Below are positions 1 through 64,000 of a DNA stretch of 64,000 nucleotides, in pieces. Origin of the DNA: Cytobacillus oceanisediminis (GTDB taxonomy: Bacteria; Bacillota; Bacilli; Bacillales; Cytobacillaceae); NCBI RefSeq assembly GCF_022811925.1, contig NZ_CP065511.1, forward strand, positions 1,605,501 to 1,669,500, given 5' to 3'. A program made the translations under genes and the position numbers. The notes beneath the pieces are model-generated. The model saw only the letters and a program-made list of their open reading frames with translations, searched no databases and was not told the origin of the DNA. Positions within the stretch are counted from its first letter, which is position 1, and the number at the start of each line of letters is the position of its first letter.

Positions 1-1
1 G

Positions 2-247
2 GAAAAGTACTGCAATCAAGGACTTGGCGGAAAATTGATGAACCATTTCCTTAAATGGGCGGAAGAAGAGCCCGGTTTGGAAAAAGTTTGCCTTGAAGTC
101 TTTTCCTACAATGAACGTGCTATCCACCTATATAAAAAATTAGGATTCCTAGAGGAAGGCCGAAAAATTAAGCATATTAAGAGAACGGATGGAACGTATG
201 CCGATGAATTAATGATGTATAAATTTGTGAAGCAGGTAGGGGATTAA
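2..247 (+). CDS. GNAT family N-acetyltransferase, C-terminal part
   Basis: This is the end of an acetyl-CoA-dependent N-acetyltransferase whose start lies before the window. The open frame runs from base 2 and begins with NQGLGGKLM, the Q/RxxGxG/A pyrophosphate-binding loop of the GNAT fold. It continues with the typical last strand and helix (LEVFSYNERAIHLYKKLGF, then EEGR...YADELMMYKF), where the Asn and the Tyr of the LYKKLGF motif are conserved in the RimI/RimJ-like group. Only about 81 residues are present, so the substrate cannot be judged. An internal TTG at 35 would open a shorter frame, but it cuts the acetyl-CoA loop and is not the real start. No gene follows for almost 490 bp. Confidence 0.85.
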   Translation, partial: EKYCNQGLGGKLMNHFLKWAEEEPGLEKVCLEVFSYNERAIHLYKKLGFLEEGRKIKHIKRTDGTYADELMMYKFVKQVGD

Positions 248-258
248 GGTGTGTTGAG

Positions 259-350
259 TGCAAAGGTGCAAATCTGGGAAAGGACGACGCATTAGCAGTG
301 AGAATGACGCAAAAAAAGTTTGGGAGGACGGAAAAAGCATTAAAAGCCGA
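259..350. repeat. Degenerate ~20-bp phased repeat, relative of the 54.8-kb array
   Basis: TGCAAAT, CGCATT, CGCAAA, CGGAAA and CGAAAA motifs begin at about 267, 288, 308, 329 and 348, so they are spaced 21, 20, 21 and 19 bp. This is the same spacing and the same CGCAA-like core as the large array at 54838-55354, with the motif decaying rightwards. It is probably a worn copy of that repeat family. The stretch has no convincing gene on either strand, and I see nothing in the remainder up to about 600. Confidence 0.4.
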
Positions 351-633
351 AAATCGATTAAGACCTGTGGGAAAGGTTCAAAAAGAATCAATTGGAAAGA
401 TGCGTGTTCAAAATAATAGTGCATCATCCGAATGGAGCCACACAGCATGGCTTTAAAGTGAAAAACCTGACAGGCGGTTATAATTAATGGCATTTGACGG
501 AATGCCGACTATATCCTTTGTACTATACATCTAAAGCATAAGATATTTACAAATTATAACATTAGATGAACAGGCAAATGAACGATTAAATATTATACTA
601 GTATTGTGTCCCGCCATATGAGGTGAGCGACAG

Positions 634-684
634 CCGGTTATTGGCTAGTGGATATTTTTCCATTTTGCCAGTGCCGGTTTTTTG
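634..684 (+). terminator. Structured hairpin with U-run in the leader of the histidine kinase gene
   Basis: Nested complementary blocks CCGG (634-637)/CCGG (674-677), TGGC (642-645)/GCCA (667-670) and TGG (649-651)/CCA (660-662) are followed by six Ts. This could be a terminator or an attenuator about 50 bp before the kinase start. No recognised riboswitch consensus was found upstream of it. Confidence 0.4.
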
Positions 685-734
685 TTAGATAATAATGGAT
701 AAATAGATTCTTTGAAATAAAGGAAGGTGGCGTT

Positions 735-2585
735 TTGAAAAAGATAGACTCTATTACTAGGAGGGAACGAATAGCAAGTTTTTATATTTATTCTATTTCT
801 TTTCTTGGTGTGATTGCTGTTATCTTTTCTATATGTAAAAGTGAAATGCCTTCTGAACCCATAACTCTTTTGCTGTTAGCAGTGTTTATGGGGATTACTG
901 AGTATTTTCCGATCCGGATTGGAAGAGGAGGTGTTACACTCAGCCTGACGCTTATTTATCCAATGAGTTGGGAGTTTGGAATACATATAACGGTTGTTGC
1001 TTGTGTATGTGCAATGGTATTCACTCATACACTTCGTCGCTTGCCAATGCAAAGGACATTATTTAATTGCACCCAATTTGCTTTTAGTATCATTTTGGCA
1101 GAATGGGTTTCCAACAAATGTATTTCTTTTTTTACGGAGATGAACCTCCCGGTTTTATATGAAGAATTAATAAGCTTCCTTATATTTACCATATTTTTTT
1201 GCCTGATCAACACCCTTTTATACGATCTTTTAATGGTTCTTCTTCCTCAGCCATATTCACTGGAACAGTGGTACAAGAAAAATATATTACTATTGTTGAG
1301 TGGAAGTTTTTGCCTGATTTACGCTTCCCTTATTTATATTCTAGAACACCGATATCTCGGAGAGTTGGATGGAATTACCGTTCTGTTCTTCTTTTTCCCG
1401 CTTGTAGCAATCTGCATCATTAGCTCCTTCATGCGGCAAATACGGATTGAAAAAGAACGATTATATAACCTATTTTCTGTTACGACAGAGTTAAGTCACG
1501 GGCTATCTGCCAAAAACTTACATCAGATGAAACAAACACTCCAAGGATTCTTGGGGATACAGGCCTATGCATTATGGACAAAAGAAGGAGGAGACTGGAT
1601 GATTCTGTTAAAGGATGGAAAGGTGCATTCCAATCGTTCAAACTCTTCTAATCCGAATTTTGAAGAGATCTCAGAAACCTTTGTTGCTGCTGATTGGAAA
1701 ACAGGTATGGCTCCGGGTGATGAAATATTTGAAGATGTCATACGTTCCCTTGTCTATCTGCCCCTTAAAGTAAATCATGAATTGGTAGGGATGTTTGTTG
1801 CGGGTAAAAGCAGGGGGGCGAGTTTTATTCCCGAAGATATACAATCCTTATCTACGTTTGCCAATCAATTGGGCAGCTTGCTTAAAACACGGTCGCTCGT
1901 CTCGGAGCAGGAAAAACGAATGATCCTGGAAGAAAGAAATCGGCTTGCCCGGGAAATTCACGATGGAATTGCACAAGTATTAGCCGGGGTCATATTTCAG
2001 CTGGAATCATCTCTGAGGCAGTCCGCAGATCAATCAGGAAACATGGAGCAAACGGTAGACAAAAGTATAAAAAAATTACGGAACAGTTTAGGTGAAGTCC
2101 GCTATTCTATCTATGCTTTAAAGCCATATCCTACCCAAAGACTAGGGCTAAAACAAGCCATTGCAAATAAAATTCAATCGATCAAACAAGACTATGATCT
2201 GGCGATTAAATATCATGAAAGGGGCCGTTCACGACCACTCAGTTTTACAAAAGAAAGAGTTATCTTCGAAACTTTACAGGAAAGCCTGCAGAATATTGTA
2301 AAGCATGCAAAAGCAGACGAAGTTGATATTCTTCTAAGCTATCAGCGTGAACATGTGCTTTTAAAAGTGAAGGACAACGGGGTTGGTTTTTCCCTTTTTG
2401 AATCCATGATTAAAACAAAGCATGAGCCTCATTATGGCATTTTGAATATGAATGAACAAGCTGAAAAGCTGGGTGCTACCCTTCAGATTGATAGTTCCAT
2501 AGGAAAAGGTACAGAAATTACATTATTAATTCCAGATTCAGAAATAAAGGAGGGGTATCATGATTCAAGTATTATTAGTGGATGA
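735..2585 (+). CDS. Membrane sensor histidine kinase (HisKA_3 / NarL-partner type)
   Basis: This is the sensor kinase of a two-component system, autophosphorylating on His and passing phosphate to the regulator encoded next. The TTG start follows GGAAGGTGG. Residues about 12-230 hold six or seven hydrophobic segments. About 245-395 looks like a GAF domain. The HisKA_3 dimerisation helix has LAREIHDGIAQVL with the phospho-accepting His409. The ATPase domain has the N-box (ETLQESLQNIVKHAKA), DNGVGF and the GKGTEI glycine box. It belongs to the LiaS/DegS/NarX class by its core. The ligand is not recognisable from the membrane part. The last 26 bases overlap the response regulator gene, so the two are translationally coupled. 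Confidence 0.9.
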   Translation: MKKIDSITRRERIASFYIYSISFLGVIAVIFSICKSEMPSEPITLLLLAVFMGITEYFPIRIGRGGVTLSLTLIYPMSWEFGIHITVVACVCAMVFTHTLRRLPMQRTLFNCTQFAFSIILAEWVSNKCISFFTEMNLPVLYEELISFLIFTIFFCLINTLLYDLLMVLLPQPYSLEQWYKKNILLLLSGSFCLIYASLIYILEHRYLGELDGITVLFFFFPLVAICIISSFMRQIRIEKERLYNLFSVTTELSHGLSAKNLHQMKQTLQGFLGIQAYALWTKEGGDWMILLKDGKVHSNRSNSSNPNFEEISETFVAADWKTGMAPGDEIFEDVIRSLVYLPLKVNHELVGMFVAGKSRGASFIPEDIQSLSTFANQLGSLLKTRSLVSEQEKRMILEERNRLAREIHDGIAQVLAGVIFQLESSLRQSADQSGNMEQTVDKSIKKLRNSLGEVRYSIYALKPYPTQRLGLKQAIANKIQSIKQDYDLAIKYHERGRSRPLSFTKERVIFETLQESLQNIVKHAKADEVDILLSYQREHVLLKVKDNGVGFSLFESMIKTKHEPHYGILNMNEQAEKLGATLQIDSSIGKGTEITLLIPDSEIKEGYHDSSIISG

Positions 2586-3201
2586 TCATACAGTTTTGCG
2601 TGATGGAATTCGGAGCATATTAGATCTCGAATCTGACATCCAAGTCGCAGGAGAAGCCGTTTCCGGGAATGAGGTATTGAAGAAAGTAGAAGAGTATCGA
2701 CCTGATTGTATTTTGATGGACATCAATCTCCCAGGAAAAAATGGCATTGAGGTCACGTCCCTCGTGAAAAGTCAGTATCCGAATTGCCGCGTTCTTGTTT
2801 TGACGATGTTTGAAGATGATGAATATTTAATGGAAGCACTTCGTGCGGGGGCAGATGGCTATTTATTGAAGGACTCGTCATCTGAACAAGTGGTGGAAGC
2901 GATTCGAATGGTATCACAAGGAGATTCGGTTATTCATCCCCGCATGACCAAAAAGCTGATCACGTATCATCACCAGCAAACGAAATCCGAATCAACTGAA
3001 AATGCGCTGACAGAGCGTGAAAAAGAAATACTGTTTGAATTGGTCAAAGGTCTTAGCAACAAAGAAATCGCTGAAGCCTTATTTATCAGTGATAAGACCG
3101 TCAAAATTCACATCAATAAGATTTTCAAAAAGCTTAATGTGAAAAGCCGTTCACAGGCAGTCATATATGCCGTTCGAAATCAACTTGTTCCTTTTTCTTA
3201 A
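2560..3201 (+). CDS. NarL/FixJ-family response regulator
   Basis: This is the DNA-binding partner of the kinase just upstream. The receiver domain (about 1-120) shows the acidic pair DDH near the N-terminus, phospho-acceptor Asp54 in LMDINLPGKNG, and the conserved Lys in LLKDSS. A LuxR-type helix-turn-helix follows (about 145-210: LTEREKEIL, GLSNKEIA, then VKIHINKIFKKLNV). AAGGAGG lies 6 bases before the ATG inside the end of the kinase gene. Targets are unknown. The gene directly downstream encodes a large secreted protease, which makes that protease a candidate target, but this is inference from position only. Confidence 0.92.
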   Translation: MIQVLLVDDHTVLRDGIRSILDLESDIQVAGEAVSGNEVLKKVEEYRPDCILMDINLPGKNGIEVTSLVKSQYPNCRVLVLTMFEDDEYLMEALRAGADGYLLKDSSSEQVVEAIRMVSQGDSVIHPRMTKKLITYHHQQTKSESTENALTEREKEILFELVKGLSNKEIAEALFISDKTVKIHINKIFKKLNVKSRSQAVIYAVRNQLVPFS

Positions 3202-3223
3202 TTAAAAATAACTTAAATGTTAA

Positions 3224-3273
3224 AAAAGTACTTTCCCTGATTATTTCACTCTTGGAATAGTACTTTTGTTTTA
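3224..3273 (+). terminator. Possible terminator of the two-component operon
   Basis: AAAAGTACT (3224-3232) is complementary to AGTACTTTT (3259-3267) across a 26-base loop, followed by a T-rich stretch. The long loop and low GC make this a weak candidate. Confidence 0.4.
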
Positions 3274-3438
3274 TGTTGGTATAGAACCAATACCAGTAAA
3301 ATTTACGTCCTATGTTTAATTTTCAGAAAAGTAGAAATGTGGGATGATAAATGTCGAAACATAGTTTGCTAGTTGCATACATTTATTTTTATATGACTTG
3401 TATGTAAAAAACAATTAAATAGGACAAGGGGATGCGAT

Positions 3439-6400
3439 ATGAAGAGGAAAAAAATAAGGAAGATCCTTACAGGAACATTGGCTGTAGGCATGTTACTATC
3501 TCAAGGCACTCCATATAACGTATTGGCGAAAAGCACCTATGAACTGAATCCAGTGGATCATGCGGAAGAAATTCTAAAGAGCCTGTCTTCAGAACAAAGA
3601 AAAGCGTTAGAGCAATTGGATGCCAAACCAAACTTTACGATTTCTCAGGATATTAATGTGAATAGTCCGGAATTAGTCAAAGTCATCGTGGAATTTGAAC
3701 AGGCACCGGCGAAAATTGAAGTGATGAAACAAGCGGCGAAAGGAACGAAACTATCTACTGCTGATGCGAATGAAAAAGTAAAAGAATCCCACAAGGCTTT
3801 TATAGAACATGTGCAATCATTGAAATCACAGAAAAACGTAACCAAATACAAAGCAGAAGATGTAAAGATCACAAGAGAGTATACAAACGCCATTAATGGT
3901 GTAGCGATGACGCTGCCTGGCGTGGCCGTGCAGGATTTGCTGCAATCTGGAGTAGTGAAACGTATTTTTAAAGATTACGAAGTAAAAGTGGAACCGCCGG
4001 TAAAAACAAAAGAAGTGATCGATCCAAAAATGGCAGACAGTATTCCGCAAATTGGTGTGGACAAGCTACATGCCGAGAACATTACCGGTAAGGGAATAAA
4101 AGTCGGTGTTCTTGATACAGGTGTTGACTACAATCATCCTGACTTAAAAGAAGCTTATAAAGGCGGATATGATTTTATCGATAATGATGCCGATCCAATG
4201 GAAACGACATACGAGGATTGGATCAATGCCGGCAAGCCAGAATATCCTGGTTTAGTGTATTACACAAACCACGGGACACATGTCGCGGGGACGATTGCAG
4301 CCCAAAAGAAAAACAATGTCGATTACGCTGTAAAAGGGGTAGCACCTGAAGTAGATTTATATGCTTATAGAGTATTAGGACCTTGGGGAGGGGGAGATAC
4401 AGCGGGAATCCTTGCTGGAATCGATCAAGCGATTGCAGATAGCATGGATGTCATCAATATGTCGCTCGGTGCCAGAACCAACGATCCGTTATATGCTACT
4501 TCTGTCGCAACGAATAACGCCATGCTTTCAGGAGTGGTGACGGTTGTTGCCGCAGGAAACTCCGGACCAGGCGAAAAAACCCTCGGTTCTCCAGGAACGG
4601 CTGCTCTCGGGATATCAGTAGGAGCAAGCGATGCTTCGATGTCCATTCCGACATTTAATGGAAGCGCTTCCGGAGAAAAATTTGAAAATATGCAACTGCT
4701 GGGTAAAGATTTTTCTGATCGATTAGCAGAATTGCAGGGGCAATCCTTACCAATTGTATTTGCAGGGCTTGGTAAAGCTGCTGACTTTGCTGGAAAAGAT
4801 GTCAATGGGAAACTTGCGCTGATTCAGCGTGGGGAAATTACGTTTGATGAAAAAATCAAGAATGCTAAAAACGCCGGGGCTAAAGCAGTGATTGTGTACA
4901 ACAATGTTGATGGGCAAATATCTGCCTACTTGGGCGAATCCGTCGGATTAATCCCTTCTTTCCGCCTGTCAAAAGCGGATGGTGAGCGATTAAAGGGACT
5001 GGGCGAAAGCTCCTTCACATTTGAAACGTTAAGTAACACAAAAACGGAAGGTGATCACTTAGCAGATTTCAGTTCGCGTGGGCCGGTAAATGGAAATTAT
5101 GATATTAAGCCGGATGTTGTCGCTCCAGGTGTGTCGGTTTTCTCAACAGCACCGGAGTTTATCAATGATCCGCAGGATGGCATTAATTATGGCAATGCCT
5201 ATGTGCGCTTATCGGGTACGTCTATGGCTGCTCCTCATACAGCAGGTACAGCAGCATTGATTTTGCAGGAGCATCCGGAATACACTCCTTTCGATGTAAA
5301 ATCGGCACTCATGAATACTTCAGACGATTTAAAAGGCGATTATTCTGTATACGAAGTGGGTGCAGGACGAATCGATGCCTATCAAGCGGTTCATACAGAT
5401 ACATCCATCAAAGTATGGGATAAGACAAAAAATATCGAAAATGGAAACGTCGTAGAAATTGACGAACAAACCGGCTCCATCGTATTCGGCAGATATTATA
5501 AAAAAGGTGATGCACCAATTGAAGCAAGCAAAAAGGTGACGGTTCAAAACAACAGCCAGGAAGAAAAATCTTTTAACCTAGAAGTGGAGTATCATGGCGA
5601 GCGTAAAGGCATTCAAGATGCAGTGAAGAACGGTGTAAAAGTGGCAGTGCCTTCATCGATTACAGTGGGAGGCGGCCAAGAACAGGAGCTCCAGCCAAAA
5701 ATAACGATTCCAACCAGCGCAGCGGCAGGAAGATATGAAGGGTATATTCATGTAACCAATGTGAACAATCCTGCTGAATCCTATCAAATTCCATTTGCTG
5801 TCATGGTGACGGAAAAGGGATTTGACTATGCGAAAACAAGCAGTCCATCCGTGACAAATACGACGCCTTTCTGGCAATATATGTACCCGTTTGTCCATGT
5901 CATCATGAAGCTGAATAGCCCGGTGAAAACCATTGATGTGCTTGTTAAGGACAGTAAAACAGGAAAAGCTGTAGGGTTCATAGGAACAGCAAACACGAGT
6001 AAATTATCAATTGATGTGGAAACTTTTTTAATCAATGCGTTCGCCGGTACGGTCTATCCATTTACAAATGATCCTTCCAAGCCGATTGGTGATCTTCCTG
6101 TGAAGCTTCCGGCAGGCGATTATATACTGGAACTGATCGGGCATGACGAAGAAGGAAAAACATATGTGGTCGATAATCCACTGATTGTGGACAATACAGC
6201 ACCGGAAGTAAATTTGGATAAAAAACCGGGTGTAATCGAGATTAATGACTCCATGTTTACGGAAGAGGATGGCCAAAAAGCGGTATGGCTGCATGGAACA
6301 GCAAAGGATGCGACAGTGGATCTATTAAAATCCAAAGGGTTAAACTATGATCAATCGTCTAACACAATGGGTTACTCTGCAAACTCCGGATTCATAGATG

Positions 6401-7590
6401 GATACTTCCCAATCCAAGCGAATGGAGATGTGAAATTCGGAATTGAGGAAAGTGATATTGCAACAAAACCTTTACATTTGACTTTGACTACGTATGATAT
6501 TGCAACGGCAATGGGTAAGCAAAACTATGTCTTTGTAAAAGAAGGTACGGAATATACGACTTCTAGTTATGATAAGAAAGATGTAAAAATCGGTGATACT
6601 GTAACAATGACACTTAGCCTCAATAATGTGAAGCAGCTTGTATCCGGGGAATACCAAGTCGAATTCATGAATGATCTGTTTAAGTTTGAGAATGTGAAAC
6701 TGAACAATGCGGTAAATGAGTATGCAAAGGAAAGAGGCTTGGAGGTATCGTTGCAAGAGCCTGTCGTGAAGGAAGGAACTCACAATAATACAGTGAAAGT
6801 CGGCGCATCTATGAAAGGGGATGCATTCAGCGGTATGGATGGAGATATGCCTTTTCTTGATGTTACGTTCAAAGTAGTAAGTGATGCATATTTCGATAAT
6901 GTTATCGGATTTAATGTACAACAGGCTTCTTATATGAAAGCGGGACAAACAGCAGCTACTGCCATTCCTTATTTCAGAACAGAAAACTTTAATATTATTC
7001 CAACGCATTCGAGAGTGCAGGGTTCTATCCAGCCAGAAGCATTTTTGATTGGGCCTGAGAACTCTCAGTATTTGAGAAAAGCGGATTATACAAAAATCGG
7101 TGCCCAAGTATATGCGATGTCCCCAAGCGGTAAAAAATATAAGGGAACAATTGATAATAGAGGTTTCTACACTATTCATGGTATCCCAGCTTCTACTGAA
7201 GCACACACAGTTGTTATTGATGTTCCGGGACATCTCAAAGTGATGAAGAAATTCATTCCTGGATATTCTGTAAACGGTGAGATGCGCGGGCAACATGTTA
7301 GATTAGGCGGTAAAGGTCTTGCAGGTGACGTGAATGACGACAGCATGATTGATATTCTCGATATTCAAAGTATCACAGAGGCCTATGGTACGAATGATCC
7401 ATCGATCGTGCCGCAAGATATCAATCAAGACGGCGTGGTAGACGAAACAGATATTCGTTTCGTCGAGAAAAACTTCTTAACGAAGGGACCGGATGCACCT
7501 GCTAAAAAGGAGCCAAAAGAATCACTTGGCAATGGCAAGAAGGATTTAGCATACTTCCTGCGTCTTGTCGGTCTTGAGCCGAAGCAATAA
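3439..7590 (+). CDS. Secreted multidomain subtilisin-like (S8) protease with cohesin-like and dockerin modules
   Basis: This is a large extracellular serine endopeptidase related to Bacillus Vpr and lactocepins. A signal peptide (KRKKIRK then a hydrophobic stretch to LAKS) leads into an I9-like propeptide (about 70-185). The catalytic domain has Asp226 (VLDTGVDYNHPDL), His278 (NHGTHVAGT), oxyanion Asn374 (AAGNSGPG) and Ser595 (GTSMAAPHTAG). A PA domain is inserted at about 400-515. Fn3-like domains follow. Residues about 1040-1165 resemble a cohesin fold (VKIGDTVTMTLSLNNV). About 1190-1275 resembles a carboxypeptidase-regulatory domain. Residues 1296-1350 form a type I dockerin with two calcium loops (DVNDDSMIDILD and DINQDGVVDETD). 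At 1383 residues it is much longer than Vpr (about 800). There is no cell-wall sorting motif at the C-terminus. Confidence 0.92.
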   Translation: MKRKKIRKILTGTLAVGMLLSQGTPYNVLAKSTYELNPVDHAEEILKSLSSEQRKALEQLDAKPNFTISQDINVNSPELVKVIVEFEQAPAKIEVMKQAAKGTKLSTADANEKVKESHKAFIEHVQSLKSQKNVTKYKAEDVKITREYTNAINGVAMTLPGVAVQDLLQSGVVKRIFKDYEVKVEPPVKTKEVIDPKMADSIPQIGVDKLHAENITGKGIKVGVLDTGVDYNHPDLKEAYKGGYDFIDNDADPMETTYEDWINAGKPEYPGLVYYTNHGTHVAGTIAAQKKNNVDYAVKGVAPEVDLYAYRVLGPWGGGDTAGILAGIDQAIADSMDVINMSLGARTNDPLYATSVATNNAMLSGVVTVVAAGNSGPGEKTLGSPGTAALGISVGASDASMSIPTFNGSASGEKFENMQLLGKDFSDRLAELQGQSLPIVFAGLGKAADFAGKDVNGKLALIQRGEITFDEKIKNAKNAGAKAVIVYNNVDGQISAYLGESVGLIPSFRLSKADGERLKGLGESSFTFETLSNTKTEGDHLADFSSRGPVNGNYDIKPDVVAPGVSVFSTAPEFINDPQDGINYGNAYVRLSGTSMAAPHTAGTAALILQEHPEYTPFDVKSALMNTSDDLKGDYSVYEVGAGRIDAYQAVHTDTSIKVWDKTKNIENGNVVEIDEQTGSIVFGRYYKKGDAPIEASKKVTVQNNSQEEKSFNLEVEYHGERKGIQDAVKNGVKVAVPSSITVGGGQEQELQPKITIPTSAAAGRYEGYIHVTNVNNPAESYQIPFAVMVTEKGFDYAKTSSPSVTNTTPFWQYMYPFVHVIMKLNSPVKTIDVLVKDSKTGKAVGFIGTANTSKLSIDVETFLINAFAGTVYPFTNDPSKPIGDLPVKLPAGDYILELIGHDEEGKTYVVDNPLIVDNTAPEVNLDKKPGVIEINDSMFTEEDGQKAVWLHGTAKDATVDLLKSKGLNYDQSSNTMGYSANSGFIDGYFPIQANGDVKFGIEESDIATKPLHLTLTTYDIATAMGKQNYVFVKEGTEYTTSSYDKKDVKIGDTVTMTLSLNNVKQLVSGEYQVEFMNDLFKFENVKLNNAVNEYAKERGLEVSLQEPVVKEGTHNNTVKVGASMKGDAFSGMDGDMPFLDVTFKVVSDAYFDNVIGFNVQQASYMKAGQTAATAIPYFRTENFNIIPTHSRVQGSIQPEAFLIGPENSQYLRKADYTKIGAQVYAMSPSGKKYKGTIDNRGFYTIHGIPASTEAHTVVIDVPGHLKVMKKFIPGYSVNGEMRGQHVRLGGKGLAGDVNDDSMIDILDIQSITEAYGTNDPSIVPQDINQDGVVDETDIRFVEKNFLTKGPDAPAKKEPKESLGNGKKDLAYFLRLVGLEPKQ

Positions 7591-7607
7591 CAAGGGATGA
7601 TGATGAA

Positions 7608-7646
7608 AAAGGGAGGAATGCAAAAGCATTTCTCCCTTTCTTTTTA
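7608..7646 (+). terminator. Rho-independent terminator after the protease gene
   Basis: A 14-bp stem, AAAGGGAGGAATGC (7608-7621) with GCATTTCTCCCTTT (7626-7639) and one G-U pair, closes a four-base loop. It is followed by CTTTTTAT. Confidence 0.85.
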
Positions 7647-7778
7647 TAAAATAAGAATAGCAGAGTAAAGAAAGGTTGATAAATCCCCTCTTTTTAGATG
7701 GTCTGTATAAACTCAGCCAGTCTCAAATTGTCTTGCCAATCTGTTAGTTTTTATTTTAATGAATTACTTTCTGAGTTC

Positions 7779-8624
7779 TTAGATCGAATCAGACTTTTCA
7801 ACAGGCACTTGTATTTCAAATGTAATCTCATTTGGTTTGTCTGTGATTGTAATATCAACATGCATGATTTGCAGGGCATCGCCGATTATTCGATATCCCG
7901 TTTTAGTTATATTTTCTAACACTTTACTTAAACTCTCGCTTCGATTCCACAATAATTCTCCGTTATAACGGATGCACGCAAATAACCCAGAGGGAACTGT
8001 CTTTTGGTACTGCTTTGGTATTTTTTCTTTATTTTTTGCGACTACGAAAATAACGGATGGTTCCTCAAACCGCTCCGCTCTCAGATCCGCCTCTGAGATA
8101 ATAATGCCCAGTCTGTTACTGGCCAGAATCGGTGTTTTCTCAGTGAGCATATTCTCTAGCCTGATGACACCATAACTGAGTTCCAAATTATTATTTATTT
8201 TTTCATGTAAGGTTATTAATTTCCTTCTTCCTATTTCACGGAAAAACACCTTTTGAAGTTCTTTCTCTTTTGCTACGTGCTCCAAGTATCCAATTTTTAC
8301 TCGAATATTTTCCTCCAAGTCATTTAACTCATTTAGTTTTGACACAAGTTCGAAGTGCTTTGCTTTTAAAATATCCAGGGACTTACTAAAATTACGTTCC
8401 TTGAAATAATCCTTTATTTCGTCCGTACTCATCCCAAGCTGCCGTAACTCTTTAATGGTTCCCAAAATTTCGTACTGAAAAATAGAATAATAGCGATATC
8501 CTGATTGGGGATCGACATATTGCGGTTTGAATAAGCCAATCCGATCATAGTGGCGCAAAGTTTCCGTTGTTACTTCTCGTAATTTTGCCATCTCGCCGAT
8601 GGTTAATTTTTCCTTAACCCCCAG
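7779..8624 (-). CDS. MerR-family regulator with GyrI-like effector domain; CTG start proposed
   Basis: This is a DNA-binding regulator divergent from the transport and catabolic genes at 8753-14213, which it probably activates. The N-terminal winged helix reads LTIGEMAKLREVTTETLRHYDRIGLF, then a YRYY wing, a coiled-coil (about residues 80-125) and a C-terminal BmrR/GyrI-like ligand-binding domain ending in a FEIQVPVE motif. I place the start at a CTG (8624-8622) because AAGGAGG ends 8 bases before it and the protein then begins eight residues before the HTH, as usual in MerR proteins. An upstream ATG at 8708 is open but would add a Cys-rich 28-residue tail, would cross the promoter-operator, and has only a weak AGAGG. 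The effector is unknown, though a polyamine-related compound is plausible from the neighbours. Confidence 0.82.
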   Translation of the reverse strand: MGVKEKLTIGEMAKLREVTTETLRHYDRIGLFKPQYVDPQSGYRYYSIFQYEILGTIKELRQLGMSTDEIKDYFKERNFSKSLDILKAKHFELVSKLNELNDLEENIRVKIGYLEHVAKEKELQKVFFREIGRRKLITLHEKINNNLELSYGVIRLENMLTEKTPILASNRLGIIISEADLRAERFEEPSVIFVVAKNKEKIPKQYQKTVPSGLFACIRYNGELLWNRSESLSKVLENITKTGYRIIGDALQIMHVDITITDKPNEITFEIQVPVEKSDSI

Positions 8625-8658
8625 TTGAACCACCTCCTTAAAAAATAGTATACAGCTA

Positions 8659-8689
8659 TTGACCTTTGTGTAACAACAAGGTTTACAAT
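8659..8689 (+). promoter_or_regulatory. MerR-type promoter and operator of the permease operon
   Basis: TTGACC (8659-8664) and TACAAT (8684-8689) are separated by 19 bp, the over-long spacer typical of promoters activated by MerR proteins. The spacer region holds a palindrome, ACCTTTGTGTAACAACAAGGT, with 8 of 10 pairs matching. The regulator gene is read divergently next to it. Confidence 0.78.
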
Positions 8690-8752
8690 GAAAACACATA
8701 ATTTTCATAATCCTCTGAGAATTAAATTTATTGACAGGGAGGGAGTTGATTT

Positions 8753-10171
8753 ATGAAAGCTCTTGTAAGAACACTTACTTTGTCACAGGTTGTTTTTTTA
8801 GGGATTGCATGGAATAACCCCATGGTATTTTTTAATACTTATGGAATCGCTGCAGTAACATCACAGGGGGTTATTACGAGTGCATACACGATTGCATTTC
8901 TAGCGATCTTGTTTACAGCACTCAGCTATGGAAAAATGGCAAAAGCATACCCGATCTCAGGGTCAGCTTATACCTTTACACAAAAATCGATTAATCCTGA
9001 AATTGGGTTCCTTGTCGGCTGGACGATTTTGCTAGATTATGTGTTAACGCCAATGGTTACTTGCTTGATGTCTACGGTCTTTTTAAATGCAGTATTTCCA
9101 GATATCCCGCATTATGTGTGGATCATTCTTTTAACTGCCAGCATTGTGGCACCGAGCATGCTTGGCGTAGAGATATCTGCATTCGCCAGCAAGATTTTTG
9201 TTATTGCTCAAATCATTTTTGTTTGTCTTTTCTGGATATTAACCGTCAAGAATTTATTAGAAGGAGTAGGAACAGGCAGTTTTCTTTCAAGTAAACCATT
9301 GTTTAATCCAGATGTTTCCTTGTCCGTAATCCTAGCAGGTGCTTCCATCCTTTGTTTTAGTTTTCTTGGCTTCGACTCACTCACCACCTTGTCAGAGGAA
9401 ACAATCAATCCGGAGAAAACGATCCCAAGAGCGATTATCATCATGCTAGTGTTTATCGGAGTCTTGTATATCGGTTCTTCTTATCTAGCACAGTTGGTAC
9501 ATCCGGGATTCTCATTCAAACATGCTGATTCTGCAGCACTTGAAATCGCTTTACTTATTGGTGGCAATTTATTTAAATCCATTTTTATTACAGCGGTGAT
9601 TATTGGCAACTTTTCTTCGGGTGTTGCTTCAACTACAAGTGCATCCCGTGTGTTGTATGCAATGGGACGAGATTCCGCTTTGCCAAAAAAAATATTTGGA
9701 TATATTCATCCCAATTTTAAAACCCCCTCACGTGGCATCCTTGTGATCGGTGCCGTTTCATTAATAGCTATTTTCTTGACATTGGAACAAGTGATTAAGT
9801 TTATCAATTTTGGAGGACTTATTGCTTTTACATCTGTTAATCTATCAGTCATTGCCCATTATTTTATCAAGAATCACAAACGTTCTTTTAACGATTTCAT
9901 CCGTTATCTGATTTTGCCGCTGATTGGTGCCGCTTTTACTTTATGGTTATGGTCACATTTAGAAATGGAGGCACTTGTTCTCGGGGGCATTTGGATGGGA
10001 TGCGGCTTCGTATATCTTGTCTATATGACTAAATGGTTTCGCAAACCACTTCCTGAGTTTCATTTTGATGAAGAGTCAGTTCCTCAAAAGGACGCTGATA
10101 GTGAAAAGAATCCACAAAATGTACCGTGTATTGATAGCGAGTCCATGCCCCAACAGGTAGGAGATCTTTAA
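8753..10171 (+). CDS. APC-superfamily permease, putrescine importer PuuP-like
   Basis: This is a 12-helix cytoplasmic membrane permease of the amino acid-polyamine-organocation superfamily. Several stretches match the E. coli putrescine importer PuuP as I recall it: GSAYTFTQKSINPEIGF, LVGWTILLDYV, and CFSFLGFDSLTTLSEET. The first helix carries the unwound-region signature (GIAWNNPMVFFNTYGI). The last 40 residues are hydrophilic. The start is ATG with GGGAGG upstream, 64 bp after the -10 of a MerR-type promoter. The next genes encode an aldehyde dehydrogenase, an alcohol dehydrogenase and a ureohydrolase, which fits uptake of putrescine, agmatine or a guanidino compound. The substrate itself is inferred. 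Confidence 0.85.
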   Translation: MKALVRTLTLSQVVFLGIAWNNPMVFFNTYGIAAVTSQGVITSAYTIAFLAILFTALSYGKMAKAYPISGSAYTFTQKSINPEIGFLVGWTILLDYVLTPMVTCLMSTVFLNAVFPDIPHYVWIILLTASIVAPSMLGVEISAFASKIFVIAQIIFVCLFWILTVKNLLEGVGTGSFLSSKPLFNPDVSLSVILAGASILCFSFLGFDSLTTLSEETINPEKTIPRAIIIMLVFIGVLYIGSSYLAQLVHPGFSFKHADSAALEIALLIGGNLFKSIFITAVIIGNFSSGVASTTSASRVLYAMGRDSALPKKIFGYIHPNFKTPSRGILVIGAVSLIAIFLTLEQVIKFINFGGLIAFTSVNLSVIAHYFIKNHKRSFNDFIRYLILPLIGAAFTLWLWSHLEMEALVLGGIWMGCGFVYLVYMTKWFRKPLPEFHFDEESVPQKDADSEKNPQNVPCIDSESMPQQVGDL

Positions 10172-10367
10172 TCATCTATTACAATTTTTCATTTCGCTGT
10201 TAAACAGTTGTTGTTAATTATCAAGGAAACGGCTGATTACTTATAACAAGTTTTGAGTTCTAATTAGGAGGTGGTGCCACTTCTTATGTAAGCGGTAACT
10301 CACTAAAACCAAAAGTAAGGACTTTATTAATGATCAGGCAAGAAAAATGTATTGGAGGTTTGTCAAA

Positions 10368-11840
10368 ATGTTTCAGTTAAAAATGTTTATAAATGGTGAG
10401 TGGATGGATTCTTTAAATGGACAAAAAAGTCATATTATAAACCCGGCAAACGGCACGATCATTGCAGAGGCTCCAAGCGGTAATGAAGAAGATGCCACGA
10501 TGGCGATTGATGCAGCACGAAGAGCCTTTGATTCCGGAATTTGGTCGGATTTGTCAGCTTTCGAACGGGCTTCTTATTTATATAAAATAGCGGATAAGAT
10601 TGAAGAAAATGCAGCTGAGCTTAGCAAGCTTGAAACAGAGAACACGGGTAAACCACTGAAAGAATCAGAGTTTGACATTGCTGATACAGTAGGCTGTTTT
10701 CGTTACTATGCGGGCTTAGTGACAAAACCAAGCGGGCAAACGTATCATGTTTCCGATCCTGTCCAGGCTATGGTTGTTCGGGAACCTATCGGTGTATGCG
10801 GACTAATTGCTCCATGGAATTTCCCATTACTGACCGGAGCCTGGAAAATAGCCCCTGCTCTTGCGGCAGGAAATACCGTAGTGTTTAAACCAGCCGAGAT
10901 TACTCCGGTTACTACTTATAAATTATTCGAGATCATAAAAGAAGCGGGAATTCCAGATGGTGTTGCAAACTTAGTTTTGGGCAGTGGTGCAGCTGTTGGA
11001 AATAAAATCGCAGAAAGCGATAAAGTAGATATGGTTTCCTTCACGGGAAGCACATCAACGGGCAGAAGCATCATGAAATCAGCATCTGGGAATATCAAAA
11101 ACATTTCTCTCGAATTAGGCGGCAAGTCACCTAACATTGTTTTTGCCGATGCAGACTTTGAGACATCAGTCGATTATGCGCTGAATGGGATTTTTCTCAA
11201 CGCCGGCCAGGTTTGTAATGCAGGATCGCGGCTGCTGCTGGAAGAAAGCATTCATGACAAGTTTATTGAACGGCTGATCGAAAAAGCGAACAAGATTCAA
11301 GTCGGTCCTGGGGATCATCCTTCTACAGAAATGGGCGCCCTTGTAAGTGAGGAACATATGAATAAGATACTGGAATATATTCAAATTGGCTTAGACGAAG
11401 GGGCGAAATTAGCTTGCGGCGGCAAGCGGATCACTGGCAATGGGCTTGAAAATGGTTATTTTGTTGAGCCAACGATATTTGTTAATGCGAAACCTGACAT
11501 GAGAATTGTTCAGGAAGAAATATTCGGACCAGTTCTTATTGTTCAAAAGTTTAAAGATGAGGCAGAAGCAATCCAACTTGCAAATGATACTCCATACGGT
11601 CTTGCAGCCGGTGTATTTTCACAAGACGGTGCCAAGGCTTTAAGGGTAATCAAAAAAATAAAAGCAGGAATTACGTGGATTAATGCATATAACCTTGCTT
11701 ACAATGAAGCACCTTGGGGAGGCTACAAGCAGAGCGGGATTGGCCGGGGGTTAGGAACTTTTGGTTTGGATACGTTTACTGAGGTAAAACAAATCAACAT
11801 TAATTTAGATGTTAAGCCAACACAATGGTTTAATGATTAA
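10368..11840 (+). CDS. NAD(P)-dependent aldehyde dehydrogenase (betaine/aminobutyraldehyde dehydrogenase-like)
   Basis: It oxidises an aldehyde to the acid with NAD(P). At 490 residues it has the full family length. Visible motifs are PWNFPLL, AAGNTVVFKPAE, the cofactor-binding FTGSTSTGR, the general-base Glu in LELGGKSP, the nucleophile Cys283 in GQVCNAGSR, and EEIFGPV. The start chosen is the ATG at 10368, which has TTGGAGG at the right spacing; the frame is open 7 codons further up to an ATG that lies before this ribosome site. Relatives include GbsA and gamma-aminobutyraldehyde dehydrogenases. With the PuuP-like permease and the ureohydrolase nearby, an aminoaldehyde substrate is the likeliest role. 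Sequence alone cannot fix this. Confidence 0.9.
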   Translation: MFQLKMFINGEWMDSLNGQKSHIINPANGTIIAEAPSGNEEDATMAIDAARRAFDSGIWSDLSAFERASYLYKIADKIEENAAELSKLETENTGKPLKESEFDIADTVGCFRYYAGLVTKPSGQTYHVSDPVQAMVVREPIGVCGLIAPWNFPLLTGAWKIAPALAAGNTVVFKPAEITPVTTYKLFEIIKEAGIPDGVANLVLGSGAAVGNKIAESDKVDMVSFTGSTSTGRSIMKSASGNIKNISLELGGKSPNIVFADADFETSVDYALNGIFLNAGQVCNAGSRLLLEESIHDKFIERLIEKANKIQVGPGDHPSTEMGALVSEEHMNKILEYIQIGLDEGAKLACGGKRITGNGLENGYFVEPTIFVNAKPDMRIVQEEIFGPVLIVQKFKDEAEAIQLANDTPYGLAAGVFSQDGAKALRVIKKIKAGITWINAYNLAYNEAPWGGYKQSGIGRGLGTFGLDTFTEVKQININLDVKPTQWFND

Positions 11841-11927
11841 AAATAAGAAGTGAAAAATTTAGCTAAAAAGCGATTAAGCAACACACTATATTCTTAATAT
11901 TTTGAAAAAGGAAAGGGGAAATACATT

Positions 11928-13115
11928 ATGTTATGGGATTTTAATTTCAATCTTCCTACCTCTATCGAGTTTGGAAACGGGAAAGTAAAAAATATTGGAA
12001 AAAGGGCAAAAGAGCTAGGTGGAAAAAAAGCTCTTCTTATTACAGACAAAGGGCTGGCGCAAACGGGAATTTTGGAAAAAGTCACAAATTCATTAGAGCA
12101 AGAAGGTGTCCATTACATTGTCTTTGATGAACTTTCTCCGAATCCAAAAGATGTAGATTGCGAGAAAGCCTATCACCAGTTTAAAGATGAGGAAATAGAT
12201 CTATTAATTGGTCTAGGCGGGGGAAGCTCCATGGATACAGCTAAAGCAATTGGTACACTTATAACGAATGAAGGGGAGTTAAGAGATCGTTACGGTGTAA
12301 ATTTATTGGATCGAGAAATCCCCCCGCTTATTTGTATTCCTACAACATCAGGCACTGGTAGTGAGGTTACACGAGGTTCTGTCATTACGGATACAGTTAC
12401 GAAACAGAAGATGGCTATACTAGATTTGAAAATCGCTCCAAAACTGGCACTTGTGGATCCTGAATTAACTTTAACGCTCCCTAAATCTATTACCGCTGCT
12501 ACAGGAATGGATGCATTAACACATGCTATAGAAGCTTATACGTGCAAAGTTTCTCAACCGATCTCAGATGCACTCAGTCTTTATGCAATTGAATTAATTG
12601 CTAAGTACCTTCCTTTAGCGGTAGAAAACGGCAATGACCTGGATGCCAGGAAAAATATGCTTTTAGCTAGTTTAGTTGCAGGTGTCGCATTTGATAACAC
12701 AGATCTTGGTGCGGTACATGCTATGGCTGAACCACTTGGAGGTCTCTATGATACACCGCATGGGGTAGCAAATTCTATTTTTCTGCCATATGTGTTTGAA
12801 TTTAATATTCCTTCAAATCCAGAAAAGCACGCAATAGTAGCGACAAAGCTTGGTGCCAATAAAGAAGGTAAAACAACAGAGGAATTGGCATGTGAAGGTG
12901 TTGTGTTGCTAAAAGAGCTGGCAGCTAAAATTGGGATTCCTAATCTTCGAGATTTAGGGAATGTAAATCCTGACGACTTCCCGTTCTTGGCAGAAGGGGC
13001 TTTTGAACATTTGTGTACACAGGTGAATTCAAGAGAATTAACAAAAGAAGATTATCTGAATTTATTTCAAAAAACATATGAAGCAAAAAACATCAGCTTG
13101 ATTGAAAATGTATAA
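11928..13115 (+). CDS. Iron-containing (type III) alcohol dehydrogenase
   Basis: This is an NAD(P)-dependent alcohol or hydroxy-acid dehydrogenase of the Fe-ADH family, 395 residues. Seen are the nucleotide-binding GLGGGSSMDTAKAIG, PTTSGTGSEVT, and all four metal ligands Asp195, His199 (MDALTHAIEAY), His264 (GAVHAMAEPLGG) and His278 (DTPHG). GAAAGGGG precedes the ATG. It sits 87 bp after the aldehyde dehydrogenase and 99 bp before the ureohydrolase on the same strand with no terminator, so it is probably co-transcribed. In this context it may reduce or oxidise an aldehyde intermediate such as a semialdehyde. The substrate is not determinable from sequence. Confidence 0.9.
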   Translation: MLWDFNFNLPTSIEFGNGKVKNIGKRAKELGGKKALLITDKGLAQTGILEKVTNSLEQEGVHYIVFDELSPNPKDVDCEKAYHQFKDEEIDLLIGLGGGSSMDTAKAIGTLITNEGELRDRYGVNLLDREIPPLICIPTTSGTGSEVTRGSVITDTVTKQKMAILDLKIAPKLALVDPELTLTLPKSITAATGMDALTHAIEAYTCKVSQPISDALSLYAIELIAKYLPLAVENGNDLDARKNMLLASLVAGVAFDNTDLGAVHAMAEPLGGLYDTPHGVANSIFLPYVFEFNIPSNPEKHAIVATKLGANKEGKTTEELACEGVVLLKELAAKIGIPNLRDLGNVNPDDFPFLAEGAFEHLCTQVNSRELTKEDYLNLFQKTYEAKNISLIENV

Positions 13116-13214
13116 TTTGGTAGTTTTCAAAATCTCTTGTTAAAAAAGACACCTTGGGCTGATACAAACTTACCTGGAGAAAAAGTAAGGAATAAAGCGG
13201 AAAGGGGGCAGCAA

Positions 13215-14213
13215 ATGTCTAATCGTGATGAAAAGCAACTTTTAAATTTACCTTTTACAGGCATCTGTACTTTTGGAAAATACCCGATGTGTCCGGACCT
13301 GGATCATCTTGACGCAGATGCAGCCGTCATCGGGGTGCCCAATGACATGGGGACACAATGGAAATCGGGAGCAAGAATGGGCCCTAGAGGAATCCGTGAA
13401 GGTTCTACTTTATATAGTTTCGGGCTGGATGGTGCCTATGATATTGAAAACGATATAATGTACCTTGGACCTGACTGGAAAGTTGTCGACTGTGGTGATG
13501 TAGACATGGTACATGGGGATATTATGCAATGTCATGAGAATACCGAAGGAGCGATTCGTAAAATTATATCCAAAGGCGCTATGCCGGTAGTATTGGGTGG
13601 TGATCATTCAATCACAGCAGCAGTTGGAAAAGGACTGGAAGACCTGGGTCCGTTTCATGTAATTCAAATTGATGCCCATTTAGATTGGGCGGATCATCGC
13701 TCGGGAATGAGGTATGGCCACGGAAATTGTATTCGCCGCTTATCTGAGCTGGATCATGTTCAGAGAATATTTCAATTTGGCATTCGAGGGATCAGCAGCA
13801 GCAAAAAAGAAGACGTCGACGCAGCAAGACAATATGGCAGTGTGATCTTGTCACCTCGTCAGATGAGAAAAATGGGACTTAAGGAAGTGCTTAACCAAAT
13901 TCCCGTAGGAGAAAAATATTATGTAACGATTGACATCGACGGAATCGATCCGTCCATCGCTCCTGGAACAGGTACACCATCACCGGGCGGCCTGCTTTAC
14001 GATGAGGTCAATGAATTGCTCGAAGGGATTGCCAAAAGAGGAGAAGTCATCGGTTTTGATTTAGTTGAAGTAGCTCCTCCATATGATCCAACCGGTATGA
14101 CCGGACAAGTAGCAGCCCGTATATTACTGGACTTGCTCAGCTATGTCTTAAAGGAAAAAGAGAAAAAAAAGAAAAAAGACTACGGAAAAGAAAAAGAAGA
14201 AATTCTTTCTTAA
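13215..14213 (+). CDS. Ureohydrolase (agmatinase / guanidino-acid hydrolase family)
   Basis: It is a binuclear-metal hydrolase that releases urea from a guanidino group. The metal-binding motifs are all present: His131 in GGDHS, Asp153-His155-Asp157 in IDAHLDW, and Asp240/Asp242 in TIDIDGIDP. The N-terminal LPFTGICTFGKYP is like guanidino-acid hydrolases and agmatinases rather than arginase. The C-terminus ends in a Lys/Glu-rich tail (KEKEKKKKKDYGKEKEE). Start ATG 13215 has GGAAAGGGGG at good spacing; an in-frame TTG at 13137 lacks one. As the last gene of the MerR-controlled set it could convert agmatine to putrescine, or act on guanidinobutyrate or guanidine. Which one is open. Confidence 0.88.
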   Translation: MSNRDEKQLLNLPFTGICTFGKYPMCPDLDHLDADAAVIGVPNDMGTQWKSGARMGPRGIREGSTLYSFGLDGAYDIENDIMYLGPDWKVVDCGDVDMVHGDIMQCHENTEGAIRKIISKGAMPVVLGGDHSITAAVGKGLEDLGPFHVIQIDAHLDWADHRSGMRYGHGNCIRRLSELDHVQRIFQFGIRGISSSKKEDVDAARQYGSVILSPRQMRKMGLKEVLNQIPVGEKYYVTIDIDGIDPSIAPGTGTPSPGGLLYDEVNELLEGIAKRGEVIGFDLVEVAPPYDPTGMTGQVAARILLDLLSYVLKEKEKKKKKDYGKEKEEILS

Positions 14214-14286
14214 CAGGTTGACATAATTGGGGAATAACTATCGTGTCGTAAGACTTTGGATATTTAAAGGCTATTATTGTTAATAA

Positions 14287-14319
14287 AAGGAGAGGAACGC
14301 AAATTGTTTCTCTCTTTTT
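14287..14319 (+). terminator. Terminator after the ureohydrolase gene
   Basis: GGAGAGGAAC (14289-14298) pairs with GTTTCTCTCT (14306-14315) with two G-U pairs, followed by TTTTAATTT. It closes the permease-dehydrogenase-ureohydrolase unit. Confidence 0.75.
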
Positions 14320-14320
14320 A

Positions 14321-14520
14321 ATTTGGTTTTCTATTAAAAGAGATGCCTGAAAGGTGGGAAAGGAGAGGTAAAAGCACGTAACTTAAGATGAGAATGGGGA
14401 TTGTTGTTGGTATTTTGTGGGGTTTATGGTCATCAAAGAACGAGAATGGAACTCCTCCCCCAGCATTTTGTGCTTCACGCTCGACAAAGCTCAGAATGAA
14501 TTTGACGAATAAAGAGTGTT
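14321..14520. other. Intergenic stretch with no recognised feature
   Basis: I found no open frame with a ribosome site, hairpin or known consensus on either strand between the terminator and the Pho-box-like array. Confidence 0.5.
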
Positions 14521-14521
14521 T

Positions 14522-14559
14522 TTACAAAAGCTTAATATTTGATTAATGTGGGGTTAATA
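14522..14559 (+). promoter_or_regulatory. PhoP-box-like direct repeat array before the ABC uptake operon
   Basis: Hexamers TTACAA (14522), TTAATA (14532), TTAATG (14543) and TTAATA (14554) recur at 10, 11 and 11 bp. Bacillus PhoP binds direct TT(A/C/T)A(A/C)A-like hexamers at about 11-bp intervals, so this may make the downstream operon phosphate-regulated. The area is AT-rich and the match is approximate. The paired ATTAA/TTAAT could instead be a short inverted operator. Confidence 0.45.
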
Positions 14560-14633
14560 TTGTCGGATTATGATGAAACCGTAACAAACAGTAATAAATA
14601 TTAAAAAATCCACATTAATTGGAGGAACTTTTA

Positions 14634-15746
14634 ATGAATTGCTCATTTAAGAAAAAAGGTTACAAGTTTATTCAAGCTATGATGTTAGGTGTAAGTGTAT
14701 TAGGACTAGCTGCTTGTGAAGCAAATAAAGAAAAAGCTGCTCCAGTTGTAAGTGATACAACATCATTAACCATCAAAGAAATCGAAACAAAAGCAAAAGA
14801 AGAGGGAGAAATTAATAGTGTTGGTATGCCTGATTCTTGGGCTAACTGGGGTGAAACGTGGACAGAGGTTACAGGTAAATATTCATTGAAACACACGGAT
14901 ACAGATTTATCCAGTGCCGAAGAGATCGCTAAAATGGAATCTGAAAAAGAAAATGCAACTGCTGATATCGGTGATGTTGGGGTTTCATTTGGACCAATCG
15001 CAGAACAAAAAGAATTAACACTTCCTTATAAAACTTCCTATTGGGACGAGTTACCTGAATGGGCAAAAGATGATAACGGAGATTGGGTTGTTGGCTACCA
15101 AGGAACGATTGCATTCTTATCGAATAAGGAGTTAGTAAAAAATCCGCCAAAATCTTGGGATGACATCTTAAATGGAGATTATAAAGTAACCGTTGGAGAT
15201 GTACAACGCGGTGCACAGAACCAAATGGCTGTTCTTGCTGCTGCGATCGCTTACGGCGGTGATGAAACAAACCTTCAGCCGGGAATTGACTTTTTTACTA
15301 AGCTTGCTAAGCAAGGCCGTCTAAGCTTAACAGATGCAAAACCAGCTAATATCGAAAAAGGGGAAGTGGAGGTTGCATTAGTATGGGACTTCAATGCTCT
15401 TGGTTACGCTGAACAAATCAATCGTGATCAATTTGATGTAAGCATTCCAAGTGAGGGTTCAGTAGTAAGCGGTTATGCAACAATTATTAACAAATATGCA
15501 AAGCATCCTCATGCAGCGATGGCGACTAGAGAATATATTTTAAGCGATGAAGGACAAATTAACTTGGCTAAAGGATTCGCCCGCCCAATTCGTGACGTGG
15601 AACTTCCAAAAGAAGTAGCTGAAAAAATGGTTCCAGAAGAACAGTACAAAAATGCAAAACCTATCGAAGACTCCAAAGCTTGGGAAGAAACCGTTAAAAC
15701 GCTGCCGCAGGTTTGGCAGGAAGAGGTGTTAGTACATGTCAAATAA
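14634..15746 (+). CDS. ABC transporter substrate-binding lipoprotein (PotD/AfuA/PhnS-like)
   Basis: This is the extracellular binding component of the ABC importer encoded by the next genes. A lipoprotein signal peptide ends in LGLAAC, giving a lipidated Cys at about residue 26. The mature part has type 2 periplasmic-binding features of the iron/polyamine/phosphonate group (NKELVKNPPKSWDDIL, GEVEVALVWDFNALG, then KHPHAAMATREYILSDEGQ). Start ATG 14634 follows TTGGAGGAAC; an in-frame TTG upstream is part of that ribosome site. The gene's end overlaps the following phosphodiesterase-family gene by 11 bp, which ties the ligand to that enzyme. A phosphonate or phosphodiester ligand is my inference. 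Confidence 0.88.
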   Translation: MNCSFKKKGYKFIQAMMLGVSVLGLAACEANKEKAAPVVSDTTSLTIKEIETKAKEEGEINSVGMPDSWANWGETWTEVTGKYSLKHTDTDLSSAEEIAKMESEKENATADIGDVGVSFGPIAEQKELTLPYKTSYWDELPEWAKDDNGDWVVGYQGTIAFLSNKELVKNPPKSWDDILNGDYKVTVGDVQRGAQNQMAVLAAAIAYGGDETNLQPGIDFFTKLAKQGRLSLTDAKPANIEKGEVEVALVWDFNALGYAEQINRDQFDVSIPSEGSVVSGYATIINKYAKHPHAAMATREYILSDEGQINLAKGFARPIRDVELPKEVAEKMVPEEQYKNAKPIEDSKAWEETVKTLPQVWQEEVLVHVK

Positions 15747-16569
15747 AGTAATCGCCATTGTTGTCGATGGTATGAGATACGATAAAGCATGTGAGGCCTT
15801 AGGATTTCTTCAGCATTTAGTTGAAACGAATCAGGCATCCCTTTACAAAGTGAAGTCGGAGCTTCCTAGTCTTTCCCGTCCATTATATGAAGTGCTGTTA
15901 ACAGGTACACCAGCATCAGTGAACGGCATTACGTCCAATCAAGCGGTGCGGCTATCTGCTGAGAAAAGTCTCTTTCATCTGACGAAAGAGAATGGTTTAA
16001 GAAACGGAACGGTATCGTATTATTGGGTAAGCGAACTTTATAATCGTGCTCCGTTCCATTTTATTGAAGACCGTGAGCAAGAGGATCCATCCAAGCCAAT
16101 TCAATACGGAAAATTTTATTGGGATGATGATTATCCAGACAGTCATGTGCTCATGGATGCAGAAGCTTTGCGCAGGAAGTATGACCCGCATTTCTTATAT
16201 ATCCATCCGCTTGGTGTAGATGTAAAAGGAGAAATCTATGGTTCGGAATCAAAAGAATATCGTGAACAGATCTTAAAAATGGGAAGCATTTTGGCTCAGC
16301 TTCTGCCAATTTGGCTCAAAGAAGGCTACCACATTTTAATAACTTCTGATCATGGGATGAGTGAAACGGGCAATCATGGCGGCATAACTGATGGTGAGCG
16401 TGATGTACCACTCTTTATTGTCAGTCCAAAAGTTGAGCCTGGCGTTTATAGTGAAGTGGTTCCGCAATTGGCTTTCGCACCGCTCGTATGTGAACTTTTA
16501 AATATTGAGCCATCCAATAAAATGATTTACTATCAATTTCCAGGTCTTAAAGGGAAAATTACTATTTAA
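15736..16569 (+). CDS. Alkaline phosphatase superfamily phosphodiesterase/phosphonate hydrolase, cytoplasmic
   Basis: This is a metal-dependent hydrolase of the type I phosphodiesterase/nucleotide pyrophosphatase group (277 residues). Metal-binding motifs are seen at the N-terminus (IVVDGMRYD) and in the C-terminal half (TSDHGMSETGNHGG). The Ser/Thr-rich stretch LPSLSRPLYEVLLTGTPAS should hold the nucleophile. There is no signal peptide, so it acts inside the cell, unlike secreted alkaline phosphatases. It lies within an ABC import operon, overlapping the binding-protein gene, so it probably cleaves the imported compound. Phosphonoacetate hydrolase and nucleotide pyrophosphatases share this fold. 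I cannot choose the substrate. Confidence 0.85.
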   Translation: MSNKVIAIVVDGMRYDKACEALGFLQHLVETNQASLYKVKSELPSLSRPLYEVLLTGTPASVNGITSNQAVRLSAEKSLFHLTKENGLRNGTVSYYWVSELYNRAPFHFIEDREQEDPSKPIQYGKFYWDDDYPDSHVLMDAEALRRKYDPHFLYIHPLGVDVKGEIYGSESKEYREQILKMGSILAQLLPIWLKEGYHILITSDHGMSETGNHGGITDGERDVPLFIVSPKVEPGVYSEVVPQLAFAPLVCELLNIEPSNKMIYYQFPGLKGKITI

Positions 16570-16594
16570 ATCAGTAAAATGAAGAATGACTGTG

Positions 16595-16627
16595 AATTGG
16601 TTTAACGTACGCTTGGTTAAACCAATT
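16595..16627 (+). repeat. Perfect 12-bp inverted repeat between phosphodiesterase and permease genes
   Basis: AATTGGTTTAAC (16595-16606) and GTTAAACCAATT (16616-16627) are exact complements around a 9-base spacer. No U-run follows. It sits in the leader of the first permease gene and may stabilise or process the operon mRNA, or serve as an operator. Confidence 0.7.
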
Positions 16628-16663
16628 CCGATATTGATAGAGAACATAGAGGAGCGAGAAGTC

Positions 16664-17518
16664 TTGCGAACAATTAAAAAACAAAAAATTTACTTATTAG
16701 CTCTTTTACTGCCATTTATTTTGTTTGTCATTGGTTTTGAAATCGGGCCATTAGCAGCAATGATTAAAAATAGCTTTTATGCAGACGATGGAATTCAAGT
16801 TACGGTAAATCAGTATTTAACCATTTTCAAAAGTGATTTTTACATGAAAGCCATTCAGAATAGCCTTGTAATTTCCTTAATATCTGCTGTGATTTCTGTG
16901 ATTATAGCGGTCATTGCAGCGTATTCAATTACAATGTTCTCACAAAAAATACAAAATCGGCTGCTGATGATTACGAATATGACTTCGAATTTTGAGGGGA
17001 TCCCCCTTTCATTTTCATACATTATTTTGCTTGGAAACAACGGATTGTTTACATTGCTTTTTTCTAAAATGGGTTTGGATGTGTTTGCGGACTTTAATTT
17101 ATACTCTTGGACAGGCCTCATACTTGTTTATATCTATTTTCAAATTCCGCTTGCTGTTATGCTCATCTACCCATCTTATCAAGGAATTAAAAAACAATGG
17201 AAAGAAGCTTCTTCACTATTAGGCGGTTCAAAGTTTTCATTTTGGCACCGTATCGGAATTCCAGTTCTGCTGCCTAGTATTGTAGGTACGTTCAGTATTT
17301 TGTTTGCCAATGCGATGGGAGCTTATGCTACAGCCTATGCCTTGGTCGGAAACAACTATAATTTATTGTCATTGCAAATCGCCTCCTTGGTTGCAAGTGA
17401 TGTAGCGTTAAAGCCGCAGCTGGGCAGTGCGATGGGAGTTCTTTTAGCAGCGACGATGATAGGTGCGTTATGGTTCAATGAACGAATGATGCGCCGCATT
17501 AGGAGGGATTTACGATGA
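16664..17518 (+). CDS. ABC transporter permease subunit 1
   Basis: This is one of two membrane subunits of the importer (binding-protein-dependent transport family, PotB/PhnU-like), with about six helices. The cytoplasmic EAA loop is visible as KEASSLLGGSKFSFWHRIGIP. I chose the TTG at 16664, nine bases after GGAG, giving a protein that begins RTIKKQKIYLLALLLPF just before the first helix. An in-frame ATG at 16586 exists, but its extra 26 codons are the translation of a perfect hairpin and it has a poor ribosome site. The last four bases overlap the second permease gene (ATGA). Confidence 0.85.
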   Translation: MRTIKKQKIYLLALLLPFILFVIGFEIGPLAAMIKNSFYADDGIQVTVNQYLTIFKSDFYMKAIQNSLVISLISAVISVIIAVIAAYSITMFSQKIQNRLLMITNMTSNFEGIPLSFSYIILLGNNGLFTLLFSKMGLDVFADFNLYSWTGLILVYIYFQIPLAVMLIYPSYQGIKKQWKEASSLLGGSKFSFWHRIGIPVLLPSIVGTFSILFANAMGAYATAYALVGNNYNLLSLQIASLVASDVALKPQLGSAMGVLLAATMIGALWFNERMMRRIRRDLR

Positions 17519-18390
17519 AAGCTTCATTGTCTTTTCATAAAGCAGTCGTTGGACTTCTGGTTATCTATTTATTAATTCCGCTTATAGGAACATTTTTGTT
17601 CTCGATCGCAGGTAAATGGGATCATACGATTTTACCTGAGAGTTATACAATGAAATGGTATATTGAATTATTTCAAGATGAACGCTTTTTTGATGCTTTT
17701 CAGCGAACGCTGTTTTTAATCGTGATGTCAGTAGGTCTTAGTATTGTTATCATGCTTCCAACGATCTTTATCATCACAGTATATTTCAGTAAGTGGGAAC
17801 GATTGCTTCAGGCAGCAGCAATGCTTCCATATGGAATACCTCCCATTGTTGGAGCTGTAGGATTAATCAAGTTATATTCTGATGGCCCAATTCCAATTGC
17901 CGGAACACCTTGGATATTAATTGGTGCTTACTTCATAACCATTCTGCCATTTATGTATCAAGGTATTCGCAACAGCCTACGAACACTTAATGCGGTACAG
18001 CTTGTTGATGCTGCCGAATTACTCGGTGCCACAAAGTTTCAGGCGTTCCGTACAGTAGTGTTTCCAAATATTATCTCTGGTATTTTAGTATCTACTTTAT
18101 TATCAGTCGCACTTTTGTTTAGTGAATTTGCTTTGGCTAATTTGCTTGTTGGAGGCAGATTTGAAACGCTGCAAATCTATCTTGCAGATAAACTGAATAG
18201 CAGCGGTCACTTAACAAGTGCAATTGTTATTACGTATTATTCCGTGATTTTGCTTTTAACGGGGACTGTATTAAAACTTACTTTTAAAAACGAAAAGAAT
18301 CCAGCCGAGTCAAAAAAGAGCCGCGTTCTTTCATTATTAAGAAAACAAAGCCGTGATAAAAAAATTGCATTAGAAGGTGAAAACTCATGA
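17515..18390 (+). CDS. ABC transporter permease subunit 2
   Basis: This is the second membrane subunit (PotC/PhnV-like), 291 residues with about six helices. The EAA-type loop reads DAAELLGATKFQAFRTVVFPNI, the surface that contacts the ATPase. The C-terminal tail after the last helix is short and basic. It overlaps both the preceding permease and the following ATPase gene by four bases, so subunits are made in step. Confidence 0.9.
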   Translation: MKASLSFHKAVVGLLVIYLLIPLIGTFLFSIAGKWDHTILPESYTMKWYIELFQDERFFDAFQRTLFLIVMSVGLSIVIMLPTIFIITVYFSKWERLLQAAAMLPYGIPPIVGAVGLIKLYSDGPIPIAGTPWILIGAYFITILPFMYQGIRNSLRTLNAVQLVDAAELLGATKFQAFRTVVFPNIISGILVSTLLSVALLFSEFALANLLVGGRFETLQIYLADKLNSSGHLTSAIVITYYSVILLLTGTVLKLTFKNEKNPAESKKSRVLSLLRKQSRDKKIALEGENS

Positions 18391-19400
18391 GCTATGTAAC
18401 CATCGATCAAGTAATTAAGAAGTATGATAATCAAGTGGTATTAAACGATATTTCTATTACCTTAAACAAAGGAGAATTTGCTACTTTGCTTGGGCAAAGC
18501 GGATGCGGAAAGAGCACATTGCTGCGTTCGATTGCAGGGCTTGAAGATGTTGATGCAGGAAAAATCTTAATTGATGGAAAAGACATTACAAACTTATCTC
18601 CGCGTCAGCGTGAAGTCGGGATGGTGTTTCAGTCATATGCTCTTTTCCCAAATATGAATGTTTTTGATAATATCGCATACGGCCTTAAAATGAAAAAGGT
18701 TAAAAATATAAAATCCAAAGTGGTAAAGATGATTGAGATGGTTGACTTAGCTGGAAAAGAAGAATCTTATCCTCACCAATTATCAGGCGGACAGCAGCAG
18801 CGGGTTGCTTTGGCTCGCGCGCTTGTTATGGAGCCGAAAGTACTGCTTTTAGATGAACCGTTAAGCGCATTGGATGCTAAAATTAGAAAAAGTTTGCAAA
18901 AAGAATTAAAGAGAATTCAAAAGGAATTAAACATTACTACCATTTTTGTAACACATGATCAGGAAGAAGCAATGACGATGTCTGATCGAATTTTTGTAAT
19001 GAATAAAGGAAATGTTGTACAATCCGGCTCTCCAACGGAAATTTATACATCTCCTGTCAATACATTTGTTGCAAATTTCATTGGGAATTATAATGTCTTT
19101 AAAATGGAAACGTTCTGTAAACTCGTTCGCAGCACGGAATTAAAAGGGGATGAAGTTGCCTTTCGACCTGAAGTGCTAAAACTGCTTCCTATTGGTGAAG
19201 AGAGCCTGGGTTTACAAGAGAATTGGCGGCTTAAAGGAGTTATTAAAGATGTCTCCATGAAAGGCAATGTATTAAGATATGAAGTCGAATCAGAGGATTC
19301 TTCTTTCCATGTAGATGATCTTCACCACCGAGGGGCAATGCTTGAACAAGGAACACCCATTCAAATTATTTTACCAAAGAAAGAATGCCTTATTCTATAA
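18387..19400 (+). CDS. ABC transporter ATP-binding protein
   Basis: This is the energising subunit of the importer. It has Walker A GQSGCGKST, signature LSGGQQQRVALARA, Walker B VLLLDEPLSALD and the switch His in FVTHDQEEAMTMSDRI. Residues after about 240 form a TOBE-type regulatory domain, as in PotA/FbpC/PhnT proteins. It completes a binding protein, two permeases and one ATPase set. The TTATCAGGCGG signature region and codon use look like its neighbours. Confidence 0.92.
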   Translation: MSYVTIDQVIKKYDNQVVLNDISITLNKGEFATLLGQSGCGKSTLLRSIAGLEDVDAGKILIDGKDITNLSPRQREVGMVFQSYALFPNMNVFDNIAYGLKMKKVKNIKSKVVKMIEMVDLAGKEESYPHQLSGGQQQRVALARALVMEPKVLLLDEPLSALDAKIRKSLQKELKRIQKELNITTIFVTHDQEEAMTMSDRIFVMNKGNVVQSGSPTEIYTSPVNTFVANFIGNYNVFKMETFCKLVRSTELKGDEVAFRPEVLKLLPIGEESLGLQENWRLKGVIKDVSMKGNVLRYEVESEDSSFHVDDLHHRGAMLEQGTPIQIILPKKECLIL

Positions 19401-19424
19401 ATAATTTTTCTTGGAGGATGAGCT

Positions 19425-20207
19425 ATGTCCGTTTTGCCTGAAGAAAGGAAAAATGAAATATTAAAAGAACTTAAGAAGACTGGAAAAGTAAAAGTCGTGG
19501 AGTTAGTTGAGCAATTTCAGGTTTCTGAAGAAACGATTCGACGCGATTTGATGATCTTAGAGGAAAAAGGATTATTAAAAAGGGTTTACGGAGGAGCGAT
19601 TCATGCCGTTTTTCAATCTGAAGAGCCCCCTTTTCTCCAGCGTACTACTGTGAATCAAGATGCGAAAGTGAAGGTTGGCAAAAAAGCTGTGGAACTCATT
19701 TCTGACGGAGATGTGATTTCCATTGATGTGGGAACAACCATGCTCGAATTTGCTAAGCAGATTGAAAAGAAAAAGGATATTACCATTATCACCAATTCTC
19801 TTCCTGTATCATCCGTGTTGACGGAATCTATCAATCAAAATATGTTCACAGGTCAAGTGTTATTGCTTGGCGGACAAATTGATCCAAAGCACCAATCGAT
19901 TTGTGGAAGTTTTACTGAACAAATGCTGAATCAATTTAATATCGATAAAGCTTTCATCTCAGCGGGCGGTTTTTCTATTCAAAAAGGAGTTAGTAATTAT
20001 CATTTACATGAAACTTTGGTTTCTCGCAAGATGGTTGAAGTATCTAAGCAAGTGATATTGCTAACGGATTCCTCCAAAATTGGCGTTGATACTTTTAGTA
20101 AAGTTTGTCCTTTAGAAAAAATTGATGTAGTTGTCTGTGAACACCCTTTTCCAGAGGTATGGAAGGATCATCAAGAATTAGGGAAGATGAATTGGATTCA
20201 AGCTTGA
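19425..20207 (+). CDS. DeoR/GlpR-family transcriptional regulator
   Basis: This is a DNA-binding repressor of the DeoR class, 260 residues. The N-terminal helix-turn-helix is EERKNEILKELKK followed by VSEETIRRDLMILEEKGLL. The effector domain has the DeoR sugar-phosphate isomerase-like fold (ISIDVGTTMLEFAKQ, ITNSLPVSSVL, LLGGQIDPKHQSICG). It sits 24 bp after the ATPase gene with TTGGAGGATG as ribosome site, so it belongs to the operon. DeoR members usually sense a phosphorylated intermediate, which would fit a product of the imported phospho-compound; that is inference. Confidence 0.9.
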   Translation: MSVLPEERKNEILKELKKTGKVKVVELVEQFQVSEETIRRDLMILEEKGLLKRVYGGAIHAVFQSEEPPFLQRTTVNQDAKVKVGKKAVELISDGDVISIDVGTTMLEFAKQIEKKKDITIITNSLPVSSVLTESINQNMFTGQVLLLGGQIDPKHQSICGSFTEQMLNQFNIDKAFISAGGFSIQKGVSNYHLHETLVSRKMVEVSKQVILLTDSSKIGVDTFSKVCPLEKIDVVVCEHPFPEVWKDHQELGKMNWIQA

Positions 20208-20261
20208 TCCATGTCCTCCCTTTAAGTAGAGAAGTATGCTTAAGCAAAGGAGCATTATTTT

Positions 20262-21134
20262 ATGAGTTTTATTGCAATAGATTTAGATGGAACATTATTG
20301 AACGACCAGAATGAAATTAGTGAAGAAAATATAAAGGCGATTCAATCCGCTCAAGAAAAAGGTTTTGAAGTAGTGATTTCAACAGGGCGTGCCTATTTTG
20401 ATGTTCAAATGATTTGCGAAAAAGCTGGAATATCTCCGTTTGTCATCGGGACAAATGGAGCAACCATTCATGCGAAAAATGGAGAATGTATTTCCTCTAT
20501 TGCTCTAGCGAAAGATTGTGTTGAATCTATTCTTCAATGGCTGGATGAACGAAATTATTATTACGAGGTGTTTACGGATCAAGCAATTTATGCACCTAAA
20601 AAAAGAAGACAGGATTTCTATAATGAGATTCATAGTTTGAAAAGCTCGGATTTAGATAAGGATATGAAAGAATTGGTTGCAGAAGCGGAGAGGCAATTTG
20701 ATCAGTTTGGATATGTAATCGTTGAAAGCTACCAGGATATTCTAGATCAAGCGGAAGAATTCAATAATATTTTGGCATGTTCTTTTGACAAAATGAAATT
20801 GGAGGAAGCATGGAATCAATTTAGGATGAATGGTGAGTTAATGGTTGTTTCATCTGCCAATCATAACATTGAAATTACGAATAAAAGAGCAACAAAAGGA
20901 ATGGCCCTTGAAAAATTGGCGTTCATGCTGAATGGCACCTTAGAGCGGGCTATGGCCATAGGAGACAGCAACAATGATATATCCATGTTCGAAAAAGTTG
21001 GATACAATGTGGCGATGGGAAATGCGAAAGATGAGATCAAAGCGGTTTGTACAATGACAACCCTTTCGAACGTTGAGAATGGGGTAGCGTATGCAATCAG
21101 TCGATATATGGAAAGTTTTGCTGCTGCAAAATAG
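20262..21134 (+). CDS. Cof-type HAD-IIB phosphatase
   Basis: This is a cytoplasmic phosphatase of the haloacid dehalogenase superfamily. It has catalytic motif I AIDLDGTLLND, motif II STGR, a C2B cap in the middle, motif III Lys in TKGMALEKL and motif IV GDSNNDISMF. Members dephosphorylate sugar phosphates, flavin precursors and similar metabolites. It lies 54 bp after the DeoR gene with AAAGGAGC, so it could be the last gene of the phospho-compound uptake operon. It is not the same protein as the HAD enzyme at 28386-29204. Confidence 0.88.
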   Translation: MSFIAIDLDGTLLNDQNEISEENIKAIQSAQEKGFEVVISTGRAYFDVQMICEKAGISPFVIGTNGATIHAKNGECISSIALAKDCVESILQWLDERNYYYEVFTDQAIYAPKKRRQDFYNEIHSLKSSDLDKDMKELVAEAERQFDQFGYVIVESYQDILDQAEEFNNILACSFDKMKLEEAWNQFRMNGELMVVSSANHNIEITNKRATKGMALEKLAFMLNGTLERAMAIGDSNNDISMFEKVGYNVAMGNAKDEIKAVCTMTTLSNVENGVAYAISRYMESFAAAK

Positions 21135-21163
21135 ATGTCAATGCCGGAAGGAGAGAACTAGAT

Positions 21164-21493
21164 ATGGCATGGATCTATCTTATCATGGCAGGGCTTTTAG
21201 AAATTGTTTGGGTAATCGGTCTTAAATATTCACATGGATTTACCATCCTGATCCCTAGTATCATAACAGTTGCGTTAATACTCTTAAGCTTCTTTTTACT
21301 TTCAAAATCGTTCCATTCCGTTCCTTTAGGAACTGGCTACTCCGTTTTTACTGGATTAGGAACGGTGGGAACAGTCGCAGCCGGGATGCTTTTTTGGGGA
21401 GAGACTATTAATCTATTGAAACTATTTTTTGTCGCGTTAATGATCGCAGGGATCATTGGACTAAAAATAAGCCAGGCGAAACCTAAAACATGA
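21164..21493 (+). CDS. SMR-family transporter subunit (Gdx/SugE-like)
   Basis: This is a four-helix small multidrug resistance protein, 109 residues. The first helix has the essential Glu in GLLEIVWVIGLKYSHGF, and the KYSHGF ending is like the guanidinium exporter Gdx (SugE). It is followed 45 bp later by a second SMR gene. Paired SMR proteins such as YkkC/YkkD work as heterodimers that export guanidinium or cations. The gap to the upstream HAD gene is only 29 bp, leaving no room for a guanidine riboswitch. Confidence 0.88.
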   Translation: MAWIYLIMAGLLEIVWVIGLKYSHGFTILIPSIITVALILLSFFLLSKSFHSVPLGTGYSVFTGLGTVGTVAAGMLFWGETINLLKLFFVALMIAGIIGLKISQAKPKT

Positions 21494-21538
21494 AAGGAAG
21501 TATATGATAGGTAAAGGGTTAGGTGAGGTGATGATTAT

Positions 21539-21859
21539 ATGGATTGGTTTTTTCTTCTTATTGCCGGCATTGCCGAGATTGGAAGTGTGATCAGTCTGAA
21601 GCGTGCAGATGGGTTTAAAAAATGGCCTTCTACGGTCAGTTGTCTTGTTTGCGGAAGTTTAAGCTTTTATTTTCTTTCTTTGTCAGTAACATCCCTTCCA
21701 GTGGGGACTGCTTATGCAATATGGACTGGCATAGGCGCTGTCGGCAGTGTTTTAGCCGGCATGATCCTCTTTAATGAACCTAGAAGTTTAAGGTCAACGA
21801 TATGGATTATGTGTATTATTGCAGGAGCTGTCGGTGTTAAAATAACTTCAGGGCATTAA
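21539..21859 (+). CDS. SMR-family transporter subunit, partner
   Basis: This is the second four-helix SMR protein (106 residues), with Glu in the first helix ([19 protein letters not shown]) and a [20 protein letters not shown] motif in helix 3. It probably pairs with the protein encoded just upstream in an antiparallel heterodimer. The ribosome site is GAGGTG. It lies 26 bp before D-serine dehydratase, so the three may be one unit. Confidence 0.88.
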
Positions 21860-21885
21860 GGTCCCGTTTGGAGGGGAGAAGAGAG

Positions 21886-23250
21886 ATGAAATCGATTCAA
21901 GATTGGATAAAAGAATATCCTTTAATAGGCGAGTTGGCAGCTGTAAAGGAGGTATTTTGGGCAAACCCGAAAAAGGAACCATTTCAAACAGGAGTTAAGA
22001 AACTTCCGCTTAATGAGAATGATGTAAAAGATGCAGAGGAAAGGCTGAAGCGTTTTGCTTCTTACATCGCAAAGGTTTTTCCGGAAACTAGAAAACATGG
22101 AGGTATCATTGAATCTCCTATTGTCTCTATTCCGGCGATGCGTCAAAAATTATCACAGTTGTATGATCATCCATTAGAAGGGGAATTTTTGCTGAAATGT
22201 GACAGTCATCTTCCGATTTCAGGTTCCATTAAAGCACGCGGCGGCATTTACGAAGTATTGAAACACGCAGAAACATTGGCGATTCAACATGGTTTATTAT
22301 CAATAGAGGATGATTATTCGATCCTTGATAAGGAGAAATTCAGAAACTTCTTTTCCGAATACTCCATTGCCGTCGGATCTACGGGCAATTTAGGGTTAAG
22401 TATAGGCATAATGAGTGCCAAATTAGGTTTTAAAGTAACAGTCCATATGTCTGCAGATGCAAAGGAATGGAAGAAAGATCTCCTTAAAAGCAAAGGAGTA
22501 ACGGTGATCGAATATAAGGAAGATTACAGCAAAGCGGTCGAAGAGGGGCGCAAACAGGCTGATAGTGATCCGAATTGCTACTTCATTGACGACGAGAACT
22601 CTCGCGATTTGTTTTTAGGATATGCAGTGGCAGCCATTCGCTTAAAAAAACAATTAGAAGATCTGAATGTTACAGTAGATGAAAACCATCCGCTATTTGT
22701 TTACCTTCCATGCGGAGTAGGCGGCGGACCGGGGGGAGTCGCTTTTGGTTTAAAATTAATGTATCAAGATCAAGTACATTGCTTCTTTGCAGAACCTACT
22801 CATTCTCCATGTATGCTGCTTGGACTCGTAACAGGAATGCATGATAAAGTATCGGTCCAAGACTTTGGAATTGACAACATCACATCAGCTGACGGCCTTG
22901 CCGTTGGAAGACCATCAGGATTCGTTGGTCAAACGATTGAGCCTTTATTAAGCGGAAGCTATACGGTAAGTGATCATGAATTATTTAAACTATTAAGCGC
23001 ATTGGCCGATACAGAAAATATTCATCTTGAGCCTTCCGCATTGGCAGGTGTAATAGGTCCAGTAAAGTTATCGACTGAGAAGCAAGGGAAAGAATATGTA
23101 CAAAATCATAACTTAAAAGATCAAATGAAAAATGCTGTCCATCTCATGTGGGCGACTGGCGGCAGTATGGTTCCGAAAGAAATAATGGACGAATATTATA
23201 AAAAAGGAGCAGAGATATTATTCAAAAGGAGTCAGAATCTATCACCCTGA
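21886..23250 (+). CDS. dsdA: D-serine ammonia-lyase (D-serine dehydratase)
   Basis: This PLP enzyme converts D-serine to pyruvate and ammonia in the cytoplasm. The PLP Lys is K116 in SGSIKARGG, close to the position in E. coli DsdA, and the phosphate-binding glycine loop is [24 protein letters not shown] and the C-terminal [10 protein letters not shown] are also family hallmarks. Its 454 residues are normal. The ATG at 21886 follows GGAGGGGAGAA; an in-frame TTG just upstream is part of this ribosome site. It lies directly downstream of two SMR exporter genes, an unusual pairing. There is no dsdC or dsdX nearby. Confidence 0.93.
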
Positions 23251-23289
23251 ATACAGAAATTTAACCTGCTCCTTATAAAACAAACTTAT

Positions 23290-23320
23290 GAACTCGTCAA
23301 TCGGCGAGTTCTATTTTTTT
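23290..23320 (+). terminator. Terminator after dsdA
   Basis: GAACTCG (23290-23296) and CGAGTTC (23305-23311) form a stem followed by a run of T. Confidence 0.8.
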
Positions 23321-23445
23321 TGAAACATTACCATTTATGTTAACCGTTTTTGATATGCCACTAGGATCCATAATGAAATACCTATTTAATAACAGGAATT
23401 CCTATTTTATATGTATGACGATGGCTGCTTGCATTATTAAACAAT

Positions 23446-23478
23446 AAAAAAGCAAACGGAAACGGATCCGTTTGCTTT
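23446..23478 (-). terminator. Terminator of yajQ
   Basis: An 11-bp stem, AAAGCAAACGG (23449-23459) with CCGTTTGCTTT (23468-23478), lies next to a T-run on the minus strand, immediately after the yajQ stop. Confidence 0.85.
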
Positions 23479-23483
23479 AGGAT

Positions 23484-23975
23484 TTAACGATAGTTAACGA
23501 ACTGGACATCAACAGTCAAATCAGCCTCTTTAACTGCAGCTATAATCTTCTGAAGATCATCGCGGTTTTTGCCGGTTACACGGACCTGATCATCCTGAAC
23601 CTGGCTCTTCACCTTTAAACCGCTGTTTTTAATAAGGGTATTAATCTTCTTGGCATTTTCTTTATCAATTCCCTGAACAAGCTTTGCTCTTTGGCGTACT
23701 GTTCCGCCTGATGCCCCTTCAATTTTGCTGTAATCAAGATTTTTTACAGGAATGCCCCTTTTTATCAATTTACCCAATAAAACATCTTTAAGCTGTTCCA
23801 GTTTAAATTCGTCATCAGATAGAAGCACGAGCTCTTCTTTATCCAGCTTTATATCACTTTTGCTGCCTTTAAAGTCATAGCGGGTGGAGATTTCCTTCAT
23901 GGCAATATTAATGGCATTGGTTACTTCAGAAAAGTCAACTTTGGATACAATATCAAATGAGCTTTCTTTAGACAT
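23484..23975 (-). CDS. yajQ: YajQ-family nucleotide-binding protein (UPF0234, YitK)
   Basis: This is a cytoplasmic protein of 163 residues with two RNP-like folds. It is identified by [32 protein letters not shown] and [19 protein letters not shown]. Family members bind nucleotides, and some bind cyclic di-GMP and act on gene expression. In B. subtilis the orthologue is yitK, next to yitL as here. AGGAGG lies before the ATG and a sigma-A-like promoter is upstream. Single-gene transcription unit with its own terminator. Confidence 0.93.
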
Positions 23976-24021
23976 GACAGCCTCCTTGGAGATAACATTT
24001 TAAGTTTCACTTCTTGTCCTT

Positions 24022-24050
24022 ATTATAGTAAAATATAGCAGTTCAAACAA
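24022..24050 (-). promoter_or_regulatory. Sigma-A-like promoter of yajQ
   Basis: On the minus strand, TTGTTT (24050-24045) and TATAAT (24027-24022) are spaced by 17 bp, about 45 bp before the start codon. Confidence 0.6.
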
Positions 24051-24133
24051 CTTTAGGAGTTATGTGATCTTAATTGGGAAAGATTTAATATAATGAATAT
24101 TTGTTTACTGGAAACTAAGAAGGAGGAAAAGGG

Positions 24134-24997
24134 ATGGCTTTAGAAGAGAATTTAGGCCGTGCTGCTAAGCTGATTGTTTCAAGGGAAGCGGCATTTGGCT
24201 ATTTTTTGACGGATGGAGAGGAAGATGTTCTTCTTCATCAGAACGAGACGGATGAAAAGCTGGAAGAAGGACAGGAAGTCGAGGCTTTCCTTTATATGGA
24301 CTCACAGGGAAGAATCGCAGCAACGACAGTGATTCCGGAGGTTCAGGTTGGCACATATGGATGGGCGCAAGTAAGTGATGTAAAGCCCGGCATCGGTGTA
24401 TTCATCAACATTGGCATTCAGAAGGACATGCTCCTTGGGGAGGAGGATCTGCCTGTACATGAAGCCGTCTGGCCGATTGAAGGAGATAGATTATACATTA
24501 CGCTCCGTGTGAATAAGAATAACAGAATTTATGTAAAAATGGCTACTGATCCTGTGATTACAGATATATCACTAAAAGCAGCCAAAAGCGATTTTAATAA
24601 GAATATCCACGGACATATATATAGAACTGCAAAGGTTGGGAGCTGGATTTATACAGCTGAGGGCTTTAAAGGCTTTATCCATGAATCCCAGCGCAAAAGG
24701 GAGCCCCGTCTTGGCGAAAAAATTGAAGGGCGAATTGTTGATGTGAAAGAAGACGGAACAGTGAATGTTTCTCTTATCCCAAGAAAACATGAGGTACTGG
24801 ACGATGATTCCGAAAAAATCCTATCTTATCTTGAAAGCCGCAATGGTGCAATGCCATTTGGCGATAAAAGCGCGCCAGAAGATATACAGGAGCGTTTTCA
24901 GCTAAGCAAAGCTTCTTTTAAAAGGGCTTTGGGCAGGCTTATGAAGGAAGGCAAGGTTTATCAGGAAGAAGGATGGACATATATAAAGAAAGACTAA
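24134..24997 (+). CDS. cvfB: S1-domain RNA-binding protein CvfB (YitL)
   Basis: This is an RNA-binding protein of 287 residues with tandem S1-like domains and a C-terminal winged helix, as in S. aureus CvfB, which influences virulence and RNA turnover. Visible are GTYGWAQVSDVKPGIGVFINIGIQ, EGFKGFIHESQR with EGRIVDVKEDGTVNVSLIP, and the winged helix at about 225-285 (EDIQERFQLSKASFKRALGRLM). AAGGAGGAAAAGGG precedes the ATG. It is read divergently from yajQ, as in B. subtilis yitK-yitL. Confidence 0.92.
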   Translation: MALEENLGRAAKLIVSREAAFGYFLTDGEEDVLLHQNETDEKLEEGQEVEAFLYMDSQGRIAATTVIPEVQVGTYGWAQVSDVKPGIGVFINIGIQKDMLLGEEDLPVHEAVWPIEGDRLYITLRVNKNNRIYVKMATDPVITDISLKAAKSDFNKNIHGHIYRTAKVGSWIYTAEGFKGFIHESQRKREPRLGEKIEGRIVDVKEDGTVNVSLIPRKHEVLDDDSEKILSYLESRNGAMPFGDKSAPEDIQERFQLSKASFKRALGRLMKEGKVYQEEGWTYIKKD

Positions 24998-25020
24998 TTC
25001 ACTCGAATAACAATCTAAAG

Positions 25021-25050
25021 CGGACAAGCTATTGCTTGCCCGTTTTATTA
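25021..25050 (+). terminator. Terminator after cvfB
   Basis: CGGACAAGC pairs with GCTTGCCCG apart from one mismatch, around TATT, followed by TTTTATTATT. Confidence 0.75.
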
Positions 25051-25182
25051 TTATAAATGGTCTGTCTTTTTGGAATATTGGTTTTTCCCGGCTTTGCGGT
25101 TTTTCTCCCGCATCATATTTTTTTCGTGAAGAAGCGCATTATTGTCTTTTGCTTTTTTATCATTATCGGAAGTATGCGGCAT
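25051..25182 (-). CDS. Small basic protein, DUF3941-like
   Basis: This is a 43-residue hydrophilic protein beginning PHTSDNDKKAKDNNALLHEK and ending KKTDHL. It fits the short DUF3941 proteins found in Bacillus, whose function is unknown. AAAGGAG lies 10 bases before the ATG on the minus strand. The charged, Asn/Lys-rich composition suggests a soluble or nucleic-acid-associated protein, perhaps in spores, but that is a guess. The stop codon directly abuts the cvfB terminator. Confidence 0.75.
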   Translation of the reverse strand: MPHTSDNDKKAKDNNALLHEKNMMREKNRKAGKNQYSKKTDHL

Positions 25183-25290
25183 AATAAAAATACTCCTTTC
25201 ATACTGATAGGTTTATCCTTCAGAATATAACTGAAGTACAATCATATTGTCTGTCAGAATGAAATGGAGTATGTATTCTTCACTTAAGGT

Positions 25291-26145
25291 TTATTTTTGC
25301 TTTTGGTAGAAAATTGCAATTGTTCCTGGACCCGTATGAGACCCGATTGCAGAGCCTATGGATGTAATATAGACTTCTTTGGCTTTAAGCTCTTCCAGGA
25401 TTAATTTTTGCATTTCAAGAGCTGTGTCTTCATCATCAGCATGGCTGATGCCGACAGTCTGATTCTCAAACGCAGTCCCATTTTCTTTCATCAGTTCAAT
25501 AACGCGGCGAAGAAGCTTTTTCTTGCCGCGCAGTTTCTCAATCGGTACAAGTTTGCCATCTTCTACTGTTAAAAGAGGTTTAATGTTCAAAAGTCCGCCT
25601 AGAAATGCGGAAGCTTTAGAAACACGGCCGCCTTTTGCCAGATATTCGAGATCATTTACAGTGAATAAACTCTCGAGATGCTGGCAGCGAAATTCGATAT
25701 CTTTCTGGATGTCGACCTTGGATGAGCCTGATTGAGCTTTAGCAGCAGCAGCCTTCACAATTAATCCATATCCCAATGAAGCAGCCTTGGAATCGATAAT
25801 GGATAATTTGAAATCCGGGTATTTCTCTTTTACCTGCTCCAAAATCATTACAGCAGTCTGGTATGTACCTGAAAGTCCGGAGGAAAAAGAAATATAAATG
25901 CCGTCTTCATTTTGTTCTGCCATTTTCATGAACGTTTCCTCAAAAAGGAGAGGGGATACCTGAGATGTTTTAGGCACCTGGCCTTCACGTATAGCATCAT
26001 AAACATCCTTAGGTTCTATGGTGACTAAATCTTCAAATTCTGTATCATTCAGTTGAACCTTTAATGGAAAAAGTGTGACGCCATTTTCTTCATAGAAGCT
26101 TAGCGGCAGATCACACGCACTGTCAGCTAGAATTTTTACTGACAT
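25291..26145 (-). CDS. yitS: DegV-family fatty-acid-binding protein (YitS)
   Basis: This is a 284-residue DegV/EDD-fold protein. Related proteins such as FakB bind fatty acids and present them to the kinase FakA. Motifs: KILADSACDLP at the start, VPKTSQVSP (lipid-binding TSQPS-like loop), ISFSSGLSGTYQTA, and GGRVSKASAFLGGLLNIKPLL. C-terminal IGSAIGSHTGPGT is the second ligand loop. It is divergent from yitT, the same order as in B. subtilis yitS-yitT. No fakA-like gene is in the window. Confidence 0.92.
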   Translation of the reverse strand: MSVKILADSACDLPLSFYEENGVTLFPLKVQLNDTEFEDLVTIEPKDVYDAIREGQVPKTSQVSPLLFEETFMKMAEQNEDGIYISFSSGLSGTYQTAVMILEQVKEKYPDFKLSIIDSKAASLGYGLIVKAAAAKAQSGSSKVDIQKDIEFRCQHLESLFTVNDLEYLAKGGRVSKASAFLGGLLNIKPLLTVEDGKLVPIEKLRGKKKLLRRVIELMKENGTAFENQTVGISHADDEDTALEMQKLILEELKAKEVYITSIGSAIGSHTGPGTIAIFYQKQK

Positions 26146-26206
26146 TTTCTTTCACCTGCTTTCAAACTATATGAATTAAGTTTATAGAAATCAAGGAGAA
26201 AAAACA

Positions 26207-26257
26207 ATGAATTGTGTTGAAAATGACACTGACTGGGTAAAGAAAATAATAAGATAA
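26207..26257 (+). CDS. Possible 16-residue leader peptide before yitT
   Basis: An ATG with AAGGAG eight bases upstream opens a 16-codon frame (MNCVENDTDWVKKIIR) ending 15 bp before the yitT start codon. It has a better-spaced ribosome site than many real genes here. It could be a translated leader or a chance frame. There is no clear attenuator hairpin beside it. Confidence 0.3.
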   Translation: MNCVENDTDWVKKIIR

Positions 26258-26272
26258 TTCAGGGGGTAAAAA

Positions 26273-27103
26273 ATGGTTTGGTTAGAAACTAAGAAAGTAT
26301 TTATTGTTTTGATTGGGGCGATATTGAACGCGATTGCGATGAATTTTTTTCTGATACCTGCCAATGTATATGCGAGCGGTTTTACAGGTGTGGCACAGCT
26401 CTTATCAAGCATTCTGGGGGATTTTGGATCAACAGGGATCCTGCTTTTCATTCTAAATATTCCTGTCACCATATTAGCCTGGAAAAAGGTTGGAAGGTCG
26501 TTTACCATTTATAGTTTTCTAAGCGTATTCTTAATGTCTTTTTTCTTGGAAATTATACCGGTAATTCATGTATCAAAAGATATTTTGCTTAATGCAGTTT
26601 TTGGAGGTGTCATTGCGGCTGTTGGTGTAGGGATAACACTTAAATGGGGGGCTTCCACAGGAGGAATGGATATCATTGCGATGGTATTGTCCCGAATGAA
26701 AGACAAGCCTGTCGGTACATACTTTTTCACACTTAACGCCATTATTATAATAACAGCCGGCTTTTTGTATGGATGGGAAAAAGCTTTATACACTCTTGTT
26801 ACCCTTTATGCCTCAACCAGGGTCATTGATGCCATTCATACAAGACATGAAAAACTGACAGCACTGATTATAACGAAAAAATCGGAAGAAATGAAAAAAG
26901 CCATCCATGACCATCTTGTCAGGGGGATTACAACCATTCCTGCAAAGGGGGCTTTTACAAATGAAAACAAGGAAATGATGATGATTGTCATCACCCGTTA
27001 CGAGTTATTTGACCTTGAAAGAATTATTAAAGAAGTGGATCCGAATGCCTTTACAAATATTGTCCAAACAGCTGGTGTCTATGGTTTCTTCCGCAGGGAT
27101 TAA
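26273..27103 (+). CDS. yitT: YitT family membrane protein
   Basis: This is an integral membrane protein of 276 residues with five or six helices and a soluble C-terminal DUF2179 domain. The helix-1 signature IGAILNAIAMNFFLIPANVYASGF is clear, and the family glycine-rich motif LKWGASTGGMDIIA follows. DUF2179 (about 200-275) contains RGITTIPAKGAFTNE. Function in the family is not established; transport is suspected. GGGGG precedes the ATG. It sits next to yitS as in B. subtilis. Confidence 0.9.
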   Translation: MVWLETKKVFIVLIGAILNAIAMNFFLIPANVYASGFTGVAQLLSSILGDFGSTGILLFILNIPVTILAWKKVGRSFTIYSFLSVFLMSFFLEIIPVIHVSKDILLNAVFGGVIAAVGVGITLKWGASTGGMDIIAMVLSRMKDKPVGTYFFTLNAIIIITAGFLYGWEKALYTLVTLYASTRVIDAIHTRHEKLTALIITKKSEEMKKAIHDHLVRGITTIPAKGAFTNENKEMMMIVITRYELFDLERIIKEVDPNAFTNIVQTAGVYGFFRRD

Positions 27104-27122
27104 ATGAATGGAGGGATGAAGA

Positions 27123-27878
27123 ATGCTTCGGCTTTTGGCTGCTGCTGCTCTAATTATTTTCACTATGCCTTTGCAAAGTTTTGAAGCTTCTAAACAGGAA
27201 ATGCCATTTGATTTTAAAGTAATACCTCAAGCAGGAACGAAAAGCATGGAGATAGAACTGCTTCTGGGTAATACTGCCAATTACCCGCTGAGCTTTGAGT
27301 TTAGGACGTCCCAATTTTACGAAGTGGAAATTTTCAATCAAAAAGGCGAAAAGGTATATTCCTCTTCAGAAGGTAAAGCGTTTTTACAAGCTATACAGAC
27401 CATTGCCGTCAAACCGGATGAAATCAAGGTATGGAAAGAGCATTGGGATTATCGGCATAATGGCAAAAGAGTTAAGGAAGGGAAGTACAGTGTAAAAGCC
27501 AAGCTTTTGGCATCAAACTTAAATGGCAAAGGATTGGAGACCAAAGCGGAATCAGAAGCCTCAGTATTTATCCCAGGACAAAATCCTGCCTTTCGCCATG
27601 TTGAGGTTTCTGGAGAGAACGGCTTATATACAATATCAATAGAAGGGCGTCTAAAAAGCGGAAAGCTATGGTATACAGTTGAAGATGGCCATAATGAACT
27701 GCAGGGTGAAAAGGGCGTATCAGCACTTTCAAATGACTGGGAGAACTTTAAGTTAAAAATAAACATTCCTGCTGATAAACTGCCTGAAAACGGATCAGTG
27801 ATTTTGCATTTATATGAAAAAAGCCATGAAGACGGACATATTATTAATTCCTTTCCTGTTATCCTGGAAAGGAGGTAA
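27123..27878 (+). CDS. Secreted BsuPI-domain protein with C-terminal Gmad2-like domain
   Basis: This is a 251-residue exported protein. A signal peptide (RLLAAAALIIFTMPLQSFEA) is followed by a BsuPI domain, the intracellular proteinase inhibitor fold of B. subtilis ipi, with FRTSQFYEVEIFNQKGEKVYSSSE and the WKEHWDY strand. Residues about 150-245 resemble the immunoglobulin-like Gmad2 domain of sporulation and germination proteins. In B. subtilis ipi is a shorter cytoplasmic protein at about the same place, so this looks like a longer, exported relative. Whether it inhibits proteases is not known. It begins 19 bp after yitT with GGAGGGATGA. Confidence 0.82.
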   Translation: MLRLLAAAALIIFTMPLQSFEASKQEMPFDFKVIPQAGTKSMEIELLLGNTANYPLSFEFRTSQFYEVEIFNQKGEKVYSSSEGKAFLQAIQTIAVKPDEIKVWKEHWDYRHNGKRVKEGKYSVKAKLLASNLNGKGLETKAESEASVFIPGQNPAFRHVEVSGENGLYTISIEGRLKSGKLWYTVEDGHNELQGEKGVSALSNDWENFKLKINIPADKLPENGSVILHLYEKSHEDGHIINSFPVILERR

Positions 27879-27917
27879 AAAAGAAGCTGGCAGCCATCGA
27901 GGCTGCCAGCTTCTTTT
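27879..27917. terminator. Bidirectional terminator
   Basis: AAGAAGCTGGCAGCC and GGCTGCCAGCTTCTT form a perfect stem around ATCGA with A-run and T-run on the two sides. It serves both the BsuPI gene and the convergent small gene, whose stop touches the stem. Confidence 0.9.
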
Positions 27918-28102
27918 TAGCGATTCTGCGAATATTGTTCCAGCTCCTGCTGCATCTCCCGCAGCTGTGCCTGTTCAGCCGCAGTGGAGTTGGCAAACGC
28001 GGAACTTAAAGCATTTTTCGCGCGGGAAACAGTTTCTTCGCCTGCAGAATTTTTAGCTATTTCCACATATTCTCTGGCTTCCTGAAATAATCTGTTTCCC
28101 AT
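27917..28102 (-). CDS. Small helical protein, DUF3813-like
   Basis: This is a 61-residue acidic, Ala/Glu/Gln-rich, probably coiled-coil protein (GNRLFQEAREYVEIAKN at the start, AEQAQLREMQQELEQYSQ at the end). The beginning fits DUF3813 proteins of Bacillus, with unknown function. It follows another small gene by two bases, so the pair is co-transcribed from the yitU side. CGGAGGA is its ribosome site. No signal peptide or membrane segment. Confidence 0.7.
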   Translation of the reverse strand: MGNRLFQEAREYVEIAKNSAGEETVSRAKNALSSAFANSTAAEQAQLREMQQELEQYSQNR

Positions 28103-28104
28103 CG

Positions 28105-28257
28105 TTATATTCCTCCGAGGGATGATTCTTTCACATTAGCTAATTTTTGGGCTTCCGCCTCTGCATAGGTCATGTGGTACGGGATACGTTCATCATGCTT
28201 ACTAACAGTATCAACACCCTGTTGTACGAAGCGTTTTGATTTATTACGTTTACCCAT
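28105..28257 (-). CDS. Small hypothetical protein, 50 residues
   Basis: I do not recognise the family. The protein begins GKRNKSKRFVQQGVDTVSK and ends EAQKLANVKESSLGGI. It is basic at the N-terminus and Ala/Glu-rich later, with no membrane segment. Start ATG 28257 has GAGGGG at a good distance; the frame is open upstream, but those codons encode the ribosome site. It sits between yitU and a DUF3813-like gene, a position occupied by small unannotated genes in related Bacillus. Confidence 0.65.
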   Translation of the reverse strand: MGKRNKSKRFVQQGVDTVSKHDERIPYHMTYAEAEAQKLANVKESSLGGI

Positions 28258-28385
28258 TCGAATCCCCTCCATGAAAGAGTTTGAAGCAGCATTGTGCTGC
28301 TCCATCCTTTAGTATGCTCTAAAGGAATGATTTAAAAAGGGTATTTAATGGCCTGATTACTATTTAATTCTTTTTGTTCATTTGC

Positions 28386-29204
28386 TTATAGTGCTTTAAG
28401 GTTTAATAATTCATTTAAATAGATTCCGATTCCATCTTCCTCGTTGGTTAAGGTGACTTCATTGGCAATATTTTTCACCTGGTCAATAGCATTGCCCATG
28501 GCAATCCCGTAGCCTGCAAATTCAAGCATTTCAAGATCATTGTCTTCATCACCGAAAGCGATGATCCGCTCAGGCGGTATTTGGAAGTAATCAGCTGCTT
28601 TTTGAAGGCCAACGGCTTTATTCAGCCCGGTTTTGACGATTTCTATGACATGCCATGGAGCCGCCCAGCGACGGTGGTCAATCACTTCGGCATGAACTTC
28701 AGAAAGATGATTTCTAATGGTCTTTACATGTTCCTCATCTGTATGGATCAGCATGCTTGTCGGATTATCATTGAGATAATTGCGCAAATCACCAGTCGTA
28801 ATTTTTGGATCGCCAAAACCGAAGATATCCAGAAGCTTTTCATCATGGTAATGCAGGTAAACATCATCTATAACTTCTGCTACAATATTATGAACTGTAT
28901 AGCTATTAACGGCTTCGACAATTTCTTTTGCTACATTCATTTGGAGTGGTGTGTGGTAGACTCCCCAATTATGATCTTTAGGATGATGTATGTATGCACC
29001 ATTGAAATTGACAATTGGCGTAGTCAATCCCATTTCACGATAGTAAATTTCGCTGGAGCGAAATGGCCTTCCGGTGGCAATCATCACTTCGTGTCCTTGT
29101 TCCCGTGCCTTTTGAATAATCATTTTAGTTTTAGCTGAGATGGTTTTGTCATCTTTTAATAATGTGCCATCAAGGTCCAGTGCAATTAAATGTTTTTCTG
29201 CCAT
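28386..29204 (-). CDS. yitU: Cof-type HAD phosphatase YitU
   Basis: This is a HAD-IIB phosphatase of 272 residues. YitU in B. subtilis is one of the enzymes that dephosphorylate the riboflavin precursor ribitylaminouracil phosphate. Motif I is ALDLDGTLLKDD, motif II ATGRPFR, motif III Lys in TGLNKAVGLQKAAD and motif IV FGDEDNDLEML. The C2B cap lies between about residues 85 and 190. Gene order (BsuPI gene, small genes, yitU, yitV, yitW) supports the assignment. AAAAGGAGAT precedes the ATG on the minus strand. Confidence 0.9.
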   Translation of the reverse strand: MAEKHLIALDLDGTLLKDDKTISAKTKMIIQKAREQGHEVMIATGRPFRSSEIYYREMGLTTPIVNFNGAYIHHPKDHNWGVYHTPLQMNVAKEIVEAVNSYTVHNIVAEVIDDVYLHYHDEKLLDIFGFGDPKITTGDLRNYLNDNPTSMLIHTDEEHVKTIRNHLSEVHAEVIDHRRWAAPWHVIEIVKTGLNKAVGLQKAADYFQIPPERIIAFGDEDNDLEMLEFAGYGIAMGNAIDQVKNIANEVTLTNEEDGIGIYLNELLNLKAL

Positions 29205-29484
29205 AAGATCTCCTTTTAAGCGCTCAGCACTTTTTAATAAGAATAAAACTGCAGTTAGCGGACTGCAGCCAATTGCTTATCTTGAAGTATGCCCCGCTTT
29301 TCTTTTAAGTGTAAAGGTTTTGGAAAAAAAAAATCTACGTGTTAAACTGAAAAAATAGAAAGAATTAACATTAAGACAAGAGCGTAAGCTTTTACAAAAT
29401 CATTTTATACATATATGTTATCAATATTATTATAATTTTGTAAAAAAAATTCACTTTTGCCCTAACAGATTTAGGAGGAGAACT

Positions 29485-30252
29485 GTGGTTGTTATTGAAC
29501 ATAAGCATATCAAAGAAATTCCTGTTCTTGAACTCGCCAGACAGGAAGTAAAAGGGGAACGCTTGCCTTTTATTATTTTCGTTCATGGCTTTACGAGTGC
29601 CAAAGAACATAATCTGCATTATGCCTATCTGCTTGCTGAAAAAGGGTTCAGGGTGGTGCTTCCGGATACCCTATTTCATGGGGAAAGATCTGAAGGTATA
29701 TCAGGCAGCGATTTAAATTTCAAGCTATGGGATATTGTTCTGAATACCATTGCGGAATTGAACATAATCAGGAATGCCTATGAGGATGCAGATTTGATCG
29801 ACCAGGGAAGAATAGGGCTTGTGGGCACCTCCATGGGAGGAATAGTCACTTTGGGCGCCTTGACCCAGTTTGAGTGGGTCAAAGCTGCAGTAAGCCTTAT
29901 GGGTATGCCGTATTATGAAAAATTTGCTCAGCTTCAGCTGGATGAATTGAAGAAGAATAATATAAAAATTCCGCTTTCCAATGAAGAACTAGCAGATCTG
30001 CTGGGAACTTTAAGGGAGCGGGATCTAAGTCTTCAGCCTGAAAAGCTTGGAGGAAGACCGCTTATGTTCTGGCATGGCAAAAAAGACCCGGTTGTGCCTT
30101 ATTCCTATACATACCAATTTTATGAGACCATCCAGTCCTTATATAGTGAGTCACCTGAAAATCTCATGTTTATATCAGATGAACAGGCGGGGCATAAAGT
30201 AAGCAGGGAAGGGCTGCTGGAAACGGTTAAATGGTTTGACGAACATCTATAA
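29485..30252 (+). CDS. yitV: Alpha/beta hydrolase YitV
   Basis: This is a cytoplasmic serine hydrolase or esterase-like protein, 255 residues. The nucleophile elbow GTSMGG holds the Ser, the oxyanion strand is FVHGFTSAKE, the acid is in HGKKDPVVPYS and the His in EQAGHKVSREG. The start is GTG at 29485, eight bases after AGGAGGAG. Substrate unknown. It is the direct neighbour of yitW, as in B. subtilis. Confidence 0.88.
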   Translation: MVVIEHKHIKEIPVLELARQEVKGERLPFIIFVHGFTSAKEHNLHYAYLLAEKGFRVVLPDTLFHGERSEGISGSDLNFKLWDIVLNTIAELNIIRNAYEDADLIDQGRIGLVGTSMGGIVTLGALTQFEWVKAAVSLMGMPYYEKFAQLQLDELKKNNIKIPLSNEELADLLGTLRERDLSLQPEKLGGRPLMFWHGKKDPVVPYSYTYQFYETIQSLYSESPENLMFISDEQAGHKVSREGLLETVKWFDEHL

Positions 30253-30325
30253 CCAACATTTTTTCAATTCATTTAAATATTTGTTAAGATAGAGATAAAG
30301 TAAATATTGAAGGAGTGCTGCAGAT

Positions 30326-30634
30326 ATGGACCAGGATTTAAAAGACAGCATCATGGGCGCACTTGAGCTTGTCGTTGACCCGGAGCTGGGGATAGATATT
30401 GTAAACTTAGGATTAGTATATGATGTGAAAATGGAAGAGGAAGGGAAAGCCATTGTAGATATGACTCTTACTTCCATGGGCTGCCCTTTGGCAGGAACAA
30501 TTGTTGAACAAGTAAAGTCAGCGTTGGCTGATATTCCTGAAGTAAAGGACACTGAAGTGAACATTGTCTGGAACCCGCCTTGGTCTAAGGACAGAATGTC
30601 CCGGTATGCAAAAATTGCACTTGGCGTACAATAA
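30326..30634 (+). CDS. yitW: MIP18-family Fe-S cluster assembly factor YitW
   Basis: This is a 102-residue DUF59 (SufT/MIP18) protein that assists iron-sulfur cluster maturation. It has VVDPELGIDIVNLGLVYDV at the start, the conserved reactive Cys in TSMGCPLAG, and the WNPPWSKDRMS end. GAAGGAG precedes the ATG. It stands alone between yitV and a terminator. Its link with the Fe-S proteins of the next region (radical SAM, Fnr, MoaA) is functional rather than operonic. Confidence 0.94.
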   Translation: MDQDLKDSIMGALELVVDPELGIDIVNLGLVYDVKMEEEGKAIVDMTLTSMGCPLAGTIVEQVKSALADIPEVKDTEVNIVWNPPWSKDRMSRYAKIALGVQ

Positions 30635-30650
30635 GATTGAATCTTAAAAA

Positions 30651-30679
30651 TAGCAGGGGTATTTCCCTGCTGTTTTTTT
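30651..30679 (+). terminator. Terminator of yitW
   Basis: AGCAGGG and CCCTGCT stem with a six-base loop, then seven T. Confidence 0.9.
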
Positions 30680-30741
30680 GTGCCCTTGTCCTGATGCCTT
30701 TTTACACAACTCTGTAAATTCTCCAGAAATGATCATTTGTA

Positions 30742-30784
30742 TGTGAGGTAGTTCACTTATTTAACATGCCGATTATCCTATAAT
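30742..30784 (+). promoter_or_regulatory. Fnr-activated promoter of the radical SAM gene
   Basis: TGTGA-N6-TCACT (30742-30757) is one base off the Bacillus Fnr consensus TGTGA-N6-TCACA. A perfect TATAAT (30779-30784) begins 37 bases after the first base of the box. If transcription starts 7 bases after the -10, the box is centred at -41.5, the classic class II activator position. Confidence 0.78.
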
Positions 30785-30862
30785 AACGATGGAAAGACAA
30801 AATATAGTTTGCTTTGCGTTAATGAAACAGCCAGGATTGAGCCTGTTAAGGAGGCATTTCAA

Positions 30863-31990
30863 ATGGGATTTGATAGAGATTTTAATAAAGACCCTTTTAT
30901 TGTGATATGGGAATTAACAAGGGCATGCCAGCTAAAATGTCTGCATTGCCGTGCGGAAGCGCAATACAGGAGAGATCCGCGAGAACTTTCTTTTGAAGAA
31001 GGGAAGTATTTGATTGACCAAATTAAGGAAATGAACAACCCTATGCTTGTTTTTACGGGTGGAGATCCATTAATGAGGCAGGATGTATTCGACATTGCCG
31101 AATATGCTGTAAAAAAAGGCGTGCGTGTTTCGATGACGCCCAGTGCGACACCCAATGTAACAAAAGAAGCTATTGAAAAAGCCAAAGAGGTCGGCTTAGC
31201 TCGATGGGCTTTCAGCCTTGATGGGCCAAATGCGGATATCCATGACCATTTTAGAGGTACTGCCGGTTCCTTTGATTTAACGATCGAAAGGATTAAATAT
31301 TTGCACGAGCTTGAAATTCCAGTCCAGATTAATACAGTTATTTCGCGTTATAATATCGATTATCTTGAGGAAATGGCTAAGGTTGTAGAAGATCTCAAAT
31401 GTGTTCTTTGGAGTGTGTTCTTCCTCGTCCCAACAGGGAGAGGGCAGGAAAAAGATATGATTTCTCCGGTTGAACATGAGAAGGTATTTACATGGCTCTA
31501 TAACTTAAGCAAAAAAGTTACGTTCGATATTAAGACAACAGCTGCCCAGCATTACCGCCGAGTGGTCATTCAGCAAAAAATGAAGGAAGCGAAGGCTCAA
31601 AATAAGGACATTCAATATCTCGATGCACTTACACAGCAAGGGCTAACTGGTTCTATAGATGGTTTAGGCAGGGCTCCTAAAGGAGTAAATGACGGAAATG
31701 GATTTGTTTTCATTTCACATATTGGGGATGTTTATCCCAGTGGGCTTCTGCCTGTTAAAGCAGGAAATGTCAGGGAACAGCCACTCTCTGAAATATACAG
31801 GGAATCGCCAATTTTTAAAGACCTTAGAAATCCTGATAAATATAAAGGGAAATGCGGACAATGCGAGTTCCGTTATGTATGCGGGGGATCAAGGTCACGT
31901 GCATTTGCCATGACAGGGGATTATATGGAAAGCGAGCCGTTTTGTGTTTATATTCCAAAAGCACTTAGAAAGAAAGAGGCAAAATCATAA
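30863..31990 (+). CDS. Radical SAM/SPASM protein (NirJ/AhbD-like)
   Basis: This is a radical S-adenosylmethionine enzyme, 375 residues. The cluster motif is CQLKCLHC (CxxxCxxC) at about residues 23-30, followed by the GGDPL motif. The C-terminal SPASM domain has CGQCEFRYVCGGSRSRA and a later FC, binding auxiliary Fe-S clusters. Relatives include haem-pathway enzymes NirJ and AhbC/AhbD and peptide-modifying enzymes. No small substrate peptide is visible next to it. Start ATG 30863 follows AAGGAGG; a TTG-started extension to 30809 lacks a ribosome site. An Fnr-type promoter lies upstream, so it should be induced without oxygen. Confidence 0.88.
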   Translation: MGFDRDFNKDPFIVIWELTRACQLKCLHCRAEAQYRRDPRELSFEEGKYLIDQIKEMNNPMLVFTGGDPLMRQDVFDIAEYAVKKGVRVSMTPSATPNVTKEAIEKAKEVGLARWAFSLDGPNADIHDHFRGTAGSFDLTIERIKYLHELEIPVQINTVISRYNIDYLEEMAKVVEDLKCVLWSVFFLVPTGRGQEKDMISPVEHEKVFTWLYNLSKKVTFDIKTTAAQHYRRVVIQQKMKEAKAQNKDIQYLDALTQQGLTGSIDGLGRAPKGVNDGNGFVFISHIGDVYPSGLLPVKAGNVREQPLSEIYRESPIFKDLRNPDKYKGKCGQCEFRYVCGGSRSRAFAMTGDYMESEPFCVYIPKALRKKEAKS

Positions 31991-32022
31991 AAGAAAGAGG
32001 AGTGCAGTTCGGATGCACTCCT
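31988..32022. terminator. Terminator between the radical SAM gene and fnr
   Basis: AGGAGTGCA (31998-32006) and TGCACTCCT (32014-32022) form a perfect stem. The minus side is followed by CTTTCTTTT, so it mainly ends fnr, whose stop codon lies in the stem. Confidence 0.65.
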
Positions 32023-32722
32023 ACTCAATGCTGCAATATACGGCAGGGCAGTTTTCACAGCCTATTTCATTTTTTAAATATTGAAGATCTTTGACTGTGA
32101 TTTTTCCATTTAGAATGGTGATGATGCCGTCTTTCTTCAGTTCACCCAGTATCCGGTTGGTGCTTTCCCTGGAGGTGCCGCAGAAATTCCCAAGCTCTTG
32201 ATTCGTAAGGGGCAGATCAATGAGTATGCCGTCCTTAACCTTTATGCCATAGCTGTTAGTCATTCTGATAAGGGTTGAATATAGGGCACCTTTTTTTCCA
32301 TTAAGGACGAGATCTCTAAATTTGGTCTGTGTATTACGGAAGTGGTCGCTCATCCATTTCATAAATTCATAAGCCAATGTACTATTTTTAAAAATCTCCC
32401 TTTCCAGGACATCTTTTTTTATCACAGCCACTTCACCAGCTTCAAGAACTAAAGCATTCAATAAATATTTAGGGTCACTGGTAAATAGGGTCAGCTCACC
32501 AATGATTTCATTTTCTCCGCATAACCTGAAGGTGAGTTCTCTGCCATCTGCTGTTATCTTGCTGATTTGTATCTTGCCTGAAAGTATAATATAAAGCTCA
32601 TCAGCATCCATACCTTCCTGAAAAATGTAAGCCCCTTTAGGGGTTTTCATACGCCGGTCTGCGAAATGAAGAAGCTCTTTAATCTCTATGGAATGTGTCG
32701 GTTTAATGGCTGTACGAGCCAT
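32021..32722 (-). CDS. fnr: Fnr, oxygen-sensing CRP/FNR-family regulator
   Basis: This activates anaerobic genes in response to low oxygen. The cyclic-nucleotide-type sensor domain (about 15-135) is followed by a helix-turn-helix whose recognition helix is GTSRESTNRILGEL. The C-terminus ends GCENCPAVYCSIE, which gives the C-x2-C-x4-C pattern that ligates the Fe-S cluster in B. subtilis Fnr, unlike E. coli FNR where the cysteines are N-terminal. The length of 233 residues fits. Three candidate target promoters lie within 8 kb (30742, 34966, 36935). GGAGGA precedes the ATG. I see no clear Fnr box in its own promoter. Confidence 0.93.
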   Translation of the reverse strand: MARTAIKPTHSIEIKELLHFADRRMKTPKGAYIFQEGMDADELYIILSGKIQISKITADGRELTFRLCGENEIIGELTLFTSDPKYLLNALVLEAGEVAVIKKDVLEREIFKNSTLAYEFMKWMSDHFRNTQTKFRDLVLNGKKGALYSTLIRMTNSYGIKVKDGILIDLPLTNQELGNFCGTSRESTNRILGELKKDGIITILNGKITVKDLQYLKNEIGCENCPAVYCSIE

Positions 32723-33008
32723 GTTAATCCTCCTTCATAAAACAACTGTCTTTTTTCACAATAATATCATTTGTATAGTGAAAACATTGCCGGCTTTTGT
32801 GTCTTTATTGTGGCATTTTCTATTGAAATGGTGTGTCTTTGCTATGATACAAACAATTCCCTATTAACATTGAAACGATTGTATGTTCTAATAGTAGAAG
32901 CCCTTAATTTGAGATACTGGGTTATTTCTGTTATTTTAAGGGAAAGGCTAAAATATACATCTGTATAGAAAGCTTATTTAAGTCACTCTTTATATGGAGT
33001 TGAACGAA

Positions 33009-34025
33009 ATGGCTAAAACAATCGTTAAAGATAAATTGAATAGACCTTTAAGAGATCTTCGCATTTCTGTCATTGACCGCTGTAATTTCCGCTGTCAATA
33101 TTGCATGCCAGCAGAAATTTTTGGGCCAGATTTTGCTTTCCTTCCAAAAAACGAGCTCCTGAGCTATGAAGAAATTGAACGGCTGGCTAAAATTTTTGTA
33201 AGCCTTGGAGTGGAGAAGATCAGGTTAACAGGCGGAGAACCCCTTATGAGAAAGGACATGCCTAAACTTGTAAAAATGCTTTCAGACATTGAGGGCTTAA
33301 AAGATATAGGGCTAACCACAAATGGTGTATTGCTGCCCAAGCATGCGAAAGATTTAAAGGAAGCAGGACTGGTGAGAGTTAACATCAGTCTTGACAGCCT
33401 GGATGATGAGCTGTTTGGAAAAATAAACGGACGCAATGTGGGTGTCAAACCAGTTCTTGAAGGGATCGAGGCAGCAAAAGAAGCAGGGCTTGGCGTCAAG
33501 CTTAATATGGTCGTTAAAAAAGGCCTGAATGATTCTGAAATTGTCCCGATGGCTAAGTTCTGCAAAGATAACGGTTTACAGCTCCGCTTTATTGAATACA
33601 TGGATGTCGGCAGTACAAACGGCTGGAAGATGGACGAGGTTGTTACCAAAAAAGAAATTTATGACATTTTAAAGGAACATTATTTATTGGAACCGGTAGA
33701 TCCGGATTATTTCGGAGAGGTTGCCAAGCGATACCGTTATAAGGGCACGGATGTGGATGTTGGGTTTATTACATCTGTTTCTGAATCTTTCTGTTCAAGC
33801 TGCACACGTTCAAGATTGTCAGCAAACGGCCAAATTTTTACATGCCTATTCAATGGAGAAGGGCATGATCTGAAGGAATTTATGAGAAAAGGCGCCACGG
33901 ATGAAAAAATTACCGATCGGATTATTAATATTTGGAACGGCAGAAAAGACAGATATTCAGACGAACGGACTGAAGAAACTATTGCCAGCAGGAAAAAAAT
34001 TGAAATGTCCTATATTGGAGGATAA
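33009..34025 (+). CDS. moaA: GTP 3',8-cyclase MoaA
   Basis: This is the first enzyme of molybdenum cofactor synthesis, converting GTP to 3',8-cyclo-GTP with two Fe-S clusters. The N-terminal radical SAM motif is CNFRCQYC. The C-terminal cluster has [10 protein letters not shown] followed by a Cys in [10 protein letters not shown], and the functionally required Gly-Gly ends the protein (SYIGG). The ATG at 33009 follows ATGGAGTTG; an in-frame ATG five codons earlier overlaps this ribosome site. 338 residues is normal. moaC, moaD and moaE are not in the window, so the rest of the pathway must lie elsewhere. Confidence 0.95.
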
Positions 34026-34085
34026 AAAAAGCATGCTTTGCTGTGTCATGAGTAATGGACATAGCGGGGCAGGCTTTTTATTTTG
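34025..34085 (+). terminator. Terminator of moaA
   Basis: A long imperfect stem with several G-U pairs joins AAAAAGCATGC...GTGTC with GACATAG...GGCTTTTT, ending in TTTTTATTTT. Confidence 0.7.
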
Positions 34086-34099
34086 TCTTTTAGAATGCA

Positions 34100-34127
34100 A
34101 AAAAACTGCAGCCGTTATTGGCTGCAG
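34100..34127 (-). terminator. Terminator of the scdA-like gene
   Basis: CTGCAGCC (34106-34113) and GGCTGCAG (34120-34127) with a T-run on the minus strand, 11 bp past the stop. Confidence 0.85.
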
Positions 34128-34137
34128 ATCGTAATGT

Positions 34138-34830
34138 TTATATATATCGTGGAAATAGAATGTTATTCTCAAGGTGAACATGCATGAAGGTTTGGCTTTC
34201 CAGATCTTCCAGCCGCTTATACACAAGACGGTAAGAGCCGCATGCATCTGCTGGAGGAGTAAAATCAAATGTAATTTCCCTCAATTCCTTTAAAATTGCA
34301 CCTGCATGATCATGCTCTTTCTCAAGCTCCCGGATATAGCTGATGATTTCTTCACGATTTTCAACCTGAGGGTCTTCAAGCTTCAGAAGCATTGGAAAAA
34401 CAGACTCTTCTTCTTTAGAAGTATGTTCAAGAAGCTCGTGCTTCAGCTCAAAGAATAATTGATGTACTTTTAAAAGCTCCTCATGGCTTTCTCCATGAAC
34501 TCTTGAAACCTTTGTTACATATGGGCTTAATAGTGAAAGTTCCTCCTCAAGGGGACGATGATATCGTTTGATGACATGTTCAATAATGTCTTCTGATGTA
34601 CTGTCTGTCCAAACCTCTATATCATCGGTTTGGTTTTCCTTCTGAATAACCTCCTTCAATTCTTTAATCAGAACGTCCATATCGGCAGACTGCTCTGAAA
34701 CTGCACGCACCAGCGGAATATTTCCACCGCAGCAAAAATCAATGCGATGACGTTTAAAAACATCACTTGTTTTTGGAAATTCATTTACAATATCTTTTAC
34801 CAGACGGTTTTCTGTAAGATGTATAGTCAT
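34138..34830 (-). CDS. scdA: Iron-sulfur cluster repair di-iron protein (ScdA/YtfE/RIC)
   Basis: This is a hemerythrin-like protein that repairs Fe-S clusters damaged by nitric oxide or oxygen stress, 230 residues. The N-terminal DUF542 has the paired cysteines RIDFCCGGN. The hemerythrin bundle shows the iron ligands in KRYHRPLEEE, LKHELLEHTSKEEE, KEHDHAG and MHVHLENNILFP. It is transcribed away from moeA, and the intergenic region holds an Fnr-like box. Repair of clusters fits a nitrate-respiring lifestyle, where nitric oxide can form. Confidence 0.92.
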   Translation of the reverse strand: MTIHLTENRLVKDIVNEFPKTSDVFKRHRIDFCCGGNIPLVRAVSEQSADMDVLIKELKEVIQKENQTDDIEVWTDSTSEDIIEHVIKRYHRPLEEELSLLSPYVTKVSRVHGESHEELLKVHQLFFELKHELLEHTSKEEESVFPMLLKLEDPQVENREEIISYIRELEKEHDHAGAILKELREITFDFTPPADACGSYRLVYKRLEDLESQTFMHVHLENNILFPRYI

Positions 34831-34965
34831 TGAATTCTCCTCCTTCTATCTTGTGAACTATCTTTAGAATAAATGAATATCTTTTTTAATTTGGTGACGG
34901 GCATCACACTTGAAGCCTTTATTTAAAATTTTTATGGAAATCATGCACATGCAAAAAACGGAATG

Positions 34966-35008
34966 TGTGATGATTGTCATGTTATGGATTTTCATGTACG
35001 TTTATAAT
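34966..35008 (+). promoter_or_regulatory. Fnr-like promoter of moeA-mobB
   Basis: TGTGA-N6-TCATG (34966-34981) keeps the left half perfectly and three of five bases on the right. A perfect TATAAT (35003-35008) starts exactly 37 bases after the box start, as at the other two Fnr promoters here. Confidence 0.62.
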
Positions 35009-35055
35009 AATTGAAATAGAAAAGGCATTAAGAAAAGTACATAGGAGCTGATATA

Positions 35056-36321
35056 ATGCTGGAAAAAAGAACTCCCATTCCTGTTGGGGAAGCAGTAAAA
35101 AAAATCATGGCCTATCAATTAAAAGGAAGTGCAGAATACATATCCATTAATAAAAGCAACGGCCGTTTTCTGGCAGAAGACTTAAAAGCGACCCATGATG
35201 TCCCTCATTTTGATCGATCACCATATGATGGATTTGCTGTTCGTTCAGCAGATACAAAGGAAGCTTCAATGGAAAATCCTGCAGTATTTGAGGTAGTAGA
35301 CCACATTGGCGCCGGACATATGACATCCAAAAACATTGGTCCATTCCAGGCCGTTAGAATTATGACTGGTGCGCAAATGCCTGAAGAATGTGATGCCGTT
35401 GTAATGCTTGAACTGGCAAAAGCATTTGAAGAAGACGGTAAGAATTTTATGTCCATTAAACGCACCTATAATCCTGGAGACAATGTTTCCTTCAAGGGCG
35501 AAGATGCGAAAGAAGGAGATTCTCTGGTTAAGAAGGGGACAAAAATCAATCCTGGAATTCAGGCTATTCTTGCTACTTTTGGCTATGCCGAAGTACCGGT
35601 TGCAAAGAAGCCTGTTATCGGATTATTTGCAACAGGCACTGAGTTATTGGAAGTACACGAACCGCTGCAGCCGGGGAAAATCAGAAACAGCAACGCCCAT
35701 ATGATTACAGCGCAAATTGAAAGGGCTGGGGCGGAAGTTGTTTATTATGGAAAGCTCCCTGACGAATTTGATACTTGTTTCAATGCTGTGAAAGAAGCAT
35801 TGAACAGTGTGGATATGCTGATTACTACGGGCGGTGTATCTGTGGGCGATTATGATTATCTGCCGGGCATTTATGAAAAGCTTGGGGCAGAGGTCCTTTT
35901 CAATAAGGTTGCGATGCGGCCCGGCAGTGTGACTACAGTTGCCCAGCATGAAGGGAAGCTGCTGTTTGGACTTTCCGGAAATCCTTCTGCCTGCTATGTC
36001 GGGTTTGAGCTTTTTGCAAGACCGATCATCCGGAAAATGCTGTTCTCTGAGAAACCGCATTTAAGAAAAGAAACAGCAGAGCTTGTGGCCGAGTTTCCAA
36101 AAGCAAACCCATTTACACGATTTGTCCGGACGGCTGTGAATTATTCAGGAGGCAGACTGGTTGCGGCGCCAAGCGGAGTGGATAAATCAAACATTGTGAT
36201 GAGTCTTGCAGGAGCGAATTCGCTAATGATCCTGCCAGGCGGAACTAGAGGCTATGGCAAGGGCGACATTGTTGAAGTGCTATTGCTTGAGGACCATGAA
36301 GGAAGCAAATGGCCATGGTAA
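35056..36321 (+). CDS. moeA: Molybdopterin molybdenumtransferase MoeA
   Basis: It inserts molybdate into adenylylated molybdopterin. The 421-residue protein has DVPHFDRSPYDGFAVRS at the N-terminus, GIGAGHMTS/IMTGAQMPEECDAV in the substrate region, TTGGVSVGDYDYLP in the MoaB-like domain, and GLSGNPSACYV. ATAGGAGC precedes the ATG. The end overlaps mobB by 13 bp. An Fnr-type promoter lies just upstream, which fits anaerobic need for molybdoenzymes such as nitrate reductase, though none is in the window. Confidence 0.95.
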   Translation: MLEKRTPIPVGEAVKKIMAYQLKGSAEYISINKSNGRFLAEDLKATHDVPHFDRSPYDGFAVRSADTKEASMENPAVFEVVDHIGAGHMTSKNIGPFQAVRIMTGAQMPEECDAVVMLELAKAFEEDGKNFMSIKRTYNPGDNVSFKGEDAKEGDSLVKKGTKINPGIQAILATFGYAEVPVAKKPVIGLFATGTELLEVHEPLQPGKIRNSNAHMITAQIERAGAEVVYYGKLPDEFDTCFNAVKEALNSVDMLITTGGVSVGDYDYLPGIYEKLGAEVLFNKVAMRPGSVTTVAQHEGKLLFGLSGNPSACYVGFELFARPIIRKMLFSEKPHLRKETAELVAEFPKANPFTRFVRTAVNYSGGRLVAAPSGVDKSNIVMSLAGANSLMILPGGTRGYGKGDIVEVLLLEDHEGSKWPW

Positions 36322-36851
36322 AGGAACCTGTTATTTTTCAGGTATCCGGCTATCAAAACAGCGGAAAAACAACATTGGTAAATAAATTAATCTCTGGATT
36401 AAAAGAGAAGGGCCTTTCTGTCATTACCATTAAGCATCATGGACATGGCGGCAAACCCGAAACCCCAGGAGGAAAGGATTCCAGCAGTCATGTTGAATCT
36501 GGAGCAGCCGCTTCACTTGTTGAAGGTGGCGGCAGACTGCTTTTACAAGCTGAGAAGAAAAGCTGGAGCCTGGAGGAGCAGATCAGGATTGCCTTGCAGC
36601 TGCAGCCCGACGTCGTGCTTATTGAAGGTCATAAAAAGGCTTCATTTCCTAAAGCAGTCCTGCTCAGAAGTGATGAAGATCTGTACCTTATGGAGGAACT
36701 GACAAATATCTGTGCACTCTTCTGCTGGGAAGATAAAGTGATTAAGCACAAGACTGCAGATTTGGAAACTCCGTTTTTCAGCATCCGTGATCCTAAAGGC
36801 CCTGAGTGGATTATTGAGTATTTAGTGAGCGAAAGTAAGAAAAGGAGATAA
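36309..36851 (+). CDS. mobB: Molybdopterin-guanine dinucleotide biosynthesis adaptor MobB
   Basis: This is a GTP-binding accessory protein in molybdenum cofactor maturation, 180 residues. Walker A is SGYQNSGKTTL, followed by TIKHHGHGG and the family's GAAASLVEGGGRLLL and VVLIEGHKK. It overlaps the end of moeA and is translationally coupled. mobA is not in the window. Confidence 0.93.
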   Translation: MAMVKEPVIFQVSGYQNSGKTTLVNKLISGLKEKGLSVITIKHHGHGGKPETPGGKDSSSHVESGAAASLVEGGGRLLLQAEKKSWSLEEQIRIALQLQPDVVLIEGHKKASFPKAVLLRSDEDLYLMEELTNICALFCWEDKVIKHKTADLETPFFSIRDPKGPEWIIEYLVSESKKRR

Positions 36852-36859
36852 GAATATAC

Positions 36860-36892
36860 AAAACAGTCCAATCTATTTTGGGCTGTTTTTAT
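36860..36892 (+). terminator. Terminator of moeA-mobB
   Basis: AAAACAGTCCAA and TTGGGCTGTTTT pair over 12 bp with one G-U, then TTATAATTT. Confidence 0.82.
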
Positions 36893-36934
36893 AATTTCTA
36901 AAAAAATGAACGTTTTTGTGGCGATGTGTTTATC

Positions 36935-36977
36935 AGTGATAATCTTCACTTAGTATTTACCGGGAATATTATATATT
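36935..36977 (+). promoter_or_regulatory. Fnr-like promoter of ywiC
   Basis: AGTGA-N6-TCACT (36935-36950) is a perfect palindrome close to the Fnr consensus, and TATATT (36972-36977) starts 37 bases after the box start. Confidence 0.65.
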
Positions 36978-37008
36978 ATAGGCAGAAATCAGCGGGGAGG
37001 TATTATAG

Positions 37009-37728
37009 ATGAAGTTATTTACGCCGAAACAGCATGGAGCCTGGGCAATGCTAATACTGCCATTTTGGCTCGGAGCGGCTGCATCTGATATTATTTGGTC
37101 ACATATCCCGTTTTTTTTAGGATGGATATTACTATATCTGGCTACTTATCCGTGCCTTCTTCTTTTTAAAAGAAAAAGAATGGCTTTTTATGCGAAGTGG
37201 ACTACTATTTATCTGGTTCCGGCTATTTTACTGCTATTAATTCCTTTACTGGTAAGGCCATCGATTATCATATTTGGACTTCTTATGATTCCTTTTTTTA
37301 TTATTAATGCACGCTATTCGTCTAAAAATAGAGATAGGGCATTAGGTAACGACTTTAGTGCCATTTGTGCATTTTCAATAGCAGGCCTTGCGAGCAGCTA
37401 CTTGCCGCATGGGGAAATTACACTGCTGGCCTGGACAGTATTTGCAGCTTCCATTTTGTTTTTTGCCGGAAGCACCTTCTATGTAAAATCAATGATCAGA
37501 GAAAAGAAAAATATTTCCTTCAAATGGATTTCGTGGATCTTTCATGCTGCGGTACCGATCCTCTGGCTGCTGGCAGGCGGATGGATTGTATCTGCAGCGT
37601 TTCTTCCCAGCCTTTTTCGGTCCATTGCATTTTATGGGAAATCATTTACACCTAAAAAAATTGGAATTTATGAAATTGCTAATGCAGCCATATTCTTTTT
37701 CATATTATTACTTGCCATACACACTTAA
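37009..37728 (+). CDS. ywiC: YwiC-like membrane protein
   Basis: This is an integral membrane protein with about seven helices, 239 residues, of the YwiC family. Its conserved opening is FTPKQHGAWAMLILPFWLGA, and a middle loop has NARYSSKNRDRALGNDF. In B. subtilis ywiC lies beside narK and fnr, and the grouping with fnr is kept here although order differs. Function is unknown; an anaerobic role is likely from position and from the Fnr-like box upstream. CGGGGAGG precedes the ATG. Confidence 0.88.
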   Translation: MKLFTPKQHGAWAMLILPFWLGAAASDIIWSHIPFFLGWILLYLATYPCLLLFKRKRMAFYAKWTTIYLVPAILLLLIPLLVRPSIIIFGLLMIPFFIINARYSSKNRDRALGNDFSAICAFSIAGLASSYLPHGEITLLAWTVFAASILFFAGSTFYVKSMIREKKNISFKWISWIFHAAVPILWLLAGGWIVSAAFLPSLFRSIAFYGKSFTPKKIGIYEIANAAIFFFILLLAIHT

Positions 37729-37730
37729 GG

Positions 37731-37754
37731 ACCGGCCTGACCAGGCCGGTTTTT
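37731..37754 (+). terminator. Terminator of ywiC
   Basis: ACCGGCC and GGCCGGT with TTTTT directly after. Confidence 0.9.
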
Positions 37755-37832
37755 CAATTTATCCAGAAATGCAATAAAGCTGTGCTGTGAAAAAATAAAT
37801 ATTAGAAATCTTTAAAACTTCAGTAAAATAGG

Positions 37833-37861
37833 TTGCAATTTTTCCTCCCAGTTTCTATAAT
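37833..37861 (+). promoter_or_regulatory. Sigma-A promoter of the arginine operon
   Basis: TTGCAA (37833-37838) and TATAAT (37856-37861) are 17 bp apart. Transcription would start near 37868, about 64 bp before argC. Confidence 0.8.
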
Positions 37862-37865
37862 AAGA

Positions 37866-37899
37866 GAAACATAAATTCATAAATATGTATATAAATGAT
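37866..37899 (+). promoter_or_regulatory. Tandem ArgR/AhrC box-like sites at argC
   Basis: Two imperfect versions of TGAAT-W4-ATTCA are centred near 37872 and 37892, about two helical turns apart, at the transcription start. One has the ATTCA half, the other a TGTAT-ATAA-ATGAT form. The AT-rich context lowers certainty. Confidence 0.4.
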
Positions 37900-37931
37900 T
37901 AAATATACAAAAGAGTGTGGAAGGAGCAATT

Positions 37932-38963
37932 ATGAACGTTTCAATTATCGGAACAACCGGATATGGGGGTGCGGAATTGCTCCGTATCCTAAAGCAGCAT
38001 CCGGAATTTAACATTAAATCGATCCATTCAACGAAAGAAGATCTCCCCATTTGGAATGAATATCCCCATCTATATGGAATCATTGACAAGAAATTACAGG
38101 GGATTGATTCAGCTCAAATAGCAGAACAGTCTGATATTGTTTTTCTGGCAACGCCATCTGGAGTATCAGGGAAACTTGCTGAAAATTTTTCAGGCAAGAA
38201 TATAAAGGTAATTGACCTTTCCGGTGATCTTCGAATCCCAGCTCAAGCATATCTGGAGTGGTATAAACACGCTCCTGCAAACGAATCTCTTGTTGCACAA
38301 GCAGTATATGGGCTTCCTGAGTGGCATCATGACGAAATAGCTTCCGCAGAAGTCATATCTAATCCTGGGTGCTATCCAACAGCTGCTCTGCTAAGTCTTG
38401 CACCAGTTGTAAAAGAAAATTTAATAAAACCAGATAGTGTTGTTGTCGATGCAAAATCCGGGGTGTCCGGGGCAGGAAGGGGACTTTCAAGAACAACAAG
38501 CTACGCAGAAGCAAATGAAAACCTGCGGGTTTATAAGGTAAATCAGCATCAGCATACACCAGAGATCGAGCAGCAGCTGATGAATTGGAATTCCGCAATA
38601 AAGCCGATCACATTCACGACCCATCTTCTTCCTATAACAAGAGGCATTATGACAACCAGCTATGTTCAGCTGACAAAAGAATACACTTCTTCTCAAATTC
38701 TTGAACTTTATCAATCAGTCTATGAAAAGCAGCCATTTATTCGAATTCGTCCCGAAAATTCATTTCCTTCCGTCAAAGAGGTCGCAGGCTCTAATTTTTG
38801 CGACATAGGTGTCCATGTGGATTCCAGAACGGGCAGACTGACAATAGTTTCAGTGATTGATAATTTAATGAAGGGTGCTGCCGGGCAGGCTGTACAAAAT
38901 GCCAATATAATGAGCGGATTGGATGAAGCAGCGGGTCTCGGATTTGTTCCGCTCTATCCATAA
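37932..38963 (+). CDS. argC: N-acetyl-gamma-glutamyl-phosphate reductase
   Basis: This is the third step of arginine synthesis, reducing N-acetylglutamyl phosphate with NADPH to the semialdehyde. 343 residues. The Rossmann loop is IIGTTGYGGAELLR, the catalytic Cys is in SNPGCYPTAA, and HQHTPEIE is the substrate region. ATG 37932 follows AAGGAG; an in-frame GTG five codons earlier includes this ribosome site. It is the first gene of argCJBD-carAB-argF and lies 71 bp after the -10 element. Confidence 0.95.
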   Translation: MNVSIIGTTGYGGAELLRILKQHPEFNIKSIHSTKEDLPIWNEYPHLYGIIDKKLQGIDSAQIAEQSDIVFLATPSGVSGKLAENFSGKNIKVIDLSGDLRIPAQAYLEWYKHAPANESLVAQAVYGLPEWHHDEIASAEVISNPGCYPTAALLSLAPVVKENLIKPDSVVVDAKSGVSGAGRGLSRTTSYAEANENLRVYKVNQHQHTPEIEQQLMNWNSAIKPITFTTHLLPITRGIMTTSYVQLTKEYTSSQILELYQSVYEKQPFIRIRPENSFPSVKEVAGSNFCDIGVHVDSRTGRLTIVSVIDNLMKGAAGQAVQNANIMSGLDEAAGLGFVPLYP

Positions 38964-38976
38964 GGAGGAAAGATAA

Positions 38977-40206
38977 ATGCAATTAGTATCTCAAACTGAA
39001 GTAACCGAACTGCCCACCGGAAGCATCATAACACCGAAAGGCTTTACAGCAGCTGGTGTTCATGCAGGGCTGCGATATTCAAAAAAGGACTTAGGAATTA
39101 TATTAAGCGATACGCCTGCACAATGTGCAGCTGTCTATACTACAAGCCATTTTCAGGCTGCCCCTCTAAAAGTTACACAGGAAAGCATTGCAGCAGAAGG
39201 CCTCATTCAGGCTGTTATAGTAAATAGTGCATGTGCCAATGCCTGTACAGGGGACCAGGGGCTAAAAGATGCTTATCAAATGAGAAAATCAGCTGCAGAT
39301 AAATTCAATTTAAAGGAACAGCATGTGGCGGTTGCCTCTACTGGTGTCATTGGGGAGTATATGCAGATGGATAAGATAGAAGAGGGCATTAAGATGCTGA
39401 AGCCCGGCAATGAGGCATTACACTCAGAGGATTTTCAAACAGCCATATTAACAACGGATTTAGTGATGAAGAAGTGCTGCTATTCGGCAGTCATCGATGG
39501 GAAAACCGTTACAATGGGCGGTTCCGCAAAGGGTTCTGGAATGATTCATCCCAATATGGCAACAATGCTTGCGTTTATCACAACAGATGCAAATATAGAC
39601 TGCAGCGATTTGCAATTTGCTTTAAAACAGGTTACCGATCGAACGTTCAATCAGATAACCGTTGATGGAGATACCTCAACAAATGATATGGTAATGGTCA
39701 TGGCCAATGGAACCAGCGGTATAAATAAACTTTCGCCGGATCACCCAGATTGGGATGTATTTATACAGATGCTTTCCCAAACAAGTGAGAGTCTTGCCAA
39801 ACAGATTGCAAAAGATGGTGAAGGAGCAACAAAGCTGATAGAAGTGGTGGTATCGGGAACAAAAACTGATGATGATGCAAGAATGATTGCTAAGCAGATT
39901 GTCGGCTCGAACCTTGTTAAGACTGCTGTATATGGAGCGGATGCCAATTGGGGCAGAATTATCGGGGCAATCGGACAGAGCCAGGCAGCTTTTGATCCGT
40001 CTTCGGTAGATATCGCAATCGGACCTATAGCCATGCTGCAAAATAGTGTTCCACTGGCATTTTCTGAAGAAGAAGCAAAAGAGTACTTATCCAATGCCGC
40101 CATTCAGATTACTGTGGATCTTCATCAGGGAGCAGGCAAAGGGAAGGCCTGGGGATGTGACTTATCCTATGATTATGTCAAAATCAATGCAAGCTATCGT
40201 ACCTGA
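38977..40206 (+). CDS. argJ: Bifunctional ornithine acetyltransferase / N-acetylglutamate synthase
   Basis: This recycles the acetyl group from N-acetylornithine to glutamate, and in bifunctional forms also makes acetylglutamate from acetyl-CoA. 409 residues. The precursor self-cleaves before the Thr in GSGMIHPNMATML, giving alpha and beta chains. The C-terminal KINASYRT is typical. AAGGAGGA precedes the ATG, 13 bp after argC. Confidence 0.95.
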   Translation: MQLVSQTEVTELPTGSIITPKGFTAAGVHAGLRYSKKDLGIILSDTPAQCAAVYTTSHFQAAPLKVTQESIAAEGLIQAVIVNSACANACTGDQGLKDAYQMRKSAADKFNLKEQHVAVASTGVIGEYMQMDKIEEGIKMLKPGNEALHSEDFQTAILTTDLVMKKCCYSAVIDGKTVTMGGSAKGSGMIHPNMATMLAFITTDANIDCSDLQFALKQVTDRTFNQITVDGDTSTNDMVMVMANGTSGINKLSPDHPDWDVFIQMLSQTSESLAKQIAKDGEGATKLIEVVVSGTKTDDDARMIAKQIVGSNLVKTAVYGADANWGRIIGAIGQSQAAFDPSSVDIAIGPIAMLQNSVPLAFSEEEAKEYLSNAAIQITVDLHQGAGKGKAWGCDLSYDYVKINASYRT

Positions 40207-40218
40207 GGGGGATGCCAT

Positions 40219-40992
40219 TTGAAAAGTATAGTCATTAAGTGCGGAGGCAGTGTAATGGAAGAGCTGGGAGAGGCTTTTTTTGATAGTCTTTTAGTGTTGA
40301 AGAATGAAGGATACCAGATTGTTTTTGTTCATGGAGGCGGCCCGGCAATTAACAGCATGCTGGAACTTTATAATATCCCTCATGAATTTGTCAATGGGCT
40401 AAGAAAGACGACTCCGGAAGTTCTGGAGGTAGCAGAGATGGTCTTGTCAGGACAATCCAACCGCAAACTTACCTCAATGATTGAACTGCATGGATTGAAA
40501 GGGTTTGGCGTAAATGGAAGTGATGCGGGATTACTAAAGGCAGAATATATCAATCAGGATGAGCTTGGACTGGTTGGTGAAATAACGGCTGTTAATCAGT
40601 CAGTACTGGAAATGTTATTTAACGAAGACCTGGTCCCTGTCATTACTCCTATTGCAGCTGCAGAAGGCGGCACGAAACTGAATATCAATGCCGACTATGC
40701 GGCGGCAGCTGTTGCCAATGCCATTAAAGCTGAACATTGCATCTTTGTAACGGATGTAAAAGGAATTTTCATTGACGGTAACCTCTCTCCCCAGCTTGAC
40801 GCGGATGAAATTGAACAGCATATTAACGATAAAAAAATTACAGGCGGAATGATTCCAAAAGTTACCTCTGCCTTGAACCTAATCAGCAAAGGGCTAAATA
40901 GCGTAATGATTGTATCAGGAAAAGAAAAGTTTTATGAGGAAGGCATATGGATCGGTACGAATGTATCTGCCAAGAAGGAGGTCTTAACTTGA
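40219..40992 (+). CDS. argB: Acetylglutamate kinase
   Basis: This is the second step of arginine synthesis, phosphorylating N-acetylglutamate. 257 residues of the amino acid kinase fold, with VIKCGGSV, the HGGGP loop (VFVHGGGPAIN) and GGMIPKV. The start is a TTG after GAGGGGG with a 7-base gap. At this length it lacks the N-terminal helix of arginine-inhibited hexameric enzymes, so direct feedback inhibition by arginine is unlikely (inference). The stop overlaps the argD start. Confidence 0.94.
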   Translation: MKSIVIKCGGSVMEELGEAFFDSLLVLKNEGYQIVFVHGGGPAINSMLELYNIPHEFVNGLRKTTPEVLEVAEMVLSGQSNRKLTSMIELHGLKGFGVNGSDAGLLKAEYINQDELGLVGEITAVNQSVLEMLFNEDLVPVITPIAAAEGGTKLNINADYAAAAVANAIKAEHCIFVTDVKGIFIDGNLSPQLDADEIEQHINDKKITGGMIPKVTSALNLISKGLNSVMIVSGKEKFYEEGIWIGTNVSAKKEVLT

Positions 40993-42146
40993 GTAATCTA
41001 TTTCCAACGTATGCCCGGTGGGAAGTGGAGCCGGAAAAAGCAGAAGGAAGCTATCTTTTTGATAAAAATGGGAAACGCTATTTGGACTTCACATCAGGGA
41101 TCGGAGTCTGCAATCTTGGTCACCGCCCAGCAGCAGTACAAAAATCAATCAATGAACAGCTGAATAAATTCTGGCATGTTTCCAATTTATTTATGCAGGA
41201 TCAGCAGGAGGCTGCAGCAAAGACTCTCTCTGAAGCTGTGGGCATGGACCTCGTATTCTTTGCCAACAGCGGAGCAGAAGCAAATGAAGCAGCGATTAAG
41301 CTTGCAAGAAAAGCTTCGGGACGGAAAAAAATCATTACTTTTCAACAATCATTCCACGGGAGAACCTTCGCCACTATGGCTGCAACGGGCCAGGAAAAAA
41401 TTAAAAAAGGCTATGGTTCCATGCTTGAGACTTTTAAGTATGTTCCTTTTAATGATATTAATGCATTGAAGGATGAGATTGATGCGGAAACAGCGGCCGT
41501 AATGCTGGAAATTGTACAGGGTGAAGGCGGGATTCACATTGGGAATCAGGAGTTTCTAACAAAAACTGAGCAGCTTTGCAAAGAATATGGAGCGCTGCTG
41601 ATTGTAGATGAAATTCAGACCGGCATTGGCAGAACGGGTAAAGCCTTTGGATTTCAGCATTTTGACCTTTCTCCCGATATCGTAACCGCAGCTAAAGGCC
41701 TGGGAAGCGGATTGCCAATAGGCGCTGTGATTGGAAAAAAAGCATTAGAAGGAGTATTTGGACCAGGAAGCCATGGATCAACATTTGGCGGGAACCCGAT
41801 CAGCATTGCAGCAGCTATTGCTACCATGAACACAATATTTGATGATGATTTTTTACAAGGCGTTCAGGAAAAGAGTGCATATCTTGCTGACAAATTGGCA
41901 GAATCGCTTGAACAGATTGCAGCTGTTAAGGAGATTCGCTATCTTGGTTTGATGGTCGGTATTGAATCAGATGTTCCCCTTCCATCATTGTTAAAGGAAT
42001 TAAGAGCCAATTTCTTGCTGGCATTGCCTGCAGGGGAAAATGTTTTGCGGCTGCTGCCTCCGCTGACAGCATCAAAATCTGAAATAGATGAAGCGGTACA
42101 AATTCTGCAATCCACATTAATGGAATTTTCAAAATCAGCTGTGTAG
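40989..42146 (+). CDS. argD: Acetylornithine aminotransferase
   Basis: This is the PLP-dependent fourth step of arginine synthesis, converting the semialdehyde to N-acetylornithine. 385 residues. SGAEANEAAIKLAR, SFHGRTFATM, LIVDEIQTGIGRTG and the PLP Lys in TAAKGLGSGLPIGA are visible. The start is TTG at 40989, overlapping the argB TGA and preceded by AAGGAGG; an upstream ATG at 40947 lies in argB without a ribosome site. Confidence 0.94.
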   Translation: MSNLFPTYARWEVEPEKAEGSYLFDKNGKRYLDFTSGIGVCNLGHRPAAVQKSINEQLNKFWHVSNLFMQDQQEAAAKTLSEAVGMDLVFFANSGAEANEAAIKLARKASGRKKIITFQQSFHGRTFATMAATGQEKIKKGYGSMLETFKYVPFNDINALKDEIDAETAAVMLEIVQGEGGIHIGNQEFLTKTEQLCKEYGALLIVDEIQTGIGRTGKAFGFQHFDLSPDIVTAAKGLGSGLPIGAVIGKKALEGVFGPGSHGSTFGGNPISIAAAIATMNTIFDDDFLQGVQEKSAYLADKLAESLEQIAAVKEIRYLGLMVGIESDVPLPSLLKELRANFLLALPAGENVLRLLPPLTASKSEIDEAVQILQSTLMEFSKSAV

Positions 42147-42166
42147 GCTGTATTATTTTTCAAATG

Positions 42167-42184
42167 GATGAATAAAAATTAACA
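42167..42184 (+). promoter_or_regulatory. ArgR/AhrC box before carA
   Basis: GATGAATAAAAATTAACA matches the WNTGAATWWWWATTCANW consensus at all but two informative positions. It lies in the 77-bp gap between argD and carA, so a regulated internal promoter or a repressor roadblock is possible. Confidence 0.65.
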
Positions 42185-42223
42185 AAGTTATATAAATATA
42201 CAGATAGCTTCGAGGTGTTGATA

Positions 42224-43303
42224 ATGGAAGGATACCTTCATTTAAATAGCGGCCATTCCTATAAGGGCCAATGGCTGTCGGATCAGCCTGAAAAGGATAT
42301 AGAAGGGGAAATCGTTTTTTTTACAGGAATGACAGGCTACCAGGAAGTATTGACAGATCCCTCTTATAAGGACCAAATTATTGTATTTACGTATCCTTTA
42401 ATCGGAAATTACGGAATAAATGAGTCTGATTTTGAGAGCAAGAAACCTCATGTGGCCGGGGTTATTGTATATGAAGGAAGCAGAAATCCTTCGCATTACA
42501 AATCGGCTTATTCGCTTCAGGAATACCTTCAGAAATGGAATATTCCATTATTAGGGCATATGGATACCCGTTCCATTGTAAAGAAAATCCGTTCAGAAGG
42601 CAGCATGCCGGCAAAAATGTCTTCTTCGGAAACGGCAGCCGCCGGATTGCTGCTTCCAAAGGATGAAAAAGTTTGTAAAGTATCTTCACAAACTATGGAG
42701 TGCTTTGGAGAGGGCGGCATTCATATAGTTGTCATGGATTTTGGAGCTAAAAAATCAATTGTGGATTCTTTGCTGAAAAGAGCGTGCAAGGTTACATCTG
42801 TTCCTTATAATACAAGCTTTGAACAGATAAAAAAACTAAATCCAGACGGCGTGGTGCTTTCAAACGGGCCTGGAGATCCAAAAGAATTAAAAAGCATCCT
42901 CCCGGAATTAAAAAAGGTGCTGGAGCAGTATCCGGCATTGGGAATTTGCCTTGGCCACCAGCTGGCAGCTTTAGCATTTGGAGGCAACACAAAGAAACTG
43001 TCCTTTGGCCATAGGGGTGCCAACCACCCGATTGCGGACATGAAGAAGGGCACTGTCTTTATGTCATCACAAAATCATAGCTATGTGGTTGATGAAGAAA
43101 GCATAAAAGATACAGGGTTTAAAACCCGCTATGTAAACCTTCATGACCAGTCAATTGAGGGACTAATGCATAAGGTGCTGCCAATCCATACGGTGCAATT
43201 CCATCCGGAAGCCCATCCGGGACCTGCGGATGGTGATTATATTTTTGATGAGTTTATGAACATGATTCAAGAGGAGAATAGGAGAGTTTTCGCTTATGCC
43301 TAA
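42224..43303 (+). CDS. carA: Carbamoyl phosphate synthase small subunit, arginine-specific
   Basis: This is the glutamine amidotransferase subunit that supplies ammonia for carbamoyl phosphate. 359 residues. The N-terminal CPSase domain has FFTGMTGYQEVLTDPSY. The class I glutaminase domain holds the nucleophile Cys in GICLGHQLAA and the His-Glu in QFHPEAHPGP. The ATG at 42224 lies six bases after GAGGTG. Because it sits in the arg operon and is preceded by an ArgR-type box, it is the arginine-linked rather than the pyrimidine-linked enzyme. It overlaps carB by 8 bp. Confidence 0.94.
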   Translation: MEGYLHLNSGHSYKGQWLSDQPEKDIEGEIVFFTGMTGYQEVLTDPSYKDQIIVFTYPLIGNYGINESDFESKKPHVAGVIVYEGSRNPSHYKSAYSLQEYLQKWNIPLLGHMDTRSIVKKIRSEGSMPAKMSSSETAAAGLLLPKDEKVCKVSSQTMECFGEGGIHIVVMDFGAKKSIVDSLLKRACKVTSVPYNTSFEQIKKLNPDGVVLSNGPGDPKELKSILPELKKVLEQYPALGICLGHQLAALAFGGNTKKLSFGHRGANHPIADMKKGTVFMSSQNHSYVVDEESIKDTGFKTRYVNLHDQSIEGLMHKVLPIHTVQFHPEAHPGPADGDYIFDEFMNMIQEENRRVFAYA

Positions 43304-46300
43304 AGACACCAGTATCCAATCCATATTAGTAATCGGCTCAGGCCCGATTGTCATCGGCCAGGCAGCAGAATTTGATTATGCAGGAACACAGGCCTGTGCA
43401 GCATTAAAGGAAGAAGGCTATAAGGTTATCCTTGTGAATAACAATCCGGCTACCATCATGTCTGACAAAGCTTTTGCAGACAAAGTCTATTTCGAGCCAA
43501 TGACAGCTGACAGCCTTGAGAAGATTATAAAAAAAGAATGTCCCGATGGCCTGCTTGCCACACTGGGAGGCCAGACAGGGTTGAATCTTGCTTTTAAACT
43601 TAGTGAATCAGGTGTGCTTGAACGTTATGGAGTGAAGCTTTTGGGAAGCAGTATTGAATCCATAAAGAAAGGTGAAGACCGGGAAGCTTTTCGTAAGCTG
43701 ATGCACGAGCTTAACGAACCTGTTCCTGAAAGCATCATTGTCCATGAAGTGGAAGAAGCCATCCAATTTGCCCAAGAAATTGGATTTCCTATTATCGTCC
43801 GTCCAGCTTATACTCTTGGCGGAACAGGCGGAGGCATAGCAGGAGATTTCGATGAACTGACGTCTTTGGTTCAGGGCGGCTTAAAAGAGAGTGCGATCAG
43901 CCAGTGCCTGGTTGAAAAAAGCATAGCAGGATTTAAGGAAGTAGAATACGAGGTCATGCGGGATTCACAGAATACGTGCATCACTATTTGCAATATGGAA
44001 AATATTGATCCCGTTGGGGTTCATACTGGTGACTCAATTGTTGTCGCACCTTCACAAACCTTAACAGATGATGAGTATCAGATGCTGAGATCAGCATCAA
44101 TTAAGATCATTTCAGAGCTTGGCATTATTGGCGGGTGCAACATTCAGTTTGCCCTTGATCCGCATAGTAAGAATTATTACTTGATTGAAGTAAATCCCAG
44201 AGTCAGCAGGTCATCTGCCCTTGCATCCAAAGCAACAGGATATCCAATTGCCAGAATGGCTGCAAAGCTAGCCGTCGGGTATACCTTATCGGAAATTATC
44301 AACCCTGTAACAGGAGATACATTTGCTAGCTTTGAACCAGCTCTGGATTATGTCATCGTTAAGTTTCCAAAATGGCCTTTTGATAAATTTCCTTCTGCAG
44401 ACCGCAAACTTGGAACGCAAATGAAAGCAACCGGAGAAGTAATGGGCATTGACCGGAATCTGGAACGCGCTCTCTTAAAGGCAATCCATTCACTTGAAGT
44501 AAAGGGAAATGATTTGAAATCACCGGGCTTATCAGCTAAATCGAATGCCTCACTTGAGGAACTTCTGTTAAAGCAGACTGATGAAAGATTTTTTACCGTG
44601 ATTGAATTACTCCGGAGAAATTATTCATTGGAAGCTTTACACTCAATCACGAAAATAGATTATTTCTATCTCAATATACTCAATGAAATGGTAAAAATGG
44701 AAAAACAAATTTCTGCCTTAACACTTGATGAAGCAACAAAAGAAGAGCTGCAGCTATTTAAGGAAAAGGGCTTCAGTGATAAGTTTCTTGCATTGGAATG
44801 GAAAGTTGCGGAGAAAGCAGTCAGAGATAAACGCAAAAAGGCTGGAATTCTTCCAGCCTATAAAATGGTTGACACATGCGCTGCTGAATTTGAAGCACAA
44901 TCAAATTATTATTACTCCAGTTACTTTGGCGAAAATGAACAAGTGAAGAGTGAAAAGAGGAAAGTCCTGGTTATAGGAAGCGGCCCCATCAGAATTGGCC
45001 AGGGCATTGAATTTGATTATTGCTCCGTTCAGGGAGTGTTTGCTCTGAAAGATGAAGGCGTTGAGACAATCATGATCAATAACAACCCTGAAACGGTAAG
45101 TACGGATTATACAACCGCTGACAGGCTTTATTTTGAACCGTTAATTCTTGAGGATATCTTGAATGTGATTGAAGCAGAAGGAATTTCAGAAGTCATTGTG
45201 CAGCTTGGCGGGCAGACAGCTCTGAATCTGGCATCCGATCTTGAAGCTTATGGCGTTACCCTGCTTGGAACTGACTCAAATACCATTGATGCATTAGAGG
45301 ACCGGAAGCTTTTTTATCAGCTATTGGATGATTTGAATATCCCGAGGATAAAAGGAGATGTTGTCCACACAGAAGCAGAGCTAAAAGAAGCAGCCGAAAA
45401 TATTGGATTCCCGATTCTTGTCCGCCCATCCTATGTTATAGGCGGCAGAGGGATGGAACGTATTGCTTCATCATCTGAGCTGGAGAGTTATTTAACGAAA
45501 GGTGATGTCCCTTATCCGATTTTAATTGATCAATTCGTTCATGCATCAGAAGCTGAGCTTGATCTGGCAGCAGACGGAAATCATATCTGTGCACCTGCAA
45601 TTATGGAGCATATTGAAAAAACGGGTGTTCACTCTGGCGACAGCATGTCCGTTCTCCCGCCGCAAAATCTTTCAGAAAATGTCCAGAATAAAATGCTAGC
45701 CTATGCAAAAGCCATTGTGCAAAAGCTCCAGTATAAAGGACTCATGAATATTCAATATATCGTTAATGGCGAAGAGGTATTTATTCTTGAAATAAACCCT
45801 CGTGCGAGCAGAACAGTACCAATTATCAGCAAGGTCACAGGCGTGCAGCTGGTGGAGATTGCGACAAAAATATTGCTTGGGAAATATAATTTGTCGAAAG
45901 ATGAAATGCCGGCTGCGGCGAAACTCCCATTTATATGTGTGAAATTCCCGGTTTTCTCAAATTATGCTTTGAAGGGATTGGACAGCAAGGTAGGTCCTGA
46001 AATGAAATCAACAGGAGAGGGGATTGCACTGGCACCAAATTATGAGGCAGCAATCAGAAAATCTTTCCATGCTGGTTTAAATGGTGCTAAAGGCAAATGT
46101 GTCGTAATAGCAAACTCTCAAGAAACAGAAGAATTAACTCATTATATTAATCAGGCTAAAGTTGTGCCTGTTTTTCTGACTCAAGAAAATATGGACTGGA
46201 ATGCCCAGGAAACCTTCGCTTTATATAATCCTGGCATGAGTGAAGAAGATAAGAGAATGAGAGAAATGGGAACCAAAAACAGAATTTTGACTTTCAGTGA

Positions 46301-46421
46301 AAAAGAAACGCTTATTGCATTATTAAAATCTATGTCAGCAGGCGAATGGGATGTTAAATCCATTGAAGATTGGCAGGGCATTAAAAATAATATTGGAGAA
46401 AAGGAAGTGGGCGTCTTATGA
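43296..46421 (+). CDS. carB: Carbamoyl phosphate synthase large subunit, arginine-specific
   Basis: This makes carbamoyl phosphate from bicarbonate, ammonia and two ATP. 1041 residues with two homologous ATP-grasp halves: GSGPIVIGQAAEFDYAG starts the first and GSGPIRIGQGIEFDYC the second. Substrate-binding loops include RPAYTLGGTGGG and RPSYVIGGRGME. The C-terminal MGS-like allosteric domain is short and diverged, which is usual for arginine-specific forms. GGAGAATAGGAGAG lies before the ATG. Confidence 0.95.
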   Translation: MPKDTSIQSILVIGSGPIVIGQAAEFDYAGTQACAALKEEGYKVILVNNNPATIMSDKAFADKVYFEPMTADSLEKIIKKECPDGLLATLGGQTGLNLAFKLSESGVLERYGVKLLGSSIESIKKGEDREAFRKLMHELNEPVPESIIVHEVEEAIQFAQEIGFPIIVRPAYTLGGTGGGIAGDFDELTSLVQGGLKESAISQCLVEKSIAGFKEVEYEVMRDSQNTCITICNMENIDPVGVHTGDSIVVAPSQTLTDDEYQMLRSASIKIISELGIIGGCNIQFALDPHSKNYYLIEVNPRVSRSSALASKATGYPIARMAAKLAVGYTLSEIINPVTGDTFASFEPALDYVIVKFPKWPFDKFPSADRKLGTQMKATGEVMGIDRNLERALLKAIHSLEVKGNDLKSPGLSAKSNASLEELLLKQTDERFFTVIELLRRNYSLEALHSITKIDYFYLNILNEMVKMEKQISALTLDEATKEELQLFKEKGFSDKFLALEWKVAEKAVRDKRKKAGILPAYKMVDTCAAEFEAQSNYYYSSYFGENEQVKSEKRKVLVIGSGPIRIGQGIEFDYCSVQGVFALKDEGVETIMINNNPETVSTDYTTADRLYFEPLILEDILNVIEAEGISEVIVQLGGQTALNLASDLEAYGVTLLGTDSNTIDALEDRKLFYQLLDDLNIPRIKGDVVHTEAELKEAAENIGFPILVRPSYVIGGRGMERIASSSELESYLTKGDVPYPILIDQFVHASEAELDLAADGNHICAPAIMEHIEKTGVHSGDSMSVLPPQNLSENVQNKMLAYAKAIVQKLQYKGLMNIQYIVNGEEVFILEINPRASRTVPIISKVTGVQLVEIATKILLGKYNLSKDEMPAAAKLPFICVKFPVFSNYALKGLDSKVGPEMKSTGEGIALAPNYEAAIRKSFHAGLNGAKGKCVVIANSQETEELTHYINQAKVVPVFLTQENMDWNAQETFALYNPGMSEEDKRMREMGTKNRILTFSEKETLIALLKSMSAGEWDVKSIEDWQGIKNNIGEKEVGVL

Positions 46422-47374
46422 TTTCAATTCAGGCCTCTGATAAGCTTTTAAATTTGAAAGGAAAGGATTTTCTAACACTTGCAGACTTTTCATCAGAGGA
46501 GATTAAGGGGCTGCTGGAAAAAGCAAAGCAATTAAAAGAAGCTCATCTGCAGGGTGCAGAAACTTCCATCCTAAAAGGCAAAATTCTTGGCATGATTTTT
46601 GAAAAGTCATCTACACGTACAAGAGTTTCCTTTGAAGCAGGGATGCTGCAGCTTGGGGGCCATGCCTTATATTTAAATAGCCAGGATCTGCAGCTGGGAA
46701 GAGGAGAAAGCATTGCGGATACAGCTAAAGTGCTTTCACAGTATGTTGATGCGATTATGATCCGCACATTCTCCCATGCGAAGATCCAGGAACTGGCTCA
46801 TCATGCGGACATTCCGGTTATTAACGGCTTGACCGATCTTTATCATCCATGCCAGGCTCTTGCCGATCTCCTTACAATCGAAGAGAAAAATGGGGAGTTA
46901 AAAGGCCAAACCCTCGTATATGTAGGCGATGGCAATAATGTGGCCCATTCTTTAATGATTGCTTCTGCCAAGATGGGGGTAAATATCACGATTGCCTGTC
47001 CTGAAGGGTATGAACCAGATAAATCTGTTCTCCAGCAATCACAAGAGTTTGCTGAACAAAGCGGTTCAAAGGTAATCGTAACATCTAACCCTGAAGAAGC
47101 GGTTGCTAATGCCGATGCCGTCTATACAGATGTCTGGACGAGCATGGGACAGGAAGCTGAGAATGAACAGAGGCTGAAAGACTTTGCTGATTATCAGGTT
47201 AATGAATATCTTGTCCAAAAAGCCAAAAAAGATTACGTCTTTTTGCATTGCCTGCCTGCTCATCGCGGTGAGGAAGTTTCAGCGGAAGTCATTGATGGAA
47301 ACAATTCCGCTGTCTTTCAGCAGGCTGGGAACAGACTTCATGTTCAAAAAGCCATTCTTTCAGAGATATTATAA
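46418..47374 (+). CDS. argF: Ornithine carbamoyltransferase
   Basis: It joins carbamoyl phosphate to ornithine to form citrulline. 318 residues. The carbamoyl phosphate loop is SSTRTRVSFEAGM, followed by HPCQALADL and the ornithine-binding catalytic Cys in HCLPAHRGEEV. It overlaps carB by four bases (ATGA), so it is made together with carbamoyl phosphate synthase. argG and argH are not here. Confidence 0.96.
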   Translation: MISIQASDKLLNLKGKDFLTLADFSSEEIKGLLEKAKQLKEAHLQGAETSILKGKILGMIFEKSSTRTRVSFEAGMLQLGGHALYLNSQDLQLGRGESIADTAKVLSQYVDAIMIRTFSHAKIQELAHHADIPVINGLTDLYHPCQALADLLTIEEKNGELKGQTLVYVGDGNNVAHSLMIASAKMGVNITIACPEGYEPDKSVLQQSQEFAEQSGSKVIVTSNPEEAVANADAVYTDVWTSMGQEAENEQRLKDFADYQVNEYLVQKAKKDYVFLHCLPAHRGEEVSAEVIDGNNSAVFQQAGNRLHVQKAILSEIL

Positions 47375-47413
47375 TGAAAAAGCCTTCTCAGCGCTGAGAA
47401 GGCTTTTTCATTA
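47372..47413. terminator. Perfect 42-bp palindromic bidirectional terminator
   Basis: TAATGAAAAAGCCTTCTCAGC is followed immediately by its exact reverse complement. Each end is the stop codon of a convergent gene: TAA of argF at 47372-47374 and the uppP stop at 47411-47413. Poly-A and poly-T flanks of the GC part allow termination both ways. Confidence 0.92.
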
Positions 47414-48238
47414 AGATAGGAAATAAACAAGCGGCCCAACAATAAAACAATAAATCGCAAAATACTTCAGGTTCCCTTTAGCCATAATATTCATAAACCA
47501 TTTCAGCGAAAAGTAAGATGCAGCCAGTGAGGCAATAAAGGCAATTGTATAGGGCAAAGCATATTTAGATAAATTGGGATCCGTTATTATGTCGTTAAAA
47601 CCTAGTATCATTCCGCCGGCACTTACCGGGATATATAAAAGGAAAGAAAACCTTAAAGCTGTTTCCTGTTTCATCCCAAGCCCCATTGCGGCTACAATGG
47701 TAGCACCGGAACGGCTGATTCCCGGTATCAGGGCAACTGCCTGTGCAAGTCCTACAATGATTGCATCCTTATAAGATAATTCAGCATCATTTTTCCGTCC
47801 GCGTAAATTACGGATCAGCCACAGCGCAAGTCCAGTCACGATAAGAGTAATCCCAACAGTTCTTATATTTGCAAGGTGGGTATCGATAAAATCCTCGAAC
47901 AAAATTCCGATGACTCCTGCAGGAATGGTTCCAATTATCAAGTAAATGATAAACCGAAAGTCTGATTCCGCCTGTTTATCTTTGGTGGTAATATATGCAA
48001 GGCCATTTCGGATCAGTCTCATAATATCTTCCCTGTATATAAGCAGTACAGCCAATAATGAGGCTGTATTTACCAGGAGGGCAAAGCTAAGCCCTTTGAT
48101 GTCAAGGCCGAAAAAATGCTGGGCAATCTCCAGGTGCCCGCTCGATGAAATGGGAATAGGCTCTGTAAATCCCTGAAACAATCCCAAAAACAAGTATTTA
48201 AGCAATGTCAGAAAATCAGTCACAAGTAAATCCCCCAT
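47411..48238 (-). CDS. uppP: Undecaprenyl-diphosphatase UppP (BacA)
   Basis: This is a membrane phosphatase that recycles undecaprenyl diphosphate for cell wall synthesis and confers low-level bacitracin resistance. 275 residues with about eight helices. The two catalytic repeats are [18 protein letters not shown] and [16 protein letters not shown] precedes the start on the minus strand. It is convergent with argF and shares its terminator; upstream is yjzC, read divergently. Confidence 0.95.
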
Positions 48239-48395
48239 AATGAAATCTCATACCTCCCCATTTAACTATAAAAAGGACGGCAGAGTAAAGTGATATCCTT
48301 TTCATTGCTTCTACGCGATGCCAATAGTTTCCCTCATGAGAGATGCAAGAGTGGAAATAATAATAAGTGATTTACGATTAAAGGAGGTATTCAGC

Positions 48396-48575
48396 ATGGG
48401 GCAAAACAGACAATTTAAGCCTGGCCAGAAAGCACCTAATAATGGAATTTATATAGAAATTGGCGAAACGGGTAGTAACGTGAATAATCCTCAAATGCTT
48501 AAAATGAGAGCTGGAGACCAATTTCCGGAAACATCCAATCATAACCGGATTTGGACGTATAAAAGAAAGCCTTGA
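48396..48575 (+). CDS. yjzC: YjzC-family small protein
   Basis: This is a 59-residue protein like B. subtilis YjzC, found in the same position after the arg operon. It reads GQNRQFKPGQKAPNNGIYIE, then a GETGSNV turn and ends WTYKRKP, resembling small YjzC/DUF4212-like sheet proteins of unknown role. The ATG at 48396 has AAAGGAGG; 26 in-frame codons upstream lack one. Confidence 0.85.
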   Translation: MGQNRQFKPGQKAPNNGIYIEIGETGSNVNNPQMLKMRAGDQFPETSNHNRIWTYKRKP

Positions 48576-48620
48576 TTTTGATTATTTACCAAGAAGATGG
48601 GGAAATAGTATAAAAAATAG

Positions 48621-48648
48621 AGCCATCCCAATTGCGGATGGCTTTTTC
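48621..48648 (+). terminator. Terminator of yjzC
   Basis: AGCCATCC and GGATGGCT stem with a seven-base loop and TTTTT. Confidence 0.88.
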
Positions 48649-48672
48649 GACTGAGAATAAACTGCTGGAAAC

Positions 48673-48700
48673 TTTACATATGAAAAGATTGGATTATAAT
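48673..48700 (+). promoter_or_regulatory. Sigma-A promoter of clpB
   Basis: TTTACA (48673-48678) and TATAAT (48695-48700) with a 16-bp spacer, ending 41 bp before the start codon. Confidence 0.7.
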
Positions 48701-48710
48701 AAAACTAAAA

Positions 48711-48727
48711 GGTCAAAAAAGGTCAAA
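48711..48727 (+). promoter_or_regulatory. CtsR operator of clpB
   Basis: GGTCAAA-AAA-GGTCAAA is an exact CtsR heptad direct repeat. It lies just downstream of the -10 element, around the transcription start, where CtsR blocks transcription until heat or protein stress. Confidence 0.92.
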
Positions 48728-48741
48728 AAGGAGGTTGCATA

Positions 48742-51339
48742 ATGGATCTAAATCGGATGACAGAGCGGCTTCAGGAAGGGTTATTAAATGCACAGTCCAT
48801 AGCGTTGCGCGAGCAGCATCAGGAGGTGGATGAAGCCCATTTATTCCTGGCTTTAATGGGGCAGGAAAACAGCCTGATTTCATTAATATTGTCAAAAATG
48901 CAGATTCCGGCTGATTCTTTTAATAATAAAATGCAGGAAGCACTGAGGAAAAAACCACAAGTGTCCGGTTCAGGTACAGAACAAGGAAAATTGTATATAA
49001 CCAGTAAACTGCAGCGGCTCCTGGCGGAAGCAGAAAATTATATGAAGATTTATCAGGATGATTTCATGTCAGTTGAGCATGTTTTCATGGCTGCTGCAGC
49101 AGAGGAAACCGAAACGGCAGCAGTTTTAAAGTCATACGGAATCAATAAAGAACTAGTGGAGCAGGCGATTAAGGAGATTAGGGGGAATCAGAGGGTGACA
49201 TCGCAAAATCCGGAATCAACATATGAGGCACTAAAAAAATATGGAAGAGATCTTGTTGCAGAGGTGAAACAGGGGAAAGTTGATCCTGTAATTGGCCGGG
49301 ATAGTGAAATCAGGCATGTCATTCGCATCCTTTCAAGGAAAACCAAGAATAATCCAGTTTTAATAGGCGAACCTGGGGTAGGAAAGACAGCTATTGTCGA
49401 AGGTTTGGCACAAAGAATTGTACGTAAAGACGTGCCTGAGGGCCTCAAGGATAAAACCATTTTTGCTCTGGATATGAGCTCTTTAATTGCCGGGGCCAAA
49501 TTCCGGGGTGAATTCGAAGAAAGACTGAAAGCTGTATTAAATGAGGTTAAGAAAAGCGAAGGCAGAATTCTTCTTTTTATTGACGAACTTCATACCATTG
49601 TTGGAGCGGGCAAGACAGAAGGAGCAATGGATGCAGGGAATATGCTGAAGCCTATGCTTGCAAGGGGAGAATTGCACTGCATAGGAGCTACCACACTTGA
49701 GGAGCACCGCAAATATATCGAGAAAGACCCTGCCCTGGAACGGCGTTTTCAGCAGGTATTGGTGCAGGAGCCGGATGTAGAGGATACAATCTCAATTCTC
49801 AGAGGTCTGAAGGAGCGCTTTGAAATCCATCATGGAGTCAATATCCACGATCGCGCTATAGTGGCTGCCGCAACCTTGTCAGACAGGTATATTACAGACC
49901 GGTTCCTTCCAGATAAAGCGATTGACTTGGTTGACGAAGCTTGTGCCATGATCAGGACGGAAATCGATTCAATGCCATCAGAGTTGGATGAAGTTACAAG
50001 AAGAGTCATGCAGCTTGAGATAGAAGAAGCAGCTTTACGAAAAGAGAGTGATGAAGGGAGCAAGCAGAGACTTGCAGGCCTGCAAAAAGAACTGGCTGAA
50101 TTAAAAGACCAGGCTAACAGCATGAAAGCAAAATGGCAGCTTGAAAAGGAAGGAATCCAGAAAGTCCAGGAAAAACGGGAGCAGCTTGAGAAAATGCGCC
50201 GTGAACTGGAAGAAGCAGAAAATAATTATGACTTGAATAAAGCTGCAGAACTGCGCCATGGAAGAATCCCTTCTTTGGAAAAGGAATTGAAAGAGCTTGA
50301 AAGTGCAGTTAACGAGAATCAAGGGGACCGGCTGCTGAGAGAGGAAGTCACAGAAGAAGAAATTGCCGGCATTGTGGCAAGGTGGACAGGTATTCCAGTG
50401 GTTAAACTTGTTGAAGGAGAACGTGAAAAGCTGCTTCGTCTTGAAAGCATTCTTCATGAAAGAGTGATTGGCCAGGATGAAGCTGTAGAGCTTGTGTCAG
50501 ATGCTGTCCTTAGGGCAAGGGCAGGAATTAAAGATCCGAATCGCCCCATTGGCTCCTTCATTTTCCTGGGCCCAACTGGAGTGGGAAAAACAGAATTGGC
50601 TAAGGCACTTGCACAGTCACTATTCGATAGTGAAGAACAAATAATCAGAGTTGATATGTCCGAATATATGGAAAAACATGCTGTGTCAAGATTGATTGGT
50701 GCTCCTCCGGGGTATGTAGGATATGAGGAAGGCGGTCAGCTGACAGAAGCTGTCAGAAGGAAACCATACTCAGTAATCCTGCTTGATGAAATTGAAAAGG
50801 CACATCCTGAAGTATTCAATATCCTCCTGCAGATGCTTGATGATGGAAGAATCACTGACTCACAGGGCCGCACGGTTGATTTTAAAAATACCGTTATTAT
50901 TATGACTTCCAATATTGGCTCCCATTTTCTTCTGGAACGTTCTGCTGGTGAGGTAGATATATCTGAAGAAACCAGAAACAATGTACTGGGACAGCTGCGG
51001 AGCCATTTCCGTCCAGAGTTTCTAAACAGAGTGGACGAAATTATTCTGTTTAAGCCTCTAGCTCTTAATGAAATAAAGAGTATTGTTTTAAAATTAATTA
51101 CTCACCTTCAAGCAAGATTATCTGATCAGCATATTAAGTTGAGTATAAATGATAATGCCAAAGAATATATTGCAGAAAACGGATTTGATCCCGTCTATGG
51201 AGCCAGGCCGCTCAAACGTTTTATTCAAAGGAACGTTGAAACAGCACTCGCCCGCAAAATAATAGCAGGTGAAATTAAAGATTACAGTGAAGTTGTCATA
51301 TCCGCAGATAATGGCAAAATTGAATTGCTGGTAAAATAA
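48742..51339 (+). CDS. clpB: ClpB, ATP-dependent disaggregase chaperone
   Basis: This AAA+ unfoldase solubilises aggregated protein with DnaK. 865 residues. An N-terminal Clp repeat domain (about 1-145) is followed by AAA-1 with Walker A GEPGVGKT (Lys215) and Walker [11 protein letters not shown] coiled-coil M-domain runs about 405-525, and AAA-2 has Walker A GPTGVGKT (Lys616) and [11 protein letters not shown]. The long M-domain separates ClpB from ClpC and ClpE, and there is no ClpP-binding loop. AAGGAGG precedes the ATG. B. subtilis itself has no clpB, so this is an insertion relative to its yjzC-yjzD order. Controlled by a CtsR operator. Confidence 0.95.
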
Positions 51340-51346
51340 GGCCACA

Positions 51347-51391
51347 AATGAAAAGAATCATCCTGAATCAATCAGGATGACTCTTTTCATT
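51347..51391. terminator. Bidirectional terminator between clpB and yjzD
   Basis: AATGAAAAGAATCATCCTGA pairs with TCAGGATGACTCTTTTCATT with one G-U, around a five-base loop. The flanks are A-rich and T-rich for both directions. Confidence 0.88.
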
Positions 51392-51409
51392 TCCTGCATA
51401 AGCTGCAGA

Positions 51410-51601
51410 TTAATGAAGTCCTTCTTTCTCAACAGGACCTTCAGGAATGATGGAAGCGACAACAAAAATTAAAACAGTTGTCCCAACCGCCAGAATGGTG
51501 CCGGTTACAAAATCATAAGGCGCTCCAAGCATTGAAGAAACTACGTACGTTAACATTTGAACAAGAAGGAAAGTCCAGAAAAATGTCCAAAAGTATCTCA
51601 T
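51410..51601 (-). CDS. yjzD: YjzD, DUF2929 small membrane protein
   Basis: This is a 63-residue membrane protein with two helices (FWTFFWTFLLVQMLTYVV and TGTILAVGTTVLIFVVASII) and a short charged tail, matching DUF2929/YjzD of Bacillus. Function is unknown. GAGGTGAAATAG lies before the ATG on the minus strand. Its place between clpB and yjaU corresponds to the B. subtilis order yjzC-yjzD-yjaU. Confidence 0.85.
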   Translation of the reverse strand: MRYFWTFFWTFLLVQMLTYVVSSMLGAPYDFVTGTILAVGTTVLIFVVASIIPEGPVEKEGLH

Positions 51602-51815
51602 CTATTTCACCTCTAACATAATTAATCCCTTTTCATATTAGCATAAGCTATTAAAGAAATAAATTTATTTTTACATCCTATACATGTACTTTTCAGCTCT
51701 CTGATTGTATACAGCCTGCTTCATAATGAACTTGTCTAAAACTAGGCAAATCCCCCATTCATTTTAATTTTACTCACATACATTATTATGAACAAACTTG
51801 CAAAGGAGTTTTACT

Positions 51816-52553
51816 ATGGAAAGCCGGAACTTCCAGCTGGATACAGAATGGTGCATGATTCATTACCCAGATAAACCTAGTGGTTTCGGTATCCTGATTA
51901 TTGGGGATGATCGGCACTTTGTTGACAGAAACTGCAGTTTTTGGACTCAAAATGAAGGGAAACATTCACTAATAAAGAAGCTCAGGGAAAATGGCTATAC
52001 AATTTTTTATTCAAATCTTTACGGGAGGCACTGGGGGAGCGATCGGGCTGTCGATAAGGCAAAATACTTGTATGAACATATTCTGCGAACGGAAATTATT
52101 AACGAAAAGATCCATATTGTTGCTGAGGGCATGGGAGCATTGGTAGCCCTTAGATTATTGCATGAAATGAGCGATTTAATCCGTTCAGCCGTATTAATCA
52201 ATCCCATTCTTTCACTAAAGCACCATCTCGATCAGGAAAAAGAGCATAAGTTTTTTTACAAGAAACTATTAAAAGAACTGGCATTTTCATATGAAATAGA
52301 AACGGATAAAATAGCGGATCTGCTCAGCAAGCATGAAAAAAACCTCACAACAGGCCTTAAAGTGCCAGTCAGAATCATTCAGGTACTGGCGGGCGGAAGA
52401 GCTTACAAGCAATCAGATTATTTAAAGAAACGATCAATACAATGGGAAAATGAAAATAGCCCTATCTCTGTGTTTTATATCCTTCCAGATAAAAAACAGC
52501 GAATGTCTTCTCAAATGACAAACTTCTTTAGAAAATATGAAAAAGTCCTATAA
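51816..52553 (+). CDS. yjaU: YjaU, alpha/beta-hydrolase-like protein
   Basis: This is a 245-residue cytoplasmic protein with a hydrolase-like strand and helix order (FGILIIGDDRHFVDRNC, then VAEGMGALVALRLLHE, then VPVRIIQVLAGG). The nucleophile elbow here is EGMGA instead of GxSxG, so the catalytic Ser is missing and the protein may be non-enzymatic. ATG 51816 has AAAGGAG; a TTG six codons earlier is part of that site. Upstream of yjaV and med, as in B. subtilis. Confidence 0.82.
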   Translation: MESRNFQLDTEWCMIHYPDKPSGFGILIIGDDRHFVDRNCSFWTQNEGKHSLIKKLRENGYTIFYSNLYGRHWGSDRAVDKAKYLYEHILRTEIINEKIHIVAEGMGALVALRLLHEMSDLIRSAVLINPILSLKHHLDQEKEHKFFYKKLLKELAFSYEIETDKIADLLSKHEKNLTTGLKVPVRIIQVLAGGRAYKQSDYLKKRSIQWENENSPISVFYILPDKKQRMSSQMTNFFRKYEKVL

Positions 52554-52635
52554 AAATCTGCTGCCATTCCGCAAAGAAATAAAGACAATCCCTGAAGCAT
52601 AGTATACATTAATATGCTTCTAAGGAGGAGTAAAG

Positions 52636-53466
52636 ATGGACAGGGCAGTAATAATAGGGACGTTTGAATTTATAGGATTCAGCCTGTGCAAGCATTTTCT
52701 TGAACAGGGCTGTGAGATAGATGGAATTCATTTCAATAAGGAAAAAGAAAATGCTTTAATCAGCGAAAAACGCCTGGCAATCGGACGGAATGCCAATTTC
52801 TATGAAAAAAACTATTCATCATGGATTAAATCTAAAAGAGAGATAATAAAAAGTGACGTAATCTTTATAGATATATACGATTTATATATAAAGAATGAGC
52901 TCGCCTCTTTAAGGGAGAAGGAGCTTATTGAGGAATTTCTTATAAAAAACTTGGCTGAATTCAAAGAACTTCAAGTGAAAATTACATTCCTTCTCCCTAT
53001 TCAGTGGCTTAAAGACATCAGCAGAACACACAGCCGCTTGGAAGATGCTATTGAAATCCTTAGAGAAAACAATATTTCAGTTTCATCCTTTTACCTTCCT
53101 GTCATATACGGTCCCTGGCAGCCAAAGGAATTTAGTTTCCACCAGGCTCTTGCCAATGGAAAAAGAGTAATGATAAGTGAAAGGGAATGGATACATGACG
53201 CTATTTTCATTGATGATCTCATCTGTTTTTTATCGGATTGTGCAGATAAGTTAGGCGATTCCTGCCTATTAATGAGCAGCGTCACCGGACATTGGCAAAA
53301 ATGCGCAGAATACCTTTCACTTGACTATAATGAAAATTGGCGCAGTCCCGATCTGGCAAAAGGAAAAGTAATTGAAAAAGCGATTAAGTGTTCCGTGAAA
53401 TTTTCTGAAGGTCTTGAGAAGCAAAGAAGCCATATTCTTTCTTTAGAGAGCCTGGATGGTTTGTAA
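52636..53466 (+). CDS. yjaV: YjaV, NAD-dependent epimerase-like protein
   Basis: This is a 276-residue protein with a short-chain-dehydrogenase-like N-terminus (AVIIGTFEFIGFSLCKHFLEQG) but a degenerate glycine-rich loop, GTFEFIG rather than GxxGxxG. A mid-sequence FYLPVIYGPWQPKE resembles the substrate region of sugar epimerases. No YxxxK catalytic pair is evident. It is 82 bp after yjaU and 118 bp before med, as in B. subtilis yjaV. AAGGAGG precedes the ATG. Function is unknown. Confidence 0.8.
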   Translation: MDRAVIIGTFEFIGFSLCKHFLEQGCEIDGIHFNKEKENALISEKRLAIGRNANFYEKNYSSWIKSKREIIKSDVIFIDIYDLYIKNELASLREKELIEEFLIKNLAEFKELQVKITFLLPIQWLKDISRTHSRLEDAIEILRENNISVSSFYLPVIYGPWQPKEFSFHQALANGKRVMISEREWIHDAIFIDDLICFLSDCADKLGDSCLLMSSVTGHWQKCAEYLSLDYNENWRSPDLAKGKVIEKAIKCSVKFSEGLEKQRSHILSLESLDGL

Positions 53467-53584
53467 ATTAGAAAAAAATCTTTTCAATTAACATATAGAC
53501 AAGGTAGAATTGAATTAGTCTGGTAAAATAAACCGGTCATACCATTAGTATGAAGCAAAAGACAGAGAGGCGGAGAAAAAGGAG

Positions 53585-54547
53585 ATGCATAAGACATTAG
53601 TGAAATTCGGGATCCTTCTTTTGTGCCTTCTTTTATTGGCCTCCTGCGGACAAGCGATGTCTACAGGAAAACTTGAAAAAGCTGGATTATTAGTGCCCGA
53701 TACCGTCAATGATCAGGTATGGGGGACCAAAGGCTATAAAGGCATGTTAAAGATTCAATCCCATTATAATGTTGAGGTTTATTATAAAGAGGGCATGAAT
53801 TCTGAGATGGTTGTTGAAAGAGCTGTTAAAGAGTTAGATCAAAAAGGTGTAAACCTGATTTTTGGACATGGCAATGAATACGCGGCATACTTTAATAACA
53901 TTTCTAAAAAATACCCTGACATTCATTTTGTCAGCTTTAATGGCGATGCCCAAAATGACAACACCACCAGCTTGAATTTTGAAGCCTATGCAATGGGATT
54001 CTTTGGCGGCATGGTTGCTGGTCATATGACGAAAACCAATAATATAGGAATACTCGCAGCTTTTGAATGGCAGCCGGAGGTAGAAGGTTTTTATCAAGGT
54101 GTAAGCCAAATTGATGAAAGAATAAATGTGCAAATTCAATATGTCGGCAACTGGGACAATGATAATAAAGCCATAGCTCTCTTGGAAAAAATGATTGCCA
54201 ATAAGACAGATGTTGTCTATCCAGCTGGAGATGGGTATAATGTTCCTGTCATCGAGAAACTAAAAGAAGAAGGGCTCTACGCCATCGGTTATATTTCCGA
54301 CCAGTCTGATCTGGGTGAATCAGTTGTGCTGACCAGTACTGTTCAGCATGTCGATGTTTTGTATGAACTAGTTGCAGAAAAATTCAACGAAGGCGAACTG
54401 GAGTCAGGAAATTTAACTTTCGATTTCGAGGATGAAGTTATTTCACTGGGAAAATTCAGCCCTGACGTCGACGAAGAATTCAAAAAAGAACTAAACGCCG
54501 CCATTGAGAATTACAAAAAAACAGGCAAACTGCCCACCAAGAATTGA
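53585..54547 (+). CDS. med: Med, BMP-family lipoprotein activating comK
   Basis: This is a 320-residue lipoprotein of the basic membrane protein (BMP/PnrA-like) substrate-binding family. The signal peptide ends in LLASC, so Cys is lipidated. BMP motifs include VNDQVWGTKGYKGM, FNGDAQNDNTTSLNFEAYAMGFFGGMVAG and VYPAGDGYNVPVIEK. In B. subtilis Med positively affects competence through comK, and comZ follows in the same transcript; that order is kept. Whether it binds a nucleoside is untested here. Confidence 0.9.
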   Translation: MHKTLVKFGILLLCLLLLASCGQAMSTGKLEKAGLLVPDTVNDQVWGTKGYKGMLKIQSHYNVEVYYKEGMNSEMVVERAVKELDQKGVNLIFGHGNEYAAYFNNISKKYPDIHFVSFNGDAQNDNTTSLNFEAYAMGFFGGMVAGHMTKTNNIGILAAFEWQPEVEGFYQGVSQIDERINVQIQYVGNWDNDNKAIALLEKMIANKTDVVYPAGDGYNVPVIEKLKEEGLYAIGYISDQSDLGESVVLTSTVQHVDVLYELVAEKFNEGELESGNLTFDFEDEVISLGKFSPDVDEEFKKELNAAIENYKKTGKLPTKN

Positions 54548-54569
54548 TATACATAGGAGGTACTACAAG

Positions 54570-54764
54570 ATGCAGCTAAACGAAAAAAACATGGAATTCA
54601 TGCAAATCGCCATGAAATATCTGCCAGAAGCCAAACAGCAGCTCGACGAAGCAGGCATTGAACTATCCATGGAAATGATCCAGCCATTCATGAACCTATT
54701 CACCAAAGTCATGAACGAAGCCTACGAAATGGGCAAAGCGGATGCTTTGAATGAGAGTGAGTAA
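54570..54764 (+). CDS. comZ: ComZ, competence-related small protein
   Basis: This is a 64-residue ComZ-type protein, which in B. subtilis acts negatively on late competence gene comG expression. It reads EKNMEFMQIAMKYLPEAKQQ, then a long amphipathic helix with Met/Phe heptads. ATG 54570 follows AGGAGG; an in-frame ATG further upstream lies inside med. It is 22 bp after med and in its transcript. Confidence 0.9.
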   Translation: MQLNEKNMEFMQIAMKYLPEAKQQLDEAGIELSMEMIQPFMNLFTKVMNEAYEMGKADALNESE

Positions 54765-54768
54765 TGGG

Positions 54769-54795
54769 GAACCAGCCTTTGGGCTGGTTTTTTGT
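54769..54795 (+). terminator. Terminator of med-comZ
   Basis: AACCAGCC (54770-54777) and GGCTGGTT (54782-54789) with TTTTTTG. Confidence 0.9.
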
Positions 54796-54837
54796 TTGGG
54801 GTATTACCTCTGCGGGATTTGAATGATTATAAAAATG

Positions 54838-55354
54838 GCGCAAAAAGTTAGCTGAAAGCGCAAATGACTTATATAACGGCGCAATAAAGAAGAAGAACAG
54901 CGCAAGTAAAGTAATCAAGACGCAATCAGGTCTTGAGAGCGCAATTAAGCCAGAGGAAAACGCATATAAAATATATGATGGCGCAATGGAGAAAATGAAC
55001 AACGCAATTAAAATAAATCACGACGCAATTTAGGTCCCGAGAGCGCAAAAAAGCAAGAGGAAGACGCAAATGACTTATATATCGGCGCAATAAAGAAAAG
55101 GAACAGCGCAATTAAAGTAAATCAGGACGCAATCAGGTCCCGAGGGCGCAAATAAGCAAGTGGAAGACGCAAATAACTTAGATGATGGCGCAAAGGAGAA
55201 AAAGAACAGCGCAATTAAAGTAATTCACGACGCAATCAGGTCTCGAGAGCGTAAAAACCAGAGGAAAACGCAAATAACCTAGATAATGGCGCAGAAAAAA
55301 AGAACTTGTGCTAATCAAGAAAATAACGAAGCAATCAGATTTCGAGAGACAAAA
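54838..55354. repeat. Hierarchical tandem repeat array, 20.6-bp monomer in 103-bp higher-order units
   Basis: (G/A)CGCA(A) cores start at 54839, 54859, 54880, 54901, 54921, 54940, 54961, 54982, 55003, 55024, 55044, 55065, 55086, 55107, 55128, 55147, 55168, 55189, 55210, 55231 and on to about 55350: 26 monomers spaced 19-21 bp. Five monomer types recur in fixed order, for example CGCAATCAGGTC followed by CGAGAG, then CGCAAATAAGCAAGAGGAA. The same type returns at 54859, 54961, 55065, 55168 and 55269, a ~103-bp unit. The last monomers are degenerate. The non-triplet period and stops in the plus frames argue against coding. It fills almost the entire 670-bp gap between comZ and the NERD gene. Confidence 0.88.
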
Positions 55355-55437
55355 ATATACATAACATACAAAAATCCAAAAGGGAATTTACTGATCGATT
55401 GCGAATTTTAAATACGTAAACTAAAGGAGGTAATGTA

Positions 55438-56382
55438 ATGATAATGAAGCCAAGAACTATTCCAAGAAGAATTCTGCAAAATGAAGCATTATTGCGAAGA
55501 TTGCCCGAATTTCATCGAAAGAGGCATGAAATTGAAAGAGATAACCGAAACCGAATTAGTGGATATAAAGGAGAAAGGCAGCTTGATTACTTTTTAGGTT
55601 TCCTTCCAAATGAATTTAAAGTATATAATGATCTCCGTTTTAAAAACCACACTGCCTTTCAAATCGATACCCTTCTAATAACTCCTTTTTTCACAGCTAT
55701 TATTGAAGTGAAGAATTATACCGGTACTTTATACTTTGAACCTCTTTCTGATCAAGTGATTCAAATACATTATTCCTAATCCTATTTCACAGGTAAAACG
55801 GCAAGCAGCACAGTTCATAGAATGGATGCATAACGAAAAACTGCCAGCCGTACCTATTGAACATTTTGTAGTAATGGCTAATCAATTAACCTATATAAAA
55901 ACCGAGAAGGAAAATAGAGATATTTTAAAGACAGTGATCCATGCTGAGAAAATAATAGACAGGCTGCTGGAAGCCAAAAATCAATATCAAAAACAATTAC
56001 TTTATCCCCATCAGATAAAAGAAATTAATAAAAGACTTCTTGTAAAACATACCCCATCCAACAAGAAAATTCTCGAAATATATGGAATAGCGGAGAAAGA
56101 ACTAATACGAGGTGTTCAATGTAACTCTTGCAACTCTTTTAACATTAAAAGAAAAAATCGGAAGTGGCATGCTCTATATGTCAAAACATTTCCAACACTG
56201 CTCATCGACAAGCCATCTATGACTATTTCCTTCTTATTAACGATCAAATATCGAATACGGGTTGCCGCGAGTTCCTTAATATTAATTCCAGGCACATGAC
56301 CTATAAATTACTATCTTCAATGAAGCTTAAAAATAAAGGTGTCACTAAATCCAGGGTTTATACAGAAAATGATGCAGAGTAG
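55438..56382 (+). pseudogene. NERD-domain (nuclease-related) protein, broken by two frameshifts
   Basis: Three consecutive frames together give one NERD protein. The first (55438-55779) has the N-terminal NERD core: GYKGERQLDYFL, then FQIDTLLI and AIIEVKNYTG (the E-x-K nuclease-like motif). After a frameshift near 55760-55780 the second frame continues with PNPISQVKRQAAQFIEWMHNEK. It reaches a zinc-ribbon half CNSCNSF and then slips near 56170 (CAT GCT, one T short of CAT TGC). The third frame supplies CSICQN and the C-terminus to 56382. The gene is therefore inactive unless these are sequencing errors. AAAGGAGG lies before the start, and it borders a repeat array. Confidence 0.85.
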
Positions 56383-56391
56383 CCCCAGCCC

Positions 56392-56778
56392 CTACTTCTT
56401 CAAAAACATCTCCAGCAAAGGCCCTGCATTTTTCAGCAATGGTTTTAACTGATGAGCTGAAGTCATAAGAGTGTCAATGTTGCCCATTAGTTCCTCCAAG
56501 TTGATATTGTTCAGGATATTGTTTCCATTTTCGTTAGGAGGATTGTCTCTTTCATTAGTTTCTCTGCTTCTTCCGCCAAGAAGCCATTCGTCAGCTTCAT
56601 GTGCATTTCTGCTCCTGCCCCCGAAAAGCCAGTCATCTATCCCTTGAGCTTCTTCAGCTCTTCTATCCGATTCAGTTTCACCTTCAGCTGGCTCATGTCT
56701 TCTTACTCTTTCACCAAACAGAAAATGGGTTAAAGGGTCTTCTGTATTTTCTTTGACTTTATCATCTTTATCAAGCAT
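56392..56778 (-). CDS. Hypothetical acidic protein with repeated L(F/L)G(G/E)R motifs
   Basis: I do not recognise a characterised family. The 128-residue protein has three copies of an aromatic-Leu-Phe/Leu-Gly-Gly/Glu-Arg motif: THFLFGERVR, DDWLFGGRSR and DEWLLGGRSR. A hydrophilic Asn-rich linker (PPNENGNNILNNIN) and a C-terminal amphipathic helix LKPLLKNAGPLLEMFLKK follow. The layout is reminiscent of spore-coat or sporulation-associated small proteins in Bacillus. In B. subtilis the gap between comZ and fabH holds yjzB, and this could be its counterpart. GAAAGGAGG precedes the ATG. Read opposite to its neighbours. Confidence 0.65.
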   Translation of the reverse strand: MLDKDDKVKENTEDPLTHFLFGERVRRHEPAEGETESDRRAEEAQGIDDWLFGGRSRNAHEADEWLLGGRSRETNERDNPPNENGNNILNNINLEELMGNIDTLMTSAHQLKPLLKNAGPLLEMFLKK

Positions 56779-56880
56779 AAGCTATTTTCCTCCTTTCAGA
56801 TCCCTATATAACAGCATATGAAGAAAAGTTAACTGGGTATAGACATTTGTGCAGTAATAAGTAAGGGAAGGTAAAAAGTG

Positions 56881-56928
56881 TTGCGTTATTATATATACTT
56901 TTGATAAAATTAGTACCAAGTCATAATA
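56881..56928 (+). promoter_or_regulatory. fabH promoter with FapR-like site
   Basis: TTGCGT (56881-56886) and TAAAAT (56905-56910) are 18 bp apart. TTAGTACC (56910-56917) matches one half of the FapR operator, and the mirrored half (TCATAATAA) is weaker. FapR would repress until malonyl-CoA rises. Confidence 0.55.
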
Positions 56929-56991
56929 ATTGATAACAATTTAAATAGAGAATGCTTATGGGTTTGTAAATATGAAAGGGAGTGGGACTCC

Positions 56992-57924
56992 ATGAATGCT
57001 GGAATTATAGGAATCGGAAGATATCTTCCTGAAAAAGTGGTAACAAATGCAGATTTGGAGAAAATAGTTGATACTTCTGATGAATGGATTCGGACCAGGA
57101 CTGGAATTGAGGAAAGAAGAATTGCGGATGACAGCATAGACACATCTGATATGGCGTATGAGTCAGCACTTAAAGCATTGGAAAATGCAGGCATTGAAGC
57201 AGAGGATTTAGATCTTATTTTAGTTGCAACGGTTACACCGGATCACCCGTTTCCATCTGTTGCCTGCATGCTTCAGGAGCGATTAAATGCAAAAAAGGCG
57301 GCGGCAATGGATATTAGCGCTGCATGTGCAGGTTTCATGTATGGTATCATAACGGGAAAACAGTTTATTGAAACAGGGACATATAAACATGTATTGGTAG
57401 TAGGTGTTGAAAAGCTTTCCAAAATTACAGACTGGAATGACCGTAATACTGCTGTTTTATTTGGAGACGGAGCAGGTGCAGCTGTAATCGGGCCAGTCTC
57501 AGATGGCCGGGGAATATTATCATTTGAATTAGGTGCAGATGGCACAGGCGCAAAACATCTATATCAGGATGAATATATCATTATGAATGGACGCGAAGTG
57601 TTCAAATTTGCGGTTCGCCAAATGGGTGAAAGCTGCATCAACGTACTTGATAAAGCTGGACTATCCAAAGAGGATGTAGATTTCCTAATACCTCATCAGG
57701 CGAATATACGCATTATGGAAGCTTCCCGTCAAAGACTGGAACTTCCGGTTGAGAAGATGTCGAAAACAGTGGATAAATACGGAAATACTTCTGCTGCATC
57801 TATTCCAATTGCATTGGTGGAAGAACTGGAAGCGGGTAAAATTAAAGATGATGATTTGCTCGTGATGGTCGGCTTTGGCGGAGGGTTGACTTGGGGAGCC
57901 ATTGCGATGAGATGGGGAAGATAA
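56992..57924 (+). CDS. fabH: 3-oxoacyl-ACP synthase III (FabH)
   Basis: This initiates fatty acid elongation by condensing acyl-CoA with malonyl-ACP. 310 residues of the thiolase fold. The catalytic triad is visible: Cys112 in DISAACAGF, His in PHQANIRI and Asn in YGNTSAAS. In Bacillus it prefers branched primers. GGGAGTGGG precedes the ATG. It is followed 48 bp later by fabF, forming a two-gene unit under a FapR-like site. Confidence 0.96.
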
Positions 57925-57972
57925 GATACCTCATTTTAAATATGATGATAATTTAAAAGGAGCTGCATCAAA

Positions 57973-59211
57973 ATGAATAAAAGAAGAGTTGTAGTTACAG
58001 GCATCGGAGCTGTAACACCGCTTGGAAATAATACAGAGACGACATGGAATAATATTAAATCAGGGGTTTCAGGTGTTGGCCCTCTGACTAGATTAAATGC
58101 AGATGAATATCCCGCTAAGGTTGCTGCTGAGGTAAAGGATTTCAATCCTGAAGAATATATTGACAAAAAAGATGCCAGAAAAATGGACCGCTTCACACAC
58201 TATGCTGTTGCATCATCCTTTATGGCCGTAAAGGATGCAAACCTTCAGATTACAGATGAAAATGCTCATCGCATCGGTGTTTGGATTGGTTCAGGCATTG
58301 GTGGTATGGAAACTTTTGAAAATCAATATGAAACATTTATGAAACGCGGGTACAGAAGGGTGAGCCCATTCTTCGTGCCAATGATGATTCCGGACATGGC
58401 AACGGGTCAAGTCTCGATTTATTTAGGTGCAAAAGGGTTTAACTCCTGTACAGTAACTGCATGTGCCACTGGTACAAACTCAATCGGCGATGCCTTTAAG
58501 GTTATTCAGCGCGGCGATGCCGATGCGATGATCTCAGGGGGAGCAGAAGCGCCAATAACAAAAATGTCTGTAGCTGGATTTTGTGCCAACACCGCACTTT
58601 CAACCAATCCAGATCCAAAAACAGCCAGCCGTCCATTTGATCAGAATCGTGACGGGTTTGTTATTGGAGAAGGTGCGGGAATTGTAGTACTTGAAGAATT
58701 GGAGCATGCACTTGCACGCGGTGCAAAAATTTATGCTGAAATCGTCGGATATGGCGCTACCGGGGATGCTTATCATATCACTGCACCTGCTCCAGGTGGA
58801 GAAGGCGGAGCAAGAGCCATGAAAATGGCGATTGAAGACGGCGGCTTAAAGCCGGAAGATATCGATTATATTAATGCCCACGGTACAAGTACTGATTATA
58901 ATGATAAATTTGAAACATTGGCTATCAAAGAGGTGTTCGGAGAGCATGCCTATAAATTGGCAGTAAGCTCGACTAAATCAATGACGGGACATCTTCTGGG
59001 AGCTGCAGGCGGAATTGAAGCCATTTTCACAGTTCTGGCAATGAAGGAAGGGATCCTGCCGCCGACCATTAATCTCGAAAACCCGGATCCTGAATGTGAT
59101 CTGGATTATGTTCCAAATAAGGCAAGGGAAAAAGAAATAAAAGCCGCAATGAGCAATTCACTAGGCTTTGGCGGCCACAATGCAACCATTGTTTTTAAAA
59201 GATATGAATAA
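57973..59211 (+). CDS. fabF: 3-oxoacyl-ACP synthase II (FabF)
   Basis: This is the main chain-elongating ketosynthase of fatty acid synthesis. 412 residues. The nucleophile is Cys164 in [15 protein letters not shown], with His in [11 protein letters not shown] and His in [22 protein letters not shown] lies before the ATG, and it is co-transcribed with fabH. Confidence 0.96.
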
Positions 59212-59221
59212 AAAATAAACC

Positions 59222-59266
59222 AAAGCCGATTCAATGGAAGATGAACCTCCTTTGAATCGGCTTTTT
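59222..59266 (+). terminator. Terminator of fabH-fabF
   Basis: AAAGCCGATTCAA and TTGAATCGGCTTT form a 13-bp stem, then TTTATTTT. Confidence 0.88.
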
Positions 59267-59334
59267 ATTTTGAAGAACAAAATGCTGCTACTTACATAAA
59301 ATTTATTAAATATCGAGTATATGGAGGTGGGGAA

Positions 59335-60122
59335 ATGGGATAGTCAAAACAGATTTATGGCTCGAAGAAAGTTTTAATGATCCGCTTAAAATATGTGAAA
59401 AACTTACAGGACCCTTCAATGATCATAATCCCCGAAAAATATACGAATACTTAATGGATTTCGGCATGTATAAACCTGACCGGTTCAGCAGGAATGATTT
59501 CAAGGAATTAAAAGAAAAAGAAACATGGGATCTAGCAGAAAAAATATACTTAAAATATAGGAAGAAATGGGGCGGTCCTAATATTGATGTTTATATCTTC
59601 CCGGCGGCAGGAGGAGGTCTTTTTTCGCGGCATTCTGGAAAATCTGGAGTTTCATTCGCAAATATGCTCTTTCTGTTTCTTCCTTCTGATATAGAAGAAG
59701 ACGAAGTAGAGGCTTTATTTGTACATGAATATCACCATTCTTGCAGAATTAACTCACAGAAAAAAAGCCTTGAAGAATTTACGCTGCTTGATTCCATCAT
59801 ATTGGAGGGGCTTGCCGAACATGCGGTAGAAATACACTGTGGTAAGAAATTCAGAGGATCCTGGTGCAGCAGATATTCAAAGGAAGAGATCAGGAATTTC
59901 TGGGATAAATTGATTAAAGCTCATTTGAAATTAAAAAAGGATGAGAGGCTTCATCAGAAGATACTGTATGGTGAAAGACCTTACCCTCCATTACTTGGTT
60001 ATGCTGCTGGCTACGAAATTGTAAGGGGATTTAGAGAGAAAAAAAGTTTTTCTACAAAACTATCTTTTAGTGCGCCATCCGAATATTTTGTGGACCAAAC
60101 TTTATATAAACTGAAGTCGTAA
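59335..60122 (+). pseudogene. yjaZ: YjaZ, DUF2268 zinc-protease-like protein, frameshifted at codon 3
   Basis: This is a YjaZ-type protein with the metal-binding HExxH motif as VHEYHHSCR and a downstream Glu in LEGLAEHAVE. AGGTGGGG is followed by ATG GGA TAG, a stop at codon 3. The conserved N-terminus, KTDLWLEESFNDP and on, is open in the next frame from 59343, with no start codon until an internal ATG at 59454 that has no ribosome site. One missing A after GGA would restore an unbroken frame of about 262 residues, close to B. subtilis YjaZ. This is either a real loss or a sequencing error. It stands alone between fabF and appD. Confidence 0.78.
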
Positions 60123-60129
60123 TCGCTTT

Positions 60130-60156
60130 AAAGCCCTAAAATGTGGGCTTTTTTTT
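60130..60156 (+). terminator. Terminator of yjaZ
   Basis: AAAGCCC (60130-60136) and GGGCTTT (60145-60151) followed by a run of T. Confidence 0.82.
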
Positions 60157-60196
60157 TAGTATAGAAAAATGAATCTTAACAAATTTTAAAAAAATC

Positions 60197-60225
60197 TTGC
60201 AATTGTAATAACTTTGTAATAATAT
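60197..60225 (+). promoter_or_regulatory. Promoter of the app operon
   Basis: TTGCAA (60197-60202) and TAATAT (60220-60225) with a 17-bp spacer, 55 bp before the appD start. Confidence 0.65.
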
Positions 60226-60279
60226 TTTAGACAAATAGAATGAATTAACAGAATAATTCGAAAAGGTAAGAGGTGTCCT

Positions 60280-61305
60280 ATGAGCGCAAATCCCCGTCAA
60301 CATAAAGACGCACCATTACTAGAGGTGAAGAATTTAGAAACGGCTTTTTCCATAGATGGTACATACTATAACGCAGTTGATAATGTTTCTTTTAGAGTTA
60401 AACCTAGACAAATAGTTGGAATAGTAGGAGAGTCGGGCTGCGGGAAATCTGTAATGAGCCTCTCTGTCATGAAGCTCCTGCCTAAAGGAATTGGCCAAAT
60501 CCGAAACGGAGAAATCATCTTTGACGGTATTCATTTGGAGAAGATGACAGATTCAGAGATTAATAAAATCAGGGGAAAAGATATCGCAATGATATTCCAG
60601 GAACCTATGACTTCTTTAAATCCTGTTTTCTCTATCGGGTTCCAGCTGCAGGAAGTATTATTCAATCATATGAAAATCTCCAAAAGAGAAGCGCGGCTTA
60701 AAAGTATCGCACTTCTAAAAAGTGTGGGAATTTCAAGACCTGAAAAAATTGTAGATGAATATCCGCATCAGCTTTCAGGAGGCATGAGGCAAAGGGTCAT
60801 GATCGCCATCGCCATTGCCTGCCAGCCGAAGCTGCTGATCGCCGATGAGCCGACAACTGCCCTGGATGTAACTGTACAAGCCCAAATTCTGGAGCTTCTA
60901 AAAGAAATCCAGGAAGTCAATGATATGTCCGTCATTCTGATTACTCATGATCTGGGTGTTGTGGCTGAGATGTGTGATGAGGTAATTGTTATGTATGCAG
61001 GGAAGATAGCAGAGCGGACAGATGTAGATTCCTTATTTCACAATCCAAAACATCCTTATACTCAGCTCCTGATGGGAGCCATTCCAAAAATGGATGAAGA
61101 AGTGGAAAAGCTAAGCACAATAAAAGGAATTGTGCCTTCATTAAAAAATATGCCTAAAACAGGGTGCAAATTTGCGGCGCGCTGCCCTAAGGCAATGCCA
61201 GAATGCATGACAGTTACACCTCGATTGGCAGAAAATGAAGAAGGACATGAGGTAGCCTGTCTGCTTTACGAGACAAGCCAGCCGAAACAAGAGGTGAACG
61301 CATAA
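60280..61305 (+). CDS. appD: Oligopeptide ABC transporter ATPase AppD
   Basis: This is one of two ATPases of a peptide importer. 341 residues. Walker A GESGCGKS, signature [12 protein letters not shown], Walker [13 protein letters not shown], and the C-terminal oligopeptide/dipeptide domain with a cysteine-rich stretch [24 protein letters not shown] precedes the ATG. The location after yjaZ is that of the B. subtilis app operon, but OppD cannot be excluded from sequence alone. It shares one base with the next gene (TAATG). Confidence 0.9.
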
Positions 61306-62321
61306 TGAGTACAGAGCATAATAATACAGCTGTTATAAAAAAGGATAAAAGCAGTAATGATGTACTTTTAGAGGTTAAGAACCTAAAAACGTACTATCCA
61401 ATAAAAGGCGGAATCCTTAGAAAGACGGTAGCGGTCGTTAAGGCTGTTGATGATGTTTCCTTTGAAATTAGGAAAGGGGAGACATTGGGGCTGGTTGGAG
61501 AATCAGGCTGCGGAAAATCAACAGCAGGCAGAACAATCCTCAGACTTCTAGAACCTACAGACGGACAAATCATATTTGACGGACAGGATATCACAAATGT
61601 GAGAGGGACCAGTCTGAGGAAAATCCGCCAGGATTTCCAGATGGTTTTCCAGGATCCTTATGCATCATTAAATCCCACGATGATGGTTGGGCACCTTGTG
61701 TCAGAGCCAATCAGGAACTATAACAGTAAATCCGAAAAGGAACTGAAGCCGGAAGTAATGGATCTTCTTGCGAAAGTTGGGCTACCTGAAGACGCTTACT
61801 ATAAATACCCGCATGAGTTTTCGGGCGGGCAAAGACAGCGTATCGGGATTGCAAGGGCACTGGCTTTAAGACCAAAGCTCATTATTGCGGATGAGCCTGT
61901 TTCCGCCCTGGATGTATCAGTCCAATCTCAGGTATTGAACCTGCTGAAAGAGCTTCAGGATGAATTTGATCTTACTTTCTTATTTATTGCCCACGATTTG
62001 AGTGTAGTTAAACATATGAGTGACCGGATAGGGGTTATGTATCTGGGAGGCCTTGTAGAAGTCGCTGAAAAGGACAGCCTCTATGCAGAGCCTTTGCATC
62101 CTTATACTCAAGCTCTAATATCTGCAATCCCAGAACCGGATCCGCGGAAGAAAAAAGAAAGAATCATTTTAGAGGGCGATGTGCCAAGCCCGATTGATCC
62201 TCCAAAAGGATGTACATTCCATCCGCGCTGCGCACATGCAATGCCGGAGTGCCAGAGTGTAAAACCGCACTTAAAGGAGGTGAAGCCTGGGCATAGAGTC
62301 GCTTGTCACTTATATAAATAA
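61305..62321 (+). CDS. appF: Oligopeptide ABC transporter ATPase AppF
   Basis: This is the second ATPase of the peptide importer, 338 residues. Walker [10 protein letters not shown], signature FSGGQRQRIGIARA, Walker B IIADEPVSALD and H-loop FIAHDLSVVKHMSDRI. The C-terminal CTFHPRCAHAMPEC is the Opp family domain. No separate ribosome site stands out, consistent with coupled translation from appD. Confidence 0.9.
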   Translation: MSTEHNNTAVIKKDKSSNDVLLEVKNLKTYYPIKGGILRKTVAVVKAVDDVSFEIRKGETLGLVGESGCGKSTAGRTILRLLEPTDGQIIFDGQDITNVRGTSLRKIRQDFQMVFQDPYASLNPTMMVGHLVSEPIRNYNSKSEKELKPEVMDLLAKVGLPEDAYYKYPHEFSGGQRQRIGIARALALRPKLIIADEPVSALDVSVQSQVLNLLKELQDEFDLTFLFIAHDLSVVKHMSDRIGVMYLGGLVEVAEKDSLYAEPLHPYTQALISAIPEPDPRKKKERIILEGDVPSPIDPPKGCTFHPRCAHAMPECQSVKPHLKEVKPGHRVACHLYK

Positions 62322-62356
62322 GGCTTTGTCAAAAAATATTTTTCGGGGGGAAACCA

Positions 62357-64000
62357 ATGAAGAAGTCAGCATTTTGGCTGCTTTCGCTTCTGCTTGTCAT
62401 GTCTGTATTCCTGGCAGCATGTTCCGGCGGGGGGGAGAAAGCCAGCACTGAAAAGGAACCAAAGGATGATGGGAAAGCATCAGGAGAAGCTCAAGAGGGT
62501 GGAACAGTAACATTCGGTTATACTCAGCCATTTAAAGGTGTTTTATCTTATGCTTATTATGAGGGTGAAGATGATGTTAATGCTCTTCAGTTTATGCATG
62601 AAGGTTTGCTTAAAGTAAATGATGAGCTTGTATCTGAACCGAATCTGGCAGATTATGAGTTATCTGAAGACAAGACTAAATTAACTTTCAAGCTTAAGCA
62701 AGGGGTTAAATGGCATGATGGTGAAGAATTAACTGCAGAAGATATGGAATTTGCATGGTATTTAATTGCTGATCCAACATATGAAGGTGCTCGTTTTGCT
62801 AACGTTGCAATGATCAAAGGTGCTCAAGAATATAAAGACGGAAAAGCTGAGACAATTGAAGGTATCAAGGTAATTGACGATTATACAATTGAAGTGACAG
62901 TAACTGAGCCTTCTGTTAACTTATTGGAAAATATTTGGATTTATCCTGAGCCAAAGCATCATTACGGGGATATTTCTTCTAAAGAGCTTCCAGACTCGGA
63001 TCAAATCCGTAAAACCCCAATCGGTGTAGGTCCTTTTAAGGTGAAAAACATCGTACCTGGTGAAATGATTGAATTTGAGCGTTTTGATGATTACTGGCAA
63101 GGACCAGCTAAATTGGATGGTGTAGTTTACAAAATTATTGATGGTTCTCTTGCGCAAGGTTTAGTGCAAAACGGAGAAATCGATGTTATTGAAGCTCCAA
63201 AGGATCAGTGGGAAGCTATTAAAGCTCTTGACAATGTAAATCCAGTAGAAGCTGATGCAATGTCTTACAGCTATATCGCTTTTGACTGGGGTCATTATGA
63301 CACTAAAAAAGGTGTAGTAGTTTCAGATAACAAGAAGTTCCAAAATAAATCCCTTCGCCATGCTATGGCACATGCAATTGACCGTCAGGCATTTATCGAT
63401 GGCTTTGCAAACGGATTAGGAAAACCATTAAACACTCCTTTCCCATCAGTATCATGGGCAAAAATTGATGATTCAGAAATCAATCCATATGAATATGATC
63501 CAGAAAAAGCAAAGAAATTACTTGACGAAGCAGGATATGTTGACAAGGACGGCGACGGCTTCCGTGAAGATCCAGAAGGCAAGCCATTCACAATTAACTT
63601 TGATGCAATGGCGGGTGCTGAAACTTCAGAGGCACGTGCTCAATTCATCCTTCAATCCTGGCAGGAAGTTGGCTTAAATGCTAAGCTAAACGGCGGTTCA
63701 TTAAAAGATTTCAACCTATTCTATGACACTATTGAAGCAGATGACCCATCTGTTGAAACATTTATGGGTGCTTGGGGACTTGCTAATGACCCAGATCCAG
63801 CTGGCATCTGGTTGTCTACTGACAAATGGAATATGTGGAGATGGTACAGCGAAGAGTCTGATGCTCTTATTAAAAAGGGTGTAACATTCCCTGAAGACTC
63901 CAGTAAAGATGTTCAAGAGCACCGTCAGGAAATCTATAATGAATGGCAAAAGCTTGTTAACGAAGAATTGCCAATCATCTTCTTCGAACAGCGTGTAGAT
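62357..64000 (+). CDS. appA: Oligopeptide ABC transporter binding lipoprotein AppA, C-terminus beyond window
   Basis: This is the start of the peptide-binding lipoprotein. A signal peptide ends in FLAACSGGGE with a lipidated Cys. The SBP_bac_5 family motifs include KQGVKWHDGEELTAEDM, IGVGPFKVKNIVPGEMIEFERF and SLRHAMAHAIDRQAFIDG, and a calcium-like DKDGDGFRED loop. ATG 62357 follows GGGGGG. 548 codons are visible to the last base, so a further part including the C-terminus is missing. The permease genes should lie downstream. Confidence 0.9.
   Translation, partial: MKKSAFWLLSLLLVMSVFLAACSGGGEKASTEKEPKDDGKASGEAQEGGTVTFGYTQPFKGVLSYAYYEGEDDVNALQFMHEGLLKVNDELVSEPNLADYELSEDKTKLTFKLKQGVKWHDGEELTAEDMEFAWYLIADPTYEGARFANVAMIKGAQEYKDGKAETIEGIKVIDDYTIEVTVTEPSVNLLENIWIYPEPKHHYGDISSKELPDSDQIRKTPIGVGPFKVKNIVPGEMIEFERFDDYWQGPAKLDGVVYKIIDGSLAQGLVQNGEIDVIEAPKDQWEAIKALDNVNPVEADAMSYSYIAFDWGHYDTKKGVVVSDNKKFQNKSLRHAMAHAIDRQAFIDGFANGLGKPLNTPFPSVSWAKIDDSEINPYEYDPEKAKKLLDEAGYVDKDGDGFREDPEGKPFTINFDAMAGAETSEARAQFILQSWQEVGLNAKLNGGSLKDFNLFYDTIEADDPSVETFMGAWGLANDPDPAGIWLSTDKWNMWRWYSEESDALIKKGVTFPEDSSKDVQEHRQEIYNEWQKLVNEELPIIFFEQRVD

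Follow-up and report, generated by a model that had tools for sequence, protein, structure and literature searches.

An array of 20.6-bp repeats beside comZ in Cytobacillus oceanisediminis is one of a set of chromosomal arrays oriented with replication

Subirana and Messeguer (2021, PMC8161180) described tandem repeats of Bacillus genomes that keep a fixed length, in most cases 20-21 or 51-53 nt, but vary in sequence, with several families in each species and a short signal that marks the species, such as TCGCGG for B. weihaiensis. In the main text of that paper, the 20-21-nt size is equated with two helical turns, nucleoid or small-RNA roles are suggested, and the repeats are termed enigmatic, being without known function. 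Here we report the analysis of an array from Cytobacillus oceanisediminis that fits this published 20-21-nt class as its main text describes it. The array keeps the constant size over at least four repeats (24 monomers of mean 20.6 bp by our segmentation, in place of the describers' program), the sequence varies between arrays of one genome (units are unrelated except for the present array and that of the licH-chbG site), and a short signal, here the GCGCNNAA/RCGCAA core, is kept in the species. As in PMC8161180, the arrays are non-coding and occupy many sites per genome. The initial annotation of this DNA, made from the sequence alone, knew of no named repeat family of this form, which as a statement about the class was wrong, since the 20-21-nt Bacillus repeats had been published. 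Five-monomer units, replication polarity, core and spacer rates, empty sites and site-to-site copying do not appear in the main text of PMC8161180, nor do leading-strand, orientation or helical terms appear in passages of the 2019 Subirana-Messeguer paper (PMC6749651). Further full-text searches gave no title that seemed to concern such repeats. Judged against these two texts, the grouping of repeats in fives and its orientation along the direction of replication may be new. The 52-nt repeats are a different matter, as a lag of 51-53 bp is not among the four best lags in any of the 47 arrays studied here.

Several other repeat systems resemble the arrays in part. BOX of Streptococcus pneumoniae is likewise a short interspersed element with a repeatable internal module, but BOX copies share sequence, whereas array units of different sites do not. 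The REP and BIME elements of enterobacteria are intergenic and lie mostly after genes, a niche that the arrays share, being mostly 3' of genes; REPs are palindromic, whereas no conserved hairpin was found in 19 folded arrays (z -3.4 to +1.7 over both strands). Plasmid iterons are direct repeats of about 20-22 bp placed two turns apart and bound by protein on one face. The arrays have the same approximately 20-bp direct repeats at two-turn spacing, but differ in occupying many chromosomal sites, in having no Rep gene among the immediate neighbours of nine arrays and, for the array analysed first, in giving no blastn match in plasmid or phage records. CRISPR arrays consist of near-identical repeats and unique spacers with cas genes alongside; here a short core is all that is shared, the spacers recur within the unit, and no cas domain occurs among the immediate neighbours.

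The window, by which we mean the whole 64-kb stretch analysed, spans positions 1,605,501-1,669,500 of contig 1 (5.34 Mb) in a source genome of 5.58 Mb in two contigs. Its array lies on the plus strand at 54838..55354 and comprises about 24 monomers with the core (G/A)CGCAA, forming about five copies of a 103-bp five-monomer unit, as judged from Tandem Repeats Finder (TRF), core chain, segmentation and lag-five identity. Across the window, TRF reported a 103-bp period at 54854-55293 (4.3 copies, 81% matches, score 556) and a 207-bp period (2.1 copies, 84% matches, score 627), against 67 for the next best of 26 rows. CGCAA pairs 18-23 bp apart number 17, all inside 54839-55235, where 0.62 were expected and at most 4 occurred in 100 shuffles of the window. 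The array noticed in the initial annotation is therefore real, although its estimate of about 26 monomers is replaced by the 24 of our segmentation; these measure 19-21 bp each, in line with the proposed two-turn spacing. Twenty exact CGCAA cores are chained from 54839 to 55273 in steps of 19-21, or of 38 and 42, and the final two or three monomers are degenerate. Spacer identity is 0.78 at a monomer lag of five versus 0.56-0.59 at the remaining lags from one to eight, which bears out the five monomer types in fixed order. A single unit occupies 54859..54960 (plus strand; 102 bp counted from CGCAA starts), and a further one, 55065..55167 (plus strand), is built of monomers of 21+21+21+19+21 = 103 bp, with cores at 55065, 55086, 55107, 55128, 55147 and 55168. 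A coding repeat was rejected for the window, in agreement with the initial annotation, because 103 is not a multiple of three (1 mod 3) and no open reading frame touching the array exceeds 97 aa (the longest is on the minus strand); the window array has no conserved frame, and non-coding status at the other sites was judged by simple ORF calls that dropped ORFs lying mostly on an array. No Rfam family matched 54400-56900 at E up to 1. Phage or plasmid origin was rejected on the blastn result given above; a scan of viral contigs for the core pattern, in which nearly all of the records listed had a single match, bears on the question in neither direction.

Upstream of the array lie a med-like BMP-family gene at 53585..54547 (plus strand; Pfam Bmp PF02608, E 8.4e-66), whose product is 97% identical to its counterpart in C. 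oceanisediminis 2691, and comZ at 54570..54764 (plus strand; Pfam ComZ PF10815, E 2.6e-33). The location directly after a med-comZ terminator is borne out by eye, where a hairpin and T run at 54770..54794 (plus strand) form a probable comZ terminator, but not by the pattern scan, which did not list it. Downstream, a broken NERD-domain gene occupies 55438..56382 (plus strand) in pieces at 55438-55779, 55826-56299 and 56164-56382, located in differing frames by tblastn with a relative's ORF. The first piece matches Pfam NERD PF08378 (E 5.3e-13). Fragments of 113 aa and 157 aa are read in separate frames where a relative has a 330-aa NERD ORF, in agreement with the decayed gene described before.

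The window array belongs to a larger set of arrays, chromosomal and for the most part intergenic, that some members of the genus carry. In the source genome, nine arrays were found by pattern searches, all on contig 1, at about 235, 315, 690, 1152, 1580, 1660 (the window array), 1764, 2962 and 3887 kb; the patterns cover the core types searched, and arrays with other cores would be missed. A three-CGCAA pattern gave 35 matches in this genome and its reversed control none. Among 36 genus genomes, 12 matched the corresponding three-core GCGC pattern, as did 13 of 157 other genomes of the family, several of the latter by one chance-like match each, and its backwards control matched real CGCG-type arrays in several genera. 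That many genomes lack the GCGC pattern points to no essential conserved function. For comparison, 40 regions were taken from eight relatives (39 of 14 kb and one of 8.7 kb); L164 and L180, without a chain of four cores, were left out of the array count, and the total reached 47 arrays at 19 orthologous sites, including the window, L033, L034 and six more from the source genome that were added late, with bounds and core strands set by eye. The genes beside the nine source-genome arrays (comZ, NERD, licH, chbG, lytT, cstA and other unrelated genes) have no common theme. The array near 1.58 Mb (L186) lies directly 3' of an addA-like gene with UvrD and PD-(D/E)XK domains and precedes a weak, below-cutoff HNH match.

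The commonest unit in this set is a ten-turn block of about 103 bp, made of five monomers with the core GCGCNNAA (RCGCAA in the source genome) every 20.6 bp. In 30 of the 47 arrays, the top self-similarity lag is 102-104 bp or two or three times this value. Of the 17 that depart from it, six lack the length needed to reveal such a lag, and the rest have top lags of 123, 127, 81-82, 161-164, 246, 59, 40 or 21 bp. Of the 41 arrays with eight or more monomers, 31 have their best monomer lag at five, and 16 of 18 sites hold at least one such array. Among the exceptions are lytT/cstA, with a unit of six monomers and 123 bp, and the flotillin-site array L187, with four. Separately, L189 (genome G008, about 7300-7520) has a two-monomer unit of 40 bp with the core GCGCACAGAAA, so that five is not universal even within the genus. 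The approximately 103-bp period, whose stability had been set beforehand as a refutation test, is kept across species. Distinct monomers number 401 in the 47 arrays, 260 of them of 21 bp, 82 of 19 bp and 32 of 20 bp; with 21 bp prevailing and 19 commoner than 20, many units run 21+21+21+21+19, although part of the excess of odd lengths could reflect sliding of the GCGC register within GCGCGC runs. The variance of five-monomer sums was 1.85 versus 2.96 when permuted, with p <0.05 at 5 of 18 sites; phase keeping by alternating monomer lengths is not claimed.

This geometry is shared without evident sequence kinship, as the spacers of different sites are unrelated. No pair of the 184 compared exceeds 0.71 in unit identity (mean about 0.57), except the window and licH-chbG units (0.86); units of summed length 101-105 were taken for this comparison, so that their lengths lend no independent support to the period, as the lag and monomer-size analyses do. 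The initial annotation had likened the array to alpha-satellite, and the layering into monomers and higher-order units holds, but the analogy otherwise fails, because sites with unrelated spacers share a nearly equal five-monomer unit length. In the 184 non-orthologous pairs, the in-register rotation scored 0.584 versus 0.562-0.570 for the others and ranked first in 63. This is not taken as evidence that all units share an ancestor, since an equal-length comparison favours the in-register rotation, and a weak old kinship is possible.

The GCGCNNAA core recurs among the 47 Cytobacillus arrays at 19 sites and differs about half as often as the spacers. Between copies five monomers apart, core positions differ in 38 of 712 cases (5.3%) and spacer positions in 358 of 3026 (11.8%), an odds ratio of 0.42, in a comparison of 18 arrays and 178 non-independent pairs restricted to 21-mers, with pairs of more than eight differences dropped. 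The AA at +6 and +7 differs in 3.9% and 3.4%, as low as the core. The rates have the opposite sign in three of the 18 arrays (L145, L161 and L173) and are equal in L166.

The core itself varies in the family, where CGCGGATA and CGCGAGTAAA types exist. In the gap between DUF554 and DUF1256, five genus genomes carry 20-21-bp arrays with a TTATCTARCA core (L271 in G025, L273 in G024, L274 in G007, L275 in G008 and L278 in G026), and the others found there are GCGC arrays. Ten further genomes, mostly of other genera (G042, G043, G112, G114, G122, G125, G128, G150, G162 and G030), have 20-21-bp arrays with CGCG(G/A)ATA, CGCGAGTAAA or similar cores; the CGCG-type cores of other genera resemble the B. 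weihaiensis signal TCGCGG. Within a single array, L191 of genome G055 (about 7260-7640), the monomers shift from TTGGATAATAAAC to GGCGCATAACC while the step of about 20 bp is kept, which looks as if the core were being exchanged.

The arrays are oriented with the replication fork, the core strand being the leading strand in nearly all of them. Skew and DnaA boxes place the source-genome origin near 246.5 kb and the terminus at 2.42-2.6 Mb, and by replichore the core is on the leading strand in all nine arrays of that genome; for the 690-kb array the automatic pattern gave '-', and the strand was read as '+' from its GCGCACANAAA monomers after the sequence had been seen. By local GC skew, the core strand is leading in 40 of 41 arrays, a count that excludes the six later source-genome arrays, judged by replichore only, and includes some weak skews (e.g. 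L166, -0.012; L170, +0.023). The sole exception by skew, lytT/cstA, is leading by replichore, though both its neighbours are lagging genes. Genome G019 has at least nine arrays, five in plus orientation before the terminus and four in minus after it, all leading. Outside Cytobacillus the polarity of CGCG-type arrays is weaker: 12 of 13 listed places agree with skew-defined arms in G043, where the array at 85 kb is reversed, and the one array checked in each of G042 and G162 appears reversed.

Array orientation is confounded with transcription, and local GC skew itself partly mirrors gene direction. Of the 19 sites, 16 have a 5' neighbour that is sense to the array and one is mixed in this respect; simple ORF calls give the two neighbours as both sense at nine sites, convergent at seven, divergent at one, both antisense at one and mixed between relatives at one. 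The convergent sites are informative because either orientation would give a sense 5' gene. All seven are leading, four by replichore and three (L175, L176 and L179) by local skew only; L179 is counted as convergent and becomes antisense to both neighbours under an 80-aa threshold.

The licH-chbG site differs between genomes in the presence and size of its array. A chbG match was found in 13 of 36 genus genomes, and 11 loci were compared, two at 41% identity being left out. Six of these (G032, G007, G024, G025, G026 and G008) have a gap of 12-65 bp with no array, and the others carry 1 (G027), 2 (G017), 4 (G000, the source genome), 6 (G020) or 9 (G019) units of one type, 102-104 bp apart, or 92 in G017. 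The single unit may have founded an array or be what is left of one. The window array is 78-83% identical to the licH-chbG arrays and has no match at E 1e-3 in the comZ-site arrays of relatives; being of the licH-chbG type and unlike the relatives' comZ arrays, it suggests that an array was copied or converted between sites in the source lineage. In a survey of 40 comZ loci, three of them without a complete gap, an array was found in 7 of 7 loci with a NERD gene or remnant and in 0 of 31 complete gaps without NERD, a pairing that partly reflects shared descent. The C. firmus records have a comZ site with no array.

Predicted curvature is uneven, ranging from z -13.6 to +1.5 across 23 arrays, and for the window array two wedge models give z -4.5 and -1.1. 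RNA folding gives z -1.1 and -1.2 for the window array, and no fold proved to be conserved among 19 arrays of which the initial 210 nt were folded (z -2.4 to +1.7 for the core strand and -3.4 to +0.9 for the other). With curvature variable and no RNA structure maintained, what the arrays keep is core, spacing, unit and polarity, and these fit a protein that would read the core and pack every two turns. Of the protein-binding or curvature element suggested in the initial annotation, binding is retained as the best reading, because the core is kept while the spacers drift, and curvature as a common property is not. From these sequence comparisons we tentatively propose, at somewhat less than an even chance, that the arrays are cooperative binding sites two helical turns apart for a putative DNA-binding protein, with replication-related polarity. 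The block of about 103 bp would be the docking site of this sequence-specific protein, which would pack side by side on one helix face and might act as a polar complex of about five sites that is aligned with replication. Its role would be nucleoid or replication-linked housekeeping rather than control of single genes, and array copies would grow by whole units and from time to time give rise to a copy elsewhere between genes.

Chief among the alternatives is a function-free satellite whose arrays expand by whole-unit slippage or recombination and in which replication through the purine-rich strand lets only one orientation persist. The unit numbers of 1 to 9 at licH-chbG, the empty sites there and at C. 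firmus comZ, the different arrays of five genus genomes at DUF554-DUF1256 and the near-complete strand polarity would all be expected of such DNA; a core kept while spacers diverge and a five-monomer unit recurring at sites with unrelated spacers would not, and we regard this explanation as unlikely, if still a serious one.

Elements that act on the single-stranded lagging-strand template insert with strand bias, and a non-autonomous mobile element of this kind, a five-monomer block of about 100 bp that enters intergenic DNA and then multiplies in place, appears distinctly unlikely. The contrast of empty and one-unit filled licH-chbG sites fits an insertion, but the single unit may be a remnant and not a founder; the licH-chbG type of the window array, the small number of divergent-promoter sites and the co-occurrence of the comZ array with NERD agree with mobility, whereas units at different sites are not copies of one another, and terminal repeats, a target duplication or a mobilising gene were not noticed on an unsystematic look. 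A transcribed RNA element, in a 3' UTR or as a small RNA as Subirana and Messeguer suggested, would account for the co-directional 5' neighbour at 16 of 19 sites, but it is improbable in view of the fold and Rfam results and of lytT/cstA, where the array is antisense to both neighbours. Intrinsically curved DNA is highly improbable and was rejected as a common property. The full wedge model predicts curvature beyond that of shuffles (z -2.0 or lower) in 12 of 23 arrays, window included, but in the other 11 it is slight or absent, and for the window array the second model does not agree with the first.

A wider proposal, itself doubtful, is that Cytobacillus chromosomes carry polar, replication-oriented marks, namely blocks of ten turns, each with five two-turn sites, that keep their geometry while nearly all of the sequence outside a short core is free, and whose core switches between species. 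Core switching with constant geometry would then be what is expected of an oligomeric DNA-binding protein family that changes specificity faster than shape. For the enigmatic 20-21-nt repeats, the present results yield statements that can be tested: units mostly consist of five monomers, constraint lies on the core, and orientation follows the fork.

Two minor observations concern individual records of the comZ locus. In C. oceanisediminis 15_TX (L046, about 4720-5325), just 3' of the comZ terminator, the place where relatives carry the array is taken by what, by eye, resembles a group II intron containing the beginning of a reverse transcriptase. Three loci from records titled Sporosarcina globispora, Paenibacillus sp. 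FSL R5-0490 and Pseudomonas sp. ISL-84 (L038, L043 and L044) encode Med-like proteins 87-92% identical to that of the window, which suggests that these genomes are mislabelled or renamed.
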